From the NCBI RefSeq assembly GCF_030286555.1, contig NZ_JASVWF010000002.1:1-64000 (forward strand): a stretch of DNA of 64,000 nucleotides. Reading direction: 5' to 3'. The position numbers and the translations under genes are program-made. The notes beneath the pieces were generated by a model that saw only the letters and a program-made list of their open reading frames with translations, had not been told where the DNA came from and did no database searches. Positions 1-64,000 of this stretch are shown here, piece after piece (the stretch's first letter is position 1; each line of letters starts with the position of its first letter). Source of the stretch: Actinomycetospora termitidis (GTDB lineage Bacteria; Actinomycetota; Actinomycetes; Mycobacteriales; Pseudonocardiaceae).

Positions 1-83
1 TCGTCGCTGACAGCCAATCCCGAGGGGCTCACCCCCTCAAGATCTCACCTCCAGCCATGTCAAGCAACTAACGACGCGCGACA

Positions 84-1250
84 CTAGTCCGGCCCGGAGC
101 CCCCGCCCGACGGCGGACGGATGCGGACGACCCGGTCGTCGGTGGCGCCGGGCGCGCCACCGGGGTCCTTGTTCACGGTGCCGAACCAGACGAAGCCGTC
201 GGAGGCGAGGTCGGCGCCGGAGATCCGACCGTAGGTGTTCTGCAGGACGGTCTCGGGCGGCCCGACGAACCGGCCCTCGGCGGTCGGCTTGAGCACGAAC
301 AGCCCCTTGGCGTCCGCGAGGCCGACGAGCAACGTCCCGCCGCCCGCGGCGCACCCGGACACGCCGGGTCGGTCCGGCCAGGTCCAGGCCGGCGCGGCGG
401 CCGCCGCCGTGCCCGCGGGCGCGCCGGGCGGGACGTTCAGGAGCACGTCGCGGGGTCCCGTGCGGTCGGTGACCCACGTGGCGTTCGACGACGGGTCGGC
501 GCAGGCGTCGCCGGGGGAGTGCAGGCCCGACCCGACGATCGGCGACGCGGGGTCCGGGTTGCCCGGTGCGGGCCGGCCGAAGGGATCGATGCGCAGCAGC
601 TTGCCGGCCAGGGAGGTCGGGCCGGGCGCGGTCCCCGCGTCGCCGGTCGCGACGAGGAGGGTCCCGGTCGGCTCGACGCCGAGCGCTCCGCGGTTGTTCG
701 ACGACCCCCGCGGGATGCCGGACAGCACCGGCTTCGGCACGTCGCCGGGCGCGATGCGCAGCACGGCGTTGCCCGACGAGGTCGTCGCGTAGACGTAGAG
801 CAGCTGGTCCTCGGCGTAGGAGGGGGAGAGGACGAGCCCGGTGAGCCCGCCGTCGCCCGCGGCGTCGACGGGCACCGTCGTGACGACCTCGGGCGCGGTC
901 TGCGGGGCCACCCGCAGGATGCGGCCGGTGGTGCGCTCCGCGACCAGCGCGGCCTGCCCGCCGGGCAGCGTCACCACCGCCGAGACCGGAGCCAGGCACG
1001 TGGCCACCACCTGCGGGTCCGGGTCCACGCACGCCCCGGTCGGAGCGGGGGCGCCCCCGGGCGGGGCCGACGGGGCCTGCGGCTCGGACGGCGGCGGCGA
1101 CTGCGGCTGCGGAGCGCGCTCGGCGCCGATGTCGGGCTTGTCGCGCCACGGCTCGTCCGAGGCGTCCGGGAAGCGGGCGCACCCGGCGACGAGGGCCAGC
1201 AGCACCACGGCCAGGCCGATGGCGCGCGCGAACGGACCCGGGTGCTGCAT
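84..1250 (-). CDS. Glucose/sorbosone dehydrogenase-like lipoprotein
   Basis: Predicted secreted lipoprotein of 388 residues. The N-terminus has a hydrophobic stretch (residues 9-22) ending in a lipobox LVAGC with the lipidated Cys at 24, then a Pro/Ala-rich linker to about residue 75. The rest resembles the beta-propeller of soluble PQQ-dependent glucose/sorbosone dehydrogenases, with segments such as GLTGLVLSPSY, LLRIDPFGRPAPGNP and a late His in SGLHSPGD. Family members oxidise sugars at the cell surface; the substrate cannot be read here, and the His/Arg set of true PQQ enzymes is only partly recognisable, so it may be a non-catalytic propeller. A TAGGGT box eight bases before the ATG suggests a leaderless mRNA. 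It is divergent from the next gene. Confidence 0.8.
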   Translation of the reverse strand: MQHPGPFARAIGLAVVLLALVAGCARFPDASDEPWRDKPDIGAERAPQPQSPPPSEPQAPSAPPGGAPAPTGACVDPDPQVVATCLAPVSAVVTLPGGQAALVAERTTGRILRVAPQTAPEVVTTVPVDAAGDGGLTGLVLSPSYAEDQLLYVYATTSSGNAVLRIAPGDVPKPVLSGIPRGSSNNRGALGVEPTGTLLVATGDAGTAPGPTSLAGKLLRIDPFGRPAPGNPDPASPIVGSGLHSPGDACADPSSNATWVTDRTGPRDVLLNVPPGAPAGTAAAAAPAWTWPDRPGVSGCAAGGGTLLVGLADAKGLFVLKPTAEGRFVGPPETVLQNTYGRISGADLASDGFVWFGTVNKDPGGAPGATDDRVVRIRPPSGGGSGPD

Positions 1251-1258
1251 CGCCGGTC

Positions 1259-1264
1259 ACCCTA
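1259..1264 (-). promoter_or_regulatory. Putative -10 box of leaderless lipoprotein gene
   Basis: TAGGGT on the minus strand, eight bases before the ATG at 1250. It fits the actinobacterial TANNNT -10 consensus at the distance expected when transcription starts at the start codon. No Shine-Dalgarno sequence lies between. Confidence 0.45.
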
Positions 1265-1304
1265 GGCGCCCCCGGCTGAGCCCACCGTGAGACCCGGGCT
1301 GGTC

Positions 1305-1310
1305 TAGCCT
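1305..1310 (+). promoter_or_regulatory. Putative -10 box, leaderless
   Basis: TAGCCT, nine bases before the ATG at 1320 of the 2-hydroxyacid dehydrogenase gene; matches TANNNT. The intervening bases hold a GGAG that could also act as a weak ribosome binding site. Confidence 0.4.
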
Positions 1311-1319
1311 CCGGAGCCG

Positions 1320-2255
1320 ATGAGCGAGGACATCCTGACGGTGCTGGTCCCCGACGAGGTCGGCGAGCGGGAGCTCGACCGGGTCGACGGGGTCCGGGCG
1401 GTCCGCTACGACGAGTCCGCCGGCGTCGACGGGCTCCCGCCCGAGGCGGCCGAGGCCGAGGTGTTCGTGCCCGGCTTCCTCGGTCAGGACGCCGCCCGCG
1501 AGCTGATCGCGGCGTGCCCGCGGCTGCGCCTGGTGCAGCTGCTCTCGGCGGGCGCGGAGAAGTTCGTGGGGATGCTGCCCGACGGCGTCGCGCTCTCGGA
1601 CTGCAAGGGCGCGCACGGCGGGGTCACCGCGGAGTGGGTGCTCGCCGCGATCCTCGCCGTCCTGCGCGAGATCCCGGAGTTCGTCCGCCACCAGGTCGCC
1701 GCCCACTGGGACCAGCACCTCACCGACACCCTCACCGGCAAGAGCGTCCTGCTCGTCGGCGCCGGCGACCTCGCCGAGCAGACCCGCCGTCGTCTGGAGC
1801 CGTTCGACGTCGGCCCGATCACGCTGGTCGGCACCCGCGCCCGCGACGGCGTCCACGGCGTCGACGAGCTCCCCGACCTGCTCGGACGCCACGACATCAC
1901 CGTCCTGCTCGTCCCCCTCACCGACGCGACGCACGGGCTGGTCGACGCCGCCTTCCTCGCCGCGATGCCCGACGGCGCCCTGCTCGTCAACGCCGCACGC
2001 GGCCCCGTCGTGGACACCGACGCCCTGCTCGCGGAGCTGACGTCGCAGCGGCTCCGGGCGGTCGTCGACGTCACCGACCCGGAACCGCTGCCCGCCGACC
2101 ACCCGCTCTGGCGCGCCCCGAACCTGCTGATCACCCCGCACGTCGGCGGCAGCGTCCCCGGGCACCTGGACCGCGCGTACCGGATCGTCGTGCCGCAGAT
2201 CGAGGCGGTCGTCCGCGGCGAGGACCCACCGAACCTCGTCGTCGGTCAGTATTAG
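1320..2255 (+). CDS. D-2-hydroxyacid dehydrogenase family protein
   Basis: NAD(P)-dependent oxidoreductase of the D-isomer 2-hydroxyacid dehydrogenase family, 311 residues, about the usual length. The Rossmann nucleotide motif is VGAGDLA (146-152). The catalytic triad is visible: Arg227 in NAARGPVVD, Glu255 in TDPEPLP and His274 in TPHVGG. The substrate is not evident; relatives reduce glyoxylate, hydroxypyruvate or phosphoglycerate-like acids. It is separate from the SerA gene at 11.8 kb, lacks C-terminal regulatory domains, and so is not the serine-pathway enzyme. The start is the ATG at 1320, just downstream of a TANNNT box. The next gene begins 65 bases later on the same strand. Confidence 0.9.
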   Translation: MSEDILTVLVPDEVGERELDRVDGVRAVRYDESAGVDGLPPEAAEAEVFVPGFLGQDAARELIAACPRLRLVQLLSAGAEKFVGMLPDGVALSDCKGAHGGVTAEWVLAAILAVLREIPEFVRHQVAAHWDQHLTDTLTGKSVLLVGAGDLAEQTRRRLEPFDVGPITLVGTRARDGVHGVDELPDLLGRHDITVLLVPLTDATHGLVDAAFLAAMPDGALLVNAARGPVVDTDALLAELTSQRLRAVVDVTDPEPLPADHPLWRAPNLLITPHVGGSVPGHLDRAYRIVVPQIEAVVRGEDPPNLVVGQY

Positions 2256-2307
2256 GCAGTATCGGGCACCTCCCGCGCGGCGCCACGACCACCCGAACGC
2301 GCCGACC

Positions 2308-2313
2308 TACGCT
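2308..2313 (+). promoter_or_regulatory. Putative -10 box, leaderless
   Basis: TACGCT, seven bases before the GTG at 2321 of the DoxX-like gene. Same arrangement as the other leaderless candidates in this window; no ribosome binding site in between. Confidence 0.4.
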
Positions 2314-2320
2314 GCCGGGC

Positions 2321-2983
2321 GTGAGTCTGTGGCGACGGGACCGGGCCCCGGCCGCCGACGGTGAGGTGGCGTTCCTGGGCTTCGAGGGCGCGCCGAGTGA
2401 CACCGCGGTGTTCCCGTGGCGCGAGGAGCGGGGCGCGTCGACGGTCGACGAGCCGGTCCCGACGACGACGGTGCTCGCGGTGCGCCCGTGGGGCACCGAG
2501 GTCGGGCTGCTGGTCGCGCGGGTCACCCTCGGGGTCACCGCCGTGCTCGGCGGCGCGCGCACCCTGTTCGACCTGCCCCGCGGTCACGGCGACGGCACCG
2601 CCCACACGCAGGCGCTCCTCGGCGGGCTCGGGTTCGCGCCGCCCGCCGAGCTCGCGACCGCCCTCGGGTGGGCCCAGCTGGTCGCGGGGCTCCTGGTGGC
2701 GCTGGGGATGTTCGCGTCGTTCGCGGCGTCGGCACTGCTCGCGGTCGCGCTGGTGGCCGTCGTCGTGACGATCCCGACCGCGTGGGCCTCGGGCACCGTC
2801 GGGCCGGCCGAGGCGCCGCTGTTCGGGCTGGCCCTTGCCGCGGTCGTCGTGTTCGCCGGGCCCGGGCGGATCAGCGGGGACGCCGACCGGCCGTGGTACC
2901 GCGCGCAGACGCCGGTCGGGACCACGTGCGCCGTCATCGGCGTCGGGACCGCCCTGACGGTGCTGCTCGCGATGCGCGCCTGA
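2321..2983 (+). CDS. DoxX-like membrane protein
   Basis: Integral membrane protein of 220 residues. A hydrophilic N-terminal region of about 55 residues precedes a four-helix membrane core with the DoxX pattern: a first helix with ARVTLGVTAVLGG, an amphipathic loop with a conserved LGW, then three closely spaced Ala/Val/Leu-rich helices. DoxX proteins are small membrane partners in quinone- or thiol-linked redox systems, but no specific role can be read here. The GTG start at 2321 is chosen because it follows a TANNNT box by seven bases. The TGA stop abuts the stop of the convergent acyltransferase gene, the two forming the palindrome TGATCA. Confidence 0.75.
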   Translation: MSLWRRDRAPAADGEVAFLGFEGAPSDTAVFPWREERGASTVDEPVPTTTVLAVRPWGTEVGLLVARVTLGVTAVLGGARTLFDLPRGHGDGTAHTQALLGGLGFAPPAELATALGWAQLVAGLLVALGMFASFAASALLAVALVAVVVTIPTAWASGTVGPAEAPLFGLALAAVVVFAGPGRISGDADRPWYRAQTPVGTTCAVIGVGTALTVLLAMRA

Positions 2984-3481
2984 TCAGGCCTCCGCGGCGT
3001 GCCGCGCGCCGACGGCGAGGCCGAGCGCGCGGGCCTCGACCTCGTCGCGCCGGGCGACGCACCGGGCGGGGTTGCCGGCCCACACCTCGCCGACCCCGGT
3101 CGAGCGGGTGAGCACCGCGTTCGCGCCGATCACGGTGTCCCGGCCGATGATCACCGGGCGCTCCGGGCTGCCCGCGACCACCGCCCCGGTGCAGATCACG
3201 GCACCGTCCTCGACGATCACGCAGGGACGCTCGTCGTGCTGGTGCAGCCACGGCACGTCCCGGCCGAGCATCACGCCCTGGTAGAGCGTGACGTCGGCGC
3301 CGATGCGGGTGTGCGGGTGGACCATCGTGCCCAGCGCCCGGTGCTGCAGCGAGAGCCGCGGGCCGACCTCGATGGTGTGGTGCCAGTCGATGCCGTAGAG
3401 CGCGAGCAGTTCGAGGGCGGCCCGGCGGACCAGCCGCGAGCGGCTGCGGCGGGCCCGGATCAGGCGGTGGACGACGGACAT
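2984..3481 (-). CDS. CysE-like hexapeptide-repeat acyltransferase (copy 1)
   Basis: Short serine O-acetyltransferase-like protein of 165 residues. It has the left-handed beta-helix of the family (hexapeptide repeats from about residue 45 to 140, e.g. IGADVTLYQGVMLG and VIIGRDTVIGANAVLTRS) and the closing AGNPAR turn. The alpha-helical N-terminal domain of full CysE (about 270 residues) is missing, so it is closer to the short acyltransferases found with cell-surface or secondary-metabolite genes. Acetyl-CoA is the likely donor; the acceptor is unknown. It is a tandem paralogue of the gene at 3523-4026, sharing LELLALYGIDW and QHRALGT. The start ATG at 3481 is clear. Confidence 0.8.
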   Translation of the reverse strand: MSVVHRLIRARRSRSRLVRRAALELLALYGIDWHHTIEVGPRLSLQHRALGTMVHPHTRIGADVTLYQGVMLGRDVPWLHQHDERPCVIVEDGAVICTGAVVAGSPERPVIIGRDTVIGANAVLTRSTGVGEVWAGNPARCVARRDEVEARALGLAVGARHAAEA

Positions 3482-3522
3482 GCCCGGATCCTGCGATCAC
3501 CCCGCGCCCGCCGTCGGGTGGA

Positions 3523-4026
3523 TCACCCGATCGGGACGGGTGCCCGGTCCTGATCGTGAGCGGCCGGTGACGCGACCGTGGCCCGGTCACGGGCGCCGAG
3601 GCACCGGGCGGGGTTGCCCGCCCAGATCTCGCCGACGCCGGTGGAGCGGGTGAGGACGGCGTTCGCGCCGACCACCGTGTCCCGCCCGACGATCGTCGGC
3701 CGTTCCGGGCTCCCGAGGACGACGGCCCCGGCGCACAGCACCGCCCCGTCCTCGACGATCACCCGCGGACGGTGGTCGCCGGGCCGCGGCTCCCACGGCG
3801 CACGATCGCCCAGGGTGACGCGGTGGAAGACCGTCACGTCGGCCCCGATGCGGACCCACGGGTGCACGACCGTCCCGAGCGCCCGGTGCTGCAGGACCAG
3901 GCCCGGCCCCACCTCGACCGTGTCCGGCCAGTCGATGCCGTACAGGGCGAGGAGCTCGAGCGCGGAGCGCCGCACCAGCGGCTGACGGCTGCGGCGGGCG
4001 CGGAGGAGGCGCTGCACGATGGGCAC
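3523..4026 (-). CDS. CysE-like hexapeptide-repeat acyltransferase (copy 2)
   Basis: Tandem paralogue of the preceding acyltransferase, with the same fold and landmarks: LELLALYGIDW, QHRALGTVVHP, hexapeptide repeats IGADVTVFHRVTLGD and VGRDTVVGANAVLTRS, and AGNPAR. I place the start at the GTG 4026 because residues from there align with the first residue of the other copy (IVQRLLRARRS against VVHRLIRARRS). GTG codons at 4041 and 4071 are alternatives that add 5 or 15 residues. The C-terminal tails differ, so the copies are not recent. Acceptor substrate is unknown. The pair may form mixed trimers; that is inference. Confidence 0.75.
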   Translation of the reverse strand: MPIVQRLLRARRSRQPLVRRSALELLALYGIDWPDTVEVGPGLVLQHRALGTVVHPWVRIGADVTVFHRVTLGDRAPWEPRPGDHRPRVIVEDGAVLCAGAVVLGSPERPTIVGRDTVVGANAVLTRSTGVGEIWAGNPARCLGARDRATVASPAAHDQDRAPVPIG

Positions 4027-4093
4027 GATTCGATCGTGCACAGTTGACCGTCGCGGCGACAGTCGGACCACCCGAAGGAGAACACCCTTTCCC

Positions 4094-4121
4094 GACGACG
4101 GGCCCGGCAGGGCCCGTCGTC
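4094..4121 (-). terminator. Hairpin after ilvD
   Basis: Perfect 12-bp inverted repeat GACGACGGGCCC / GGGCCCGTCGTC with a four-base loop, just past the ilvD stop. No T-run follows on either side, which is common for actinobacterial terminators. Confidence 0.55.
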
Positions 4122-4129
4122 AGGAACGG

Positions 4130-5971
4130 TCAGAGGTCGCGGACCGCGCCGGTGGCGCCCGACGTCACGAGCTTCGCGTAGGCGCGCAGGGCCGCGGTGA
4201 GGTGCCGGCCGCGGTCCGTGCGCGGCTGCCACGGGCGCTCCGAGGCCTCCATCTTGGCCCGCCGCTCGGCGAGGACGTCGTCGTCGACGAGCAGCTCGAT
4301 CCGCCGCGAGTCGACGTCGAGGAGGATCTGGTCACCCTGTTCGACGAGCGCGATCACGCCACCGTGCGCGGCCTCGGGCGAGATGTGCCCGACGCTGATG
4401 CCCGAGGAGCCGCCGGAGAAGCGGCCGTCGGTGATCAGCGCACAGACCGCGCCGAGCCCCGCCCCCTTGAGGAACGCCGTCGGGTGCAGCATCTCCTGCA
4501 TCCCGGGGCCGCCGGCCGGGCCCTCGTAGCGCACGACGACGACGTCGCCCGGCTGCACCTCCCGCTTGAGGATGATCGAGACGGCCTCCTCCTGGGAGTC
4601 GACGACGCGCGCCGGACCCTGGAAGTGCCGCCCGTCCTCGGGCAGGCCGGCACTCTTGATGACGGCGCCGTCGGTGGAGAGATTGCCGGTGAGCACGGCG
4701 AGCCCGCCGTCAGCGCTGTGCGCGTGGGCGACGTCGCGGATGCAGCCGCCGGACGCGTCCGTGTCCAGCGACGACCAGCGGTTCTGCGTGGAGAACGGTT
4801 CCACGGTGCGGACGCCACCCGGGGCGGCGTGGTAGAGCTCGATCGCCTCGGCGGAGGGGTTCTCGGCGCGGATGTCCCAGGCGCCGAGCCAGGCCTCCAG
4901 GCTGTCCGCGTGGACCGCGTGGACGTCGCGGTGCAGCATCCCGCCGCGGTCGAGCTCGCCGAGGATGGCCGGAATGCCGCCGGCGCGGTGCACGTCCTCC
5001 ATGTGGAAGTTCGAGTTCGGCGCGACCTTCGCGACGCACGGCACCCGGCGGCTGACCGCGTCGATGTCGGCGAGGGTGAAGTCCAGGCCGGCCTCGTGGG
5101 CGGCGGCCAGGATGTGCAGGACGGTGTTCGTCGAGCCGCCCATCGCGACGTCGAGCGCCATCGCGTTCTCGAAGGCGTGCTTGTTCGCGACGTTCCGCGG
5201 CAGCACCGACTCGTCGTCCTGCTCGTACCAGCGGCGGGCGATCTCGACGACGGTCCGACCCGCCGTCAGGAAGAGCTCCCGGCGGGCGGCGTGCGTGGCG
5301 AGCGTCGACCCGTTGCCGGGGAGGCTCAGCCCGAGGGCCTCGGTCAGGCAGTTCATCGAGTTGGCGGTGAACATGCCCGAGCAGGAGCCGCACGTCGGGC
5401 ACGCGGACCGCTCGACCTCGGTGAGGCCCTCGTCGGTGACCTCGCTGCTGGCGCTGGCCGAGATGGCGGTGATGAGGTCGGTCGGGGCCTGCGCGACGCC
5501 CCCGACGACGACTGCCTTGCCGGCCTCCATCGGCCCGCCGGAGACGAAGACGGTCGGGATGTTCAGCCGCATCGCGGCATTCAGCATGCCCGGCGTGATC
5601 TTGTCGCAGTTCGAGATGCAGACCAGGGCGTCGACCGCGTGGCCCTGCACCATGTGCTCGACCGCGTCCGAGATGACCTCGCGGCTCGGCAGCGAGTGGA
5701 GCATCCCGCCGTGGCCCATCGCGATGCCGTCGTCGACGGCGATGGTGTGGAACTCGCGCGCGATCCCGCCCGCCTCGCGCACGGCGCCGGCGACGAGCTC
5801 GCCCATCTCCTTGAGGTGCACGTGCCCCGGCACGAACTGCGTGTAGGAGTTCGCGATCGCGATCAGCGGCTTGCCGAAGTCGTCGTCGGTCATGCCGGTG
5901 GCCCGCCACAGGGCACGGGCGCCGGCGGCGTTGCGGCCCTGGGTGGTGACGCGGGAACGGAGCGGCGGCAC
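4130..5971 (-). CDS. ilvD: Dihydroxy-acid dehydratase
   Basis: IlvD, 613 residues, full length. It dehydrates 2,3-dihydroxy-isovalerate and 2,3-dihydroxy-3-methylvalerate to the 2-keto acids of valine and isoleucine. The Fe-S and Mg ligand motifs are present: [39 protein letters not shown], and the C-terminal [20 protein letters not shown]. The start at 5971 has GGAGG upstream (GGAGGATCCC before the start codon). It stands close to the ilvBNC cluster but on the opposite strand; it is the enzyme that follows IlvC in the pathway. The conserved PH-domain gene lies between them. Confidence 0.97.
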
Positions 5972-6007
5972 GGGATCCTCCAGGTCGGGGTGGGGTTGCC
6001 CCGGAGG

Positions 6008-6646
6008 CTACGCCCGGGGCTCCGGGCCGCCCGGCCGGTCGCCGGGACGGTCGGTCGTCGGCTCGGCGTTCGGCTCGGCGTTCGGCTCGTCCGCGGGTTC
6101 CTCCGCCGGCTCGTCGGCCGTCCGGGCCTCGTCCTCGGCGGCGCGGCGTTCGCGGAGCTTCGCGACGCGCATGCGGGCGGCCTCCAGCTCGCGGGCGTGC
6201 TCCGCGGCGGCCTCGGCCTCGGCCGGCGTGGGCGCGGAGATGCGGCCGCCGCTGGCCTCGCCGACCCGCCCGAGGTCACGCACCCGCACTCCGCGCAGCT
6301 CCAGCTCGGCGCCCTCGGTGGGGACGGCCCGGACCCAGCCGCGGGGGACCAGACGCAGCGTCGCCACCTCCGACCACGGCAGCGTCCGGCTCCCGACGAG
6401 GCGGTGGACGTGCAGCCCCTCGGTGTCGACCCGGGTACGGGACCGGACGATCCACACGCCGAGGGCCACCGGGAGCGCGAACAGCAGGAACCACGCGCCG
6501 CCCTGGAACGCGATGGGGGAGAGGCAGAGGGCGAGGAACCCGGCTGCCACGAGCGCGACGGTGGGGACGGCGCGGAAGGTCGCGGGCGCGGCCGGCGTCG
6601 TCGCCTCCGCGGTCGAGGTCTGCTGGTCGTCGGCCACGTCCGTCAT
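6008..6646 (-). CDS. PH domain-containing membrane protein (Cfp6-like)
   Basis: Membrane-anchored protein of 212 residues. Residues 1-25 are polar, followed by two membrane helices (about 29-47 and 52-68), then a bacterial PH-like domain (about 70-125, with LPWSEVATLRL and GAELELRGVRVRDLG) and a charged Ala/Glu/Pro-rich tail from about 145. It matches the family of mycobacterial low-molecular-weight antigen 6 (Cfp6), which sits next to ilvB in Mycobacterium as it does here. Function is unknown. It is transcribed away from the ilv operon; the 245-bp gap holds the ilv leader region. Confidence 0.8.
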   Translation of the reverse strand: MTDVADDQQTSTAEATTPAAPATFRAVPTVALVAAGFLALCLSPIAFQGGAWFLLFALPVALGVWIVRSRTRVDTEGLHVHRLVGSRTLPWSEVATLRLVPRGWVRAVPTEGAELELRGVRVRDLGRVGEASGGRISAPTPAEAEAAAEHARELEAARMRVAKLRERRAAEDEARTADEPAEEPADEPNAEPNAEPTTDRPGDRPGGPEPRA

Positions 6647-6716
6647 GGTGCCAGGGGGGTCCGACAGCGGCCGGGTGTGACCGAGGAGGCGGTCCCGGGC
6701 CGTGTGCGGTGCGTGC

Positions 6717-6722
6717 TACCGT
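6717..6722 (+). promoter_or_regulatory. Putative -10 box of the ilvBNC operon
   Basis: TACCGT seven bases upstream of the leader-peptide ATG at 6730. This spacing would start the transcript at or next to the leader ATG, so the leader peptide would be translated leaderlessly. No clear -35 hexamer is seen. Confidence 0.5.
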
Positions 6723-6729
6723 GATCCGC

Positions 6730-6771
6730 ATGCAGCGAATTCTCGTACTCGCCGGGCGCGTCAGCGTCTGA
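6730..6771 (+). CDS. ilvBNC leader peptide
   Basis: Thirteen-codon ORF, MQRILVLAGRVSV, upstream of ilvB. Six of its codons are Ile, Leu or Val (Ile4, Leu5, Val6, Leu7, Val11, Val13), the end products of the operon it precedes. It is followed by overlapping inverted repeats and a U-run hairpin (6811-6845), the classic layout of ribosome-mediated attenuation, as known for ilvBN of Corynebacterium and Streptomyces. No Shine-Dalgarno is present; a TANNNT box seven bases before the ATG suggests leaderless translation. The last codons lie within the left arm of the 12-bp inverted repeat. Confidence 0.8.
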   Translation: MQRILVLAGRVSV

Positions 6772-6809
6772 CGAGCCTCGTGCTCGCTGTTCGAGTTCGC
6801 TGACGCGCC
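6755..6809 (+). promoter_or_regulatory. ilv attenuator: leader-overlapping stem
   Basis: Perfect 12-bp inverted repeat: 6755-6766 (GGCGCGTCAGCG, covering leader codons 9 to 12) pairs with 6798-6809 (CGCTGACGCGCC). A smaller hairpin (GAGC/GCTC, 6773-6785) lies inside. The right arm ends one base before the terminator stem, so a ribosome moving through or stalling in the leader controls whether this stem forms. Which conformer is the antiterminator is not obvious from sequence alone. Confidence 0.65.
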
Positions 6810-6810
6810 T

Positions 6811-6845
6811 GCCCTCCCCGCCATCGGCGGAGAGGGCTTTTGTCT
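6811..6845 (+). terminator. ilv attenuator terminator
   Basis: Rho-independent-type hairpin GCCCTCCCCGCC-ATC-GGCGGAGAGGGC (11 of 12 pairs, one C-A mismatch) followed by a T-rich stretch starting TTTTGTCT. It lies 46 bases before the ilvB ATG. Together with the Ile/Leu/Val-rich leader peptide it forms a transcription attenuator. Confidence 0.8.
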
Positions 6846-6891
6846 GTCCGGACCCCTGTCGCCACCTGTCCCACCCAGAGGCTGATCACCG

Positions 6892-8789
6892 ATGACCACG
6901 GCCAGACCCCGCCCGGCGCCGCGCACCGGCGCGCCGAGCGAGCAGCAGGACTCCGCGAGCCAGGCGGCGGCGTCCGCCCGCCCGGCGACCCGTCCCGCCC
7001 GCGTCGACCCCACCCCCGCCACCGGCGCGCAGTCGCTCGTGCGCTCCCTCGAGGCCGTGGGCTGCGAGGTCGTCTTCGGGATTCCCGGCGGCGCCGTCCT
7101 CCCGGCCTACGACCCGCTCTACGACTCCACGCTCGTGCGGCACATCCTCGTGCGCCACGAGCAGGGCGCCGGGCACGCGGCCACCGGGTACGCGCAGGCG
7201 ACCGGGCGCGTCGGGGTCTGCATGGCGACGTCGGGTCCCGGGGCCACCAACCTGGTGACCCCCCTGGCCGACGCGATGCTGGACTCGGTGCCGGTCGTGG
7301 CTATCACCGGGCAGGTCGGGCGCAAGCTGATCGGCACGGACGCGTTCCAGGAAGCCGACATCTGCGGCATCACGCTGCCGATCACCAAGCACAACATGCT
7401 GGTGACCGACCCGGCCGACATCCCGCGGGCCATCACCGAGGCCTTCCACATCGCCTCGACCGGCCGTCCCGGCCCGGTGCTGGTCGACCTGCCGAAGGAC
7501 GTCCTGCAGGCGCAGACCACCTTCTCCTGGCCGGTCGACATGGCCCTGCCCGGCTACCGCCCGACGACGAAGCCGCACGGCAAGCAGATCCGCGAGGCCG
7601 CCCGGCTGATCGCCGAGTCGCAGCGTCCCGTCCTCTACGTCGGCGGGGGTGTCATCAAGGCCGAGGCGTCCGCGGAGCTCATGGAGCTCGCCCGCGAGAC
7701 CGGCGCACCCGTCGTCACGACCCTGATGGCGCGCGGTGCCTTCCCCGACTCGCACCCGCAGAACCTCGGCATGCCGGGCATGCACGGCACCGTGGCGGCG
7801 GTCGCGGCCATGCAGAAGGCAGACCTCCTCATCGCCCTCGGCGCCCGCTTCGACGACCGCGTGACCGGCGACCTCTCGACGTTCGCGCCGGGCGCGAAGA
7901 TCGTGCACGCCGACATCGACCCGGCCGAGATCGGCAAGAACCGGGTCGCCGACGTGCCGATCGTCGGCGACGCCCGCGAGGTGATCGGTGAGCTGACCGC
8001 CGCGCTGCGCGGCCGGGACGGCTCCCCGGACCTCACGGCCTGGTGGAACCAGCTCAACTCGTGGCGGGAGACGTTCCCGCTCGGCTACGACGAGCCCGCC
8101 GACGGCACCCTCTCCCCGGAGTACGTCATCGAGCGGATCGGGGCGATCGCCGGGCCGGAGGCGATCTACGCGGCCGGCGTCGGCCAGCACCAGATGTGGG
8201 CTGCGCAGTTCGTCCGCTACGAGAACCCGCGCACCTGGCTGAACTCCGGCGGCGCCGGGACGATGGGCTACGGCGTGCCGGCGGCGATGGGCGCGAAGGT
8301 CGGTCAGCCCGACACCACCGTCTGGTGCATCGACGGCGACGGCTGCTTCCAGATGACCAACCAGGAGCTCGCCACCTGCGCGATCGAGGGCATCCCGATC
8401 AAGGTCGCCGTCATCAACAACGGCAACCTCGGCATGGTCCGGCAGTGGCAGACCCTGTTCTACGGGGAGCGCTACTCGAACACCGAGCTCGGTACCCACA
8501 AGCACCGCGTGCCCGACTTCGTCATGCTCGCCGAGGCGCTGGGCTGCGAGGGCCTGCGCTGCGAGTCGAAGGACGACGTCGACCGCGTCATCCACGAGGC
8601 GATGGCCGTCACCGACCGACCCGTCGTCATCGACTTCACGGTCGGGGCCGACGCGCAGGTCTGGCCGATGGTCGCCGCCGGCACCGGGAACGACCAGATC
8701 ATGGCGGCGCGGGACATCCGGCCGCTGTTCGACGACCCCGAGTCCGGCGGTGCGGACGAGGTCGTCACGGACATCGAGCGGGAGCAGTG

Positions 8790-8790
<1 letters not shown>
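6892..8790 (+). CDS. ilvB: Acetolactate synthase large subunit
   Basis: Catalytic subunit of acetohydroxyacid synthase, 632 residues. It condenses two pyruvates, or pyruvate and 2-ketobutyrate, in the first common step of valine, leucine and isoleucine synthesis. The ThDP-activating Glu is in [18 protein letters not shown], and the ThDP/Mg motif runs from [14 protein letters not shown] to NNGNLG. A low-complexity N-terminal extension of about 40 residues (Pro/Ala/Arg) precedes the conserved core. It begins the ilvBNC operon downstream of the attenuator; its TGA overlaps the ilvN ATG (TGATG), indicating translational coupling and equal expression of the two subunits. Confidence 0.97.
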
Positions 8791-10338
<1,548 letters not shown>

Positions 10339-10353
10339 CCTCTCGGGTTCCCT

Positions 10354-10388
10354 GACGGCGGGCGCACCGGACCGGTGCGCCCGCCGTC
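10354..10388 (+). terminator. Terminator of ilvBNC
   Basis: Perfect 17-bp inverted repeat (GACGGCGGGCGCACCGG and its complement) around a single base, 16 bases after the ilvC stop. Very stable hairpin without a clear T-run. Confidence 0.7.
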
Positions 10389-10414
10389 GTCGTCTCGGGG
10401 TACCGCTGCCGGGC

Positions 10415-10461
10415 GACGATGGCGTGCTGCTCTCACTGCATGCGTGCAGGACGCCATCGTC
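10415..10461. repeat. 47-bp palindromic element, copy A
   Basis: GACGATGGCG and CGCCATCGTC arms (10 bp; 12 bp with flanking bases) around a 27-base centre containing GCATGCGTGC. Two more copies of exactly the same length lie at 11564 and 11648, on the other side of the AbiEi-like gene. Confidence 0.75.
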
Positions 10462-10584
10462 GGCGGAGGTCGAGCTGCGCCGTTCGGCGGCCTCGTCGAT
10501 CCCCAGCGGTCACGCAGGGCCGGTTGTCCACAGGCCGTCCCGAGCGATCACCGCGGCCAGCCGCGTGGGCGCACCCTCGTGATC

Positions 10585-11565
10585 ATGAAGCGGGGATCGT
10601 GGGCCGACGACCTGGAACTCGTCCGGGCGGCGGCGGACGACGACACCATCCACGTCCATGTCCTCACCGGGCTCGGTGTCCCCGAGTCCACCATCTACCG
10701 CCGGTGTCTCCCGGACGGTCCCTGGACCCTCGTGGCCCCGTCCACCGTCCGGCTGAGCACCGGCACCCCGACGCGGCGTCAACTCGCGCGGGCGGGCCTG
10801 GTGTACGGCGGCGCGGAGGCGGTCCTCACCGGCCTCGACGCCGCGCGAGCGCACGGGCTTCGTCGCGGCGAGCTCCTCGAGGTGGTGCACGTCCTCATCC
10901 CGGCGACATCCCGAGCGCGCTCCGTGCCCGGCATCCGGGTGGAGCGCACCCACCGCCCGCTCCTGTCGCGGACGCGTGACGGGCTGCGGGTCGTCCCGAT
11001 GGAGCGGTGCGTGATCGACGCCGTCCGGTCGATGTCCTCTCGCTCGGACGTCGCGGCGATCCTCACCGAGCCCGTGCAGCGGAGGATGCTGCTGCCCGAG
11101 ACGCTGGTCGCAGAGCTCGACGCCGGCCCTCGTCGAGGTACTGCGCTGCCGCGTGCGGTGTTGGGCGCGGTCGTCCTCGGAGCTCGGTCGGCCGCCGAGG
11201 TGGAGTTCCACGACTGGTGGTCGACGAGCCTCGAGCTCTCCCGGTGGCCCGTCCTGCTCAACGTCCGGCTCACCGTCGGCGACGACTTCCTCGGGATCGC
11301 GGACGGCTACCTCCCCGACGTCGGGCTGGTCCTGCCCATCGACTCGGTGGAGCAGCACTTCATGACGCCGGATCAGGTCGCGGCGGCGGAGCGGCAGCAC
11401 CGCGCCTATCGGTCAGCGGGGCTGCACGTCTACGGGGTGCGGCCCTCGCGTGTTCGCGGCGATCCCGCCGGGCTGCACCGTGACGTGCTCGACGCAATCG
11501 CCGTGGCCGCGCAGCTCCCGACCCCGCTCGTCCGCTGGGCGGCGGACCTGCCGAGACCTTCCTGA
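10585..11565 (+). CDS. AbiEi antitoxin-like protein, solitary
   Basis: Protein of 326 residues with the layout of the AbiEi-like/DUF559-type proteins common in actinobacteria. A winged-helix-like N-terminus (about 15-65, with LTGLGVPESTIYRR and RQLARAGLVYGGAEAVLTGL) is followed by a middle segment (VERTHRPLL) and a C-terminal region (205-300) reminiscent of the Vsr/DUF559 fold, though its nuclease residues are poorly kept. In type IV systems AbiEi neutralises the nucleotidyltransferase AbiEii; no such toxin gene is adjacent, so function is open. It is bracketed by 47-bp palindromes, and the stop codon lies in the edge of the second. The ATG at 10585 is preferred; an in-frame GTG lies two codons earlier. 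Confidence 0.65.
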   Translation: MKRGSWADDLELVRAAADDDTIHVHVLTGLGVPESTIYRRCLPDGPWTLVAPSTVRLSTGTPTRRQLARAGLVYGGAEAVLTGLDAARAHGLRRGELLEVVHVLIPATSRARSVPGIRVERTHRPLLSRTRDGLRVVPMERCVIDAVRSMSSRSDVAAILTEPVQRRMLLPETLVAELDAGPRRGTALPRAVLGAVVLGARSAAEVEFHDWWSTSLELSRWPVLLNVRLTVGDDFLGIADGYLPDVGLVLPIDSVEQHFMTPDQVAAAERQHRAYRSAGLHVYGVRPSRVRGDPAGLHRDVLDAIAVAAQLPTPLVRWAADLPRPS

Positions 11566-11610
11566 CGATGGCGCCTCACACGCATGCGGTGGGTGCCAGC
11601 CGCCATCGTC
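11564..11610. repeat. 47-bp palindromic element, copy B
   Basis: Same arms as copy A (GACGATGGCG ... CGCCATCGTC) and the same 47-bp length. It begins in the stop codon of the AbiEi-like gene, so it may also end that transcript. Its first 24 bases are identical to copy C, 84 bp downstream; the sequence after each copy is also similar, which points to a local duplication. Confidence 0.75.
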
Positions 11611-11647
11611 GGTAGCCGGCGGGGCCGTGGCCGGCGCGAGCCCGCGT

Positions 11648-11694
11648 GACGATGGCGCCTCACACGCATGCCATGCGTGCCAGCCGCCATCGTC
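11648..11694. repeat. 47-bp palindromic element, copy C
   Basis: Third copy. Besides the outer 10-bp arms it has an inner perfect palindrome, CACGCATG-C-CATGCGTG, so the whole element can form a nested hairpin. It differs from copy B at three positions in the centre, two of which restore pairing. This is compatible with selection on structure. Confidence 0.75.
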
Positions 11695-11816
11695 GGCGGC
11701 CGGCCGGGCCGTCGAACCACCGAGAACGGAGCCGAACGGGATCGGCCCTTGGGTCGCGGTGTGGTCTACGGCACGATGAGCCACCGTTCGCAGCGTCGCC
11801 GCCCCGGGGGAGAGCC

Positions 11817-13385
11817 ATGTCGAAGCCCGTCGTGCTCATGGCCGAGAAGCTCGCGCCGTCGGCGCTGGAGGTGTTCGGCGACGAGGTGGAGATCCGTCAG
11901 GTCGACGGCACCGACCGCGCGGCCCTGCTCGAGGCCGTCCGGGACGCCGACGCCCTCCTCGTGCGCAGCGCCACCCAGGTCGACGCCGAGGTGTTCGCCG
12001 CCCAGCGGCGCCTGACCGTCGTCGGGCGCGCCGGGGTCGGGCTGGACAACGTCGACGTGCCGGCCGCGACGGCCGCGGGCGTCATGGTCGTCAACGCCCC
12101 CGTCTCGAACATCGTCTCGGCCGCCGAGCACGCGATCGCGCTGCTGCTCGCGACCGCCCGCCACATCCCCGCCGCCGACGCGAGCCTGCGCCGCGGCGAG
12201 TGGGCGCGCTCGCGGTACGGCGGCGTGGAGATCCAGGGCAAGACGGTCGGCGTCGTCGGGCTGGGCAAGATCGGCCAGCTGTTCGCCGCGCGCATCGGGG
12301 CGTTCGACACCACCGTCATCGCCTACGACCCATACCTGCCCGCCAGCCGCGCCGCGCAGCTGGGCATCGAGCTCGTGAGCCTCGACGAGCTGCTCGGGCG
12401 CGCGGACATGATGACGATCCACCTGCCGAAGACCCCCGAGACCCAGGGGCTCATCGGCAAGGAGGCCCTCGCACGGACGAAGCCCGGCGTGATCATCGTC
12501 AACGCGGCCCGCGGCGGGCTCGTCGACGAGGAGGCGCTCGCCGAGGCGATCCGCTCCGGGCACGTGGCGGGCGCCGGCGTCGACGTGTACGTCACCGAGC
12601 CGACCACGCAGAGCCCGCTCTTCGAGCTCGAGCAGGTCACCGCGACCCCGCACCTGGGCGCCTCGACCGCCGAGGCGCAGGACCGCGCCGGCACGGACGT
12701 CGCGCACTCGGTGCTCAAGGCACTGCAGGGCGACTTCGTCCCGGACGCGGTGAACGTCCAGGGCGGCGCGGTCGGTGAGGAGGTCCGGCCGTGGCTGGGG
12801 ATCACCCAGAAGCTCGGGACCCTGCTCTCCAGCCTGGTCGGCCAGCCCGACGCGGTGACGGTCGAGGTCCGCGGCGAGCTCGCCCACGAGGACGTCGCGG
12901 TGCTGCAGCTCGCGGCGTTGCGCGGGGTGTTCGGCGGGGTCGTCGAGGAGCCGGTCACGTTCGTCAACGCCCCGGCGCTCGCGGCCGAGCGCGGCGTGCA
13001 GGTCACGGCGGAGACGGCCACCGAGAGCCCGAACCACCGCAGCGTCGTGACCCTCCGCGCCGGGCACACCACCGTCTCGGGCACTCTGACCGGCACCGAC
13101 CAGACCGAGAAGCTCGTGGAGATCAACGGCCGTTCGTTCGACCTGCGCGCCGAGGGCCACGTCCTGCTCTTCGAGTACTCCGACCGGCCGGGCGCGATGG
13201 GGCTCGTCGGCACCCGGCTGGGCGAGTCCGGCGTCAACATCGAGGCGGCCCAGCTGTCCCAGACGCGCGACCGCGGCTCGTCGGTCATGCTGCTGCGCGT
13301 CGACCGGGCGGTTCCCGACGACGTCCTCGCCCCGATCGGGCAGGCGCTCGACGCCCGGACCACCCGATCGATCCCGTTCGGCTGA
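11817..13385 (+). CDS. serA: D-3-phosphoglycerate dehydrogenase
   Basis: SerA, 522 residues, the long form of actinobacteria. It oxidises 3-phosphoglycerate, the first step of serine synthesis. The Rossmann motif is GLGKIG; the catalytic Arg is in NAARGGLVDEEAL, Glu in TEPTTQ and His in TPHLGAST. After residue 315 come the intervening (ASB) domain and a C-terminal ACT domain (LFEYSDRPGAMGLVGTRLG) that binds serine for feedback control. The ATG at 11817 is chosen because it follows GGGGGAGAG; upstream in-frame starts run into the palindromic repeat. It lies between ilvC and leuB as in Mycobacterium. Confidence 0.95.
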   Translation: MSKPVVLMAEKLAPSALEVFGDEVEIRQVDGTDRAALLEAVRDADALLVRSATQVDAEVFAAQRRLTVVGRAGVGLDNVDVPAATAAGVMVVNAPVSNIVSAAEHAIALLLATARHIPAADASLRRGEWARSRYGGVEIQGKTVGVVGLGKIGQLFAARIGAFDTTVIAYDPYLPASRAAQLGIELVSLDELLGRADMMTIHLPKTPETQGLIGKEALARTKPGVIIVNAARGGLVDEEALAEAIRSGHVAGAGVDVYVTEPTTQSPLFELEQVTATPHLGASTAEAQDRAGTDVAHSVLKALQGDFVPDAVNVQGGAVGEEVRPWLGITQKLGTLLSSLVGQPDAVTVEVRGELAHEDVAVLQLAALRGVFGGVVEEPVTFVNAPALAAERGVQVTAETATESPNHRSVVTLRAGHTTVSGTLTGTDQTEKLVEINGRSFDLRAEGHVLLFEYSDRPGAMGLVGTRLGESGVNIEAAQLSQTRDRGSSVMLLRVDRAVPDDVLAPIGQALDARTTRSIPFG

Positions 13386-13527
13386 CCCCCGAAGAGGGCA
13401 CGCGGGCCCCGGACGCATCCCATGGAGTGATCCGGTGAGGAGTCCCACCGACACGCGCGGTAGCCTCCACCGCAGGTGAGGTCGGTCGCACCATCGAGGT
13501 CGGCCCGTCGGGGGAGGAAGGCTGGAC

Positions 13528-14574
13528 ATGCGACTCGCGGTGGTTCCCGGTGACGGCATCGGTCCCGAGGTCGTCAACGAGGCCCTCAAGGTCCTCTCCG
13601 AGGTCGCGCCGCAGATCGAGCCGACGCAGTACGACCTCGGTGCGGCCCGCTGGCACTCGACGGGCGAGCTGCTCCCGGAGTCGGTGCTCACCGAGCTCCG
13701 CGAGCACGACGCGATCCTGCTCGGCGCGGTCGGCGACCCGTCGGTCCCGAGCGGCATCCTCGAGCGCGGCCTGCTGCTGCGCCTGCGCTTCGAGCTCGAC
13801 CACCACGTGAACCTGCGGCCCGCCCGGCTCTACCCCGGGGTCCGCGGCCCGCTCTCCGCGCAGCCCGAGGTCGACCTCGTCGTCGTCCGCGAGGGCACCG
13901 AGGGCCCGTACGCGGGCACCGGCGGCCTGCTGCGCAAGGACACCCCGCAGGAGATCGCGACCGAGGTCAGCGTGAACACCGCGTTCGGCGTCGAGCGGGT
14001 GGTGCGCGACGCGTTCGCCCGGGCCTCGAACCGGCCGCGCCGACACCTGACCCTGGTGCACAAGACGAACGTCCTCACGCACGCCGGCTCGTTGTGGTCG
14101 CGCGTGGTCGAGGAGGTCTCGCTGGAGCACCCCGAGGTCGCGGTGGACTACCAGCACGTCGACTCGACGACGATCCACCTGGTCACCGACCCGTCGCGCT
14201 ACGACGTGATCGTCACCGACAACCTCTTCGGCGACATCCTCACCGACCTCGCGGCCGCGGTCACCGGCGGCATCGGCCTCGCGGCCTCGGGCAACCTCGA
14301 CGTCAGCCGGGCCAACCCGAGCATGTTCGAGCCGGTGCACGGCTCGGCCCCGGACATCGCGGGCAAGGGCATCGCGGACCCGACGGCGGCCGTGCTCTCC
14401 GTCGCGCTGCTCCTCGACCACCTGGGCGAGCCCGAGCTGGCCCGCCGCGTCGAGGCGGCCGTCGCCTTCGACCTCGCGACCCGTGACCACCAGAACCCGG
14501 GCGGGACGTCGGCGGTGGGCGACCGGCTCGCCGCCCTGGTGTCCAGCGCCGCCGGGACCCGCACCTCGGCCTGA
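13528..14574 (+). CDS. leuB: 3-isopropylmalate dehydrogenase
   Basis: LeuB, 348 residues. It oxidatively decarboxylates 3-isopropylmalate in leucine synthesis, downstream of LeuCD (encoded at 40.7 kb). Motifs seen: GDGIGPEV at the N-terminus, the substrate loop [25 protein letters not shown], and the metal/NAD signature [21 protein letters not shown], with the [14 protein letters not shown] loop. The ATG at 13528 is preceded by GGGGGAGGAAGG, a strong ribosome binding site. The next gene starts five bases after its stop, so they are probably co-transcribed. Confidence 0.96.
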
Positions 14575-14578
14575 CGCC

Positions 14579-15523
14579 GTGCGGCGCTGGTCGCTCGACG
14601 ACGTCCTCGCCCTGCTCTGGTTCGTCGGCGGGCTGGTCGTCGCGGGCTACCTCCTCCACCTCGCCGTCGGCCCCGGGAGCCTCGAGGGCTCCCGGTGGCC
14701 GTTGGTCGGGCTCGCCGTCGTGGCGTTGATCGGGTTCACGACGGTGGCCGTGCGTCACCTGTGGGCCGCGCGCCGGGCGCGGGCGGAGCGCGAGTCCGGC
14801 CCCGTGCACGGATGGTTTCCCGACGCCGGGTCGGTGCGGTACCGCGACCCCGGCCCGCCGGTGCCCATCGCACCGGAGCCGTCCGGCATGCCGTTCACGC
14901 CGGGCCCACCCCCCGAGCTCTCGCCCGAGGGCCGCGCCGAGCTCGCCCGCGTCGTCGGGATCCTCGACCGCGCCGGGCTCTTCCGGCCCCGGACCCCGCG
15001 ACCGGTCGACCTCATGGAGGCCGTGGCCGACGCGGGCGAACCGGTCACGAGCTGCACCGCACTCTCCGCGTTGTGGGAGGGCGGGTACTACCACGAGGAC
15101 TTCGACACCGACGACCACCTGGCCGCCCTCGCGTTCCACGACAGCCACACCGAGCAGGTCGAGGACACCCTGCGCGAGCACGTCGCCGACCTCGCCCGTC
15201 TCACCGGCGCCGACATCGTCGTCGAGGACCTACAGGTCGGCGACACCCGCACGACGGTGCGGCTCACCGTCGACGGGACCACGCTCGACCTCGCGTGGGC
15301 GAGCGCGTGGAAGTACCTCTCGACGGTCCTCCACGTCGCGGTCGCGCGGGCCCTGCCGGAGGTCGGCCTGGGGTGGGTGTGGTCGGACCAGGGCGCCTGG
15401 CTGGGCGTGCCGCGCGGTGGCGTGGCGGCCCTCGACGCCGAGCTCGGGCGGGCCGGGGGTTGGACGCTCGTCGCCGACGAGGAGCCGGTGGCGGCCGGGG
15501 AGGTCGTCCTACCCCGCGACTAG
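14579..15523 (+). CDS. Hypothetical membrane protein
   Basis: Unrecognised protein of 314 residues. Two membrane helices lie near the N-terminus (about 9-30 and 38-56), followed by an Arg-rich stop-transfer segment (WAARRARAERES), a Pro-rich linker (about 75-115) and a soluble C-terminal domain of about 190 residues with no motif I can name. That part has VADAGEPVTSCTALSALW and a beta-rich DTRTTVRLTVDG segment. I start it at GTG 14579, five bases after leuB. It probably shares the leuB transcript, and its own 3' end contains the -10 box of the next gene. Confidence 0.65.
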   Translation: MRRWSLDDVLALLWFVGGLVVAGYLLHLAVGPGSLEGSRWPLVGLAVVALIGFTTVAVRHLWAARRARAERESGPVHGWFPDAGSVRYRDPGPPVPIAPEPSGMPFTPGPPPELSPEGRAELARVVGILDRAGLFRPRTPRPVDLMEAVADAGEPVTSCTALSALWEGGYYHEDFDTDDHLAALAFHDSHTEQVEDTLREHVADLARLTGADIVVEDLQVGDTRTTVRLTVDGTTLDLAWASAWKYLSTVLHVAVARALPEVGLGWVWSDQGAWLGVPRGGVAALDAELGRAGGWTLVADEEPVAAGEVVLPRD

Positions 15524-15526
15524 GGT
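15521..15526 (+). promoter_or_regulatory. Putative -10 box, leaderless
   Basis: TAGGGT overlapping the stop codon of the preceding gene and seven bases before the GTG at 15534 of the FAH-family gene. Confidence 0.4.
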
Positions 15527-15533
15527 GGTCGGC

Positions 15534-16337
15534 GTGCGTCTCGCCCGGATCGCCCATGCCGACGGTGTCTCCTTCGTCGCCCTCCAGTCGCCCACCGCCG
15601 CCGGTGGCAGCCCGGAGGGCGGGGACGTCTGCGCGGAGATCGCCGAGCACCCGTTCGGCGACCCGACGTTCACGGGGAAGACCTGGCCGCTGGCCGACGT
15701 CCGGCTGCTCGCGCCCATCCTCCCGTCGAAGGTCGTCTGCATCGGCAAGAACTACGCCGAGCACGTCGCGGAGATGGGCGGTGGCGACGCCCCGGCGAAC
15801 CCGCTGATCTTCATGAAGCCCTCCACCAGCGTGATCGGGCCGGGGCTGCCGATCCAGCGTCCCGCGGACTCGGAGCGGGTGGACTACGAGGGCGAGCTCG
15901 CCGTCGTCATCGGCCAGCCCTGCCGGGACGTGCCGGAGGCGCGCGCGAAGGACGTCGTCCTGGGCTACACCGTCGCGAACGACGTGACCGCGCGCGACCT
16001 GCAGTCCGCCGACGGGCAGTGGACGCGCGCCAAGGGCTACGACACGTTCTGCCCGATCGGCCCGTGGATCGAGACGTCGCTCGACCCGTCCGACCTCGCG
16101 ATCGAGACCACGCTCGACGGCGCGTCGGTTCAGAAGTCGCGCACCAGCATGCTGATCCACGGCATCGAGAAGCAGATCGCCTACATCTCCCGGGTCATGA
16201 CGCTCCTGCCCGGCGACACGATCCTCACCGGCACCCCGGCCGGCGTCGGTCCGATGGTCGACGGGCAGACCGTGTCGGTCACCGTCGAGGGGATCGGGAC
16301 GCTGACCAATCCGGTACGGGACCGGACGACGGCGTGA
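15534..16337 (+). CDS. Fumarylacetoacetate hydrolase family protein
   Basis: FAH-superfamily protein, 267 residues. The family cleaves or decarboxylates acyl-pyruvate type compounds with a bound Mg. The metal-binding core is visible: IGKNYAEHVAEMG, FMKPSTSVIGPG, VDYEGELAVVIG (two Glu and an Asp region), then ANDVTARDLQ and KGYDTFCPIGPW. The substrate is unknown; relatives act as acylpyruvase, oxaloacetate decarboxylase or tautomerase. The same gene follows leuB in Mycobacterium and Streptomyces. Its GTG follows a TANNNT box by seven bases. The TGA overlaps the GTG of the lysyl-tRNA synthetase gene (GTGA). Confidence 0.9.
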   Translation: MRLARIAHADGVSFVALQSPTAAGGSPEGGDVCAEIAEHPFGDPTFTGKTWPLADVRLLAPILPSKVVCIGKNYAEHVAEMGGGDAPANPLIFMKPSTSVIGPGLPIQRPADSERVDYEGELAVVIGQPCRDVPEARAKDVVLGYTVANDVTARDLQSADGQWTRAKGYDTFCPIGPWIETSLDPSDLAIETTLDGASVQKSRTSMLIHGIEKQIAYISRVMTLLPGDTILTGTPAGVGPMVDGQTVSVTVEGIGTLTNPVRDRTTA

Positions 16338-18040
16338 GCAGGCGTCGCGGCGAGGCCGAGTCGACCTCGCAGGACTGGGTGGCGACGCTCGCCGACGAGG
16401 TCGTCGCCGCCCAGAAGGAGATCGACGGGGCCGAGTCGGGCCGGACGATCATCTGCGCGTCCGGCCTGAGCCCGTCCGGCCCGATCCACCTGGGCAACCT
16501 GCGCGAGGTGCTCACGCCGCACCTCGTCGCGGACGAGATCCGCCGCCGTGGCATCCCGTGCGAGCACGTCATCTCGTGGGACGACTTCGACCGCTACCGC
16601 CGGGTCCCGAGGGGCGTCGAGGGCATCGACGACTCGTGGGCGGAGCACATCGGCAAGCCGCTGACCGCGGTGCCGGCGCCCCGCGGCAGCGGGCACCCCA
16701 ACTGGGCCGAGCACTTCAAGGCGCCCATGATCGCGGCGCTCGAGCAGCTCGGCGTGCCCTACCGCGGCATCTCGCAGACACAGATGTACACCTCCGGTGC
16801 CTACGTGCCGCAGACGCTGCTCGCGATGCGCGAGCGCTCGCGCATCGACGCGGTGCTCGGCCGGTTCCGGACGAAGAAGACATCCGCAGACGGCGAGGAG
16901 GGGCCGGACGACGAGGCCGTGGGCTCGGCGACCGGCGAGTACTTTCCCTACAAGCCGTTCTGCACCGCGTGCGGCAAGGACGACACCACGATCGTCGCCT
17001 ACGACGACGACACCACCGAGATGTCGTTCACCTGTGCGTGCGGGTCGTCCGAGACGGTGCGGCTCGACGGGTTCACCCGCGGCAAGCTGGTGTGGAAGGT
17101 CGACTGGCCCATGCGCTGGGCGTACGAGGGCGTGGACTTCGAGCCGAGCGGGGTGGATCACTCGTCCCCGGGCTCGTCGTACGAGGTCGGCGGCCTGCTG
17201 GTGTCGGAGGTCTTCGGCGGACGGCAGCCGATCGGGCCGATGTACGCGTTCGTCGGCATCTCCGGGCAGGCGAAGATGTCGTCGTCGAAGGGTGGCGTGC
17301 CCACCCCGTCGTCGGCCCTCGAGGTCTTCGAGGCGCCGCTGCTGCGGTGGCTCTACGCCCGCCGTCGTCCGAACCAGGCCATCAAGGTCGCGTTCGACGC
17401 CGAGCTCTCCCGGCTCTACGACGAGTGGGACGCGCTTTCCCGCAAGGTCGCCGGCGGCACCGCGCCGCCGATCGAGGCGCTGGGCCACGCGCGGTCGGTG
17501 GCGACGGCAGAGCGCGCGCTGCCGCTCACGCCGCAGCCGGTCGCGTTCCGCACGCTGACCTCCGTCGTCGACGTGACCACGGGCGATCCGGAGCAGCTGG
17601 GCCGCATCCTGACGGGGCTGGTGTCGAGCGACCCCGAGGAGCCGGTCACCCTCGACGACCTGCAGCCCCGCCTGGACCGCGCGGAACACTGGGTCGAGCA
17701 CTACATGCCCGAGGAGTCGCACACCCGCCTGCTGCCGGCGCCCGACACCTCGTTGCTCGGGTCCCTGGACGACACCGACCGCGAGTCGCTGCGGCTGCTG
17801 CTCGACGGGCTGGAGCAGGACTGGTCGCTCGAGGGCCTCACCACCCTGGTCTACGGGGTGCCGAAGCAGCAGGCCGGCCTGCCGTTGGACACGAAGCCGA
17901 CCGACGAGCTGAAGGCCGCCCAGCGCCGCTTCTTCGTGCTGCTCTACCGGGCGCTCGTCGGGTCGGACACCGGGCCGCGCCTGCCCACGCTGCTGCTCGC
18001 GGCGGGGCCGGAGGCGGTGCGCCGACAGCTCACAGCCTGA
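16334..18040 (+). CDS. lysS: Lysyl-tRNA synthetase, class I
   Basis: Class I LysRS (LysK type), 568 residues. It charges tRNA-Lys with lysine and is unrelated in fold to the usual bacterial class II LysRS. The class I signatures are present: the HIGH-like PSGPIHLGN at 47-55 and KMSSSKG near residue 314. Between them is a Cys cluster (FCTACGKDD and FTCACGSSE) that may bind zinc. The C-terminal helical anticodon-binding domain follows. Class I LysRS is typical of archaea and occurs in some bacteria, including streptomycetes. It overlaps the FAH gene by four bases and sits where gltX lies in related genomes. Its 3' end overlaps the convergent transketolase gene by 11 bases. Confidence 0.93.
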   Translation: MSRRRGEAESTSQDWVATLADEVVAAQKEIDGAESGRTIICASGLSPSGPIHLGNLREVLTPHLVADEIRRRGIPCEHVISWDDFDRYRRVPRGVEGIDDSWAEHIGKPLTAVPAPRGSGHPNWAEHFKAPMIAALEQLGVPYRGISQTQMYTSGAYVPQTLLAMRERSRIDAVLGRFRTKKTSADGEEGPDDEAVGSATGEYFPYKPFCTACGKDDTTIVAYDDDTTEMSFTCACGSSETVRLDGFTRGKLVWKVDWPMRWAYEGVDFEPSGVDHSSPGSSYEVGGLLVSEVFGGRQPIGPMYAFVGISGQAKMSSSKGGVPTPSSALEVFEAPLLRWLYARRRPNQAIKVAFDAELSRLYDEWDALSRKVAGGTAPPIEALGHARSVATAERALPLTPQPVAFRTLTSVVDVTTGDPEQLGRILTGLVSSDPEEPVTLDDLQPRLDRAEHWVEHYMPEESHTRLLPAPDTSLLGSLDDTDRESLRLLLDGLEQDWSLEGLTTLVYGVPKQQAGLPLDTKPTDELKAAQRRFFVLLYRALVGSDTGPRLPTLLLAAGPEAVRRQLTA

Positions 18041-18890
18041 GCTCGTGGTCGCCGTAGCGGTGCGACTCCTCCCGCGGGTGGCCGATCATGACGGCGCGGT
18101 GCGGCCGGTCGGACAGCGCCTCGGCGAGCACGCGGGCGGAGGTCCCCTCGAGGTAGGGCTCGACCATCGTCACCGTCGGGACCTCTCCGACGACCCTCCG
18201 CAGGCCGGCGGCGTCGAACGGCCGGACCGTCGAGGTGTAGAGCACGGTCGCGTCGCGGAACCGGCTGGCGGCGAGCACGCGGTCGAGCGTCGGGCCGACG
18301 GCGACGACGACGTCGTCGGGTGACCCGCGCCGGATCGTCTGCAGGCCCTCGCCGTGGTGCGGCTCGGCGTTGGTCTCGTCGGAGAGCCGGACGTAGACCA
18401 GGCCGTCGGCGTCGATGGACTCCCGGACCAGCCGGTCGGCCTCCTCGGGATGCCCGGGGACGTGCACCGTCCAGCCCGGGAGCGTGTCGATCACGGCGAC
18501 GTCCTCCGGCGCCTCGTGCGTGCGCCCGATGCCCGGCTGGTCGTACGACGCGCCGATGGAGACGAGCACGGCCCCGACCCCCTGGTGCCCGAGGTCGAGC
18601 TTGAGCTGCTCGTAGGGCCGCTCCACGAGGAACGGTGCGTAGGAGTGCACCACCGGGCGCAGTCCCGTCAGGGCCAGCCCGCCCGCGACGCCGAGCATCA
18701 GCTGCTCACGGATGCCGACGTTGACCACGCGGTCCGGGTGGCGGGCGGCGAGGTCGGGGACGGGGTCGGCGCCGGCGGAGATGTCGGCGAGGACGAGGGC
18801 GGTGCGGTCGTCGGCGTCGATCGCGTCGGCAGCGGCGCGCAGGAAGGCCTCGCGCATGGTGGGGGCGGCGATTCTCGTCGTCATGGTCAT
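18030..18890 (-). CDS. Transketolase, C-terminal subunit
   Basis: C-terminal half of a split transketolase, 286 residues, holding the pyrimidine-binding and transketolase C domains. It has the Glu-containing GIREQLMLGVAGGLAL that activates ThDP and the DQPGIGRTHEAPEDVA segment. With the partner subunit upstream it would transfer two-carbon units between sugar phosphates, or act in an aminosugar or secondary-metabolite variant. The ATG at 18890 overlaps the partner's stop (ATGA); a second ATG at 18884 is possible. It ends 11 bases inside the convergent lysS gene. Confidence 0.85.
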   Translation of the reverse strand: MTMTTRIAAPTMREAFLRAAADAIDADDRTALVLADISAGADPVPDLAARHPDRVVNVGIREQLMLGVAGGLALTGLRPVVHSYAPFLVERPYEQLKLDLGHQGVGAVLVSIGASYDQPGIGRTHEAPEDVAVIDTLPGWTVHVPGHPEEADRLVRESIDADGLVYVRLSDETNAEPHHGEGLQTIRRGSPDDVVVAVGPTLDRVLAASRFRDATVLYTSTVRPFDAAGLRRVVGEVPTVTMVEPYLEGTSARVLAEALSDRPHRAVMIGHPREESHRYGDHELRL

Positions 18891-19576
18891 CCCTTCGACT
18901 CCACGACGGCGACGACCGCGAGCGGCCGGTCGTCGTGAGCGGCGGTCAGTGCGGTCTCGAGGACGTCGTGGTCGCGGCCGTCGACGGTGATCGCACGCCA
19001 GCCCTCGGTGAGGAACAGCTCGGCGAGCTCCCCACGGTGCGTGGCGGAGGCGTTGTCGACGACGACGGCCGTCAGGTTCGCCATCCCGGAGCGCCCGGCG
19101 TAGGCGATGGCCTCGTGGTTCGAGCCCTCGTCGAGCTCGGCGTCGCCGACCAGGACGAACACCCGGGGCGTCGTCAGGCCGCGGATGCGCAGGCCGAGCG
19201 CGGTCCCGACGGCGAGCGGCAGGCCGTGGCCGAGCGACCCGGACCCGATCTCCACGCCGGGCACCAGCACACGGTCCGGGTGGAGGCCGAGCCGCGAGCC
19301 GGGCTGTGCCCACGTCGCCAGTTCGGACTCGTCGAGGAACCCGTGCGCGGCCAGCACTGCGTAGAAGGCCATCGGCCCGTGGCCCTTGGAGAGCAGGAAA
19401 CGGTCACGGACCGGGTCGTCGGGGTGCTCCGGATCGACCTGGAGCACGCGGTCGTAGAGCACCTGCAGGACGTCGAGGGTCGAGGTCGCGGCGGCCGAGT
19501 GCTTCTCGTCGCCCGTCATCAGCGACATCAGCCGGTGCAGCTCGGCCGGGTCGGTGGGAGGTCGCATGGTCGTCAT
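18887..19576 (-). CDS. Transketolase, N-terminal subunit
   Basis: N-terminal, ThDP-pyrophosphate-binding half of a split transketolase, 229 residues; typical partners are 230-280. It has SKGHGPMAFYAVLA, the GSLGHGLPLAVGTALG loop and the ThDP motif starting GDAELDEGSNHEA and ending VVVDN. Split transketolases often belong to accessory carbohydrate pathways; a housekeeping fused enzyme would be elsewhere. The two ATG codons at 19576 and 19567 are both possible. It overlaps the C-terminal subunit by four bases, and the AIM24 gene lies 48 bases upstream on the same strand. Confidence 0.85.
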   Translation of the reverse strand: MTTMRPPTDPAELHRLMSLMTGDEKHSAAATSTLDVLQVLYDRVLQVDPEHPDDPVRDRFLLSKGHGPMAFYAVLAAHGFLDESELATWAQPGSRLGLHPDRVLVPGVEIGSGSLGHGLPLAVGTALGLRIRGLTTPRVFVLVGDAELDEGSNHEAIAYAGRSGMANLTAVVVDNASATHRGELAELFLTEGWRAITVDGRDHDVLETALTAAHDDRPLAVVAVVESKG

Positions 19577-19624
19577 GGCGACGACCGTGCGACCTCCACT
19601 GCGGTTGAGGTCAAGGAGAGGAGC

Positions 19625-20374
19625 TCACCGCAGGAAGTTGTTCAGCACGCCGCCGACCCCGCCGACACCGGCCTCCTGGCCGCTCCCACCGCCGGAGATC
19701 ATGTCGAGCGGGACCTCCTCGCTGGGCTGCACGATGACGAAGCCGCGGCCGCCGAAGGCCATCGTGAAGGCCTCGCCGGTGGTGCGGCCCATGAGCGTCT
19801 TCAGCCCGAACTGCTCGGCGTGGTGCACCCCGACCTGCAGGCCCGCCGACCACGCGATCGCCGCCTGCGGGTCGGCGTAGGTCGGCGCATCGACGTTGAG
19901 GACGACCGGGGAACCCTTGCAGGTGATGGCGAGCCGGCCCTGGCCGCGGAACACGCAGTTGAACAGGCCCGCGCCGCCCATCGAACCGGCGCCGGAGACC
20001 ATCTGGATGTCGTAGGACAGCGTCGAGTCGAAAGCGAGCACGTTCTTGCCGTTGATCGTCAGGGCGTCGTTCGGGCCCTCGAGGTCGATCACGTGCACGT
20101 CGGAGGCGGCGTTGGCGAGGAACACGTCGCCCCGGCCACTGACCTTCATCAGCGGGACGCCCTCGCCCGTGAGCTTCTGCTTGAAGAAGTTGCCGATGCC
20201 GCCGGCGCCCATCGCCTCGAAGCGCACGTCACCCTGGTAGGCCACCATCGACCCCTGCCGGGCCATGGCCTCGCCGTTGAGCTCGATCTTGAGCATCTTG
20301 GAGTTCTGCAGGCGGAGCCCCGGCTGGGCCGACTCCTGCTCCTGGTTCTCGGGGGCGAAGAGGTTGCTGCGCAC
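19625..20374 (-). CDS. AIM24 family protein
   Basis: AIM24-type beta-sandwich protein, 249 residues. The recognisable pattern includes LNGEAMARQGSMVAYQGDVRFEA, a glycine-rich IGNFFKQKLTGEGVPLMKVSGRGDVFLA and GGAGLFNCVFRGQGRLAI. A Gly-rich C-terminal tail (SGGGSGQEAGVGGVGGV) follows. The family is widespread in actinobacteria and fungi (mitochondrial AIM24) but its molecular function is not established. The GTG at 20374 has AGGAG eight bases upstream. It may be co-transcribed with the transketolase pair downstream. Confidence 0.85.
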   Translation of the reverse strand: MRSNLFAPENQEQESAQPGLRLQNSKMLKIELNGEAMARQGSMVAYQGDVRFEAMGAGGIGNFFKQKLTGEGVPLMKVSGRGDVFLANAASDVHVIDLEGPNDALTINGKNVLAFDSTLSYDIQMVSGAGSMGGAGLFNCVFRGQGRLAITCKGSPVVLNVDAPTYADPQAAIAWSAGLQVGVHHAEQFGLKTLMGRTTGEAFTMAFGGRGFVIVQPSEEVPLDMISGGGSGQEAGVGGVGGVLNNFLR

Positions 20375-20504
20375 GACGGTCTCCTGATCACTCTTGGTGA
20401 TTGCTACCGGGACGTCCGGCCGAGATCATTCTCGCGACGAACACGCACGGTCAACGAGGGGGAGAACCCCCGAAGTTCCCGGGGGTCACCCCTAGGAGCA
20501 GCCC

Positions 20505-20565
20505 TGATCAGCGAGGACCCTCGGCGGTGCGGCGCGGTGTCCGACCGCCGAGGGTGCTCGCTCGG
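20505..20565. repeat. 61-bp hairpin repeat, copy 1
   Basis: Starts TGATCAGCGAGG and contains CCTCGGCGGT ... ACCGCCGAGGGTGCTCGC, an inverted repeat around GCGGCGCGGTGTCCG. It is an imperfect direct repeat of the element at 20599. Both lie between the AIM24 gene and the sortase gene. Confidence 0.65.
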
Positions 20566-20598
20566 CGAGTCGGGCGGGCGCGGTGTGGGCCGCGCCTG

Positions 20599-20659
20599 TG
20601 ATCAACGAGCACTCTCGGCGGTGTGGCGCGGTGTCCGACCGCCGAGGGTGCTCGCTCGT
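20599..20659. repeat. 61-bp hairpin repeat, copy 2; probable sortase-gene terminator
   Basis: Starts TGATCAACGAGC. Arms 20606-20622 and 20638-20654 pair over 17 positions with one G-T wobble (CGAGCACTCTCGGCGGT against its complement). The right side touches the stop codon of the sortase-domain gene, so on the minus strand it can end that transcript. Confidence 0.65.
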
Positions 20660-23307
20660 CAGCGCGGGGACGCGTAGACGATGACGTTGTCCTCGTACGA
20701 GCGCACCGACCGGTCGAACGGCCCGCCGCAGGTGATGAGGCGCAGCGAGGGACCCGCGGTCGCGCCGTACACGGCCTCCGTCGGGAAGGCGTCCTTGTCG
20801 ACGGTCTGCACCCGGTCCACCGCGAACCGCGCGACCGTGCCGTCGCTGCGCGGCACGTCGATCGGGTCACCCGGCTTCAGGTCCTTGAGGTTCCAGAACA
20901 CGCCCGGTCCGCGCCACGAGTCGACGTGCCCGACCAGCACCGCCGGTCCGGCGTCGCCCGGCGTCGACCCGAACCACCCGACGTCGTGCGGGGTGGACGG
21001 CGCCTGGAGCTCGCCGTCGCGGTCCAGGCCGAGGTTCCCGACGGCGGGTGCGTCGATCTTCGCGCCCGGCACGACCAGACCAGCGGGCCGGACGGGGCTC
21101 GTCGGCGCGCCCCAGGTCGGGAGTTCGGGCTCGACGGGCGAGGCCGGCCGTGCCTGGAGGTCGACGAAGGTGCTCGCCATCCCGCCGAACCCGGCCGGCA
21201 CGCCGCCCTGCGGGGTCGGACGGGTGGAAGGTGCGGGAGTCGGCTTCGGTGCAGGGGCCGGCGCCGGGGTCGTGGTCGACGGGGTCGTCGACGGCGCCGG
21301 CGTGCTCGACGGGGCACTCGGCTGGGCCGGAGCGGGTGAGGCCGGGGCGGCGGGTGCCGGGGACTGGGGCGCAGCCAGGGCGGGGGATGCCGGTGCGGCC
21401 GGAGCGGCGGGTGCCGCAGGAGCGGGTGAGGCCGGTGCGGCGGGTGCCGGGGACTGAGGCGCAGCCGGGGCGGGGGATGCCGGTGCGGCCGGAGCCGGCG
21501 AGGCCGGAGCAGCTGGAGCCGCGGGTGCTGCCGGAACCGCGGGCGCGGGGACGGCGGGTGCCGGGGACTGCGGTGCGGCGGGGGCGGCGGGTGCCGGGGA
21601 CTGCGGTGCGGCGGGTGCCGGGGACTGCGGTGCGGCGGGAGCCGGGGACTGCGGCGCAGCGGGGGCGGCCGGTGCCGGGGACTGCGGTGCGGCCGGAGCG
21701 GCCGGCGCCGGGGACTGGGCGGCGGCCGGGGCGAACAGGGGAGCGGCGTCGGGGACGGCGGTGACCGTGAGCGCGCCCTGCGGGTCCCGGGAGACGACGA
21801 CGGTGTTCACCGAGGTGCTCGTGACCGGCAGCGTCGTCCGGGCGGTCTCACCCGACGTCGTCGTGACGTCCATCGTCCAGGACCGGGCGTCGACCTCGGC
21901 GTACGGCGAGCTGGTGCCGTAGAAGACGTTGCTGGCCAGTGGGCCGCCGCCCTCCGCGACGACGCTCAGCGGGCCGACCCCGGAGGCGGCCGAGACGACG
22001 CGGACGTACGCCCTGCCCGGGGACGCGAGCTGCGTGCCGTCGTCGAGCACCTCGGCCTGCGGCGTGGAGTTCGGGCCGATGTCGACGAACGCCGCCGTCT
22101 GCGCAGTCCGGACCCCCACCTCGACGTTCGCGCTCAGGGCCGGCGGGGACGCGGGGTCCGCGCCGGCGGGGCGGGCCGCGAGCGTGTAGGTCCCGGGCGA
22201 CGCGGTGAGGTAGCTCGACAGGGTCCGGTAGGTGACGTCGGAGGCGACCTTCGTCGCCGGCAGACCCGGGCCGCTGACGTACATGTCGACCGCGCCGGTC
22301 GACGGGGACAGGTGCGCGACCCGGAGCACGCCCTGGTCGCCGGTCGGCGGTGCGGTGAGCTGCGTCGGGAGGAGCGGGAGCGCGACGGCGGCCGGGACCA
22401 CTGCGAGCGGGACCAGCGATGCCCGCGGAGGTGCCGCGACGGCCGCGGTGAGCGGCGACACCGGGCGGAGCGGGAGGGTCGACGCCGCGCGGGCGGCGGC
22501 CGGGACCACGCTCAGCGGGACGACGGCCGGCGGGACCACGACCGACGGGACGGCGACCGGGCCGACCGACGTCGGGCCCACCGCCACCGAGGGAACCCCG
22601 ACGGAGGGCGCCCCGCCCGAGGCCGACACGGTCGTCGATCCGACGGCCACCGACGGCGCCGCGACGGGGCCGACCCCGGCCGAGCCGACGTCCACGGACG
22701 GGAGGCGGAGGGTGCCGACCTCGACCGGGGCGGGCTGCTGCGGCGCGACCCGGATCGAGGGGACGCTCGCCGCCCCGAGCCCGAGCGACGGCGTCGTCAC
22801 GGGCCCGACGGAGGCCGACGGCACCTGCACGGACGGCAGGTTCACCGTCGGGGTGTCGAGCAGCGACGGGGCGGACGACGTGCTGCTCCGCGCCGCGGGC
22901 GGCGTCACGGTGAGCTCGCGCAGCGCCCTGCCGACACCCGATCCGGACTCCGACGACCGCGTCGAGTCCGACTCCGACGACCCCGACGACGAGTCCCGCG
23001 AGGAGGAGGACCGCTCCGAGGAGGACGAGGACTCCTTCGACGACGACCCGGAGTCCGACGATTCCTTCGACGACGACCCGGAGTCCGACGACTCCTTCGA
23101 CGAGGACCCGGTCAGCTCGCGCACGAGTCCGCCCAGACCGCCGGAGCCGCCCGACCCGTCGTCGGAGCCGGAGCGGTCCTCGTCGGCGACGGCGAGCGTC
23201 GGGCCGGACGCGAGGACAGTGGGTGGTGGGGCCTGGGCGCAGAGTGCGACACCGACACCGAGTGTGGACACCACGACCAGTGCGGTCGCCGTACTCGCGC
23301 CCCTCAT
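20659..23307 (-). CDS. Large secreted class F sortase-domain protein with DUF4397 domain
   Basis: Secreted protein of about 882 residues from ATG 23307. I prefer this to 23352 because a normal signal peptide follows at once (hydrophobic ATALVVVSTLGVGVALC, then Ala-Ala-type sites). Then come a Ser/Glu/Asp repeat region (KESSDSGSSS units), a Val/Pro/Ser repeat region (VGPV.PS.. units) and a DUF4397 domain (LRVAHLSPSTGAVDMYVSGP). A Pro/Ala/Ser linker of over 100 residues follows, and last a class F sortase domain with His in LVGHVDSW, Cys in LITCGG and Arg in RSVRSYEDN. Sortases of this class act on the cell surface as transpeptidases or thioesterases. Most are about 200 residues, so this multi-domain form is unusual. 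Confidence 0.85.
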   Translation of the reverse strand: MRGASTATALVVVSTLGVGVALCAQAPPPTVLASGPTLAVADEDRSGSDDGSGGSGGLGGLVRELTGSSSKESSDSGSSSKESSDSGSSSKESSSSSERSSSSRDSSSGSSESDSTRSSESGSGVGRALRELTVTPPAARSSTSSAPSLLDTPTVNLPSVQVPSASVGPVTTPSLGLGAASVPSIRVAPQQPAPVEVGTLRLPSVDVGSAGVGPVAAPSVAVGSTTVSASGGAPSVGVPSVAVGPTSVGPVAVPSVVVPPAVVPLSVVPAAARAASTLPLRPVSPLTAAVAAPPRASLVPLAVVPAAVALPLLPTQLTAPPTGDQGVLRVAHLSPSTGAVDMYVSGPGLPATKVASDVTYRTLSSYLTASPGTYTLAARPAGADPASPPALSANVEVGVRTAQTAAFVDIGPNSTPQAEVLDDGTQLASPGRAYVRVVSAASGVGPLSVVAEGGGPLASNVFYGTSSPYAEVDARSWTMDVTTTSGETARTTLPVTSTSVNTVVVSRDPQGALTVTAVPDAAPLFAPAAAQSPAPAAPAAPQSPAPAAPAAPQSPAPAAPQSPAPAAPQSPAPAAPAAPQSPAPAVPAPAVPAAPAAPAAPASPAPAAPASPAPAAPQSPAPAAPASPAPAAPAAPAAPASPALAAPQSPAPAAPASPAPAQPSAPSSTPAPSTTPSTTTPAPAPAPKPTPAPSTRPTPQGGVPAGFGGMASTFVDLQARPASPVEPELPTWGAPTSPVRPAGLVVPGAKIDAPAVGNLGLDRDGELQAPSTPHDVGWFGSTPGDAGPAVLVGHVDSWRGPGVFWNLKDLKPGDPIDVPRSDGTVARFAVDRVQTVDKDAFPTEAVYGATAGPSLRLITCGGPFDRSVRSYEDNVIVYASPR

Positions 23308-23450
23308 GCTGCTGACTCCCGGGTTCCGCTGGTCCGAACAGGTGTCACTCATTCGAGGAAACGACGCTGGCCGGTTCGCGTGACGCGGGAACGGGGCGTG
23401 ATCGCGGTGACGCCGCGCGTCGCGCCGCCACGCCGGGCACGATCGTCGTC

Positions 23451-24578
23451 ATGGCCAGCACCCGGGCGCTCCCGTTGGACGGCATCCTCGTCGTGAGCTG
23501 CGAACAGGCGGTGGCGGCGCCCCTCGCGACGCGGCATCTCGCGGATCTCGGCGCGCGCGTGGTCAAGGTCGAGCGTCCGGGGCGCGGGGACTTCGCCCGC
23601 GACTACGACACGACGGTGAACGGGCTGTCGAGTCATTTCGTGTGGCTGAACCGGTCGAAGGAGTCGGTCACGGCGGACCTCAAGGACCCCGAGCAGTTCG
23701 GGCGGGTGCGGGAGCTGATCGCGCGGGCCGACGTGTTCGTCCAGAACTTCGCCCCGGGCGCGGCCGAGCGGCTCGGCCTGGGCGCGGAGGACCTCCGTCG
23801 GGAGCACCCGCAACTGGTCCACTGCAGCATCTCGGGCTACGGCTCGTCGGGTCCGTACCGCGACGCGAAGGCGTACGACGCGCTGATCCAGGCGGAGGCC
23901 GGGCTGGTCTCGGTCACCGGGACCGAGGAGCACCCGGCCAAGGCGGGGATCCCGGCGGCCGACATCGGCGCCGGCATGTACGCCTTCTCCGGCATCCTCG
24001 CCGCGCTCTACGACAGGGAGCGCACGGGCGAGGGCACGACCTTCGAGGTCAGCCTCTTCGACGCCCTCAGCGAGTGGATGGGGTTCCCGCTGCACTACGC
24101 CGCGGGCAGCGGGACGGCGCCGGTCCGGGCCGGGACCAGCCACGCCGCGATCGCCCCCTACGGCGCGTTCGCGGCCGGCGACGGGCAGGAGGTGGTGCTC
24201 TCGATCCAGAACGACCGGGAGTGGCGGCGCTTCTGCGAAACCGTCCTGGGCGACGCCTCGATCGCGGACGACCCCCGCTTCGTCACGAACTCCGACCGGA
24301 TCGAGAACCGTCCCGCGCTGCACGCGGTGATCGACGGGGTGCTGCGCGACCTCACCGGCGACGAGTTCGTCGAGCGCCTCGAGCGGGCCGGGATCGCGAA
24401 CGCCCGCCGTCGGACCCTCGACCAGGTGCTCGCGCACCCGCAGCACGAGCAGCGCGGGCGGTTCGTGGAGGTCGGGACACCGAACGGCCCGATCCGGACG
24501 CTGCTCCCGCCGATCACCTTCCTCGACGGGCGGACCCCACGGATGGATCCGGTGCCCGACGTCGGGCCGCAGATCTAG
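23451..24578 (+). CDS. CaiB/BaiF family CoA-transferase
   Basis: Class III CoA-transferase, 375 residues, moving CoA between carboxylic acids. The nucleophilic Asp is D171 in IPAADIGAG; other family marks are ADLGARVVKVERPGRGD, LNRSKESVTADLKD and ISGYGSSGPYRD. The acid substrates are not identifiable. The gene stands alone between the divergent sortase-domain gene and the convergent small membrane protein. The start ATG at 23451 (MASTRALPLDG) fits the family N-terminus. A hairpin 24 bases past its stop ends both convergent transcripts. Confidence 0.9.
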   Translation: MASTRALPLDGILVVSCEQAVAAPLATRHLADLGARVVKVERPGRGDFARDYDTTVNGLSSHFVWLNRSKESVTADLKDPEQFGRVRELIARADVFVQNFAPGAAERLGLGAEDLRREHPQLVHCSISGYGSSGPYRDAKAYDALIQAEAGLVSVTGTEEHPAKAGIPAADIGAGMYAFSGILAALYDRERTGEGTTFEVSLFDALSEWMGFPLHYAAGSGTAPVRAGTSHAAIAPYGAFAAGDGQEVVLSIQNDREWRRFCETVLGDASIADDPRFVTNSDRIENRPALHAVIDGVLRDLTGDEFVERLERAGIANARRRTLDQVLAHPQHEQRGRFVEVGTPNGPIRTLLPPITFLDGRTPRMDPVPDVGPQI

Positions 24579-24601
24579 GCCGTTCGGCCGCACCCCCGAA
24601 C

Positions 24602-24654
24602 CGAACGAGCGGCACTCTCGCGCGCGTAGATGCAGCGAGAGTGCCGTTCGCTCG
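24602..24654. terminator. Bidirectional hairpin terminator
   Basis: Arms 24602-24621 and 24635-24654 (20 positions, pairing interrupted only near the base) between two convergent genes. The core GGCACTCTCGC resembles the GCACTCTCGGC of the repeat at 20599. Confidence 0.65.
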
Positions 24655-24668
24655 GAAGGGGGGAGGGC

Positions 24669-24953
24669 TCAGTCGATGTTCTCCTCCACGTCGATGCCCA
24701 GCGGACGCGTGATGCCCCAGACCAGGAAGATCGCGGCGACGACGAGCAGGCCGATCCCGGTCCAGAGGTTGATCGAGACGCCGGCCGCGCGGGCCAGCTC
24801 CTCGGGGCCGTCGATCAGCCCGCGGATGACGAGGACGATCCCGTAGACGCCCATGAGGGCGCCGATGACGTAGCGCAGGTCGAACAGCCGCTGCATGCGG
24901 CTGCCGGTCTCGACCGTGGTCTGGGGCTGACCGGGCTGTACCGGTTCGCTCAC
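24669..24953 (-). CDS. Small membrane protein with symporter
   Basis: Protein of 94 residues with two membrane helices (about 29-46 and 62-80) joined by a polar loop (IDGPEELARAAGVS) and a short acidic tail (IDVEENID). It starts 16 bases after the symporter gene on the same strand and so is very likely co-transcribed with it. Small two-helix proteins accompany several sodium:solute symporters as accessory subunits; that is the likely role, though I do not recognise the family. Confidence 0.7.
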   Translation of the reverse strand: MSEPVQPGQPQTTVETGSRMQRLFDLRYVIGALMGVYGIVLVIRGLIDGPEELARAAGVSINLWTGIGLLVVAAIFLVWGITRPLGIDVEENID

Positions 24954-24969
24954 GACGACTCCCTTCCGT

Positions 24970-26631
24970 TCAGGCGAAGACGATGTTGAGGACGACGGTC
25001 AGCGCGAGCGCGAGACCACCGAGGAGGACGGGCTTGCGGTACCAGACGCGCTCCTTGGGCTGGCGCAGCGTCGGGACCACGCCGTCGGCGCCGGGCACGC
25101 CGTAGACGATGCCCGCGAGACGTTCCGGCTCGGGCTTCGCGGTGGCCAGCGAGACCACGACCGTCACGACGACGTCCACGAGGAACGCGGCGCCGGCCTG
25201 GTAGAAGCTGGTCGCGATGCCGGAGCCGAAGTCGACCGCGCCGGCCTCGGCCAGGATGAACACCAGCGCCCCGGCGAGCACGCCGGTGAGCAGGCCCGCG
25301 AAGCCGCCCCAGCCGCTGGTGCGCTTCCAGAACATGCCGAGGATGAAGGTCGCGAAGATCGGGGCGTTGAAGATCCCGAACAGCGACTGCAGGTAGGTCA
25401 TGATGTTGTTGAAGTCGGCGGCGAGCAGAGCGGTGAAGATCGCGATGACGACGCCGACGGCCGTGACCACCCGGCCGGCGTTGAGGTAGTAGCGGTCGCT
25501 GCGGCCCTTCGCCAGGTAGGGCTGGAGCAGGTCGTAGGTGACGACCGTGTTCAGGCTGGAGACGTTCGCCGCGACACCGGCCATGAACGAGGCGAACAGG
25601 CCGGTCAGCGCGATGCCGAGCACACCCTCGGGGAGCAGTTGGCCGATGAGGGCCGGGATCGCGTCGTTGTACTCCAGCCCGCCCGCGCCCTCGTTGCCGA
25701 AGTTCGGGATGGCGATGAGGGCGACGAGGCCGGGGATGATCGTGACGGCGGGGATCAGGATCTTCGGGAACGCCGCGATCAGGGGTGTGCGCTGCGAGGC
25801 GCTGCGGTCCTTCGCCGAGAGGGCGCGCTGGATCTCGGCGAAGTTCGTCGTCCAGTAGCCGAAGGACAGCACGAAGCCCAGGCCGAGGACGATCGAGACC
25901 CAGTTGGCGCCGATCGGGTTCGTGACGTCGCCGACGCCGGTGCCCTGCCAGGCGTGCAGGCCCTCCTCGCCGAGCGCGGAGGCGGTGACCTTGTCGGCCA
26001 GCGCGGAGAAGCCGCCGACCGACCGGACGGCGACGATCGCGAGCGGGACGAGGCCGGCGAGGATGACGAAGAACTGCAGCACCTCGCCGTAGATCGCCGA
26101 GCCGAGGCCGCCGAAGCCGATGTAGACCAGCACGACCGCGGCCGACACCACGATGCCCAGGAACTCCGGCCACCCGAGCAGCGCGTTCAGCACGATCGCC
26201 AGGGCGTACAGGTTCACGCCCGCGATCAGCACCGAGGCGACCGCGAAGACGATCGCGTTCAGCACGTGGGTGTAGTTGCCGAAGCGCAGCCGCAGGAACT
26301 CCGGCACCGACCGGACCTTCGAGCGGTAGTAGAACGGCATCATGACGATGCCTAGGAAGACCATCGCCGGGACGGCGCCGATCCAGTAGTAGTGCACCGT
26401 CGCGACGCCGTACTCGGCGCCGTTCGCGGCCATCCCGATGATCTCGGTGGCGCCCAGGTTGGCGGCGACGAACGCGAGGCCGGTGACCCAGGCGGGGAGC
26501 GACCGGCCGGCGAGCAGGAAGTCGGCGCTGGTGCCGACGGCGCGTCGGGCGACGACGCCGATGCCCAGCACGACGACGAAGTAGAGCGCCAGGAGCGTGT
26601 AGTCCAGCCATCCTGGGTTCAGGCGCAGCAT
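24970..26631 (-). CDS. Sodium:solute symporter (SGLT type), probably for a sugar
   Basis: SSS-family transporter, 553 residues, with about 14 membrane helices. The family pattern is clear: an N-terminal TLLALYFVVVLGIGVVARR helix, then LLAGRSLPAWVTGLAFVAANLGATEIIGM, the YYWIGAVPAMVFLG segment, and GYWTTNFAEIQRALSAKD in the middle. This subgroup (SGLT/vSGLT-like) imports sugars such as galactose and glucose with Na+. The neighbouring divergent galT-galK-LacI genes make galactose or a galactoside the best guess. It is followed by a small membrane protein and preceded by a 334-bp divergent control region. Confidence 0.88.
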   Translation of the reverse strand: MLRLNPGWLDYTLLALYFVVVLGIGVVARRAVGTSADFLLAGRSLPAWVTGLAFVAANLGATEIIGMAANGAEYGVATVHYYWIGAVPAMVFLGIVMMPFYYRSKVRSVPEFLRLRFGNYTHVLNAIVFAVASVLIAGVNLYALAIVLNALLGWPEFLGIVVSAAVVLVYIGFGGLGSAIYGEVLQFFVILAGLVPLAIVAVRSVGGFSALADKVTASALGEEGLHAWQGTGVGDVTNPIGANWVSIVLGLGFVLSFGYWTTNFAEIQRALSAKDRSASQRTPLIAAFPKILIPAVTIIPGLVALIAIPNFGNEGAGGLEYNDAIPALIGQLLPEGVLGIALTGLFASFMAGVAANVSSLNTVVTYDLLQPYLAKGRSDRYYLNAGRVVTAVGVVIAIFTALLAADFNNIMTYLQSLFGIFNAPIFATFILGMFWKRTSGWGGFAGLLTGVLAGALVFILAEAGAVDFGSGIATSFYQAGAAFLVDVVVTVVVSLATAKPEPERLAGIVYGVPGADGVVPTLRQPKERVWYRKPVLLGGLALALTVVLNIVFA

Positions 26632-26678
26632 CGCGACCTCTCGGGCTTGCTCGGGGTTCCGTGAAGGTTCCCGTGAAC

Positions 26679-26690
26679 GTTATCGTTAGC
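26679..26690. promoter_or_regulatory. Candidate LacI-family operator
   Basis: GTTATCGTTAGC, a G.TA.CG.TA.C pattern centred on CG, typical of LacI-family sites. It lies 48 bases upstream of the symporter start, in the divergent region facing galT. The LacI-type regulator encoded after galK is the probable binder. Only part of the site is symmetrical. Confidence 0.35.
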
Positions 26691-26808
26691 TGGCGCACAC
26701 CATGGGCCCGCGGGGCCCGGGCGTCAAGAGGGCATGAAGGGTGGCGGTCGATGACGACGCCGGACGAGGCGGCGGTGACCCGTACCGGGCACTTTTCTGA
26801 CGTCGAGC

Positions 26809-26831
26809 GTCAGCATGGCCGCACTGCTGAC
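26809..26831. repeat. 23-bp palindromic element, copy 1
   Basis: GTCAGCA ... TGCTGAC arms with centre TGGCCGCAC. Copies with 22 of 23 identical bases are at 46791 and, inverted, 57253. Here it lies 16 bases upstream of the small ORF before galT. Confidence 0.7.
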
Positions 26832-26846
26832 ATCGGGGGGCCCACG

Positions 26847-26969
26847 ATGCCCGGACTCGTCGTCGAACCCGAGCGGCTTCCCGACGGCCGGTCGATCACC
26901 TATTTCTCGGCGGGAGACCCAGCGCAGCGGAGCTCGACCGGGTTTGGCCGCGAGGACCAGGACGTATGA
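26847..26969 (+). other. Small ORF matching the N-terminus of GalT
   Basis: Forty-codon ORF from ATG 26847, preceded by GGGGGG. Its sequence RLPDGRSITYF resembles the extra N-terminal segment that many actinobacterial GalT proteins carry before the RYDP...EWV motif. It ends in TGA overlapping the galT ATG (ATGA), in a different frame. Two readings are possible: a true small upstream ORF coupled to galT, or the 5' end of galT split by a frameshift near 26920-26940. In the galT frame no stop codon lies between 26891 and 26966, which is compatible with the frameshift reading. Confidence 0.5.
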
Positions 26970-27954
26970 GCGAGCGCCGCTACGACCCCACGCACGACGA
27001 GTGGGTCACCTTCGCCACGCACCGTCAGGACCGCACCTACAAGCCGGCCACCGCGGACTGCCCGCTGTGCCCGACGCACCCCGGCGGCCCGGAGACCGAG
27101 ATCCCGCGCGAGCACTTCGACATCGCCGTGTTCGACAACCGCTTCCCGTCGCTGTCGGCCGACCCGCCGCCCCCCGATCTCGAGGGCACCGACCTCGTGC
27201 CGGTCGAGCCGGCGTACGGGCACTGCGAGGTCGTCGTGTTCACCGACGACCACGAGGCCACCCTGGCGAGTGTGGGGGAGCGCCGCGTCCGGCTGCTCGT
27301 GGACGCGTGGGCGCACCGCTTCGCCGCACTGGCCGCCGACGAGAAGATCGGCTACGTGCTGCCGTTCGAGAACAAGGGCGAGGCGGTCGGCGTCACGCTG
27401 CACCACCCGCACGGCCAGATCTACGCGTACCCGGACGTCCCCCCGCGTCCGGCCCGCGAGCAGCGCGCCGCCCGTCGGCACCGCGAACGCACCGGGCGCT
27501 GCGTGTTCTGCGACGTCGTCGACCAGGAGAAGGGGGGCCCGCGCGTCGTGGTCGAGGGCACGCACTTCCTCGCCGGGGTGCCACCGTGGGCGCGGTTCCC
27601 GTACGAGGTCGACCTCTGGGCCCGCGAGCACGTCGGCACGCTGCCCGAGCTCGACCGCGAGGCCCGCGACGACCTCGCCCGCGTCCTCGCCCGGGTCCTG
27701 GCCGGCTACGACGAGTACTTCGGCTTCCGGACGTCCTACCTGCTGGGCATCCACTCCGCGCCGGTGAACGGTCCCGACGACGAGCGCGTGCTCGGCCACC
27801 TGCACCTGGAGATCTGCCCGCCGCACCGCGGGGGCGGGAAGCTGAAGTACCTGGCCGGGTCGGAGACGTTCGGCGGTGCCTTCCTCACCGACGTCGCCCC
27901 CGAGGTCGCGGGGCCCCGCCTGCGCGAGGCGGCCGGGCGCGCGACGGTGCCGGC

Positions 27955-27958
<4 letters not shown>
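26966..27958 (+). CDS. galT: Galactose-1-phosphate uridylyltransferase
   Basis: GalT, 330 residues as read from ATG 26966. It exchanges UMP between UDP-glucose and galactose-1-phosphate in the Leloir pathway. The zinc-site Cys pair is in CPLCPTHPGG; FENKGEAVG and the active-site HHPHGQIYAY with the nucleophilic His are present; a second Cys motif (RCVFCDVV) and a late HLHLEICPPH follow. The N-terminal segment of actinobacterial homologues appears in another frame just upstream, so the protein may be longer in nature. Its TGA overlaps the galK ATG. Confidence 0.93.
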
Positions 27959-29061
<1,103 letters not shown>

Positions 29062-29077
29062 CGTGACCCGCCTCGAT

Positions 29078-29083
29078 TAGGGT
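29078..29083 (+). promoter_or_regulatory. Putative -10 box, leaderless
   Basis: TAGGGT seven bases before the GTG at 29091 of the LacI-family gene; no ribosome binding site between. Confidence 0.4.
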
Positions 29084-29090
29084 CGGAAGC

Positions 29091-30071
29091 GTGGATCACG
29101 GGTCGTCGGTCCGGGTGACGATCGACGACGTCGCCCGGGCCGCCGGCGTCTCCCGGCAGACCGTGTCGCGGGCCATGAACGACAAGGGCGACATCAGCGA
29201 GGCGACCCGGCGCAAGGTCCTCGCGACGATCGAGGAGCTCGACTACCGGCCGTCCGCGTTCGCCCGCGGCATGCGCACCCAGAAGGCCGGGACGCTCGCG
29301 CTGATCATCCCGGACATCACCAACCCGTTCTTCCCCGCCGTCGCCCGCGGCGCGTTCGACGCCGCGGCGGCCCGGGGCCTCGGGGTCGTCGTGCACAACA
29401 CCGACGCCGATCCGGCTGCCGAGGCGGAGGCGTCCCGGCGGATCGTCGACGACGGGGTGGCGGGCGCGATCGCGTTCTTCGAGGAGGTCGACGACGGCGC
29501 CGTGACGGCCCTCGGACGGCGGGTGCCGCTGGTGGTCGCCGACCGGCACTCCCCGGACCCGACGGTGGCCTCGGTGCGGTCGGACTTCGCGACCGGCACC
29601 CGGACCGCGATCGCCCACCTGCGCGACCGCGGGCACGTCGAGCTGGGGATGCTCGACGGCGCGGTGCACGGGAAGCCCGAGCGACGCCGGGCCTTCCTGG
29701 AGGCCCTGGGCGACGACGGGGACCGGGTCGTGACCGCGCCCGCCACCGTCGCGGGCGGGACGGCGGGCCTGCGCGAGCTCCTCGCCCGGCACCCCGGGAC
29801 CACGGCGGTGTTCGCGTTCAACGACCTGCTCGCGATCGGGGCGGTGCGGGCGCTGAAGGCGGCGGGGCGGCGGGTGCCGGGCGAGGTCGCCGTGGTCGGC
29901 TACGACGACATCCCGATGGCCGCGCTCGTGGATCCGCCGCTGACCACGGTGCACACCGACAAGTACGAGCTCGGCCGGACGCTGGTCGAGGTGTTGGGCC
30001 GTCGCCTCGACGGCCACCCGGCCGAGCACCGCACGCTCGCGCCGCGGTTGGTGGTCCGGGGGACGTCCTAG
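29091..30071 (+). CDS. LacI-family transcriptional regulator
   Basis: LacI/GalR repressor, 326 residues. The N-terminal helix-turn-helix reads VTIDDVARAAGVSRQTVSRAMND, with the hinge helix near YRPSAFARGMRTQKAGTLA. The periplasmic-binding-protein-like core follows (LALIIPDITNPFFPAVARGAFDAA; later AVVGYDDIPMAALVDPPLTTV). It likely controls the galT-galK genes in front of it and the divergent symporter, with galactose as inducer. The start GTG follows a TANNNT box by seven bases. Its TAG stop overlaps the TAG of the convergent DUF899 gene (CTAG). Confidence 0.9.
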   Translation: MDHGSSVRVTIDDVARAAGVSRQTVSRAMNDKGDISEATRRKVLATIEELDYRPSAFARGMRTQKAGTLALIIPDITNPFFPAVARGAFDAAAARGLGVVVHNTDADPAAEAEASRRIVDDGVAGAIAFFEEVDDGAVTALGRRVPLVVADRHSPDPTVASVRSDFATGTRTAIAHLRDRGHVELGMLDGAVHGKPERRRAFLEALGDDGDRVVTAPATVAGGTAGLRELLARHPGTTAVFAFNDLLAIGAVRALKAAGRRVPGEVAVVGYDDIPMAALVDPPLTTVHTDKYELGRTLVEVLGRRLDGHPAEHRTLAPRLVVRGTS

Positions 30072-30787
30072 TCGAACACCGGGATGCCGGCCCGCACCGA
30101 GTCCGCCCGGCCCTTCGGCTCCTCCCAGTCCTCCTGGCGGCCGAGGGCGGTGAGGTCGAGGTAGGCGTACGAGCCACCGAACCACTCCGCGGCCCGGGCG
30201 TAGGACGAGTAGGTGTGGAAGATCCGGTCGTCCACGCGCAGGAAGGCGCTGAACCCCGGCATCTCGCTCGTGCCCTCGGCGCCCTCCCAGGTGGGGTCGT
30301 CGCGGTAGTTGAAGGACATCGTCGGGCCGGAGACGTCGACGGTGACGCCGAAGTCGGCGTTGAAGCTCGATCCGTACGACGAGTACCAGGGGATGGTCCA
30401 GCCCTGACGCTCCTTCCAGGCGGCGAGCTTCTCGTACGGCGCGCGGGAGACGAACACCTGCTCGGTGTCGCGCGAGCGCAGGTGCTCGCGTACCCCGGGC
30501 GTCCACTCCCGGATGCCGGCCGAGCAGCTCGGGCACATCTCGTCCCAGTCCGGGTCGAACATGACGTGGTTGACCGTGAGCTGGCGATGGCCGCCGAACA
30601 GGTCGGCCAGCGACACCTCGCCATCGGCGCCGGTGAAGCGGTACGGCTCGGTGACCTCCACCATCGGGAGTTCCCGACGACGGGTGTTCAGGGCGTCGCG
30701 GGCCCGCGTGTGCTCCTTCTCGGCCACGAGCAGCTCGCGGCGGGCCTTCAGCCAGGTCTCACGGTCGGTGATCTGCGGGAGGCTCAT
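30068..30787 (-). CDS. DUF899 family thioredoxin-like protein
   Basis: DUF899 protein, 239 residues from ATG 30787 (chosen because GGTGAGG lies just upstream; a longer start at 30823 has no such site). The family has a thioredoxin-like core. Here CPSCSAG sits after the VMFDPDWDEM strand, and further family patterns are WTIPWYSSYGSSFNADFGV and VFHTYSSYARAAEWF-like text. A redox or peroxiredoxin-like role is usually assumed but not shown. It follows the Vgb-like gene by 40 bases on the same strand and may be part of the TetR-controlled unit. Confidence 0.85.
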   Translation of the reverse strand: MSLPQITDRETWLKARRELLVAEKEHTRARDALNTRRRELPMVEVTEPYRFTGADGEVSLADLFGGHRQLTVNHVMFDPDWDEMCPSCSAGIREWTPGVREHLRSRDTEQVFVSRAPYEKLAAWKERQGWTIPWYSSYGSSFNADFGVTVDVSGPTMSFNYRDDPTWEGAEGTSEMPGFSAFLRVDDRIFHTYSSYARAAEWFGGSYAYLDLTALGRQEDWEEPKGRADSVRAGIPVFD

Positions 30788-30827
30788 GTCCTCACCGTGA
30801 CACATGTCGCTCCGAACAGGCAACAGG

Positions 30828-31691
30828 TCAGTCCTGATTCAGGACCACAACGGTTCCGCTGTCGCACGCGACCCATAGTTCACCGTCCCGGACGAGGAGT
30901 CCGTGCGGGTGGTCGTCGGCCTCCAGGACGTCGTGCACGGTGACGGTCCCGTCGTCGGCGACGTGCGCGAGGCCGCTCGACCCCCACAGCGACACCCAGC
31001 ATCCGCTCTCGGCCGTGACGACGGCGTGCGGCTTCGACGCGCGATCGGGCAGGTCGTACTCGGTCAGGGCGCCGTCGGTGGTCAGGCGGCCCACGCGCCC
31101 GGCGAGGATCTCGACGAACCACAGTCCGCCGGCGTCGCCCGCGATCCCGACCGGGCCACACCCGGCGTCGGGAAGATCGCGGAGCTCGACCGTTCCCGAG
31201 GCCGGGTCGAGGCGTGCGAGCGCGCCGACCCGGTTGAGCGTGCACCAGAGGGCGCCGTCGGGGCCGGTGGTGATCATCGCGACCATCCCCGCCACCGGCA
31301 GCGGGTACAGCGTCACCTCCTCGGTCACCGGGTCGATCCGGCCGATCGCCTCGGCCTCCATCGCGGTGAACCAGGCCGCGCCGTCGGGGCCGGCGGTGAC
31401 GTCGTAGGGCCCGGTTCCGGCGCCCGTGCCGACGCCGCGCCAGGCGCCGTCGACGAGGCGGTCGACGCGGTGGTCGCCGGTGCGCGTGCACCAGAGGCTG
31501 CCGTCGGGCGTGGTGGCGAAGCGGGAGGGGCGGGAGTTCGGTGCGCGCAGGTCGACGAGTTCGGGCCCGTCGGCCGTGACGTGCGCGAGGCGCCCGGAGT
31601 ACACGAGCGACGCCCAGACGTCGCCGGTCGCGTCGAGCCCGAGGGCGTAGGGCCCGTCGTCGGGACGACCCACGGGGATGCGGCGTGGCAT
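30828..31691 (-). CDS. Virginiamycin B lyase-like beta-propeller
   Basis: Protein of 287 residues with the repeated blade pattern of the Vgb family (GPYALGLDATGDVWAS, GPYDVTAGPDGAAWFT, GPVGIAGDAGGLWFVE, KPHAVVTAESGCW). Vgb linearises streptogramin B antibiotics. The His in KPHA (222) and the Glu in WFVEI (194) are kept, but the later blade that normally reads WFTEWG is VSLWG (233-237), losing the acidic residue. It may therefore be a sugar-lactone or binding propeller rather than a resistance enzyme. The ATG at 31691 follows GGAGGTCGC. It is divergent from a TetR gene with a palindrome between them. Confidence 0.8.
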   Translation of the reverse strand: MPRRIPVGRPDDGPYALGLDATGDVWASLVYSGRLAHVTADGPELVDLRAPNSRPSRFATTPDGSLWCTRTGDHRVDRLVDGAWRGVGTGAGTGPYDVTAGPDGAAWFTAMEAEAIGRIDPVTEEVTLYPLPVAGMVAMITTGPDGALWCTLNRVGALARLDPASGTVELRDLPDAGCGPVGIAGDAGGLWFVEILAGRVGRLTTDGALTEYDLPDRASKPHAVVTAESGCWVSLWGSSGLAHVADDGTVTVHDVLEADDHPHGLLVRDGELWVACDSGTVVVLNQD

Positions 31692-31703
31692 GCGACCTCC
31701 AAA

Positions 31704-31719
31704 TGCGACTGATGTCGCG
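31704..31719. promoter_or_regulatory. Candidate TetR operator
   Basis: TGCGAC-TGAT-GTCGCG, near-perfect inverted repeat in the 41-bp gap between the Vgb-like gene and tetR. It directly precedes the tetR -10 box and covers the 5' region of the Vgb-like gene, so one repressor could control both. Confidence 0.55.
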
Positions 31720-31720
31720 A

Positions 31721-31726
31721 TAGAGT
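31721..31726 (+). promoter_or_regulatory. Putative -10 box of tetR, leaderless
   Basis: TAGAGT six bases before the GTG at 31733, abutting the candidate operator. Confidence 0.4.
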
Positions 31727-31732
31727 GCCGTC

Positions 31733-32305
31733 GTGGAGCGTGGGACGTCAAGGCCGGGCGGGCGGACCGCCCGGGTGCGGGAGCAGGTGCTCGCGGCCGT
31801 CGTCGACGAGCTGGCCGAGCATGGGCTCGAGGGGCTGGGCGTCGACGGGGTGGCGGCGCGGTCGGGCGTGCACCGCGCGACCGTGTTCCGGCGCTGGGGC
31901 GACGTCGGCGGGCTGCTCGCGGACACCTTCGACGCCGCCGCGTCCGACACCTGGACCCCGCCCGACCACGGCTCGCTGCGCGCCGACCTCGAGGCACTGG
32001 CCCGGGAGGTGCTGGAGTACGTGGGCCCGCCGGAGTCGTCGGTGCGCGCGCTGATGGGTGCGGCCGAGCGGTTCCCGCGGGCGCGGGAGGCCCTGCACCG
32101 CTTCCTGGACGATCGCTACCGGCGCAGCGCGGTCGTGGTGGAACGAGCGGTGGCCCGGGGGGAGGTCGGGGCCTCCGTGGTGCCGCGGCAGGTCCTCGTC
32201 GGCGCTCTGGGCCCGCTGTACCACCACCTGCTGCACCTCGGCGATTCGCCGACCGAGGCGGACGCCGTGGCCTACGTCCGGATGGTCGTCGGCGGGCTGC
32301 CCTGA
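31733..32305 (+). CDS. TetR-family transcriptional regulator
   Basis: TetR repressor, 190 residues. The N-terminal helix-turn-helix is seen in DELAEHGLEGLGVDGVAARSG and VHRATVFRRWGDVGGLLADTF (residues about 23-65). The C-terminal ligand domain has a TetR_C-like pattern (LEALAREVLEYVGPPESSVRALMGAA). The divergent Vgb-like gene and DUF899 gene are the likely targets through the palindrome at 31704. The GTG start follows a TANNNT box by six bases. Ligand is unknown. Confidence 0.88.
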   Translation: MERGTSRPGGRTARVREQVLAAVVDELAEHGLEGLGVDGVAARSGVHRATVFRRWGDVGGLLADTFDAAASDTWTPPDHGSLRADLEALAREVLEYVGPPESSVRALMGAAERFPRAREALHRFLDDRYRRSAVVVERAVARGEVGASVVPRQVLVGALGPLYHHLLHLGDSPTEADAVAYVRMVVGGLP

Positions 32306-32386
32306 GACGGCCTCGGGGTCGGCCCGGGGTCGTCTCCGTGATCGCCCCGGATCCCCGCCGGATGGTGCGCGCCGACGATCGTCGGT

Positions 32387-33826
32387 ATGGCACTGAAGGA
32401 GACGCTCGCGACCGCCCCGGAGGCGGCGGGGCCACGGTTCGCGTGGCGGCCGGTGGCGGCGATCGCCGCGCTGGTCGCGGTCGGGCACCTGGTGTCCGCG
32501 TCGCTGACCAGCGGCTACTGGCTCGACGAGGCCTACATGCTCGCGATCGGGCGGCACCACCTGGACTGGGGCTCGGTCGACCAGCCGCCGCTCGTCCCGG
32601 CGCTCGCGTGGCTCATGGACACGGTCGCGCCCGGGTCCGAGCTCCCTCTTCGGGTGCCGGTGATCCTGGTGACGACGGCCGCGGTCGTGGTGGCGGCGTC
32701 GATCGCCCGGGAGCTGGGTGGCGGCCGCCGGGCCCAGGTGCTCACGGCCGCCGCGCAGGCGACGGGGCTGTTCGCGGCGGTGTTCGGGCACTGGCTGACG
32801 CCGTACGCGTTCGAGCCGCTGGAGTGGCTCGTGGTGTTCTGGCTGCTCGTGCGGTGGGTGCGGGTCCGGGACGACCGCCTGTTGCTCGTCCTCGGGGTCG
32901 TGCTCGGGATCGCGCTCATGACGAAGCTGCAGGCGGCGTTGCTGGCCGGGGTGCTGCTGGTCGCCGTGGCGGTGTTCGGCCCGCGGGAGCTGCTCGCGCG
33001 CCCGAGGCTGTGGCTGGGCGGGGTGATCGCCCTGCTGCTCGCCGCCCCGACCCTGGTCTGGCAGGCCGTGCACGGGTGGCCGCAGCTCGCGATGTCGTCG
33101 GTCGTCGCGCGGGAGGTCGAGCTGGTCTACGGCGGCCGGCCCACCGTGGCCTGGGAGCTGATCGCGTTCGGCGGCCTGCTCGGCGTCGGGCTGGCGCTCG
33201 CGGGGCTGTGGTTCCTGGTCCGTGACCCCGGCCTGCGGTCCTACCGGTTCGTCGGCGCGGGGTTCGTGGCGCTCTACGTACTGTTCGTGGCGACCGAGGG
33301 GCGCCCGTACTACCTGCTCGGCTACCTCGGGGTGATGGCCGCGGTCGGGGCGGTCGGTGTCGAGCGGCGGGGGCGGACCCGGACGTGGCCGGCGTGGACG
33401 GCCGGGGTGCTCGCGGGCGTCCTCGCCGTGGCCGGCCTGGTCGTCTCACCCGCTTTCGTCTCCGCGGCGGGCGATCGCGACCAGGTGGTGGCGGCCGCGG
33501 CCACGTTCCGCGCGGTGCCCGACACGGGGCGTACCGCGCTCGTCGGGTCGAGCTACGTCACCGCGGCCTACCTCGACGCGTACTCCGACGAGCTCGGGCT
33601 GGCGCCCGCCCACAGCGCGAACCGCGGCTACGGCTACCTCGACCCGCCGTCGGAGACGGACACGGACGTGCTCTACGTCGGCGGTGACCCGGACGAGCTC
33701 CGTCCGTACTTCCGGTCGGTCCGGTCACTGGGCACGCCGGACGGGGTGCCCGCCTGGCTGCTCACCGACCGGACGCGGCCCTGGGCCTCGTTCTGGCCCG
33801 GGCTGCGTCACCTCGACATCGTGTGA
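32387..33826 (+). CDS. GT39/ArnT-type membrane glycosyltransferase
   Basis: Polytopic membrane protein, 479 residues, with about ten to twelve helices. The first large extracytoplasmic loop holds the family acidic motif (SGYWLDEAYMLAIGRHH) and DQPPLVPALAWL, as in ArnT and mannosyltransferase-like proteins that move a sugar from a polyprenyl phosphate donor. A soluble C-terminal part of about 120 residues (VVAAAATFRAVPDTGRTALV) follows the last helix. The acceptor is unknown (cell-wall glycan or protein). The gene is monocistronic and ends at a strong hairpin shared with ileS. Confidence 0.85.
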   Translation: MALKETLATAPEAAGPRFAWRPVAAIAALVAVGHLVSASLTSGYWLDEAYMLAIGRHHLDWGSVDQPPLVPALAWLMDTVAPGSELPLRVPVILVTTAAVVVAASIARELGGGRRAQVLTAAAQATGLFAAVFGHWLTPYAFEPLEWLVVFWLLVRWVRVRDDRLLLVLGVVLGIALMTKLQAALLAGVLLVAVAVFGPRELLARPRLWLGGVIALLLAAPTLVWQAVHGWPQLAMSSVVAREVELVYGGRPTVAWELIAFGGLLGVGLALAGLWFLVRDPGLRSYRFVGAGFVALYVLFVATEGRPYYLLGYLGVMAAVGAVGVERRGRTRTWPAWTAGVLAGVLAVAGLVVSPAFVSAAGDRDQVVAAAATFRAVPDTGRTALVGSSYVTAAYLDAYSDELGLAPAHSANRGYGYLDPPSETDTDVLYVGGDPDELRPYFRSVRSLGTPDGVPAWLLTDRTRPWASFWPGLRHLDIV

Positions 33827-33845
33827 GCGGCTCCCGAAACGGCAT

Positions 33846-33889
33846 GAACGGGCCGTTCGTCACTATTGAAGGTGACGAACGGCCCGTTC
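33846..33889. terminator. Bidirectional hairpin terminator
   Basis: Perfect 18-bp arms (GAACGGGCCGTTCGTCAC and its complement) with an eight-base loop TATTGAAG, between the convergent GT39 and ileS genes. The left arm itself contains the palindrome GAACGGGCCGTTC. The loop is unusually AT-rich for this genome. Confidence 0.75.
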
Positions 33890-33923
33890 GTACGGATGTC
33901 GGGCGGGTCGGGGGACGGGCCGC

Positions 33924-36900
33924 TCAGGCCACCCGCGCCCACACCGTGAGGCCGAGCTCCGTGGAGGTCTGCGGCTCCAGCTCGGCGGGCCCGCCGGCCT
34001 CGGTGACCGACACGGCGAGGCACTCGGTGCCCACCGTGTCGGCGCCGTTCCGGATCGCCGTCGCCGTGTCGGCGCGGGTCGCGGTCCACCACAGGTCGAT
34101 CCGGTCGGAGACCTCGAAGTCCAGCCGCTTGCGGGCGTCCTGGACGAAGCGCAGCACGTCGCGCAGGAGGCCCGCCTCGCGGAGCTCGTCGGTCAGCTCC
34201 GTGTCGAGGCCCACCGACAGGCCGCCCTCGGAGCGCACCGCCCAGCCCTCGCGCGGGGTCTCCGAGATCACGATCTCGTCGCCCTGCAACGCCACCGGCT
34301 CGCCGTCCACCGTCACCGTCAGCACCCCGTCGACGGGCGCGTCCGTCGAGGCCTTCACGGCGTCCGCGACGGTGGGCGTCTGCTTGCCGAACCGCTTCCC
34401 CAACGCCCGGTAGTTCGGCTTCACGTCGAGCTCGACCAGCTCCGACCCGGCCGCCTCGACGCGCGCGACGTTGAGCTCGTCGGCGATCTCGGCGAGCAGT
34501 TCGGGGTCCAGGTCGGCGAACCCGGGCGCGGAGACGACCGCGCGCGAGAGCGGCTGGCGGGTGCGCACGCCGCTGGCCGCGCGGGTCGACCGGCCGAGCT
34601 CCACGACCCGCCGGACGAGCTCCATGCGGGACCGGAGCCCGTCGTCGGGAACGTTCGAGACGACCGGCCAGCTCGCGAGGTGCACCGAGTCCGGCGTGCC
34701 CTCGGGCAGGCCCGCGCCGCCCTCGCCCTGCAGCAGTGTCCACAGGTAGTCCGTCGCGAACGGCGTGAACGGCGCCATCAGGCGGCTGACCGTCTCGACG
34801 CACTCGTGCAGCGTCGCGAGCGCGGCCGGGTCGCCGTCCCAGAAGCGGCGCCGCGAGCGGCGGACGTACCAGTTCGACAGGTCGTCCACGAACGCGACGA
34901 TCGCCCGGCCGGCCCGCGAGGAGTCGAAGTCCTCGAGCGCCGCGGTCACCTCGGTGACGCACGCCCGCAGTTCGCCCAGCGCCCACCGGTCCATGACGTG
35001 GCGGGTCTCCGGCCGCGGCGCCGACGGCGACCACCCGGCCGCGTTGGCGTAGGTGACCAGGAACGACGCGGTGTTCCAGTAGGTCAGCAGGACCTTCCGG
35101 ACGATCTCGCGCAGCGTCTCGTGCCCCACGCGCCGGTCGACCCACGGGTTGCCCTGGGCGAGCATCAGCCAGCGCACCGCGTCGGCGCCGTGGGTGGCGA
35201 ACAGCTCGAACGGGTCGAGGATGTTGCCGAGGTGCTTGGACATCTTGCGTCCCTGCTCGTCGAGCAGGAGGCCCAGGCAGACCACGTTCTCGTACGACGA
35301 GCGGTCGAAGACGAGGGTCCCGACCGCCATCAGCGAGTAGAACCACCCGCGCGTCTGGTCGATCGCCTCGCAGATGTACTGCGCGGGGTAGGCCTGCGCA
35401 AAGTCCGCCTCGTGGTGGTGCGGCGCGCCCCACTGGGCGAACGGCATCGCGCCGGAGTCGTACCAGACGTCGATGACGTCGGGGACCCGGCGCATCGTCC
35501 CCGTGCCGGAGGGCGCCGGGAACGTCACGTCGTCGACGTAGGGCCGGTGCGGGTCGAGCGCGCTCAGGTCCTGGCCGGCCCAGCTGCCCAGCTCCGCGAG
35601 GGACCCGACGACGACGACCTCGGACGGGTCCGCGTCGTTGCGCCACACCGGCAGCGGCGTGCCCCAGTAGCGCTTGCGCGACAGCGCCCAGTCGACGTTG
35701 TTCTCCAGCCACGCCCCGTACCGACCGTGCTTGATGTGCGGCGGGTACCAGTTCGTGCCCTCGTTCTCCTCGAGCAGGCGCTCGCGGATCGCGGTCGTGC
35801 GGATGAACCAGCTGGGCAGTGCGTAGTAGATCAGCGGCGTGTGGCAGCGCCAGCAGTGCGGATACGAGTGCTCGTAGGACTCCGCCCGGAACATCACGCC
35901 GCGGGCCTCGAGGTCGGCGACGAGCGAAGGGTCGGCGGCCTTGAAGAACATCCCGCCGACCAGGGGCACGTCGTCGTAGAAGTGCCCGTTCGAGCCGATC
36001 GGGTTGACCATCTCCAGGCCCTCGGCGCGCGCGACCTGGTGGTCCTCCGCGCCGAACGCGGGCGCCATGTGGACCAGGCCGGTGCCGGCGTCGGTGGTGA
36101 CGTGGTCGCCGTGGACGATGCGGAACGCGTCCCCGAAGCGGCCGGCCTCGAGCAGCTCGAACGGCCGCGTGTAGTGGCTGCCGATGAGCTCGGCGCCGGT
36201 GAGGCGGGCGGTGACCTCGACGGCGTCGGACCCCAGCACCGGGCCCAGGAGGTCCTCGGCGAGCACGAGGTCCTCGGCCCCGTGGCGCACGCGCACGTAG
36301 ACGACCGACCGCTCGACCGCGACCGCCGTGTTCGACGGCAGCGTCCACGGCGTCGTCGTCCAGACCAGCAGGTTCGCGCCCGCCCACGGGCCGTCGGTCA
36401 GCGGGAAGCGGACGTAGACGCTCGGGTCGACGTCGTCCTCGTAGCCGAGCGCGACCTCGTGGTCCGACAGCGGCGTCTCGTCGCGCGGGCAGTACGGCGT
36501 GACGCGGTGGTCCTCGACCAGCAGGCCCTTCTCGTGGATCGCCTTGAGCGACCACCACACGCTCTCGACGTAGCGCGGGGCCATCGTCAGGTAGGCCTCG
36601 TCGAGGTCCACCCAGTAGCCCATGCGCTCGGTCATGGCCGCGAAGGCGGAGACGTTGCGCAGGGCGGACTCGCGGCAGGCCGCGTTGAACTCGGCGATCC
36701 CGTAGCGCTCGATGTCGCCCTTGCTCGTGAACCCGAGCTCCTTCTCGACGGCGAGCTCGACCGGCAGACCGTGGCAGTCCCAGCCCGCGCGGCGCGGCAC
36801 GTGGTAGCCGCGCATCGTCCGGAAGCGGGGGAACAGGTCCTTGAAGGCGCGGGCCTCGACGTGGTGGGTGCCCGGCGTGCCGTTCGCGGTCGGCGGGCCC

Positions 36901-37052
36901 TCGTAGAAGATCCACGGCTCGCCCTGCGCGGTCTGCTCCAGCGAGCGCCGGAACACGTCACGCTTGTCCCACCGCTCGAGAATCTCCTGCTCGACGGCCG
37001 GCAGGTCGACACTCGAGGACAGCGGGGCGAAGTGGTGTTCCGGGGCGCTCAC
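33924..37052 (-). CDS. ileS: Isoleucyl-tRNA synthetase
   Basis: IleRS, 1042 residues, full length. It charges tRNA-Ile and proofreads valine in its CP1 editing domain. The HIGH region reads GTPGTHHVEARAFKD, as in the eukaryote-like (type 2) bacterial IleRS, and the KMSKS motif is GRKMSKHLGN, also of that type. Type 2 enzymes are generally insensitive to mupirocin, so intrinsic resistance can be expected by family knowledge. The start is the GTG at 37052. The 176-bp region before it, towards the tRNA genes, shows no convincing T-box. It ends at the hairpin shared with the GT39 gene. Confidence 0.95.
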   Translation of the reverse strand: MSAPEHHFAPLSSSVDLPAVEQEILERWDKRDVFRRSLEQTAQGEPWIFYEGPPTANGTPGTHHVEARAFKDLFPRFRTMRGYHVPRRAGWDCHGLPVELAVEKELGFTSKGDIERYGIAEFNAACRESALRNVSAFAAMTERMGYWVDLDEAYLTMAPRYVESVWWSLKAIHEKGLLVEDHRVTPYCPRDETPLSDHEVALGYEDDVDPSVYVRFPLTDGPWAGANLLVWTTTPWTLPSNTAVAVERSVVYVRVRHGAEDLVLAEDLLGPVLGSDAVEVTARLTGAELIGSHYTRPFELLEAGRFGDAFRIVHGDHVTTDAGTGLVHMAPAFGAEDHQVARAEGLEMVNPIGSNGHFYDDVPLVGGMFFKAADPSLVADLEARGVMFRAESYEHSYPHCWRCHTPLIYYALPSWFIRTTAIRERLLEENEGTNWYPPHIKHGRYGAWLENNVDWALSRKRYWGTPLPVWRNDADPSEVVVVGSLAELGSWAGQDLSALDPHRPYVDDVTFPAPSGTGTMRRVPDVIDVWYDSGAMPFAQWGAPHHHEADFAQAYPAQYICEAIDQTRGWFYSLMAVGTLVFDRSSYENVVCLGLLLDEQGRKMSKHLGNILDPFELFATHGADAVRWLMLAQGNPWVDRRVGHETLREIVRKVLLTYWNTASFLVTYANAAGWSPSAPRPETRHVMDRWALGELRACVTEVTAALEDFDSSRAGRAIVAFVDDLSNWYVRRSRRRFWDGDPAALATLHECVETVSRLMAPFTPFATDYLWTLLQGEGGAGLPEGTPDSVHLASWPVVSNVPDDGLRSRMELVRRVVELGRSTRAASGVRTRQPLSRAVVSAPGFADLDPELLAEIADELNVARVEAAGSELVELDVKPNYRALGKRFGKQTPTVADAVKASTDAPVDGVLTVTVDGEPVALQGDEIVISETPREGWAVRSEGGLSVGLDTELTDELREAGLLRDVLRFVQDARKRLDFEVSDRIDLWWTATRADTATAIRNGADTVGTECLAVSVTEAGGPAELEPQTSTELGLTVWARVA

Positions 37053-37228
37053 AGGTGGTGCTTTCCCTAGCGTTCGGTGGGGCGTGCGAACCGCTCCAGC
37101 CTACCCAGCGGCCGATGACGGCCTGCTCGGACACCGGGACGGGTGGGGGGTGCTCGAACGACGTCGACGCGGTCGGTACAGTTGTCGCCGTTGCCGCCGC
37201 GACCGATGGTCACGGTGGGTGACGGCCA

Positions 37229-37300
37229 TGGGGTATGGTGTAATTGGCAACACGGCTGATTCTGGTTCAGTTGTTCTAGGTTCGAGTCCTGGTACCCCAG
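37229..37300 (+). tRNA. tRNA-Gln (CTG anticodon)
   Basis: Cloverleaf of 72 nt. The acceptor arms TGGGGTA and TACCCCA pair over seven bases, with discriminator G. The anticodon loop TTCTGGT gives CTG, reading CAG. The T-arm has GGTTCGAGTCC. CCA is not encoded. It lies 53 bases before tRNA-Glu and is probably co-transcribed with it. Confidence 0.95.
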
Positions 37301-37353
37301 CTGCGAGCAGCGGACGGGCGATCTTGTAGAGTTCCAGCCGCTGTTCCTCCTAG

Positions 37354-37426
37354 GGCCCCGTCGTCTAGCGGCCTAGGACGCCGCCCTCTCAAGGCGGTAG
37401 CGGGGGTTCGAATCCCCTCGGGGCTA
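37354..37426 (+). tRNA. tRNA-Glu (CTC anticodon)
   Basis: Cloverleaf of 73 nt. The acceptor arms GGCCCCG and CGGGGCT pair, with a G-T wobble at the first pair and discriminator A. Anticodon stem CCGCC/GGCGG with loop CTCTCAA gives CTC, reading GAG. The D-arm and GGGGGTTCGAATCCCC T-arm are standard. CCA is not encoded. The order Gln-Glu upstream of ndgR-leuCD is conserved in actinobacteria. Confidence 0.96.
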
Positions 37427-37434
37427 CACACGAG

Positions 37435-37462
37435 AGCGCCTCGGCCTGCGGGCCGGGGCGCT
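37435..37462 (+). terminator. Terminator of the tRNA-Gln/Glu unit
   Basis: Hairpin with 12-bp arms (AGCGCCTCGGCC / GGCCGGGGCGCT, one G-T wobble) and loop TGCG, starting nine bases after tRNA-Glu and followed by TCGTCGTT. It also lies just past the convergent cupin gene and may serve both. Confidence 0.75.
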
Positions 37463-37469
37463 TCGTCGT

Positions 37470-38045
37470 TCACGGGTCCACGAACGCCGACGGGGTGTCG
37501 ACCTCGTCGAACCACAGGTAGGCCAGCAGCACCGGTCGCTCGCCGGTGCGCATCGCGTGCGGCTGCCAGGGCGCGTGGTGCACGAGCTCGCCGGCGGGCT
37601 CGTCGACCCACTCCTCGCCGTGGTCCCAGCCGATCGTCCCCAGCGGCAGGTAGTACTCCTCGGCGGGGTGGTGGTGGGCCCGGTAGTGCACGTCCGGGCC
37701 GAGCACGACGAGCCCGAGCACCACGTCGTCGTCGGTGCGCAGCGGGGCGTGGGCGTAGCCCGCGAACAGGGCCTCGTCGTCGGCGTAGGAGGCGGTCCGG
37801 GTCCAGGCCGCGCGCTTCGTGACGACGGCCAGCGCGTCCCGGAGCTGCTCGTCCACCTCCTCGCCGACCCGCGCGAGGGCGTCCTCGAGGTGGGCGAGCA
37901 CGGGGAGGTCGGGCGCGGTGTCGACCAGCTGCGGCGCCCCGCCGAGGCTCGCCACCGCCATGAGCTCCGCCATCGCCCCGCGCCGGCCCAGTGCGGCCAC
38001 GAACCGGGCGGTCAGGGCGTCGACGGCGGGCCCGGCGGCGGTCAC
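37470..38045 (-). CDS. DMSP lyase-like cupin
   Basis: Single-domain cupin of about 191 residues. The metal motif HYRAHHHPAEEYYLPLG plus a later His (PWQPHAMRTGE) match the DddL/DddQ/DddW dimethylsulfoniopropionate lyase family; the TIGWDHGEEW segment between them also fits. DMSP lyases release dimethyl sulfide and acrylate, but many terrestrial homologues have other, unknown substrates, so the activity is uncertain. The start is not certain: GTG 38045 gives the usual length, while ATG 38189 would add 48 low-complexity residues. It converges on the tRNA-Glu terminator. Confidence 0.65.
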   Translation of the reverse strand: MTAAGPAVDALTARFVAALGRRGAMAELMAVASLGGAPQLVDTAPDLPVLAHLEDALARVGEEVDEQLRDALAVVTKRAAWTRTASYADDEALFAGYAHAPLRTDDDVVLGLVVLGPDVHYRAHHHPAEEYYLPLGTIGWDHGEEWVDEPAGELVHHAPWQPHAMRTGERPVLLAYLWFDEVDTPSAFVDP

Positions 38046-38091
38046 GGGTGATCGGGTCGGCTCGGCACGGGGCGATCCTGGCACCGGTGCG

Positions 38092-38149
38092 CCGAGTGCG
38101 ACACCACGCACGTCGGTGGGCTGCTGAACCTGCGCCACGTCGCACTCGG
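38092..38149. repeat. Inverted repeat between divergent genes
   Basis: CCGAGTGCGAC and GTCGCACTCGG, perfect 11-bp arms 36 bases apart, in the 225-bp gap between the cupin gene and the winged-helix gene. Too widely spaced for a simple dimer operator; possibly one of this genome's palindromic elements or a pair of binding sites. Confidence 0.5.
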
Positions 38150-38270
38150 GGGTGGCGCCGGCTGACCCGGTCGCCGAGCGGACCCTCATCGGTCCCGACG
38201 GCGGGTCGGGAGACCGGTGAGGGTCCGCTCGAGGCGGCCACGTCCTGTCCGCCTCCTGCGGGATGCTTCC

Positions 38271-39347
38271 GTGGTGACCACCCTCGACGCCCGGGCGCTG
38301 AACCGCGCGACGCTCGCGCGCCAGCACCTCCTGGAGCGCGCCGATCTCGGCGTGCTCGACGCCGTCGCGCACCTCGGCGGGCTGCAGGCCCAGGAGCCGC
38401 AGGAGCCGTTCGTCGGGCTGTGGTCACGGCTGCGCGCGTTCGCGCCCGCGACGCTCGACGGCCTGCTCACCGACCGGCACGTGACGCGGATGCACCTGAT
38501 GCGCCGCACCGTCCACCTGGTGACGGCGGCCGACGCGCTCGCGTGGCGGGACCGCCACCAGGCGATGCTCACCCAGCGGATGCTCGGGGTGTACCGCCGT
38601 GACCTCGCGGACGTCGACCTCGACGAGCTCGCGGAGGCGGTGGCCGAGCTCCTCGCCGACGGCGGGCCGCGGACGGCGGGTGAGGTCGGGAGGGCCCTTG
38701 CGCAGCGGTGGCCCGGGGTGGCCCCGCGGACGCTCGGCGACGCGGCCCTGACCGTGCTGCCCGTGGTCCAGGTGCCACCGCGCGGGCTGTGGCGCCAGGC
38801 CGGAGGTGCGGAGTTCACCCCGCTCGCGGATTGGCTGGGCGGGCCACGGCCGTCGTCGGGAACGGGCCTCGTCCGGCGCTACCTCGCGGCCTACGGGCCC
38901 GCGGCCACCGCGGACCTCCGCGCGTGGAGCGGGCTCGCCGGGCTCCCGCAGGAGGTCGACGCGGTGCGCGACGAGCTGGTGAGCTTCCGCGACGCGCGCG
39001 GCCGCGAGCTGCTCGACCTCCCCGACGCGCCGCGCCCGGACCCCGACACCCCGGTCCCGGTGCGCTTCCTGCCGGCCTTCGACAACGCCGTGCTGGGCTA
39101 CGACGACCGCAGCCGGATCATCGACGACGCCCACCGCGGGCTCTCGGTGGCCGGGACCCGGTTCGTGCTGCTCGACGGGCGGGTCGCGGCGACGTGGACC
39201 GTGTCCGCCGGGGTGGTCACGGTGGAGCCGCTGCGGCGGTTCAGCAGGCAGGACCGGTCCGCGGTCGCGAAGGAGGGCCGGGCCCTCGCGACCTTCCTGG
39301 CCGACGGCGGGAAGGGCCGGGTCAGGGTGGCGTCGTCCCGTACATGA
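38271..39347 (+). CDS. Winged helix DNA-binding domain protein (HTH_42 family)
   Basis: Protein of about 358 residues of the HTH_42/AlkZ-like family. The family text is clear: ALNRATLARQHLLERADLGVLDAV, HLGGLQAQEP, HVTRMHLMRRTVHLVTAADALAW, then RYLAAYGPAATADLRAWSGL and RFLPAFDNAVLGYDDRSRII. Some relatives (YcaQ/AlkZ) are DNA glycosylases for cross-links and bulky adducts; the catalytic QxQ-type motif is here at best GLQAQEP. DNA binding or repair is the likely role. Start GTG 38271 (or 38274) fits homologues; 38217 would add an Arg-rich stretch. Its 3' end overlaps the next convergent gene by 26 bases. Confidence 0.75.
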   Translation: MVTTLDARALNRATLARQHLLERADLGVLDAVAHLGGLQAQEPQEPFVGLWSRLRAFAPATLDGLLTDRHVTRMHLMRRTVHLVTAADALAWRDRHQAMLTQRMLGVYRRDLADVDLDELAEAVAELLADGGPRTAGEVGRALAQRWPGVAPRTLGDAALTVLPVVQVPPRGLWRQAGGAEFTPLADWLGGPRPSSGTGLVRRYLAAYGPAATADLRAWSGLAGLPQEVDAVRDELVSFRDARGRELLDLPDAPRPDPDTPVPVRFLPAFDNAVLGYDDRSRIIDDAHRGLSVAGTRFVLLDGRVAATWTVSAGVVTVEPLRRFSRQDRSAVAKEGRALATFLADGGKGRVRVASSRT

Positions 39348-39951
39348 TCGAGCGGGTGTTCTCCTCGGAGTAGTACGCCTCCATCTCGGGGAGCGTCATG
39401 TCGTCGGTCGTGCGGGCGGCCATCTGCGCGATGCTCGGGAGGTCGTCCTCCGGCCACGCCTCGGGCTCCCACAGGTCCGAGCGCAGGAACGCCTTCGCGC
39501 AGTGCGTGAAGACCTCCTCGACGGCGACCTCCAGCACGATCCGCGGCACGTGGCGGCGGTGGCGCATCGCCTCCGCGTAGGGCGGGTCGAGCAGCAGGCG
39601 CGCGGTGCCGTTTACGCGCAGCGTGTCGTGCCGGCGCGGCACCAGGAAGATCAGCCCGACGTGCGGGTTCTCCAGGATGTTGGTGAACCCGTCGACGCGG
39701 CGGTTGCCGGGGCGGTCCGGGATCGCGAGCGTGCGGTCGTCGAGCACGTGGACCGAGCCGGCCGGGTCGCCCTTCGGCGAGACGTCCAGGGAACCGTCGG
39801 CACCCGCCGTCGCGATCATCTGGAACGGGCTGCGCGCGATGAACGCCCGGTCGGTCTCGTCGAGACGGTCCCGCTGCTTGACGACGGCCCGGCGAACCGG
39901 CTCCCCGACGACGTCACGGAGCTGCTCCAGGGACGTGATCTGCTCGCTCAC
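39322..39951 (-). CDS. PNPOx-like FMN-binding protein
   Basis: Split beta-barrel flavoprotein of the pyridoxamine 5'-phosphate oxidase superfamily, 209 residues (MSMEG_1061-like subgroup). Family text: RAFIARSPFQMIATAGADGSLDVSPKGDP, LAIPDRPGNRRVDGFTNILENPHVGLIFLVP and TLRVNGTARL. Such proteins use FMN or F420 to reduce small molecules. Mycobacterium has a related flavoprotein gene in the same neighbourhood between gltX and the leuCD block. GTG 39951 is taken as start because a TACCGT box lies six bases before it. It overlaps the convergent winged-helix gene by 26 bases. Confidence 0.83.
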   Translation of the reverse strand: MSEQITSLEQLRDVVGEPVRRAVVKQRDRLDETDRAFIARSPFQMIATAGADGSLDVSPKGDPAGSVHVLDDRTLAIPDRPGNRRVDGFTNILENPHVGLIFLVPRRHDTLRVNGTARLLLDPPYAEAMRHRRHVPRIVLEVAVEEVFTHCAKAFLRSDLWEPEAWPEDDLPSIAQMAARTTDDMTLPEMEAYYSEENTRSIMYGTTPP

Positions 39952-39957
39952 CGTCCC

Positions 39958-39963
39958 ACGGTA
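39958..39963 (-). promoter_or_regulatory. Putative -10 box, leaderless
   Basis: TACCGT on the minus strand, six bases before the GTG at 39951 of the FMN-binding protein gene. It lies in the short gap after ndgR. Confidence 0.4.
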
Positions 39964-39967
39964 GGTG

Positions 39968-40651
39968 TCAGCGCAAGGCCTTCTCCAGCGCCCGGGCGGC
40001 CGCGAGCAGGTCGTTCGCCCAGCGGGAGCCCGGCTTGCGGCCGATGCGGTCGACGGGACCGGACACCGACACCGCGGCGACCACGGAACCATCGGGGCCC
40101 CGCACCGGCGCCGACACGCTGGCCACGCCGACCTCGCGCTCGGCGACGCTCTGCGCCCAGCCGCGCCGGCGGATCTCGGCGAGCAGGTCCGGGTCGAAGG
40201 CCCCCGGGGCCTCCGGCGACCACGCGATCAGCACCTTCGCCCCCGACCCCGCGCTCAGGGGCAGTCGTACTCCCACCGGCACCGTGTCGCGCAGCCCGGA
40301 CGCCGGCTCGGCCGCGGCCACGCACACCCGGGAGGCGCCCTCGCGGCGGTAGAGCTGGACGGACTCGCCGGTGAGGTCGCGCAGGGTGGGCAGGACCTCC
40401 TCGGCGGCGGTGAGCAGCGGGTCGTGGTGGCCGTGGGCCATCTCCGCGAGCGCCGGGCCGGGCCGCCACCGGCCGTCGGGATCACGTTCGAGCAGCCGGT
40501 GGGTCTCCAGCCCGACGGCGAGGCGGTGCGCGGTGGCGCGGGGGAGTCCGGTGCGTTCCACCAGTTCGCCCAGGCCGCACGGCGCGACGGCGGCCGCGCG
40601 CAGCACACCCACCGCCTTGTCGAGCACGCCGATTCCGCTACTCTGTCCCAC
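39968..40651 (-). CDS. ndgR: IclR-family regulator NdgR
   Basis: IclR-type regulator, 227 residues, matching NdgR of Streptomyces and LtbR of Corynebacterium, which control leuCD and other amino acid genes. The N-terminus [18 protein letters not shown] precedes a winged helix ([23 protein letters not shown]), then the IclR effector domain ([36 protein letters not shown]). Start GTG 40651 gives the canonical NdgR N-terminus; the upstream reading to 40720 runs through the operator and leuC start. It is divergent from leuC with a palindrome between the genes. Confidence 0.92.
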
Positions 40652-40659
40652 GGAGCGAC

Positions 40660-40665
40660 ACAGTA
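40660..40665 (-). promoter_or_regulatory. Putative -10 box of ndgR, leaderless
   Basis: TACTGT on the minus strand, eight bases before the ndgR GTG at 40651 and directly next to the palindrome at 40666. Confidence 0.45.
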
Positions 40666-40682
40666 ATCTCAGATTTTGAGAT
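40666..40682. promoter_or_regulatory. Candidate NdgR operator between ndgR and leuC
   Basis: ATCTCA-GATTT-TGAGAT, a 17-bp palindrome with perfect 6-bp arms. It abuts the ndgR -10 box and lies 25 bases before leuC. Its AT-richness stands out. Binding here would explain control of leuCD and autoregulation of ndgR; this is inferred from position. Confidence 0.55.
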
Positions 40683-40707
40683 ACACCACCACCGCGGGCA
40701 GGGATCG

Positions 40708-42120
40708 ATGGGACGCACACTCGCCGAGAAGGTCTGGGACCAGCACGTCGTGAGGCACGGGGAGGGTCAGGAGCCCGACCTCCTCTACATCGACCTGCAC
40801 CTCGTCCACGAGGTGACCAGCCCGCAGGCGTTCGACGGGCTCCGGCTGCACGGCCGGAAGCTCCGCCGTCCGGACCTGACGATCGCCACCGAGGACCACA
40901 ACGTCCCGACCCTCGACATCCTCGCGCCGATCGCGGACGAGGTCTCCGCGACGCAGGTCGCGACGTTGCGCAAGAACGTCGAGGAGTTCGGCGTGCGGCT
41001 CTTCCCGATGGGCGACGCCAACCAGGGCATCGTCCACATGATCGGCCCGGAGCTGGGGTTGACCCAGCCGGGCACGACGGTCGTGTGCGGCGACTCGCAC
41101 ACCTCGACGCACGGCGCGTTCGGGGCGCTCGCGTTCGGCATCGGGACGTCCGAGGTCGAGCACGTCATGGCGACCCAGACGCTGCCGCTGCGCCCGTTCC
41201 GGACGATGGCCATCGAGATCTCCGGGGCGCTCCGCCCGGGGGTGACCAGCAAGGACGTCATCCTCAAGGTCATCTCGCAGATCGGCACCGGCGGTGGGGC
41301 GGGCTACGTGCTCGAGTACCGCGGCGAGGCGGTGCGGACCATGTCGATGGAAGCGCGCATGACGATGTGCAACATGTCCATCGAGGCGGGCGGCCGCGCC
41401 GGGATGGTCGCGCCGGACGAGACGACGTTCGCGTACCTGAAGGGTCGCCCGCACGCCCCGCAGGGTGCCGAGTGGGACGCGGCGGTGGAGGCGTGGCGCG
41501 AGCTGCGCACCGACGACGACGCCGAGTTCGACGCGGTCGTGCACATCGACGCGGACGCCCTCACACCCTTCGTCACCTGGGGCACCAACCCCGGCCAGGG
41601 CCTCCCGCTCGGCGACTCGGTGCCCGACCCCGCGACGATGGACGACGACGACGCGGCCGCCACCCGCAAGGCGCTCGCCTACATGGACCTCGAGCCCGGG
41701 ACGAAGCTGCGCGACATCGCCGTCGACGTCGTGTTCCTCGGCTCGTGCACGAACGCCCGCATCGAGGACTTCCGCGCCGCCGCGGACGTCCTGCGCGGCA
41801 ACACGATCGCCGACTCGGTGCAGATGCTCGTCGTGCCCGGCTCGATGGCCGTCAAGGCGCAGGCCGAGTCCGAGGGCCTGGACCAGGTGTTCATCGACGC
41901 GGGGGCCGAGTGGCGCAACGCGGGCTGCTCGATGTGCCTCGGCATGAACCCCGACCAGCTCGCACCGGGGCAGCGCTGCGCCTCGACGTCCAACCGCAAC
42001 TTCGAGGGCCGGCAGGGCAAGGGCGGGCGCACCCACCTGGTGTCGCCGCTGGTCGCCGCGGCCACCGCCGTGCGCGGCACGCTGTCCTCGCCCGAAGACC
42101 TCGTCACCGTCGGGAGCTGA
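40708..42120 (+). CDS. leuC: 3-isopropylmalate dehydratase large subunit
   Basis: LeuC, 470 residues. With LeuD it isomerises 2-isopropylmalate to 3-isopropylmalate through a [4Fe-4S] cluster. Cluster Cys residues are in [14 protein letters not shown] and [11 protein letters not shown]; the aconitase-family text [31 protein letters not shown] is intact. The ATG at 40708 has AGGGA nearby. It is divergent from ndgR and is followed by leuD after two bases, so the two are co-transcribed and probably coupled. Confidence 0.97.
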
Positions 42121-42122
42121 TC

Positions 42123-42710
42123 ATGGACAAGTTCACCACGCACACCGGCATCGGCACCCCGCTGCGGGTGTCGAACGTCGACACCGACCAGATCATCCCG
42201 GCGGTCTACCTCAAGCGCGTCACGCGCACCGGGTTCGACGACGGGCTGTTCGCGTCGTGGCGCTCGGACCCCGCGTTCATCCTGAACCAGGAGCCCTACG
42301 ACCGCGGGTCCGTGCTGGTCGCGGGCCCGGACTTCGGCACGGGCTCGTCGCGCGAGCACGCGGTCTGGGCGCTGCTGGACTACGGGTTCCGCGTCGTGAT
42401 CTCGTCGCGCTTCGGAGAGATCTTCAAGGGCAACTCGTCGAAGGCGGGCCTGCTCGCGGCCACCGTCGAGCAGTCCGACGTCGAGCTGCTCTGGAAGAAG
42501 ATCGAGTCGCGCCCGGGCCTGGAGCTCACCGTCGACCTGCAGGCGAAGACGGTCACGGCGGAGGACCTCGTGGTGCCCTTCGCCGTCGACGACTACACCC
42601 GCTGGCGCCTGCTCGAGGGCCTCGACGACATCGGCCTCACCCTGCGCCACGAGGCCGACATCGACGCGTACGAGAAGGGCCGCCCGTCGTACAAGCCGAC
42701 GACGGTGTAG
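42123..42710 (+). CDS. leuD: 3-isopropylmalate dehydratase small subunit
   Basis: LeuD, 195 residues, the swivel-domain partner of LeuC. Typical text: [39 protein letters not shown]-type segment and the [15 protein letters not shown] stretch. The ATG at 42123 follows the leuC stop by two bases. In Mycobacterium and Streptomyces the next gene is the histone-like hupB; here a short-chain dehydrogenase gene on the other strand follows instead. Confidence 0.97.
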
Positions 42711-42737
42711 CCGCTCTCCTGTCATCCCGGACGCCCG

Positions 42738-43448
42738 TCACCACGGGATCTCGCCGGCGTCCTCGAAATACCCACCGGTCGGCCCGTCGTCGGGCAGGGT
42801 CGCGAGGCGGATCGCCGTCGCCGCGCCCTGCTCCGGGGTGCGGTGCCCGCGGAAGCCGTTGAGATCGGTCGCGACGAACCCCGGGCACGCCAGGTTGATC
42901 TTGACGTCCGTGTCCGCGAGCTGCTTGACGTACTGCAGCGTGACGGCGTTGAGGAAGGTCTTCGACGGCGCGTAGGCCCCGGAGATCGGGCCGGTGTCGC
43001 CGCCGGAACTCTGCCGCGCGAGCGACCCGACGCCCGAGGACACGTTGACGATCCGCGGGTGCGGCGAGCGCCGCAGCAGCGGCAGCATCGCGTCCATCGT
43101 CCGGATCACCCCGTAGACGTTCACCTCGACGACGGACCGCACCGTGTCGAGGTCGATCTCCGTCGGACGCTGGTTCCATCCGCCGGTGATCCCGGCGTTG
43201 TTGACCAGCACGTCCAGCCGGTCCAGCGACGCCGCGGCGGCCGCCACGCTCGCGTCGTCCGCGACGTCGAGCGGCACGCCGAACGCGTCCACGCCGGCGG
43301 CCCGCAGCTTCTCCACGGCCTCCTGACGCCGGGCGTCGTCCCGTGCGCCCACGCCGACGCGGTACCCCAGCGCGCCCAGGCCGGCCGCGATCTCGTACCC
43401 GATGCCCTTGTTCGCCCCGGTGACCAGGGCGACGCTCTGCTCGCTCAT
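42738..43448 (-). CDS. Short-chain dehydrogenase/reductase
   Basis: SDR oxidoreductase, 236 residues. The cofactor motif TGANKGIG is at about residues 10-17, the NNAG motif follows, and the active-site Tyr and Lys are in YAPSK with a Ser in NVSSGVG. Relatives reduce carbonyl compounds with NADPH; the substrate is not apparent. ATG 43448 starts two residues before the first beta strand text and is preferred to longer readings. It is divergent from a LysR gene, a pairing typical of regulator and target. Confidence 0.88.
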   Translation of the reverse strand: MSEQSVALVTGANKGIGYEIAAGLGALGYRVGVGARDDARRQEAVEKLRAAGVDAFGVPLDVADDASVAAAAASLDRLDVLVNNAGITGGWNQRPTEIDLDTVRSVVEVNVYGVIRTMDAMLPLLRRSPHPRIVNVSSGVGSLARQSSGGDTGPISGAYAPSKTFLNAVTLQYVKQLADTDVKINLACPGFVATDLNGFRGHRTPEQGAATAIRLATLPDDGPTGGYFEDAGEIPW

Positions 43449-43507
43449 GGTGTCCATCGTCGGCGCGGTGCCCGGTCCGGGTCCAAGACCGACCCGGTGC
43501 CCACCCA

Positions 43508-43522
43508 TACCGCAGGGGTATC
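43508..43522. promoter_or_regulatory. Candidate LysR binding site
   Basis: ATACC-GCAGG-GGTAT, a palindrome containing a T-N11-A LysR box, nine bases before the LysR GTG and 60 bases from the divergent SDR start. Confidence 0.5.
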
Positions 43523-43531
43523 AATGAGAGG

Positions 43532-44359
43532 GTGGAGACGCGGGAGCTGAGGTACTTCGTCGCGGTCGCCGAGGAGCGGCACTTCGGGCGCGCCGCCGAA
43601 CGGCTCGGGATCGCCCAGCCGCCGCTGTCCCGGGCGATCCAGCAGCTCGAACGCCGCCTCGGCGCCCGGCTGCTCGACCGCACGACCCGCGAGGTCGCGC
43701 TCACCGAGGCCGGAGCGGTCCTGCTGACCGAGGGGCGGGCGGCGCTCGACGCGGTCGACGCCGCGGAGCGCCGGACCCGCCGCGCCGCCGTGGGCCCCGG
43801 CATCGTGCTCGTGTCGAAGGCGGGTGCCTCGGAGGAGCTGCTCGCGAAGCTGCTCGACGCCTACGCCGCGGAGCCCGGCGCGGTCGAGGTCGACGTGCAG
43901 CTGTGCGGGCCGGCGCAGCAGGAGCGGCTCCTGCGCGACGGGCGGGCCGACGTCGCGCTGTTGCACTGTCCGTTCGACTCGACGGCCGGCTTCGACACCG
44001 ACGACCTCACGACCGAGGGCCAGTCGTTGTTCCTCCCGGCCGGGCACCCGCTGTCCGCCCGGTCCGAGCTCCGCATGGCGGACGTCGCCGGCGTGCCGCT
44101 GCCGCGCTGGCCCCTTCCCGACGGCGGGTACCCGGACGGCCCCGGCCCGGAGGTCCGGGACACCATGCAGCTGCGCCAGCTCGTGTCCCTGGGACGCGCC
44201 GCGGCGGTCCTGCCCGACTCCGCGCGCCACGGTCTGGTCGACGACGTCGTCGCGGTGCCGGTCGTCGACGCCCCGCGGGTCACCACCGTGATCGCGTGGC
44301 CGCCGCACAGCCGCTCGCGGGCGGTGGCCGACCTCGTGCGCTGCGCGGCGCGCCTGTAG
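43532..44359 (+). CDS. LysR-family transcriptional regulator
   Basis: LysR regulator, 275 residues. The N-terminal winged helix is standard: LRYFVAVAEERHFGRAAERL, then IAQPPLSRAIQQLERRLGARLLDRTTR. The C-terminal co-inducer domain is somewhat short. It probably controls the divergent SDR gene and itself through the T-N11-A site at 43508. The GTG start (ETRELRYF) is the only reasonable one. It converges on the amine oxidase gene, with 13 bases between the stops. Confidence 0.9.
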   Translation: METRELRYFVAVAEERHFGRAAERLGIAQPPLSRAIQQLERRLGARLLDRTTREVALTEAGAVLLTEGRAALDAVDAAERRTRRAAVGPGIVLVSKAGASEELLAKLLDAYAAEPGAVEVDVQLCGPAQQERLLRDGRADVALLHCPFDSTAGFDTDDLTTEGQSLFLPAGHPLSARSELRMADVAGVPLPRWPLPDGGYPDGPGPEVRDTMQLRQLVSLGRAAAVLPDSARHGLVDDVVAVPVVDAPRVTTVIAWPPHSRSRAVADLVRCAARL

Positions 44360-44372
44360 CGGCTCCGACCAC

Positions 44373-46049
44373 TCACGAGGGGAGCACCACCGGTGCCAGC
44401 TCCGCGAAGCGGTCGCCGGGGCCCGGGTTGCCCGGCGCCGACCGACCGCCGAGCTGGTGGACCACGCCCCACACCGCGTTCAGGGCGGTGTGCACCGCGC
44501 CCTCCGCCCAGCCGGGGGTGAACGAGATGTCGTCGCCGGCCAGGAAGATGCCCCGGTGGGCCGGGTCGGACCCGTCATGCACGAAGTGGGTGAACATCCG
44601 CCGCTGGTAGCGGTAGTGCCCCGGCAGGTTGCCGCGGAACGCGCCCATGAAGTGCGGCTCGCGCTCCCACGAGATCGTGATCGGCTCGCCGAGGACGTGC
44701 GCGGCGACGTCGAGGTCGGGATAGATCTGGCGCAGCGAGTGCAGCATCAGGCGCACCCGCTCGTCGGTGGGCAGCGCGAGCCACTTCAGGGCGTCGTCGT
44801 TCCAGGTGTAGCTCAGGCACAGCACGGCGGGCCGGGTGCCGGCGTCCGGGTCGTCCGCCCCGCCCCCGCCGTCGAGGAGGTAGGTCCCGCGGGTCATGCG
44901 GTCGGTCAAGGTCGTCGACATGACGTGCCGTCCCGACGACGGGTCGCGGTCGCGCCAGAACGGGCGGTCGACCAGCACGAACGTCTTCGAGCTCTGCATG
45001 TAGTGGGACCGCTCGAGCGCCATCCAGAGGTCGTGGGAGAACAGCGACTCGTCGGTGTCGATCCCGGCGGAGAGCAGCCAGGACTGCACGGTCGAGATCA
45101 CCGCGGCGTAGGCCCGCTCGGTGCCCCAGCGGTCGAGGACGCCGATCCGGCCGTCGTCCAGCCGGCGGATCCGGCGGACGGCGGGCCGGGGCGATCCGCG
45201 GTGCATCGACTCCAACGACGCTCCGGGGGTCCAGTGCGTGAGCTGCGACGGTGCCCGCCGCCAGAGGGCGAGCGGCACGGTCTGGGCGCCGCCCTGGATG
45301 CGGACGTGCTGGTCGTCGGCGTCCGTCGCGACGACGCGGAGGATCTCCAGCATCGAGTTGGGGAAGTCGGTGTCCCAGCCACCGGTGCCGAACCCGACCT
45401 GGCCGAACAGCTCGCGGTGCTCGAACCGCGCGAAGGCCGGCGAGCGGGCGAGGAAGCCCGCGAAGCTCTCGTCGTCCAGCCGGGGCACCAGCCGGTCCCA
45501 GATCTGCTTGACCGCCGAGGTCGACCGAGCGGCGATCGCGGCCCGCAGCGCGGGCAGGTCGGCGCCCTCGGCGAGCGCGGTCGCCCAGGCCCGCGAGACC
45601 TCGGCGAAGACCGGCGGCAGGTCCTCGGGGCGCTCCGCGTAGTGCGACCGCCCGGCGAGCTCGATGACCGTCGACGGCGTCTGCGGCGCCAGCGGGTTGG
45701 GGAACGGCGAGGTCCGGACGCCGAGGACGCGCAGGTAGTGCCCGAAGGCGCGGCCCGAGGCCGGGAAGCGCATACCGCCGAGGTCCGCGACCGCGTCCGG
45801 GACGCCCGGGAACGCCTGCGACCGCAGCCGGCCCCCGATCTCGCCGGCCTCGTACACGACCGGCCGGAGCCCCAGCCGCATGAGCTCGTAGGCCGCGACG
45901 AGCCCGGACATCCCGGCACCGACGACCGCGACCTCCGTCCCCAGCGCGTCGTCGGGGATCTGCCCGAGGCCCGCGGGGTGCGCGAGGTAGGTGTCGTAGG
46001 GGAACGGGAAGTCGGGGACCAGCATCGCGGGGCCGGGGTCGGTCACCAT
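44373..46049 (-). CDS. Flavin amino-acid monooxygenase (arginine/lysine 2-monooxygenase-like)
   Basis: FAD-dependent enzyme of 558 residues. It resembles lysine 2-monooxygenase DavB of Pseudomonas along its length: PDFPFPYDTYLAHPAGLG, VAVVGAGMSGLVAAYELMRLG (FAD-binding GxGxxG at 44-49), GQVGFGTGGWDTDFPNSMLEI, HYMQSSKTFVLVDRPFW, LPGHYRYQRRMFTHF and IFLAGDDISFTPGWAEGAV. These enzymes decarboxylate an amino acid oxidatively to the amide. The operon also encodes an amidase and a ureohydrolase, which points to arginine rather than lysine as substrate; that is inference. The ATG at 46049 overlaps the amidase stop by seven bases. Confidence 0.85.
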   Translation of the reverse strand: MVTDPGPAMLVPDFPFPYDTYLAHPAGLGQIPDDALGTEVAVVGAGMSGLVAAYELMRLGLRPVVYEAGEIGGRLRSQAFPGVPDAVADLGGMRFPASGRAFGHYLRVLGVRTSPFPNPLAPQTPSTVIELAGRSHYAERPEDLPPVFAEVSRAWATALAEGADLPALRAAIAARSTSAVKQIWDRLVPRLDDESFAGFLARSPAFARFEHRELFGQVGFGTGGWDTDFPNSMLEILRVVATDADDQHVRIQGGAQTVPLALWRRAPSQLTHWTPGASLESMHRGSPRPAVRRIRRLDDGRIGVLDRWGTERAYAAVISTVQSWLLSAGIDTDESLFSHDLWMALERSHYMQSSKTFVLVDRPFWRDRDPSSGRHVMSTTLTDRMTRGTYLLDGGGGADDPDAGTRPAVLCLSYTWNDDALKWLALPTDERVRLMLHSLRQIYPDLDVAAHVLGEPITISWEREPHFMGAFRGNLPGHYRYQRRMFTHFVHDGSDPAHRGIFLAGDDISFTPGWAEGAVHTALNAVWGVVHQLGGRSAPGNPGPGDRFAELAPVVLPS

Positions 46050-46750
46050 CGGTAGGTCTCCGGCCGGCGGGCGGCGAGGTAGTCGGTGAGGCCCTCGGGC
46101 CGGTCCACGTCGGCGACGAGCAGCTCCTCGCCGTCGCCCGCGCGGGCGAGCACGGCCCCGTCCGGGCCGGCGATCAGGCTGGACCCGCAGAACGGGGCGC
46201 CGCACTGGTTCGCGTAGGCGATCGTGACGCCGTTCTCCATCGCCCGGGCCGGGAGGAGCACGGTCGCGACGGCGGGGTCGTCCAACGCCGTCGGCACGAG
46301 CACGACCTCCGCCCCCGCGAGCGCGACGCCGCGCACGACCTCCGGGAACTCCACGTCGAAGCAGATCACCACCGCGCACCGGAGCCCCGCCAGGTCGACC
46401 AGGAGGGGCGTCCCGTCGCCCGGCACGAACGCCGCCCGCTCGTCCGGTCCCCAGAGGTGGGTCTTGGCGTACCGGCCGAGGAGCTCGCCGTCCGGCCCGA
46501 CGACGACGGCGGTGATCCGGCCGCCGTGGGGCTCGGAGGCGACGAGGGCGATGTCGTGCTCCGCGGCGATCAGCTTCAGCCGGCGGTCCAGCGCCGGGTC
46601 CGCGGGCCCGAAGGGCGCCCCGTACCCCGTGCTGAACAGCTCCGGGGTGACGAGGACGTCCGCGTCCGCCGCGGCGGCCTCGGCGGCCGCCCGGGCCAGC
46701 CGCCGTGCTCCGTCGTCGGGACCCCGTGCCTGCCAGACCGCGATCCTCAC
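46043..46750 (-). CDS. Carbon-nitrogen hydrolase (nitrilase family) amidase
   Basis: Nitrilase-superfamily amidase, 235 residues, short for the family (usual 260-280). The catalytic triad is complete: Glu37 in TPELFSTGY, Lys96 in RYAKTHLWG and Cys130 in VVICFDVEFPE. Its place directly before the amino-acid monooxygenase matches davA-davB of Pseudomonas, where the amidase cleaves 5-aminovaleramide; with an arginine oxygenase it would cleave 4-guanidinobutyramide. GTG 46750 is chosen as start because GGGAGGGCC precedes it and it aligns with the family start strand (VRIAVWQ). Confidence 0.87.
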   Translation of the reverse strand: MRIAVWQARGPDDGARRLARAAAEAAAADADVLVTPELFSTGYGAPFGPADPALDRRLKLIAAEHDIALVASEPHGGRITAVVVGPDGELLGRYAKTHLWGPDERAAFVPGDGTPLLVDLAGLRCAVVICFDVEFPEVVRGVALAGAEVVLVPTALDDPAVATVLLPARAMENGVTIAYANQCGAPFCGSSLIAGPDGAVLARAGDGEELLVADVDRPEGLTDYLAARRPETYRW

Positions 46751-46786
46751 GCCAGGCCCTCCCGTCCACCCCGCGATCGTGACGTC

Positions 46787-46817
46787 CGGTGTCAGCATGG
46801 CCGCACCGCTGACACCG
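46787..46817. repeat. 23-bp palindromic element, copy 2, with extended arms
   Basis: Core GTCAGCATGGCCGCACCGCTGAC at 46791-46813 differs from copy 1 by one base. Here the arms extend to a perfect 10 bp (CGGTGTCAGC / GCTGACACCG). It lies in the 77-bp gap between the ureohydrolase stop and the amidase start, within the operon. Confidence 0.7.
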
Positions 46818-46827
46818 TCGGTCGGGC

Positions 46828-47760
46828 TCAGCGAGCGGTGGCCAGCACCGCCAGCAGGTCGTACACCACGTGGGCGGCGGCGATGCCGGTGATCTCCGCG
46901 TGGTCGTAGGCCGGGGCGACCTCGACGACGTCGATCCCCACGATGTCCAGTCCGGCCAGCCCGCGCAGGGTGTGCAGCAACTCGCGGCTGGTCAACCCGC
47001 CCGCCTCCGGGGTCCCGGTGCCGGGTGCGGCCGCCGGGTCGAGGACGTCGATGTCCACCGACACGTACACCGGCCCGCCCGTGAGGCGGCGGCGCAGCCG
47101 GTCCACGGCCCGGGCGACCCCGTCGGTCTCGTAGTCGTCCGCGCGGACCACCGCGAAACCGAGTCGGGCGTCGTCGTCGAGGTCGGCGGCGGAGTAGAGC
47201 GGCCCGCGGATGCCGACGTGCATCGAGCGCTCGCGATCGATCAGGCCCTCCTCGCTCGCGCGCCGGAAGGGGGTGCCGTGGGTGTAGGGCGCGCCGAAGT
47301 AGGTGTCCCACGTGTCGAGGTGCGCGTCGAAGTGCAGCACGGCGACCGGGCCGTGCAGGGCGTGCAGCGCCCGCAGCGCCGGGAGCGCCAGGGTGTGGTC
47401 GCCGCCGAGCCCGACCACCCTCGCGCCGTCCTCGGCCAGCGACCGGATACCGAGCTCGGCCGCGCCCAGGGCCTCGGGGATGTCGAACGGGTTCAGCGCG
47501 AGGTCCCCGGCGTCGGCGACCTGGAGGTCCGCGAACGGGGAGACGCCGACGGCGGGGTGGTAGGCCCGGAGCAGGCGGGAGGACTGCCGGATGTGCGCCG
47601 GCCCGAAGCGGGCGCCCGGGCGGTAGCTCACGCCGGCGTCGAACGGGAGGCCGACGATCGCGACGTCGGCGCGGGACACCTCGTCGAGGCGGGGCAGGCG
47701 GGCGAACGTGGGCGGCCCCGCGTACCGGGGGACCGCCCGTCCGTCCACCGGGCCGATCAC
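46828..47760 (-). CDS. Ureohydrolase (agmatinase/guanidinobutyrase family)
   Basis: Arginase-superfamily enzyme, 310 residues, hydrolysing a guanidino compound to an amine and urea. All Mn ligands are present: His122 in [11 protein letters not shown], Asp145/His147/Asp149 in [11 protein letters not shown] and Asp236/Asp238 in SVDIDVLDP. Annotation by similarity would be agmatinase; in this operon guanidinobutyrase is more likely. GTG 47760 ([15 protein letters not shown]) fits the family N-terminus; a GTG at 47784 lies within a hairpin arm. It is the first gene of the three-gene operon. Confidence 0.87.
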
Positions 47761-47773
47761 GATGTGGCTTCGC

Positions 47774-47819
47774 CAGGTGAGCACTTCGCGGGCCCAGAGG
47801 CCCTCGAAGTGCTCACCTG
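47774..47819. terminator. Hairpin between the GlxA-like and ureohydrolase genes
   Basis: Perfect 15-bp arms (CAGGTGAGCACTTCG and its complement) plus five more pairs after one mismatch, loop CAGA. It follows the stop of the GlxA-like gene by one base and precedes the ureohydrolase start. The bases CAGGTGAGCAC are shared with the 52-bp palindrome at 61499. Confidence 0.7.
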
Positions 47820-47820
47820 C

Positions 47821-49758
47821 CTACGGCACATCGACGACCTTCGCCTCGCTCGGCACGCCCTGGTCGTCGACCAGGAACAGCATGTACGGCCCGGGCGGCA
47901 CGATCGTGGCCTGCGGCGGGACCGTCACCGAGACCCCGTCCGGCGTCTTCTGCATGTCCAGCGCCACGTCGCGCATGTCCGAGGTGGTGACGTGCGTGGC
48001 CGACGAGGTGCGGATCAGGCGCGCCTTCGCGATGCGCGACCCGTCGGGGGTCGGGATGTTCACGGTGGAGCCGCGGGTCATCACCGGCGGGGCCGAGGTG
48101 ATCGTCGGGCGGGGCGCGTCGGTCTGCAGGTACGGCGGCGTGAAGATCTCGATGCGCTGCTCGAACGTGCCCGGCACGGTGTTCTTCTCGTCGTCGAACA
48201 GCGGGTCCGACCCGGCCACCAGCACGCGTCCGTCGGGCAGCAGCAGCGCCTCGGTGTGGTAGTCGCGCCCGATGCGCGGGTCCGCCATCGGCGTCAGCTG
48301 GTTCGTCGCCGGGTCCAGGGTGTAGGCGAGGTGGTTGTTCGTCGCCCCCTTGCCGCGGTAGTCCAGCGAGCCGTTCGTGATCAGCGTGGTGTCGTCGGGC
48401 AGGTTGACCAGGTTCGGGTACCGGGTCGGCTGCGCGAGGTCCGGGCCCGGGGTGAAGTGCGGCGCCGGGTCCTTGAGGTCCAGGAAGTCGATGCGCGACG
48501 AGGAGATCGGGCTCTCGCCGACCCCGCCACCGCCGACGACGGCGAGCCGCTGGTCCTGCACCGGACCGATGAACGCCGACCCGGACGTCTCCATGAGATC
48601 GGGCTGACGCAGGCCGGGGATCGGGGTGAACGCGCCGGTGTCGATGTCCCAGAAGCCCGGGACGCGGCCGTCCTGCGCGGGCCCGTAGCCGGCGTTGGAG
48701 CCGGTGTAGACCATGCGCCGCGGGGTCGCGGTCTCGAACAGCGCCGGGTAGGTGGGGAAGTACTGCTTGAGGGTGTCCCGGCGGTCGATCCAGGTGTTTG
48801 TGCGCGGGTCGAACTCCTCGGACAGGCCGTTCAGCACCTGCCCGACGCCGTCGAGCCCGGCGACGGTGAGGACGTTGCCGTCGGAGAGCGGGGTGAGCGT
48901 CGGGTACCAGCGGGGCTGGTTCATGTCCGGCAGCTCGGTCCACGTCTCGGACTTCGGGTCGAACGTGTACGCCTTGTTCGTGCCCTGGTAGTCCTGCTTG
49001 TCCAGGGTCATCGGCTCGCCGATGCCGTAGAGGTTCTTCGCGTCGGCGGCCGGGAGGCCGGAGATCGAGTACTTGTCGCGGTTGCCGTTGACGGCGGACG
49101 GCCCGGGTGTCTCCGACTCGACGAAGACCTTCTCCTCGGAGGCGGTGACCTGGGTCCGCCGCCCGACGCCGGTCTTGGCGGCCGGCGGGAGCGTGGTGTC
49201 GTAGGCCGACTTGTACTTCTGGCCGGTGGGGGAGACGAACTCGGTGCCGGCGGGCAGGGTGCGCGGGGCGTTCGGGTTCTCGTTCTTCACCCGCATGGCG
49301 CCCGCGGCGTTGGTCACCGCGCCGTCGAGCTTCTCGTAGCGCTGGGTGCCGCCGGCGAAGAGCACGCGGCCGTCGGGGAGGACGGTCTGGCCGCCGCAGA
49401 ACATGTCGTCGGGCACCGGGATCATGCGCGACTGACCCGTCGTCGGGTCGTAGACCAGGCTCTTCAGGGCCCGGGTCGCGAACATGTCCTCCTTGTTGCC
49501 GGAGCCGGCGATGAGGAGGACCTTGCCCGTGTTCATCAGGATGGCGTGGATCGCGTTGACGCGCTGGTCGGGCGGGACCTCGATGGTGTCCCAGTGCCCG
49601 TACTGCGCCTTGTACTCCGGGCTGTTGATCAGCCGCTCGTGCTGCCACTCCTGCACGTAGGAGAAGGCCGGGGGCACGTTGACGCCGAGCAACACGGCAG
49701 CAGCCACGACCACGAGGGCGATCTGCCGGTACCGACGTGTCTTCGCGCGCAAGCCCAC
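47821..49758 (-). CDS. glxA: GlxA-like radical copper oxidase
   Basis: Galactose-oxidase-like kelch protein, 645 residues, matching GlxA of Streptomyces, a membrane-anchored mononuclear copper oxidase that acts on glycans during hyphal growth. One membrane helix (about 12-28) anchors it outside the cell. The copper and cofactor residues are in place: Cys121 in DDMFCGGQTVLPDG (the Tyr-Cys partner), Tyr285 in PRWYPTLTPL, Tyr500-His501 in GRDYHTEALLLPDG and His589 in SSATHVTTSDM. The C-terminal early-set-like domain follows residue 545. In Streptomyces it is next to cslA; no such synthase gene is in this window. GTG 49758 has GGAGA directly upstream. Confidence 0.87.
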   Translation of the reverse strand: MGLRAKTRRYRQIALVVVAAAVLLGVNVPPAFSYVQEWQHERLINSPEYKAQYGHWDTIEVPPDQRVNAIHAILMNTGKVLLIAGSGNKEDMFATRALKSLVYDPTTGQSRMIPVPDDMFCGGQTVLPDGRVLFAGGTQRYEKLDGAVTNAAGAMRVKNENPNAPRTLPAGTEFVSPTGQKYKSAYDTTLPPAAKTGVGRRTQVTASEEKVFVESETPGPSAVNGNRDKYSISGLPAADAKNLYGIGEPMTLDKQDYQGTNKAYTFDPKSETWTELPDMNQPRWYPTLTPLSDGNVLTVAGLDGVGQVLNGLSEEFDPRTNTWIDRRDTLKQYFPTYPALFETATPRRMVYTGSNAGYGPAQDGRVPGFWDIDTGAFTPIPGLRQPDLMETSGSAFIGPVQDQRLAVVGGGGVGESPISSSRIDFLDLKDPAPHFTPGPDLAQPTRYPNLVNLPDDTTLITNGSLDYRGKGATNNHLAYTLDPATNQLTPMADPRIGRDYHTEALLLPDGRVLVAGSDPLFDDEKNTVPGTFEQRIEIFTPPYLQTDAPRPTITSAPPVMTRGSTVNIPTPDGSRIAKARLIRTSSATHVTTSDMRDVALDMQKTPDGVSVTVPPQATIVPPGPYMLFLVDDQGVPSEAKVVDVP

Positions 49759-49890
49759 TCTCCACGGTCGGGAACCGGATCGGGCCTGTCGACGGGGGAG
49801 CGCAGGGCGGGGCCGATCCGGTGACGGCCGTAGCTCACGCTAACCGAGACGCATCCGTGACCTGACGACGGGGCCGGACGAGTGAACCGT

Positions 49891-50841
49891 TCACACCGAG
49901 GCGTCCCGCACGTAGTCCGCGGCCACCAGCTCCCCGTCGTGGAACGACAGCACCCAGACGCTGCCCTTGCGCGACGGCGGGTCGGCCAGCCGCCGGTTGC
50001 TGCGGACGTCGGGGCGGGGCCCGGCGTCCGAGTCGGGGTCGGCGGCGAGGTCGCGCACCAGCGCCGGGATGCCGTACCCCTGGGCGCAGACCGCCGCGAC
50101 ACCGTCCCCCGCGGCGAGCGCGAGCAGGTGCTCCCGCGCCCGGTGCGGGTCGGCGGCGACGGCCTCGTCGGCGAACGCGTCGTCGACCTCGATCCCGACG
50201 CCGAGCCGGTGCGAGGCGGGCTCGAGGGTCTGCACGCAGCGGGTCCGCCCGACCGCGTACAGCCGCGTCACGCCGTGCGCGGCGAGCAGGTCACCGACCC
50301 GGCGTGCCTGCTCCCGTCCCTCGTCGACGAGCGGGCGGACGTCGTCGTCGGCGTGGCTCCCGCGGCTGCCGGCCTTCGCGTGCCGCACGAGCAGCAGCGT
50401 CGTGAGCGGGAACGGGGCGGCGGTGAAGTGGTCGAGGACCTCGCGGTCGGAGCCGTAGGTGAGCAGTGGGGCCGCGTCGGCGGGGGCGAGCCAGCGCAGC
50501 TCGTCGGTCTCGCCGTTGGGCGTGAACGTCCCGTCGCCGGCCCGCGCGTCCCAGTAGTCCACGACCTTGCGGTCGGCGCCGACCGGGTAGCGCACCGCCG
50601 TCAGGTGCCGGCCCAGGGTCGCGGCGAAGCCGGTCTCCTCGCCGATCTCGCGCACGGCCGTCCGGGCCCGGGACTCGCCGGGGTCGACCTTGCCCTTGGG
50701 CAGGCTCCAGTCCCCGTGGTGCGGACGGTGCACGAGCGCCACCTCGACGCCGGCCGCGGCCGGGCGCCACAGCACCGCGCCCGCGGCGTGCACCGAGACC
50801 GGCACCGCCCCGTCGTCGTCGTCGGAGTCCGGACTGCTCAC
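49891..50841 (-). CDS. mutT1: MutT1-like Nudix hydrolase with histidine phosphatase domain
   Basis: Two-domain protein of 316 residues. The N-terminal Nudix box fits the consensus ([23 protein letters not shown] region, residues about 47-69); the C-terminal half is a SixA-like histidine phosphatase ([10 protein letters not shown], and later a catalytic-type TRCVQTLEP). It matches mycobacterial MutT1, which hydrolyses 8-oxo-guanine nucleotides and diadenosine polyphosphates, and the position next to ppk is the same. The GTG at 50841 overlaps the ppk stop (GTGA), so the two are coupled. Confidence 0.9.
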
Positions 50842-53120
50842 GCCTTCCCGTCCCGGCGCAGCAGCAGCTGGCTCTGGTGGTCGCACACCTGCATCCCCTC
50901 GGTGCCCTCCCCGGCCGCGACCGGCCACGGCGTCCAGGAGCCGTCCGGGTCGAGGCTCCAGCACCGGGTGGACGGTGCCGTCGCCGAGTCGAGGATGTCG
51001 TCGAGCTGGGCGACCAGCCGCGGGTCGGTGACCGGCGCCAGCACCTCGACCCGGCGGTCGAGGTTGCGGTGCATGATGTCGGCGCTGCCGATCCAGTGCT
51101 CGTCCGCCCCCACGAAGTGGAAGATCCGGGAGTGCTCGAGGAACCGGCCGAGGATCGACCGGACCCGGATGTTCTCCGAGAGCCCCGGCACGCCGGCGCG
51201 CACCGCGCAGATGCCGCGCACCACGAGGTCGATCGGCACCCCGGCCAGCGAGGCGCGGTAGAGCGCGTCGATCACCTGCTCGTCGACCAGGCCGTTGACC
51301 TTGATCCGGATGCCTGACTTCTTGCCCTTCGCCGCGCGCTTGCGCTCGGTGTCGATCCGCTCGATCAGCCCGCGCCGCACGCCGTAGGGGGCCACGAGCA
51401 GCCGGCGGTACTTGCGACGCCGCGCGTACCCGGTGAGCACGTTGAACAGGTCGGTGAGGTCCGCGCCGATGGTCTCGTCGGCGGTGAACACCCCGATGTC
51501 CTCGTAGAGCCGTGCGGTCTTCGGGTTGTAGTTGCCGGTGCCGAGGTGGCAGTACCGCTTGATCGTCGAGCCCTCCTGGCGCACCACCAGCGCGGCCTTG
51601 CAGTGCGTCTTGAGCCCGACCAGCCCGTACACCACGTGCACCCCGGCGCGCTCCAGCGCCCGGGCCCAGTTGATGTTGGCACGCTCGTCGAACCGGGCCT
51701 TGATCTCGACGACGGCCACGACCTGCTTGCCCGCCTCGGCCGCCTCGATCAGCGCCTCGACGATCGGTGAGTCACCCGAGGTCCGGTAGAGCGTCTGCTT
51801 GATCGCGAGGACCTTCGGGTCGTTCGCGGCCTGCTCGATGAAGCGGTGCACGCTCGTGGAGAACGAGTCGTAGGGGTGGTGCACCATCACGTCGCCCTCG
51901 CGCAGCGTCGCGAAGACGCTCTTCGGCGTCTCGCCCTCGCTGAACGCCGGGTGGGTCGCGGGGACGAACACCGGGTCCTTCAGCTCGGGGCGGCTCAGCG
52001 CGAGCAGCTCCATGAGGCAGGACAGGTCGAGCAGGCCCGGGACCTGCACGACGTCGTGCGGGTCCACGTCGAGCTCGCGCAGCAGCAGCTCGAGCATGTG
52101 CTCGCTCATCGAGTCGGTGATCTCCAGGCGCACCGGCGGGCCGAAGCGGCGCCGCGCCAGCTCGCGCTCGAGGGCCTGCAGCAGGTCCTCGTCGCGGTCC
52201 TCCTCGACGTCGAGGTCGGCGTTGCGGGTCACGCGGAACACGTGGTGCTCGGCGACCTGCATGCCCTCGAAGAGGTGGTCGAGGTGCTCGGCGATGAGGT
52301 CCTCGATCGGCAGGAACCAGCACCGCTGGTCGACCCGCGCGTCCGCGTCGTCGTCACCGTCGCCGGGCTCGGGTCCGACCCGCACCAGCCGCGGCACGTT
52401 GTTCGGCACCTTGACCCGGGCGAAGTGCTCCGTGCCGGTCTGCGGGTCGCGTACCGCGACCGCGAGGTTCAGCGACTGGTTGGAGATGTAGGGGAACGGG
52501 TGCGCCGGGTCGACCGCGAGCGGCGTCAGCACCGGGAACACCTGCGCGTCGAACCACGCCGAGAGCCGCTCGCGCGCCTCCGGGGACACGCGGTCCCAGC
52601 CGATGACGTGGACGCCGACCCCCTCGAGCGCCGGCCCGACGTCGGTCTGCCAGATCTTCGCGTGCTTCTCCGCGAGCTCCTGGTTGCGCGCGGCGATGCG
52701 GGCCAGCTGTTCGCGCGGGGTGAGGCCGTCCGCGCTGCGCACCGCGAGCCCGGTCTCCTCGCGGCGCTTCAGCCCGGCCACGCGGACCATGTAGAACTCG
52801 TCGAGGTTCGACGCGAAGATCGCCAGGAACTTCGCCCGTTCGAGCAGCGGCTGGCTGGTGTCCTCGGCCAGCGCGAGGACGCGGGCGTTGAACTCCAGCC
52901 ACGACAGCTCACGGTTGTCGTACCGGTCGTCGGGCAGGTCCGCGGGCACGTCGTCGGCCGCCGGGGTCGCGGGCGCCGGAGCCTGCGGCATCCGCGTGCG
53001 TCCGTCGCCGGTCCGCACCGGGGAGGCCGGTGCGGGCGGGGGAGGGCCGGGCTCCGAGATCGGGCCGGTCTCGGAGAGCGTGGTGTCCGTGGTGTCCGAC
53101 GTGTCGCTCACCCGGCCCAT
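50838..53120 (-). CDS. ppk: Polyphosphate kinase 1
   Basis: PPK1, 760 residues. It makes inorganic polyphosphate from ATP reversibly. A disordered Pro/Ser/Thr-rich N-terminal extension of about 60 residues precedes the N domain ([19 protein letters not shown]). The autophosphorylated His region is [20 protein letters not shown], followed by [15 protein letters not shown] and the C-terminal [13 protein letters not shown]. The ATG at 53120 has GGAGA just upstream. It leads a ppk-mutT1 operon as in Mycobacterium. Confidence 0.95.
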
Positions 53121-53162
53121 TCTCCACGGCGGACGCGCCCGACGGCGAGTGCGCGACCCCGA

Positions 53163-53855
53163 TCAGCGACAGCCGCCGGCGAGCGCCGGCACCTCCGGCC
53201 ATGCCCGGGTCGCGGGCCCGACGCCGAGCGCGCGCACCTCGTCGAGATCGCTCGGGACGTCGACGTCGTGGCGCAGCCCGGGCCAGTCGCCGGTCAGCGC
53301 CACCGCGCCCGCGGCCGCGTGGGCGGCGGCCGACCCCGGGCCGAACCGCGGCGTGAAGCCGGGCGCGAGCACGAGCAGCGAGGTGCCCTCCCCGGTGTGG
53401 TCGGCGACGAAGGCCGCGGGCGCGCGGCGCAGCGCGGCGCGGGCGGCCGCGAGGGCGTCGTCGAGCTCGGCGGCCCGCAGCGCGGGGAGGTCGGCCAGCA
53501 GCACCCCGACCGGCGCCGATCCGCCCCACCGCTCGATCCCCGCGCGGATCGCGGCGTTCAGGCCGCGGCCCGGGTCGGCCACCAGGTCCACCCTCGGGTC
53601 GTTCCCGACGACGGGGTGGGGCGCGAGCGGGCCCGCGACACGCGGCTCCGAGGTGACCAGGGCCAGCCGTCGGACCGAGGAGGCGAGGACCGCGGCGAGC
53701 GTGTCCGCGGCGAGCGCGAAGGCGAGGTCGTCGTGCGCGGCCCGACGGCCCCGGGCGGTGCTCGCGACGACCGCGCTGGCGGCCGCGAGCCGGGTCTTCG
53801 CGCGGCGCAGCTCCTTCACCGGCACGACGAGATCCGTCACCCCGGGCTCGGTCAT
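53163..53855 (-). CDS. fbiD: CofC/FbiD nucleotidyltransferase for F420
   Basis: Guanylyltransferase of 230 residues in coenzyme F420 synthesis. It activates phosphoenolpyruvate (actinobacterial FbiD) or 2-phospho-L-lactate (CofC) with GTP. Motifs: LVVPVKELRRAKTRLA at the N-terminus, ALVTSEPRV, NAAIRAGIERWG, VGVLLADLPALRAAEL and FTPRFGPGSAAAHAAAGA, then DWPGLRHDVDVPSDL. Mycobacterium has this gene at the same place next to ppk. The ATG at 53855 is clear; it is 42 bases upstream of ppk's reading direction partner and probably transcribed separately. Confidence 0.9.
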   Translation of the reverse strand: MTEPGVTDLVVPVKELRRAKTRLAAASAVVASTARGRRAAHDDLAFALAADTLAAVLASSVRRLALVTSEPRVAGPLAPHPVVGNDPRVDLVADPGRGLNAAIRAGIERWGGSAPVGVLLADLPALRAAELDDALAAARAALRRAPAAFVADHTGEGTSLLVLAPGFTPRFGPGSAAAHAAAGAVALTGDWPGLRHDVDVPSDLDEVRALGVGPATRAWPEVPALAGGCR

Positions 53856-54005
53856 GGGTCCATCCTGGACCCGCCGGACGGCGGGCGGCCACCGCCGCGA
53901 CGATCCCCTCGTCGTCTGGACGGCGATCACCGGCCACGGGATGATCCGCGCGGCAGCGTCCCGGGGCGGCCCGGGACGGCGCACGGCGGACAGGAGGCGG
54001 CCCGG

Positions 54006-54770
54006 GTGGCGATCGCAGACGGAGCCGGCACGCGTCGGGTGCCCCTGCCGCGCGAGGTGGCGCAGCGGCGTCGGGAGCCCGGTGGCCTGGCGGTGTTCCT
54101 CGCCGCGGTCGTCTTCTACCCGCTGACCTGGTTCCTGGCCCGGCGCCGGATGGTCGGGCTGGAGAACGTCCCCGCGGAGGGCCCCGCGCTCCTGGTGTGC
54201 AACCACGTCTCCTACCTGGATCCGGTCTACACGGCGGTGTTCGTGCACCGGTCGCGGCGCACGCCGCGGTTCCTGGCCAAGGACTCGCTGTGGCGGGTGC
54301 CGGTGTTCGGCCGGATCATGGCCGGCAGCCGCCAGATCCCGGTCGCCCGCGGCTCGCGGGACGCCGGGTCGAGCCTCGCGGCGGCCGAGGCCGCGTTCGA
54401 CGACGACGGCGTCGTGGTGATCTACCCGGAGGGCACGATCACCCGCGACCCGGCCGGCTGGCCGATGGACGCGCGGTCCGGCGCGGCCCGGCTCGCCCTG
54501 ACCCACGGCGTGCCGGTGATCCCGGTCGTGCACTGGGGCACGCTCCAGGTCTACGACCACTACCGGAAGCGGTTCCGGCCCTCGCCGTTCGGACGGTCGA
54601 TCACGGTGCGGGCCGGGACGCCGATCGAGCTGGACGACCTGCGGGCCCGGGTGGGCGACCGCGCCCCCGGCGCACGGCTGATGAAGGAGACGACGGACCG
54701 GCTGATGGCGGCGGTCACGGCGCTGCTCGAGGACGTCCGGGGCGAGGCCCGGCCGGCGGGGGAGGCGTGA
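54006..54770 (+). CDS. 1-acylglycerol-3-phosphate acyltransferase family protein
   Basis: PlsC-type acyltransferase, 254 residues. It transfers an acyl group to lysophosphatidate or a related acceptor. The NHX4D motif is NHVSYLD, followed by [17 protein letters not shown], the IPVARG block and YPEGTITRD, with [10 protein letters not shown] at the end. A membrane-associating helix (about 28-45) is near the N-terminus. GTG 54006 is well supported by AGGAGG at 53992-53997. Its stop overlaps the gpsA ATG (TGATG), which links acyl transfer and glycerol-3-phosphate supply in one phospholipid operon. Confidence 0.92.
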
Positions 54771-55768
54771 TGAGCCGGTACGCCGTGCTGGGCGCGGGGT
54801 CGTGGGGCACCACCTTCGCCAAGGTGCTGGCCGACGCGGGCACCGACGTCGTGCTCTGGGCGCGCCGCCCGGAGGTCGCGGACGCCATCACGACCGATCA
54901 CGTCAACGCGGAGTACCTGCCCGACGTCAAGCTCCCGACGTCGCTGCGGGCGACGCACGACGCCGGGGCCGCCCTCGACGGCGTCACGACGGTCGTCCTC
55001 GCCATCCCCGCCCAGAAGCTGCGCGAGCACCTGGAGGACTGGGCCGGGAGCCTGCCCCGCGGTGCCACGGTCGTCAGCCTGGCCAAGGGCGTCGAGATGG
55101 GCACCCTCAAGCGCATGAGCGAGGTGGTCGCGGACGCGGGTCGCGTCGACCCGGAGCGCATCGCGGTGCTCTCCGGCCCGAACCTCGCCGGCGAGATCGC
55201 CGCCGAGCAGCCCACGGCCACCGTCGTCGCGTGCACCGACCACGACCGGGCGGTCGCGGTCCAGCACGAGTGCTCCACCCGGTACTTCAAGCCCTACACC
55301 AACGTCGACGTCATCGGCTGCGAGCTGGGCGGGGCGTGCAAGAACGTCATCGCGCTCGCCTGCGGGATGGCGTCCGGGCAGGGCTACGGGGACAACACGA
55401 CCGCCTCGCTGATCACGCGCGGGCTCGCCGAGATCTCCCGGCTGACCGTGGCCCTCGGCGGGCAGGCGATCACACTCGCGGGCCTGGCCGGGATGGGCGA
55501 CCTGGTGGCCACCTGCTCCTCGCCGCTCTCGCGGAACCGGCGCTTCGGCGAGTCCCTCGGCCGGGGGCTCTCCGTGGCCGAGGCCGAGGAGGCCAACCAC
55601 GGGCAGGTCGCCGAGGGCGTGAAGTCGTGCGAGGCCATCGGCGAGCTCGCCCGCCGCGCCGGGGTGGACACGCCCATCGTGGACGCGGTCCGCAGAGTGT
55701 GCGCCGGCTCCGTCTCGGCCCGCGACGTGGGCGACGAGCTGATCAACCGGGAGCGCAAGCCGGAGTAG
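54770..55768 (+). CDS. gpsA: Glycerol-3-phosphate dehydrogenase [NAD(P)+]
   Basis: GpsA, 332 residues. It reduces dihydroxyacetone phosphate to sn-glycerol-3-phosphate for membrane lipids. The NAD motif is [19 protein letters not shown]; other landmarks are [37 protein letters not shown] (catalytic Lys) and [23 protein letters not shown]. The ATG overlaps the acyltransferase stop. In Mycobacterium ddl follows directly; here an ATPase, a flavoprotein and a MocR regulator gene are inserted first. Confidence 0.96.
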
Positions 55769-55827
55769 TCCCGGAGACCACCGCCCACACGCGTTTCACG
55801 TGGGGCGCGGCGGGAACTCCGGATTCC

Positions 55828-56274
55828 GTGGACGTGCTGCAGCGGATGGGACCCCCTCCCCGCCTGACCGCCGACCGCCCGGTGGTCTCGTTGGAGCGCT
55901 GCGGCCCGGCCACCCGGACGGACGCCTCGTCGATCCGCCGGTCGTTCCGGGCCTGGATCGCCGAGTGGGCCGACGCGGACACCGCGGACGACCTCGCGCT
56001 CGCCGTCTACGAGGCCCTCGCCAACGTGGTCGACCACGCCTACGCGACCGCCGACGGCCCGGGCCAGATGCGCCTCTGGGCCGCCGTGTCCCCGCCGCTG
56101 TTCGGCGGTCGCGAGCTCGTCGTGACCGTCTCCGACGACGGGGCATGGCGCCGCTCCACCGGCCGTGGCTGGCGCGGCCGGGGCCTGCCGCTGATGCACA
56201 CCCTCACCCGCGCGACCGTGCTCTGCGGGCCGGGCGGGACCACGGTGCAGATGCGGAGCCGGGTCTCGCCGTAG
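55828..56274 (+). CDS. RsbW-like ATP-binding protein (HATPase)
   Basis: Small GHKL-type ATPase of about 148 residues resembling anti-sigma factor kinases of the RsbW/SpoIIAB type. The N box is AVYEALANVVDHAY, the G1 box VSDDGAW and the G2 box GRGLPLMHTL. The start is uncertain: GTG 55828 or ATG 55845, neither with a good ribosome binding site. Neither an anti-anti-sigma factor nor a sigma factor gene is adjacent, so the partner must be elsewhere. It follows gpsA by 59 bases and may be read from that transcript. Confidence 0.78.
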   Translation: MDVLQRMGPPPRLTADRPVVSLERCGPATRTDASSIRRSFRAWIAEWADADTADDLALAVYEALANVVDHAYATADGPGQMRLWAAVSPPLFGGRELVVTVSDDGAWRRSTGRGWRGRGLPLMHTLTRATVLCGPGGTTVQMRSRVSP

Positions 56275-56286
56275 CGCCGCCCGACG

Positions 56287-56931
56287 TCAGGCGCGACGCC
56301 GCTCGCGCACGTGCTCCGGGACCGCCACGTCCGCCGGGAGCGCCGGGCACGTCTCGGGCTCGCCGAGAACCGTCGTGATGGGCACCACGCCGGCCCAGCG
56401 GCGGTCGCCCTGTGCCACCCGCTCGGGGTCGCCGGGCGGTCCCTGCCGCACCTTGACGCTGGCCTCGGCGAGGTCGAGCGCGAGGACGGCGGTCGCGGCG
56501 CTCTCCTTGCGGTCCGGTCGTGCCGCGTGGTCCCACTGGCCCGGGGTGAGGTGCTCGACGATCGCCTCGAGCGCCCGGAGCTGTTCCGCGGGGTCGGTGA
56601 CCCGCCGGGCGCGGCCGCGGACGACCGCGCTGCGGTAGTTGGCCGAGTGGTTGAACACCGACCGCGCGAGGACGAGCCCGTCGAGCAGGGTGACGGTGAG
56701 GCAGACCTCCCGGTCGAGCGCCAGGCTCGCGGCGCCGCTGGACCCGTGGACGTAGACGACGTCGGCCACCCGCGCGTGCATCGTCGGCAGCACCAGCGGG
56801 GCGCCGTCGGGGTCGACCAGTCCCAGGTGACACACCAGTGCCTCGTCGAGGATCGCGTGCAGGCTCGTCGGGTCGGTCTGCTGCCGGTCGCGCTTGCGCC
56901 GCAGCTCTGTCCGCGGGGTCGGGGAGAGCAT
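56287..56931 (-). CDS. PNPOx-family flavin-binding protein
   Basis: Split-barrel flavoprotein of the pyridoxamine 5'-phosphate oxidase superfamily (MSMEG-type group), 214 residues. Family text: HLGLVDPDGAPLVLPTMHARV, VYVHGSSGAASL, TLLDGLVLARSVFNHSANYRSAVVRGRARRV and DPAEQLRALEAIVEHL. Members bind FMN, and some take part in vitamin B6 metabolism. The divergent gene is a MocR/PdxR-like regulator, so a B6-linked role is plausible. ATG 56931. Its 3' end meets the convergent ATPase gene with 12 bases between. Confidence 0.83.
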   Translation of the reverse strand: MLSPTPRTELRRKRDRQQTDPTSLHAILDEALVCHLGLVDPDGAPLVLPTMHARVADVVYVHGSSGAASLALDREVCLTVTLLDGLVLARSVFNHSANYRSAVVRGRARRVTDPAEQLRALEAIVEHLTPGQWDHAARPDRKESAATAVLALDLAEASVKVRQGPPGDPERVAQGDRRWAGVVPITTVLGEPETCPALPADVAVPEHVRERRRA

Positions 56932-56952
56932 GCGCCCAGCATCGCCGCCCGC

Positions 56953-56999
56953 AGTGGCATCCTGCGAGGGCCACTTCTCGGCCGTTCCAGGAGGCCACT
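56953..56999. promoter_or_regulatory. Candidate MocR/PdxR binding region
   Basis: AGTGGC at 56953 is inverted relative to GGCCACT at 56969 and 56993, giving one inverted and one direct repeat 24 bases apart. MocR regulators often bind such mixed repeats. The last copy overlaps the AGGAGG (56989-56994) of the regulator gene. Confidence 0.4.
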
Positions 57000-57000
57000 C

Positions 57001-58446
57001 GTGTTCGTCGCGCTCGACCGGGCGTCGTCCACCCCGCTGGCGGTCCAGGTCGCGGCCGGGATGCGGGCGGCGGCCCTGGACGGTCGCCTCCGTGCCGGCG
57101 ACCGGGTCCCCGCGACCCGGACGCTCGCCCGCGACCTGGGCGTGAGCCGGACCGTCGCCGCGGCCGCCTACGACCAGCTCGTCGCCGAGGGCTGGCTGGG
57201 CGCCCGCCACGGGTCGGGGACGTTCGTGCTGGCCGCACCCCCGTCCCCACCTGTCAGCACTGCGGCCATGCTGACGCCGGGCGGCACAGATGCCCCCACG
57301 ACGACCGACCTGCGCCCCGGCGCGCCCTGCCTGGAGGTCCTCGATCCGGCCTCCTGGCGTCGGGCGTGGCGCCGGGTCGGCGACCTGGTGCCGTCGGAGC
57401 GCCCCGAGTACGCCGGGGTGCCGGCGTTCCGGGAGGCGATCGCCGAGCACCTGCTGCGCCACCGCGGGCTGGTCGGCGCGGACGTCCTCGCCACGGCGGG
57501 TACGACGACCGGGTTCGCCGAGATCGTCGCGGTCCTCACGCGGCGCCTCGGACGGCCGGTGCGCGCCGGGATCGAGGACCCGGGCTACCGGCGCGCCGCC
57601 GGCGTGCTGCGCGCGGCGGGCGCCGAGGTGACCGGCCTCGCGGTGGACGCGGACGGACTCGTCGTCGGGAACGCGCCGTCCGGCCTGGACCTGGTCTACG
57701 TGACGCCCGCGCACCAGTACCCCCTGGGCGGGCGGCTGCCGATGACGCGGCGGGCGGCGCTGGTCGAGCGGGCCCGGTCCGAGGGGTTCCTGGTGGTCGA
57801 GGACGACTACGACGGCGAGCTGCGCTACGACGTCGCGCCCCTGCCGGTGCTCGCCGCGCTGGCCCCCGACGTCGTCGTCCACCTCGGCACCGCGGGCAAG
57901 ATCGCGACGCCGACCCTCGGCGTCGGCTGGCTCGTGGCCCCGCCCGCGCTCACCGCCGACCTGCTCGCCCTCCGCGCCGCCACGGGCACCCGCCCGGCCC
58001 CGGCGGGCCAGCTCGTGTTCGCCGCGTGGGTGCACGACGGCGGGTTGGGTCGGCACCTCACGCGGCTGCGCCGCGAGCTCGCCGTGCGGCGCTCGCTGGT
58101 GGTGGACGCAGTGCGCGCGGCGGGGCACGAGGTCCTCGGAGACCGGGCCGGCGCGCACCTGGTGGTGCCGCTGGGATCGGCGGCGGCCGAGCGGGCGGCG
58201 GTGGACGCGGCGGCCGAGGTGGGGGTGCGGGTCGACGGGCTGGCGCAGCACCGTCTCGACGATGTGGAGTCACTGCCACTGGATTTGACAGCAGATTCGA
58301 CCGAGCACGCCGATAGGGCTTTGCTGTCACGACCACAGGTGCACGGGATCCTCGTCGGCTGGGCCGCCCCCACGCGCGCGGAGCTGGAGCACGCGCTGAC
58401 CCGGCTCGGGGGCGTGCTGGCCGGGACGGGCGTCACCCCCGCGTAG
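57001..58446 (+). CDS. MocR/PdxR-family regulator (GntR HTH plus aminotransferase domain)
   Basis: Regulator of 481 residues. A GntR winged helix (residues about 10-76: [47 protein letters not shown]) is joined by a linker to a type I aminotransferase-like domain. The PLP-binding Lys is in GTAGKIATP and the cofactor Asp/Tyr are in [11 protein letters not shown]. Such proteins sense PLP or aminated ligands. The divergent PNPOx-like gene is the likely target. Two palindromic insertions sit in frame: residues 85-92 in the linker, and 58286-58329 near the C-terminus, the latter with unusually AT-rich codons. GTG 57001 follows AGGAGG by six bases. Confidence 0.87.
57253..57275. repeat. 23-bp palindromic element, copy 3 (inside CDS, inverted)
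   Basis: Reverse complement of the GTCAGCATGGCCGCA..GCTGAC element, one base different from copy 1. It encodes VSTAAMLT (residues 85-92) in the linker between the two domains of the MocR-like regulator. Confidence 0.7.
58286..58329. repeat. Intragenic 44-bp inverted repeat
   Basis: TGACAGCA and TGCTGTCA, 8-bp perfect arms 28 bases apart, inside the 3' part of the MocR-like gene. The stretch contains codons such as TTG, ACA and ATA-like neighbours, poorer in GC than the gene around it. Confidence 0.45.
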
Positions 58447-58449
58447 GCT
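58444..58449 (+). promoter_or_regulatory. Putative -10 box of ddl, leaderless
   Basis: TAGGCT overlapping the stop codon of the preceding gene and eight bases before the ddl ATG at 58458. Confidence 0.4.
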
Positions 58450-58457
58450 CCGGCCGC

Positions 58458-59555
58458 ATGGGAACCGCACGCCCGACGTTGCTGGTCCTGTTCGGCGGGC
58501 GGTCGGGGGAGCACTCCGTGTCGTGCGTCTCCGCCGGCGGCATCCTGGACAACCTGGACCGCGAGCGCTTCGACGTCGTCGCGGTCGGGATCACCGAGGA
58601 CGGCCAGTGGCTCGCCGTCGGCGACGACACCACACCCTGGCGCCTGCACGGCCGTGAGCTGCCCCGGGTGACGGAGGCCGCGGGCGACCCGGTCGCGCTG
58701 CTGCCCGACCCGACCCGGCGCGAGCTGATCAGTCTCGCCGACGGCCGTCGCGGCGAGACCCTCGCCCGGATCGACGCCGTCTTCCCGGTCCTGCACGGCC
58801 CGGCGGGCGAGGACGGCGAGATCCAGGGGCTGCTGGAGACGGCCGGGATCCCCTATGTCGGCGCCGGGGTGTGTGCGAGCGCGGCGTCCATGGACAAGGT
58901 CGTCACGAAGCGGATCCTGCGCGACGCCGGGCTCGCGACGGGCGACGCCGTCGCCCTCGACCGCAGCGCGACCGACCTCGAGCCCGCCGACCGCGAGCGC
59001 CTGGGCCTGCCGGTGTTCGTGAAGCCCTCACGCGCCGGGTCGTCGGTGGGAATCTCGCGGGTCACGGCGTGGGAGGACGTGCCGGCGGCGATCGCGTTCG
59101 CGCGGCGGAGCGACCCGAAGGTGCTGGTGGAGGCCGGCATCGCGGGGCGCGAGGTGGAGTGCGGGGTGCTCCAGTTCCCCGACGGCCGCGTCGAGGCGAG
59201 CGTGCCCGCCGAGATCCGGCTGACCGGCGACGCCGACTGGTACGACTTCGACACCAAGTACCTCGACGACGCCTGCGAGCTGGACGTCCCGGCCAAGCTC
59301 GACGACGCCGTGGCGGAGGCGGTCCGCGAGCAGGCGGTCCGGGTGTTCCGGACGATGGACTGCGCCGGGCTCGCCCGGGTGGACTTCTTCGTCACCGACG
59401 ACGGCCGGGTGCTGGTCAACGAGCTCAACACCATGCCGGGCTTCACGGCGACGTCGCTCTACCCGCGGATGTGGGCGACGACGGGCGTCGACTACCCGGC
59501 GCTGCTCACCACGCTGGTCGAGACCGCGCTGGCCGGCGGCACCGGGGTCCGCTGA
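58458..59555 (+). CDS. ddl: D-alanine--D-alanine ligase
   Basis: Ddl, 365 residues, ATP-grasp enzyme that makes the D-Ala-D-Ala end of the peptidoglycan precursor. Motifs: [74 protein letters not shown] and the metal-binding [19 protein letters not shown]. Glu in SGEHSVS is kept, and the substrate loop ends in a Tyr-containing form ([12 protein letters not shown]), indicating D-Ala rather than D-lactate. ATG 58458. Its stop is directly adjacent to that of the convergent DUF3515 gene. Confidence 0.95.
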
Positions 59556-60155
59556 TCAGCGGGTGGGGGTCGGGGCCGGCGTCGTGTCCCGGCTGACCAG
59601 CGTGATCTTGACGCCCCGGGACACGTCCTGGATCGCGCCGCTGCCGATGCCGTCGGGCAGCGTCAGTCCGACGAAGACCGCGCGGTCCGCCGTCACCCAC
59701 GTCGTCGCGCCGGCGCCCGGGATGCGGAGCCAGTCGACGCCGTCCACGTCGAGCAGCGGCGCCGTCGGGCCCAGCTCGACCGGAGCCGCCAGGCCGCAGC
59801 GCAGCACGACCGCCTGGTCCTCCGCCCGCCCCGACGCGGCCTTCTCGCCGCCCCAGGCGACGGTGCCGGGCGGTGCCGGGTTCGCGAGCACCCGGCGCGG
59901 CAGCAGCCCGTCCCCGGTGTTGATCTCCTGCGGGAGTCCCGAGAGCAGCCGCGCGCAGTCCGCCGACGCGGCCGCCGGCACGGGGACGGCCGCGACGGCG
60001 AGCGGGCCGGTGTCCGGGTCGGGGTCGGTCTGCCGACCCAGGATCTGGGACGCGACCAGCACCCCGACCACGAGCAGCACCGGCAACGCCAGGGCGACGC
60101 CCAGCAGGATGCGGGGGAGACGGCGGTCGAGCTCCGGTGCTCGGGAGGGGGCCAC
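59556..60155 (-). CDS. DUF3515 family membrane-anchored protein
   Basis: DUF3515 protein, 199 residues. An N-terminal Arg-rich cytoplasmic stub is followed by one membrane helix (about 16-37) and an extracytoplasmic domain. That domain has a paired-Cys pattern (ADCARLLSGLP and VVLRCGLAAP) and family text VAWGG, VDGVDWLRIP and TWVTADRAVFVGLTLPD. Function is unknown; it is conserved between ddl and thiL in actinobacteria, which suggests a cell-envelope role. It is followed by nothing on its strand; the Lrp-like gene lies seven bases upstream and is probably in the same transcript. Confidence 0.87.
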   Translation of the reverse strand: MAPSRAPELDRRLPRILLGVALALPVLLVVGVLVASQILGRQTDPDPDTGPLAVAAVPVPAAASADCARLLSGLPQEINTGDGLLPRRVLANPAPPGTVAWGGEKAASGRAEDQAVVLRCGLAAPVELGPTAPLLDVDGVDWLRIPGAGATTWVTADRAVFVGLTLPDGIGSGAIQDVSRGVKITLVSRDTTPAPTPTR

Positions 60156-60162
60156 CAGTGGG

Positions 60163-60399
60163 TCAGGCGGGCGAGCCGACGACCGGGCAGGTCAGCGTGC
60201 GGGTGATCCCGGGGACCTTCCGGACCGCGGTGACCGCGTCCGAGAGGTCGGCGTCGTCGTTGCGGTCCACGTGGACGATCACGTCGTAGGGCCCCGTCAC
60301 GTCCTCCGCACGCGTGACGCCGTCGATCCCGGCCACGTCCGATGCGACCGCGGCGGCGCGGCCCACCTCGGTCTGGATCAGGATGTAGGCCTGGACCAC
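60163..60399 (-). CDS. Lrp/AsnC ligand-binding domain protein
   Basis: Stand-alone RAM (Lrp C-terminal) domain, 78 residues. It has a ferredoxin-like fold pattern (VQAYILIQTEVGRAAAVASDV and GPYDVIVHVDRNDDADLSDAV) without a DNA-binding helix-turn-helix. Such proteins may bind amino acids and modulate full Lrp regulators. GTG 60399 is supported by AGGAGG a few bases upstream; longer readings add a Pro/Arg-rich stretch. It lies between thiL (divergent) and DUF3515, the standard actinobacterial order. Confidence 0.88.
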   Translation of the reverse strand: MVQAYILIQTEVGRAAAVASDVAGIDGVTRAEDVTGPYDVIVHVDRNDDADLSDAVTAVRKVPGITRTLTCPVVGSPA

Positions 60400-60497
60400 G
60401 AACGGGCCTCCTCGGGGAGCGGGTGCACCCGCTCGGCGGACGAGGGGACGCACACGGGTGACACGACGGCTGGGAACGTACCGCAGGGAGCAGACGG

Positions 60498-61508
60498 GTG
60501 AGGCGGTCGGGAGACGCAGCGAACGGCGCCGCGACGCGCGGCCCGGCGGCCGGCGGACGGGTGTCCGACCTCGGCGAGTTCGGCGTCATCGACCGCATCA
60601 CGTCCGGTCGGCCGCAGCCCGAGGGAACGCTGCTCGGCCCGGGTGACGACGCGGCCGTCCTCGCCGCCCCGGACGGCCGGGTCGTGGCGACGGTGGACAC
60701 CCTCGTGCAGGGCGTGCACTTCCGCCTGGACTGGTCGGGCCCCGAACAGGTCGGCCGCAAGGCGGTCGCGGCGAACCTCGCGGACATCGCCGCGATGGGG
60801 GCGGTCCCGACGGGGCTGCTGCTCTCCCTGGCCTGCCCGGCCTCGACGCCGACCGACGTGGTCGACGGGCTCGCCGCCGGGATCTGGGACGCGGCGGCCG
60901 AGGCGGGCGTCGGCGTGGTGGGCGGCGACACGGTCTCGGCCGACCAGATCGTGGTCTCGATCACCGCGCTGGGCGACCTCGAGGGCCGCGACCCGGTCCG
61001 GCGCTCGGGGGCGAAGGTGGGGGACGTCGTCGCGGTGTGCGGGGTGCTCGGCTGGTCGGCCGCGGGCATGGAGGTCCTGCGGCGGGGCTTCCGCTCGCCG
61101 GTCGCGATGGTCGCCGCGCACCGGACCCCGCGGCCCCCGGTGGCGCAGGGACCGGTCGCGGCCCGCGCCGGCGCGACCGCGATGGTCGACACCTCCGACG
61201 GCCTGCTCGCCGACCTCGGCCACGTCGCCGAGGCCTCGCGGGTGCGCATCGACATCCGCTCGGCGCTGGTCCCGGTGGCCGACAAGTTGCGCGACGTGGC
61301 CTCCGCCCTCGGCGGCGACGCCCTGCGCTGGGCCCTCACCGGGGGCGAGGACCACTCCCTCGTCGCCTGCTTCCCCGACGAGTCCGTGGTCCCGGAGGGC
61401 TGGACGGTGTTCGCCGACTGCCGCCTGGGCACCGGGGTCAGCGTCGACGCCGACCGGTGGGGCGGCGCCGGCGATCCCGGCTGGCGGCACTGGGCCTCCG
61501 GCAGGTGA
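60498..61508 (+). CDS. thiL: Thiamine-monophosphate kinase
   Basis: ThiL, 336 residues from GTG 60498 (GTG 60561 would give 315). It phosphorylates thiamine monophosphate to the active cofactor. Motifs: LGEFGVIDRITS, LLGPGDDAAVLA, the VDTLVQGVHFRLDW segment, AANLADIAAMGAVPTGLLLSL, VGGDTVSAD and TGGEDHSLVACFP. The cofactor serves enzymes in this window too (acetolactate synthase, transketolase). Its last two codons and stop lie within the perfect 52-bp palindrome shared with glcF. Confidence 0.93.
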   Translation: MRRSGDAANGAATRGPAAGGRVSDLGEFGVIDRITSGRPQPEGTLLGPGDDAAVLAAPDGRVVATVDTLVQGVHFRLDWSGPEQVGRKAVAANLADIAAMGAVPTGLLLSLACPASTPTDVVDGLAAGIWDAAAEAGVGVVGGDTVSADQIVVSITALGDLEGRDPVRRSGAKVGDVVAVCGVLGWSAAGMEVLRRGFRSPVAMVAAHRTPRPPVAQGPVAARAGATAMVDTSDGLLADLGHVAEASRVRIDIRSALVPVADKLRDVASALGGDALRWALTGGEDHSLVACFPDESVVPEGWTVFADCRLGTGVSVDADRWGGAGDPGWRHWASGR

Positions 61509-61550
61509 GCACCTGTTGTCGCCATGGCGACAACAGGTGCTCACCTGCCG
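61499..61550. terminator. Perfect 52-bp palindrome spanning both convergent stops
   Basis: Every base from 61499 to 61550 pairs around the centre 61524/61525 (core GTCGCCATGGCGAC). It contains the last codons GGC AGG TGA of thiL and, on the other strand, the same GGC AGG TGA of glcF. It should act as a bidirectional terminator. CAGGTGAGCAC is shared with the hairpin at 47774. Confidence 0.8.
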
Positions 61551-62944
61551 ACGGGCACACCCCGGATGGACGCGTCCAGCACCTGCACGGGGTGGAACAT
61601 CGGCAGCTCGCCCTCCAGGTACTTGCGGATCTGGAGCAGGCATCCCGGATTCGCCGTGACCAGCAGGTCGGCGCCGGTGCCGCGGATGTTGTCGGCCTTG
61701 CGGCGCCCGAGATCGCCGGCGGCCTCGGGCTGGAGCATGTTGTAGATCCCGGCCGAGCCGCAGCAGATCTCCGCCTCCGGCAGCTCGGCGAGTTCGAGGC
61801 CCGGGATCGACCGCAGCACGTCCCGCGGCTGCGCCCGGATCTTCTGGGCGTGCCCGAGGTGGCAGGCGTCGTGGTAGACGACCGTCGCGTCGATCCGGTG
61901 CCGCGGCGCCCGGGACTCCTCCAGCGCGTCCGCGAGCACCTCGGAGACGTCCCGGACCTTCGCGGAGAACGCCGCGGCCCGCTCGGACCACTGCGGGTCG
62001 TCCGCGAGGAGCTCGCCGTACTCCTTCATCGACGACCCGCACCCGGCGACGTTCACGGCGATCACGTCGACGTCGGCCCGCTCGAAGACGGCGATCAGCG
62101 CCTTCGCCCGCTCGGCCGACTCCTCCTCGCGCCCTGCGTGCAGCCCGAGCGCACCGCAGCACGCCTGTTCCCGCGGCGCGATCACGTCGTAGCCCTCGGC
62201 GGCGAGCACCCGCGTCGTCGCGAGGTTGACCTGGTGGAAGAAGACGTCCTGCACGCAGCCGGTGAGCATGCCGACGCGACCGCGCGGCGTCCCGGCGGCC
62301 GACGTGATCGCCGGCGTGCTCGCGAACGCGTCGCGGACGCTGACCGGCGGGAGCAGCGACTCCATCGCGACGAGGCGCTCGAGGCGCTTCGGGAGCCTGG
62401 CGAGCAGCCGGTCCATCGAGCGCGGGCGCAGCTTCTGGTAGAGCGCGCCGCCCAGCGAGGCCGCCCGCAGCCGTCGTCGGTACGGGAAGAGCGTGAAGAC
62501 CGCCTCGCGGAACAGCCGGTCGGCCCGGCTGCGCGGGACGTGGCGCTCGATCTGCGGCCGGGTGGCCTCGAGCAGCCGGTCGTACTGCACGCCGGACGGG
62601 CAGGCCGTCACGCACGCCATGCACCCGAGGCAGCGGTCGATGTGCGTGGTGAAGGCGCCCTCGAGCGGGATCTCGCCCTTCTCGGCCATCTCCATGAGGT
62701 AGATGCGCCCGCGCGGGGAGTCCATCTCCTCGCCCCACAGCGCGTACGTGGGGCAGGTGGGCAGGCAGAAGCCGCAGTGCACGCAGTCGTCGAGCAGCTC
62801 GCGGGCGGGCGGGTGGTGGTCGTCGAAGCTGCCGTGGGCGGCGGCGGCCAGGGCGTCGGTCCGCTCCGGGGGAGCCTCCTCCCCGCGCTGCGAGGTGAAG
62901 TCGGGTCCGGGGCCGGTGGGGCCCGTGGTGGGCGTACTGGTCAC
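61541..62944 (-). CDS. glcF: Glycolate oxidase iron-sulfur subunit
   Basis: GlcF, 467 residues. It carries electrons from glycolate (or lactate) oxidation to the respiratory chain with GlcD and GlcE. Two [4Fe-4S] motifs, CVHCGFCLPTCPTY and CLGCMACVTACPSG, are followed by two CCG domains (QACCGALGLHAGR and ICCGSAGIYN) of the heterodisulfide-reductase type. The N-terminal 45 residues are a polar, low-complexity extension. GTG 62944 overlaps the glcE stop (GTGA). Its end lies in the 52-bp palindrome. Confidence 0.9.
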   Translation of the reverse strand: MTSTPTTGPTGPGPDFTSQRGEEAPPERTDALAAAAHGSFDDHHPPARELLDDCVHCGFCLPTCPTYALWGEEMDSPRGRIYLMEMAEKGEIPLEGAFTTHIDRCLGCMACVTACPSGVQYDRLLEATRPQIERHVPRSRADRLFREAVFTLFPYRRRLRAASLGGALYQKLRPRSMDRLLARLPKRLERLVAMESLLPPVSVRDAFASTPAITSAAGTPRGRVGMLTGCVQDVFFHQVNLATTRVLAAEGYDVIAPREQACCGALGLHAGREEESAERAKALIAVFERADVDVIAVNVAGCGSSMKEYGELLADDPQWSERAAAFSAKVRDVSEVLADALEESRAPRHRIDATVVYHDACHLGHAQKIRAQPRDVLRSIPGLELAELPEAEICCGSAGIYNMLQPEAAGDLGRRKADNIRGTGADLLVTANPGCLLQIRKYLEGELPMFHPVQVLDASIRGVPVGR

Positions 62945-64000
62945 GCGGGGACTCCTGTGGTGGTGGGCAGCCAGGGGGCGAGCCGTCCGCGCCCGAGGCG
63001 GTGGTCGGGGTCCAGGGAGGCGGCGACGGCCCGGAGCAGGACGGCGCTCGACGGGGTCGGGCCGAACGCGGGCAGCTCGACGCCGGCGGGACGCGCGCGC
63101 AGCGTCGACGTGCCGCCCGCCGCCGCGACCCGGGTGTGCGCGGTGTCGACCGCGGCGGGCTCGGCCGGGACGGTCAGGGTCGCGACGCCGGTGGCGGGCG
63201 CGGCCGTCACGCCCGTGGCGCCCACCTCGGCGGCGAGGTCGGCCAGCACCCCGCCCAGCCGGGTCGGTGCCACCCCGATCCGCAGGACCGCACGGTCGGT
63301 GGGCCGGGTGTCGACGGCGGCGCGGTGCGCGGCCCAGGCGGCCTGGGCGTCGTCGGGGGAGAGGACCGTGGCCCCGCGCCCGACCAGCTCGACCAGGCGG
63401 TCGGCGCGTCCGGCGACCCCCGCCTCGGTGCCCTCGAGCAGGGCCAGCAGCCGCCCGTCGTGCCACTCCAGCGCGGTCGCCTCCACCGGGGTGTCGGTCA
63501 CCGCCCGCCCGGCCGTCTCCAGCTCTGCCGCGTCGGCCACCGGGACCGACACCGTCCGCGCGCCCGGCGGCACGGGGTGCAGCCGCAGCACGATCTCGGC
63601 GAGCACACCGAACGTGCCGTGGGCACCGTGCAGCAGCTTCGCGAGGTCGTAGCCCGCGACGTTCTTGATGACGTGGCCGCCGGCGCGCGCGACCGTGCCG
63701 TCGGCCAGCACCACCGTGACCCCGATGACGAGGTCGCGCAGCGAGCCGTACCCGAGCGCGAGCGGGCCCGCGTCCGCCGTCGCGAACAGGCCGCCGACGG
63801 TCGCGCCGCGCGACGCGCGGGCGGCGTCGAAGGCGACGCGCTGGCCGGTGGCGCCGACCGCGTCCTGCAGGTCCGTCAGGGGCGTCCCCGCCCCGACGGC
63901 GACGGTCATGTCGCCCGGGTTGTGGGTGATCACGCCGGAGAGTCCGGCCACCGAGACGGGCGTGGCGTCGGCGGCGACGGTCCCGGCCCAGTCGGCCGCG
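62941..64000 (-). CDS. glcE: Glycolate oxidase FAD-binding subunit (partial)
   Basis: GlcE-like flavoprotein, cut by the right edge; the frame stays open to base 64000. The visible 350 residues contain the FAD_binding_4 pattern (ITHNPGDMTVAVGAGTPLTDLQ, ATVGGLFATADAGPLALGYGSLRDLVIG, GGHVIKNVAGYDLAKLLHGAHGTFGVLAEI) and a short C-terminal domain. The N-terminal nucleotide loop is missing because it lies outside the window. It probably forms glcDEF with a glcD gene further upstream. Confidence 0.88.
   Translation of the reverse strand, partial: AADWAGTVAADATPVSVAGLSGVITHNPGDMTVAVGAGTPLTDLQDAVGATGQRVAFDAARASRGATVGGLFATADAGPLALGYGSLRDLVIGVTVVLADGTVARAGGHVIKNVAGYDLAKLLHGAHGTFGVLAEIVLRLHPVPPGARTVSVPVADAAELETAGRAVTDTPVEATALEWHDGRLLALLEGTEAGVAGRADRLVELVGRGATVLSPDDAQAAWAAHRAAVDTRPTDRAVLRIGVAPTRLGGVLADLAAEVGATGVTAAPATGVATLTVPAEPAAVDTAHTRVAAAGGTSTLRARPAGVELPAFGPTPSSAVLLRAVAASLDPDHRLGRGRLAPWLPTTTGVPA

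Follow-up and report, generated by a model that had tools for sequence, protein, structure and literature searches.

The perfect 52-bp palindrome shared by the convergent genes thiL and glcF of Actinomycetospora termitidis belongs to a REP-like family of gene-end elements that is dispersed in genomes of the genus Actinomycetospora, and the A. termitidis genome has ~63 copies of it. Comparison with the protein tails of relatives indicates that the element supplied the C-termini of both ThiL and GlcF. Our best explanation as a whole, to which we give a probability of roughly 0.55, is that such an element replaced both gene ends and forms in the mRNA a stable hairpin that would set or protect the 3' end.

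The window, that is, the whole stretch of DNA that we analysed, is 64,000 nucleotides long. Genes were called in it with a gene finder written for this analysis, a small codon-usage script, and Pfam domains support the gene names (AIRS for ThiL; CCG and 4Fe-4S domains for GlcF). A repeat search found the two arms of the palindrome (61499-61524 and 61525-61550, 26 nt each) to be 100% complementary with 0 nt between them. The codons GGC AGG TGA close both thiL (stop at 61506-61508, plus strand) and glcF (stop at 61541-61543, minus strand). The sequence, the reading frames and the repeat search thus confirm what the preliminary description had reported, a perfect palindrome inside which both genes end in the same three codons. 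At ~74% G+C, which gives a pairing chance of ~0.31, a perfect palindrome of 26 pairs is expected by chance ~1e-9 to 1e-8 times per 64 kb. The RNA fold of positions 61480-61569 reaches -66.2 kcal/mol (z = -8.6), and none of 200 shuffled sequences folded as well. The palindrome is flanked on each side by a small hairpin, and it forms the middle of the larger element that they make up together (Table 1).

Table 1. Coordinates of the element, its parts and the neighbouring genes in the window.
Feature	Position	Strand	Remarks
Perfect 52-bp palindrome	61499-61550		Element core plus 3 bp per side; repeat search
46-nt family core: 21-bp stem, 4-nt loop CATG (61523-61526)	61502-61547		Model R1, 74.5 bits on each strand
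GTGAG tag at the stem base	61505-61509	+	Contains the TGA stop of thiL
Mirror tag (CTCAC on +, GTGAG on -)	61540-61544	-	Contains the TGA stop of glcF
Left mini-hairpin GCC-TCC-GGC (outward on the minus strand: loop GGA)	61494-61502	+	Codes Ala-Ser-Gly of the ThiL tail; by eye and family statistics
Right mini-hairpin TGCC-GACG-GGCA	61546-61557	+	Minus-strand reading is part of the GlcF tail PVGR; by eye
thiL (AIRS family)	60561-61508	+	Gene-finder start at 60561; longest ORF from 60498
glcF-like gene (4Fe-4S and cysteine-rich CCG domains)	61541-62944	-	
Second family copy in the window	47774-47819		Between two tandem minus-strand genes; model R1

Searching the A. termitidis genome with a 171-bp query around the palindrome gave 69 matches, which correspond to 36 places. 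The alignment of these 36 copies was turned into a model, R1, which returned 125 rows over both strands, or ~63 copies, in the same genome; being trained on A. termitidis copies, the R1 census favours the core type of that genome. With the strict pattern GTGAGYA-N26-TRCTCAC, we counted 106 sites in genome G016 and 151 in genome G003, and the reversed control gave 0. R1 matches were present in all 18 genomes of the genus, from 7 to at least ~102 rows each, and different genomes carry differing sequences at one same junction. Perfect palindromes can be artefacts of assembly or sequencing (hairpin chimeras), and in view of these matches such an origin is extremely improbable here. A broader model, R2, built from 55 sequences, matched 65 of 200 genomes drawn from the taxonomic family, in 19 of 46 genera and with a patchy distribution. 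Four copies outside the genus (L059, L066, L069 and L300, one of them outside the taxonomic family) all follow a gene end.

Regarding possible carriers and known families, a 90-bp query found no match at E 0.01 among 72,556 plasmid and 50,697 phage records, and carriage by plasmids or phages was rejected on this basis. An Rfam-type scan of positions 55000-64000 gave 8 matches at E up to 1, all of them below the gathering threshold; seven of these fall at the palindrome, where they are of microRNA type. A known RNA family was rejected, since no Rfam score at the palindrome exceeds the gathering threshold. In the open-licence PMC literature, we found no description of a GTGAG gene-end family.

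A typical copy, flanked by two mini-hairpins, has a 4-nt loop and a 21-bp stem in which the GTGAG base is nearly fixed and the inner part covaries. GTGAG stands against CTCAC in all 36 copies recovered by likeness to the thiL-glcF copy, while one side reads GTGTG in two of the 63 A. termitidis copies (L079 and L093). Covariation in the 36 copies, which were found by sequence likeness alone, amounts to 41 double-change cells vs 13 in shuffles. The genus-wide figure (211 cells vs 68 shuffled) is inflated, as 32 of its 55 rows were chosen for tag and pairing; the former is the fairer one, its rows having been found by likeness and not by pairing. Mini-hairpin stems of at least 4 bp are present on 135 of 192 arms (96 copies), compared with about one tenth of random windows. 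Among 103 triloop mini-hairpins, the loop read outward is GNA in 85 and its complement TNC in 10, and 98 have C as the closing base. Loops of the GNA type with a C-G closing pair are unusually stable. Within a copy, the two mini-hairpins frequently have unlike stem sequences, each of them still being self-complementary.

The copies concentrate where genes end. In A. termitidis, 33 of the 63 are convergent and 25 tandem (58/63 together), 2 are divergent and 3 are called inside a gene. The second copy in the window separates a galactose-oxidase-like (GlxA) gene from an arginase-family gene, and the predicted start of the latter falls in an arm of the element. We also examined three syntenic 400-kb blocks from three species, where 42 exact-tag members are distributed over 25 convergent, 17 tandem and 0 divergent junctions, out of 209, 709 and 207, respectively; the excess at convergent junctions relative to the rest is significant (Fisher p = 1e-8). 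Since block members were selected for the tag and for 14 or more paired positions out of 21, the invariance of the tag among them is built in. When one mismatch was allowed, 1 of 179 divergent junctions had a family member. Of 89 gene 3' ends up to 200 bp from A. termitidis copies, 47 are in the core stem (up to 23 bp from the centre), a further 40 lie 24-45 bp from the centre and 2 are more distant; at L026 and L027, one upstream gene end lies further off, outside this 200-bp count. In the blocks, 66 of 67 gene ends are within 45 bp of the element centre, 40 of these within 23 bp. Stops overlap 24 of 50 family stems in the blocks, as opposed to 1 of 36 other strong hairpins (p = 2e-6).

One could argue that the element acts as a signal at the DNA level (a protein-binding site, a DNA-uptake word or a chromosome-organising site) and not as an RNA hairpin. 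The near-fixed GTGAG tag and the symmetry are in line with this, GNA triloops occur in very stable DNA mini-hairpins, and the word GTGAGCA is about threefold over first-order expectation (57, 55 and 71 occurrences vs 20 in the three blocks). However, the inner stem varies with compensation, the avoidance of divergent junctions tracks transcription, and unpaired GTGAGCA is mostly coding, antisense to the gene, and intergenic just 2, 4 and 8 times in the three blocks. A DNA-level signal is therefore an unlikely explanation, and a DNA-uptake word in particular was set aside as unlikely, since single GTGAGCA copies track coding sequence. The DNA uptake sequences of Neisseria and Pasteurellaceae do offer a likeness, in that a short fixed word, paired in inverted orientation, gives rise to terminator hairpins (PMC1852404). 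The Actinomycetospora element differs from them in that its single words follow coding sequence, in its 21-bp stem with a variable inner part, and in having no U-tract.

According to the gene-finder calls, 33 A. termitidis genes stop at the TGA of the element's tag, with tails such as CAARR, VLRR and ASGR, and 28 of them end in Arg. The TGA of each GTGAG tag closes one of the three frames entering from its own side. Both thiL and glcF enter the element in that frame, and because the tag TGA closes it, their last codon or codons and their stops were replaced, as the comparison with relatives shows. Across 192 readings, the first frame is closed in 190 (165 of them at the GTGA stop), the second in 153 and the third in 71. 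All three frames are closed in just 60 of the 192, and a designed three-frame stop was consequently rejected.

We then compared by eye the tails encoded at filled and empty orthologous sites, 29 comparisons in which some sites and genes recur. When the stop lies in the core, the tails differ in 15 of 18 comparisons (one of them by a single residue), and when it lies 25-40 bp from the centre, the tail is unchanged in 10 of 11. These two outcomes suggest that a gene whose stop lies in the core usually owes its end to the element, and that margin copies mostly abut the old end. One repeat family can determine where proteins and messages end at many loci, as with the 33 A. termitidis genes and one TGA, and C-terminal tails such as CAARR or VLRR can here stem from a repeat and not from a protein family.

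For the thiL-glcF junction, the preliminary description had proposed either that an inserted element gave both genes new C-termini or that a terminator is under strong selection. The first proposal is supported by the relatives. ThiL ends in HWR in 17/17 of them vs HWASGR in A. termitidis. The GlcF tail, readable beside thiL in 14 of the 17, is RPPGM in seven, RPPEMG in six and RPPEMCAPRM in one (G004, which has its own element at that junction), while A. termitidis has PVGR. It is these differences that point to the element as the source of both C-termini. The refuting case named beforehand was that of relatives which lack the palindrome and still have the same C-termini and stops, and we found none among the 17.

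The closest relative by ThiL (G016, 94%) is without a strong hairpin at its thiL junction. G003 carries a family member at the thiL-glcF junction that stands between two unchanged stops, so the A. termitidis copy probably arrived, or was remade, separately from the G003 one. In both G003 and G014, the member at this junction has different borders and a different core. As these two species also carry a member there, the A. termitidis copy may be either a fresh arrival or an altered older copy. Counting hairpins with a score of 12 or more as strong, we found one at the thiL junction in 11 of 17 relatives, 7 with GTGAG and 4 with GTGCG. The GTGCG-based hairpin fills the thiL 3' junction in G005, G006, G010 and G007 (L105, L111, L108 and L106, respectively), and in the first three of these it starts GTGCGTGATCTTCT.

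In the mRNA of either gene, the element would fold into a very stable hairpin setting or protecting the 3' end. It may act as a bidirectional terminator without a U-tract or, as proposed for REPs, as a block to 3' exonucleases. A ribosome at the in-stem stop would hold the hairpin open, and folding should then await its release. In E. coli, ribosome stalling has been reported for REPs located within 15 nt of a stop (PMC12306157).

The second proposal, a terminator under strong selection, has weaker support than the first. The location at gene ends and the strong hairpins of 11/17 relatives agree with it; on the other side are the missing U-tract, the lack of substitutes and the 45 of 187 convergent junctions with a strong hairpin. 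The 10 nt that follow the core contain 0.6 T on average, none of 192 arms has four T in a row, and a terminator scan of 61300-61750 gave 0 terminator-like sites. Because the downstream arms are T-poor and the scan gave no match, a plain intrinsic terminator seems unlikely. Among the 187 convergent junctions examined, the 45 with a strong hairpin comprise 26 with a family member and 19 with another hairpin, and 142 have neither. When the element is absent in a relative, there is no other strong hairpin in 18 of 19 comparisons (~12 sites, some of them repeated). Since most convergent junctions do without a strong hairpin and substitutes are lacking in these comparisons, the element would be tolerated or mildly useful at gene ends, and not required there.

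A related possibility is that ordinary intrinsic terminators evolved in place between convergent genes, the likeness among copies reflecting a shared terminator design. The gene-end location, the very stable hairpin and the strong hairpins at the thiL junction of 11 relatives would be expected of them. Besides, intrinsic terminators of Streptomyces are likewise U-poor and form long, very stable hairpins in GC-rich actinobacteria (PMC12207403). The hairpins of those terminators are followed by 10 nt with 3-4 U, and the transcripts end at a median of 66-76 nt past the CDS (PMC12207403); in contrast, the corresponding 10 nt of the Actinomycetospora element have 0.6 T, and the core stem contains about half of the stops. 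U trails have been argued not to be necessary for termination (PMC8355165). An origin in place is nevertheless improbable: in addition to the absent U-tract, GTGAG is found in 36/36 copies and is not needed for stability alone, stops are inside the stem far more often than in other local hairpins (24/50 vs 1/36), and entire units are present or absent at orthologous sites.

One could also argue for a purely selfish or neutral REP-like repeat, which lands widely, survives at gene ends since insertion in genes or promoters is harmful, and has no RNA function. Such a repeat would account for the patchiness among close species without a substitute hairpin, for the 142 convergent junctions with neither kind of hairpin, and for core types that vary by species. 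It accounts less well for the upkeep of stem pairing and of the GNA loops, for the preference for convergent over tandem junctions, and for the strong hairpins at the thiL junction of 11 relatives, 4 of which have the other base, GTGCG. Templated repair of palindromes could itself keep stems paired. We see a functionless repeat as a genuine possibility, short of a probable one, and prefer the reading of a gene-end element with a hairpin that sets or protects the 3' end.

In order to place the element among known systems, we compared it with the REP, BIME and REPIN families of Pseudomonas and E. coli, which PMC3733652 describes as many-copy short palindromes downstream of genes, at convergent or tandem ORFs and often in inverted pairs. 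The Actinomycetospora element is alike in its many copies, its extragenic position near 3' ends and its convergent and tandem junctions. ORFs next to GTAG REPs are further reported to take their stop codon from the REP (PMC3733652). However, the Actinomycetospora tag is GTGAG within the stem and not GTAG at its end: we looked for GTAG or GGAG at the foot of a 20-40 bp palindrome, and the conserved tag found was the in-stem GTGAG. The tetranucleotides after the mini-hairpin (n = 175) are led by CATC (31), CACC (18) and ACCT (15), and CTAC is not among the 15 commonest. Unlike in REPs, two small GNA-loop hairpins flank one long stem; the mini-hairpins on 135/192 arms recall a REPIN-type inverted unit pair, yet they are joined by that stem.

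The RAYT of such REPs, a Y1/HUH transposase (PF01797), was found in 0 of 18 Actinomycetospora genomes (15 of them at least 90% complete), while 5 of 14 control genomes were positive. Given this result and the working controls, REP/RAYT membership was rejected. The element may work much like a REP dimer, minus two defining REP features, the GTAG tag and RAYT. CGTC REPs, some of which are inside ORFs, are likewise described as lacking a dedicated transposase (PMC3733652), and we found none for the Actinomycetospora element. Unlike CGTC REPs, it shows no CGTC-like conserved end in our position table, and its coding part is seen at C-termini, which sets it apart from Rickettsia palindromic elements as well as from CGTC REPs. 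The main text of PMC3733652 nowhere uses the words Actinobacteria, Streptomyces and Mycobacterium.

Whole units are present or absent at orthologous sites; at G003:225032, for example, G003 has a copy and G016 just a 2-bp gap. At the site that corresponds to the A. termitidis copy G000:219793, G016 retains the left mini-hairpin without the core, which looks like a loss. The longest flanking direct repeat among 96 copies is 11 bp, at G003:225032. Flanking direct repeats of at least 7 bp are found at 23 of the 96, compared with ~22 in shuffled flank pairs, and a MITE or transposon with target-site duplication was rejected, such repeats being no commoner than in controls. In A. termitidis, near 451 kb of C26 (L011, L218), the upstream gene ends in the element and a whole gene beside it is missing relative to G016 and G003. 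These two carry that one extra gene in between, and the element ends it, 1.4 kb further on. Insertion was rejected as the source of the CAARR tail at this site, since the element is also in G016 and G003 and the tail comes from loss of the intervening gene. Elements may also be endpoints of deletions.

Five species carry a member at the ribD junction, all of them at the same stop. The left mini-hairpins resemble one another and the host sequence that follows is the same, but each species has an inner stem of its own; the right mini-hairpins of four species are similar, and that of A. termitidis is different. G003 has two ribD-like genes (G003:C1:2729067 and G003:C1:622610; L202 and L217), each ending in its own element, and the two cores are different. 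Core types differ between species. The TTGTC core is found in 6 of 9 A. termitidis block members, 0 of 14 in G016 and 0 of 19 in G003, and also at one G015 site; the GGTCG core is found in 0, 11 and 8 block members of A. termitidis, G016 and G003, respectively. Mean core likeness is 0.64 for orthologous copies, 0.57 for random copies within a species and 0.48 for random copies between species (14 pairs). As orthologous cores are more alike than random pairs, core replacement would be partial.

Tentatively, and with clearly less confidence than in the gene-end reading itself, we propose that species-typical inner stems change in concert, both hairpin arms together and with local surroundings kept. 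The element would then belong to an unnamed actinobacterial gene-end class that spreads without a REP-type transposase, and genes would keep getting new tails and a 3' hairpin from a common pool. The driving process might be DNA repair or copying that runs across hairpins and is initiated by the folding of the GNA mini-hairpins. With no REP-spreading enzyme found, this REP-like system offers a clean case for how repeats multiply and why their stems differ by species. In one G003 block, at positions 223333-225032 (L289), three family copies lie within 1.7 kb.
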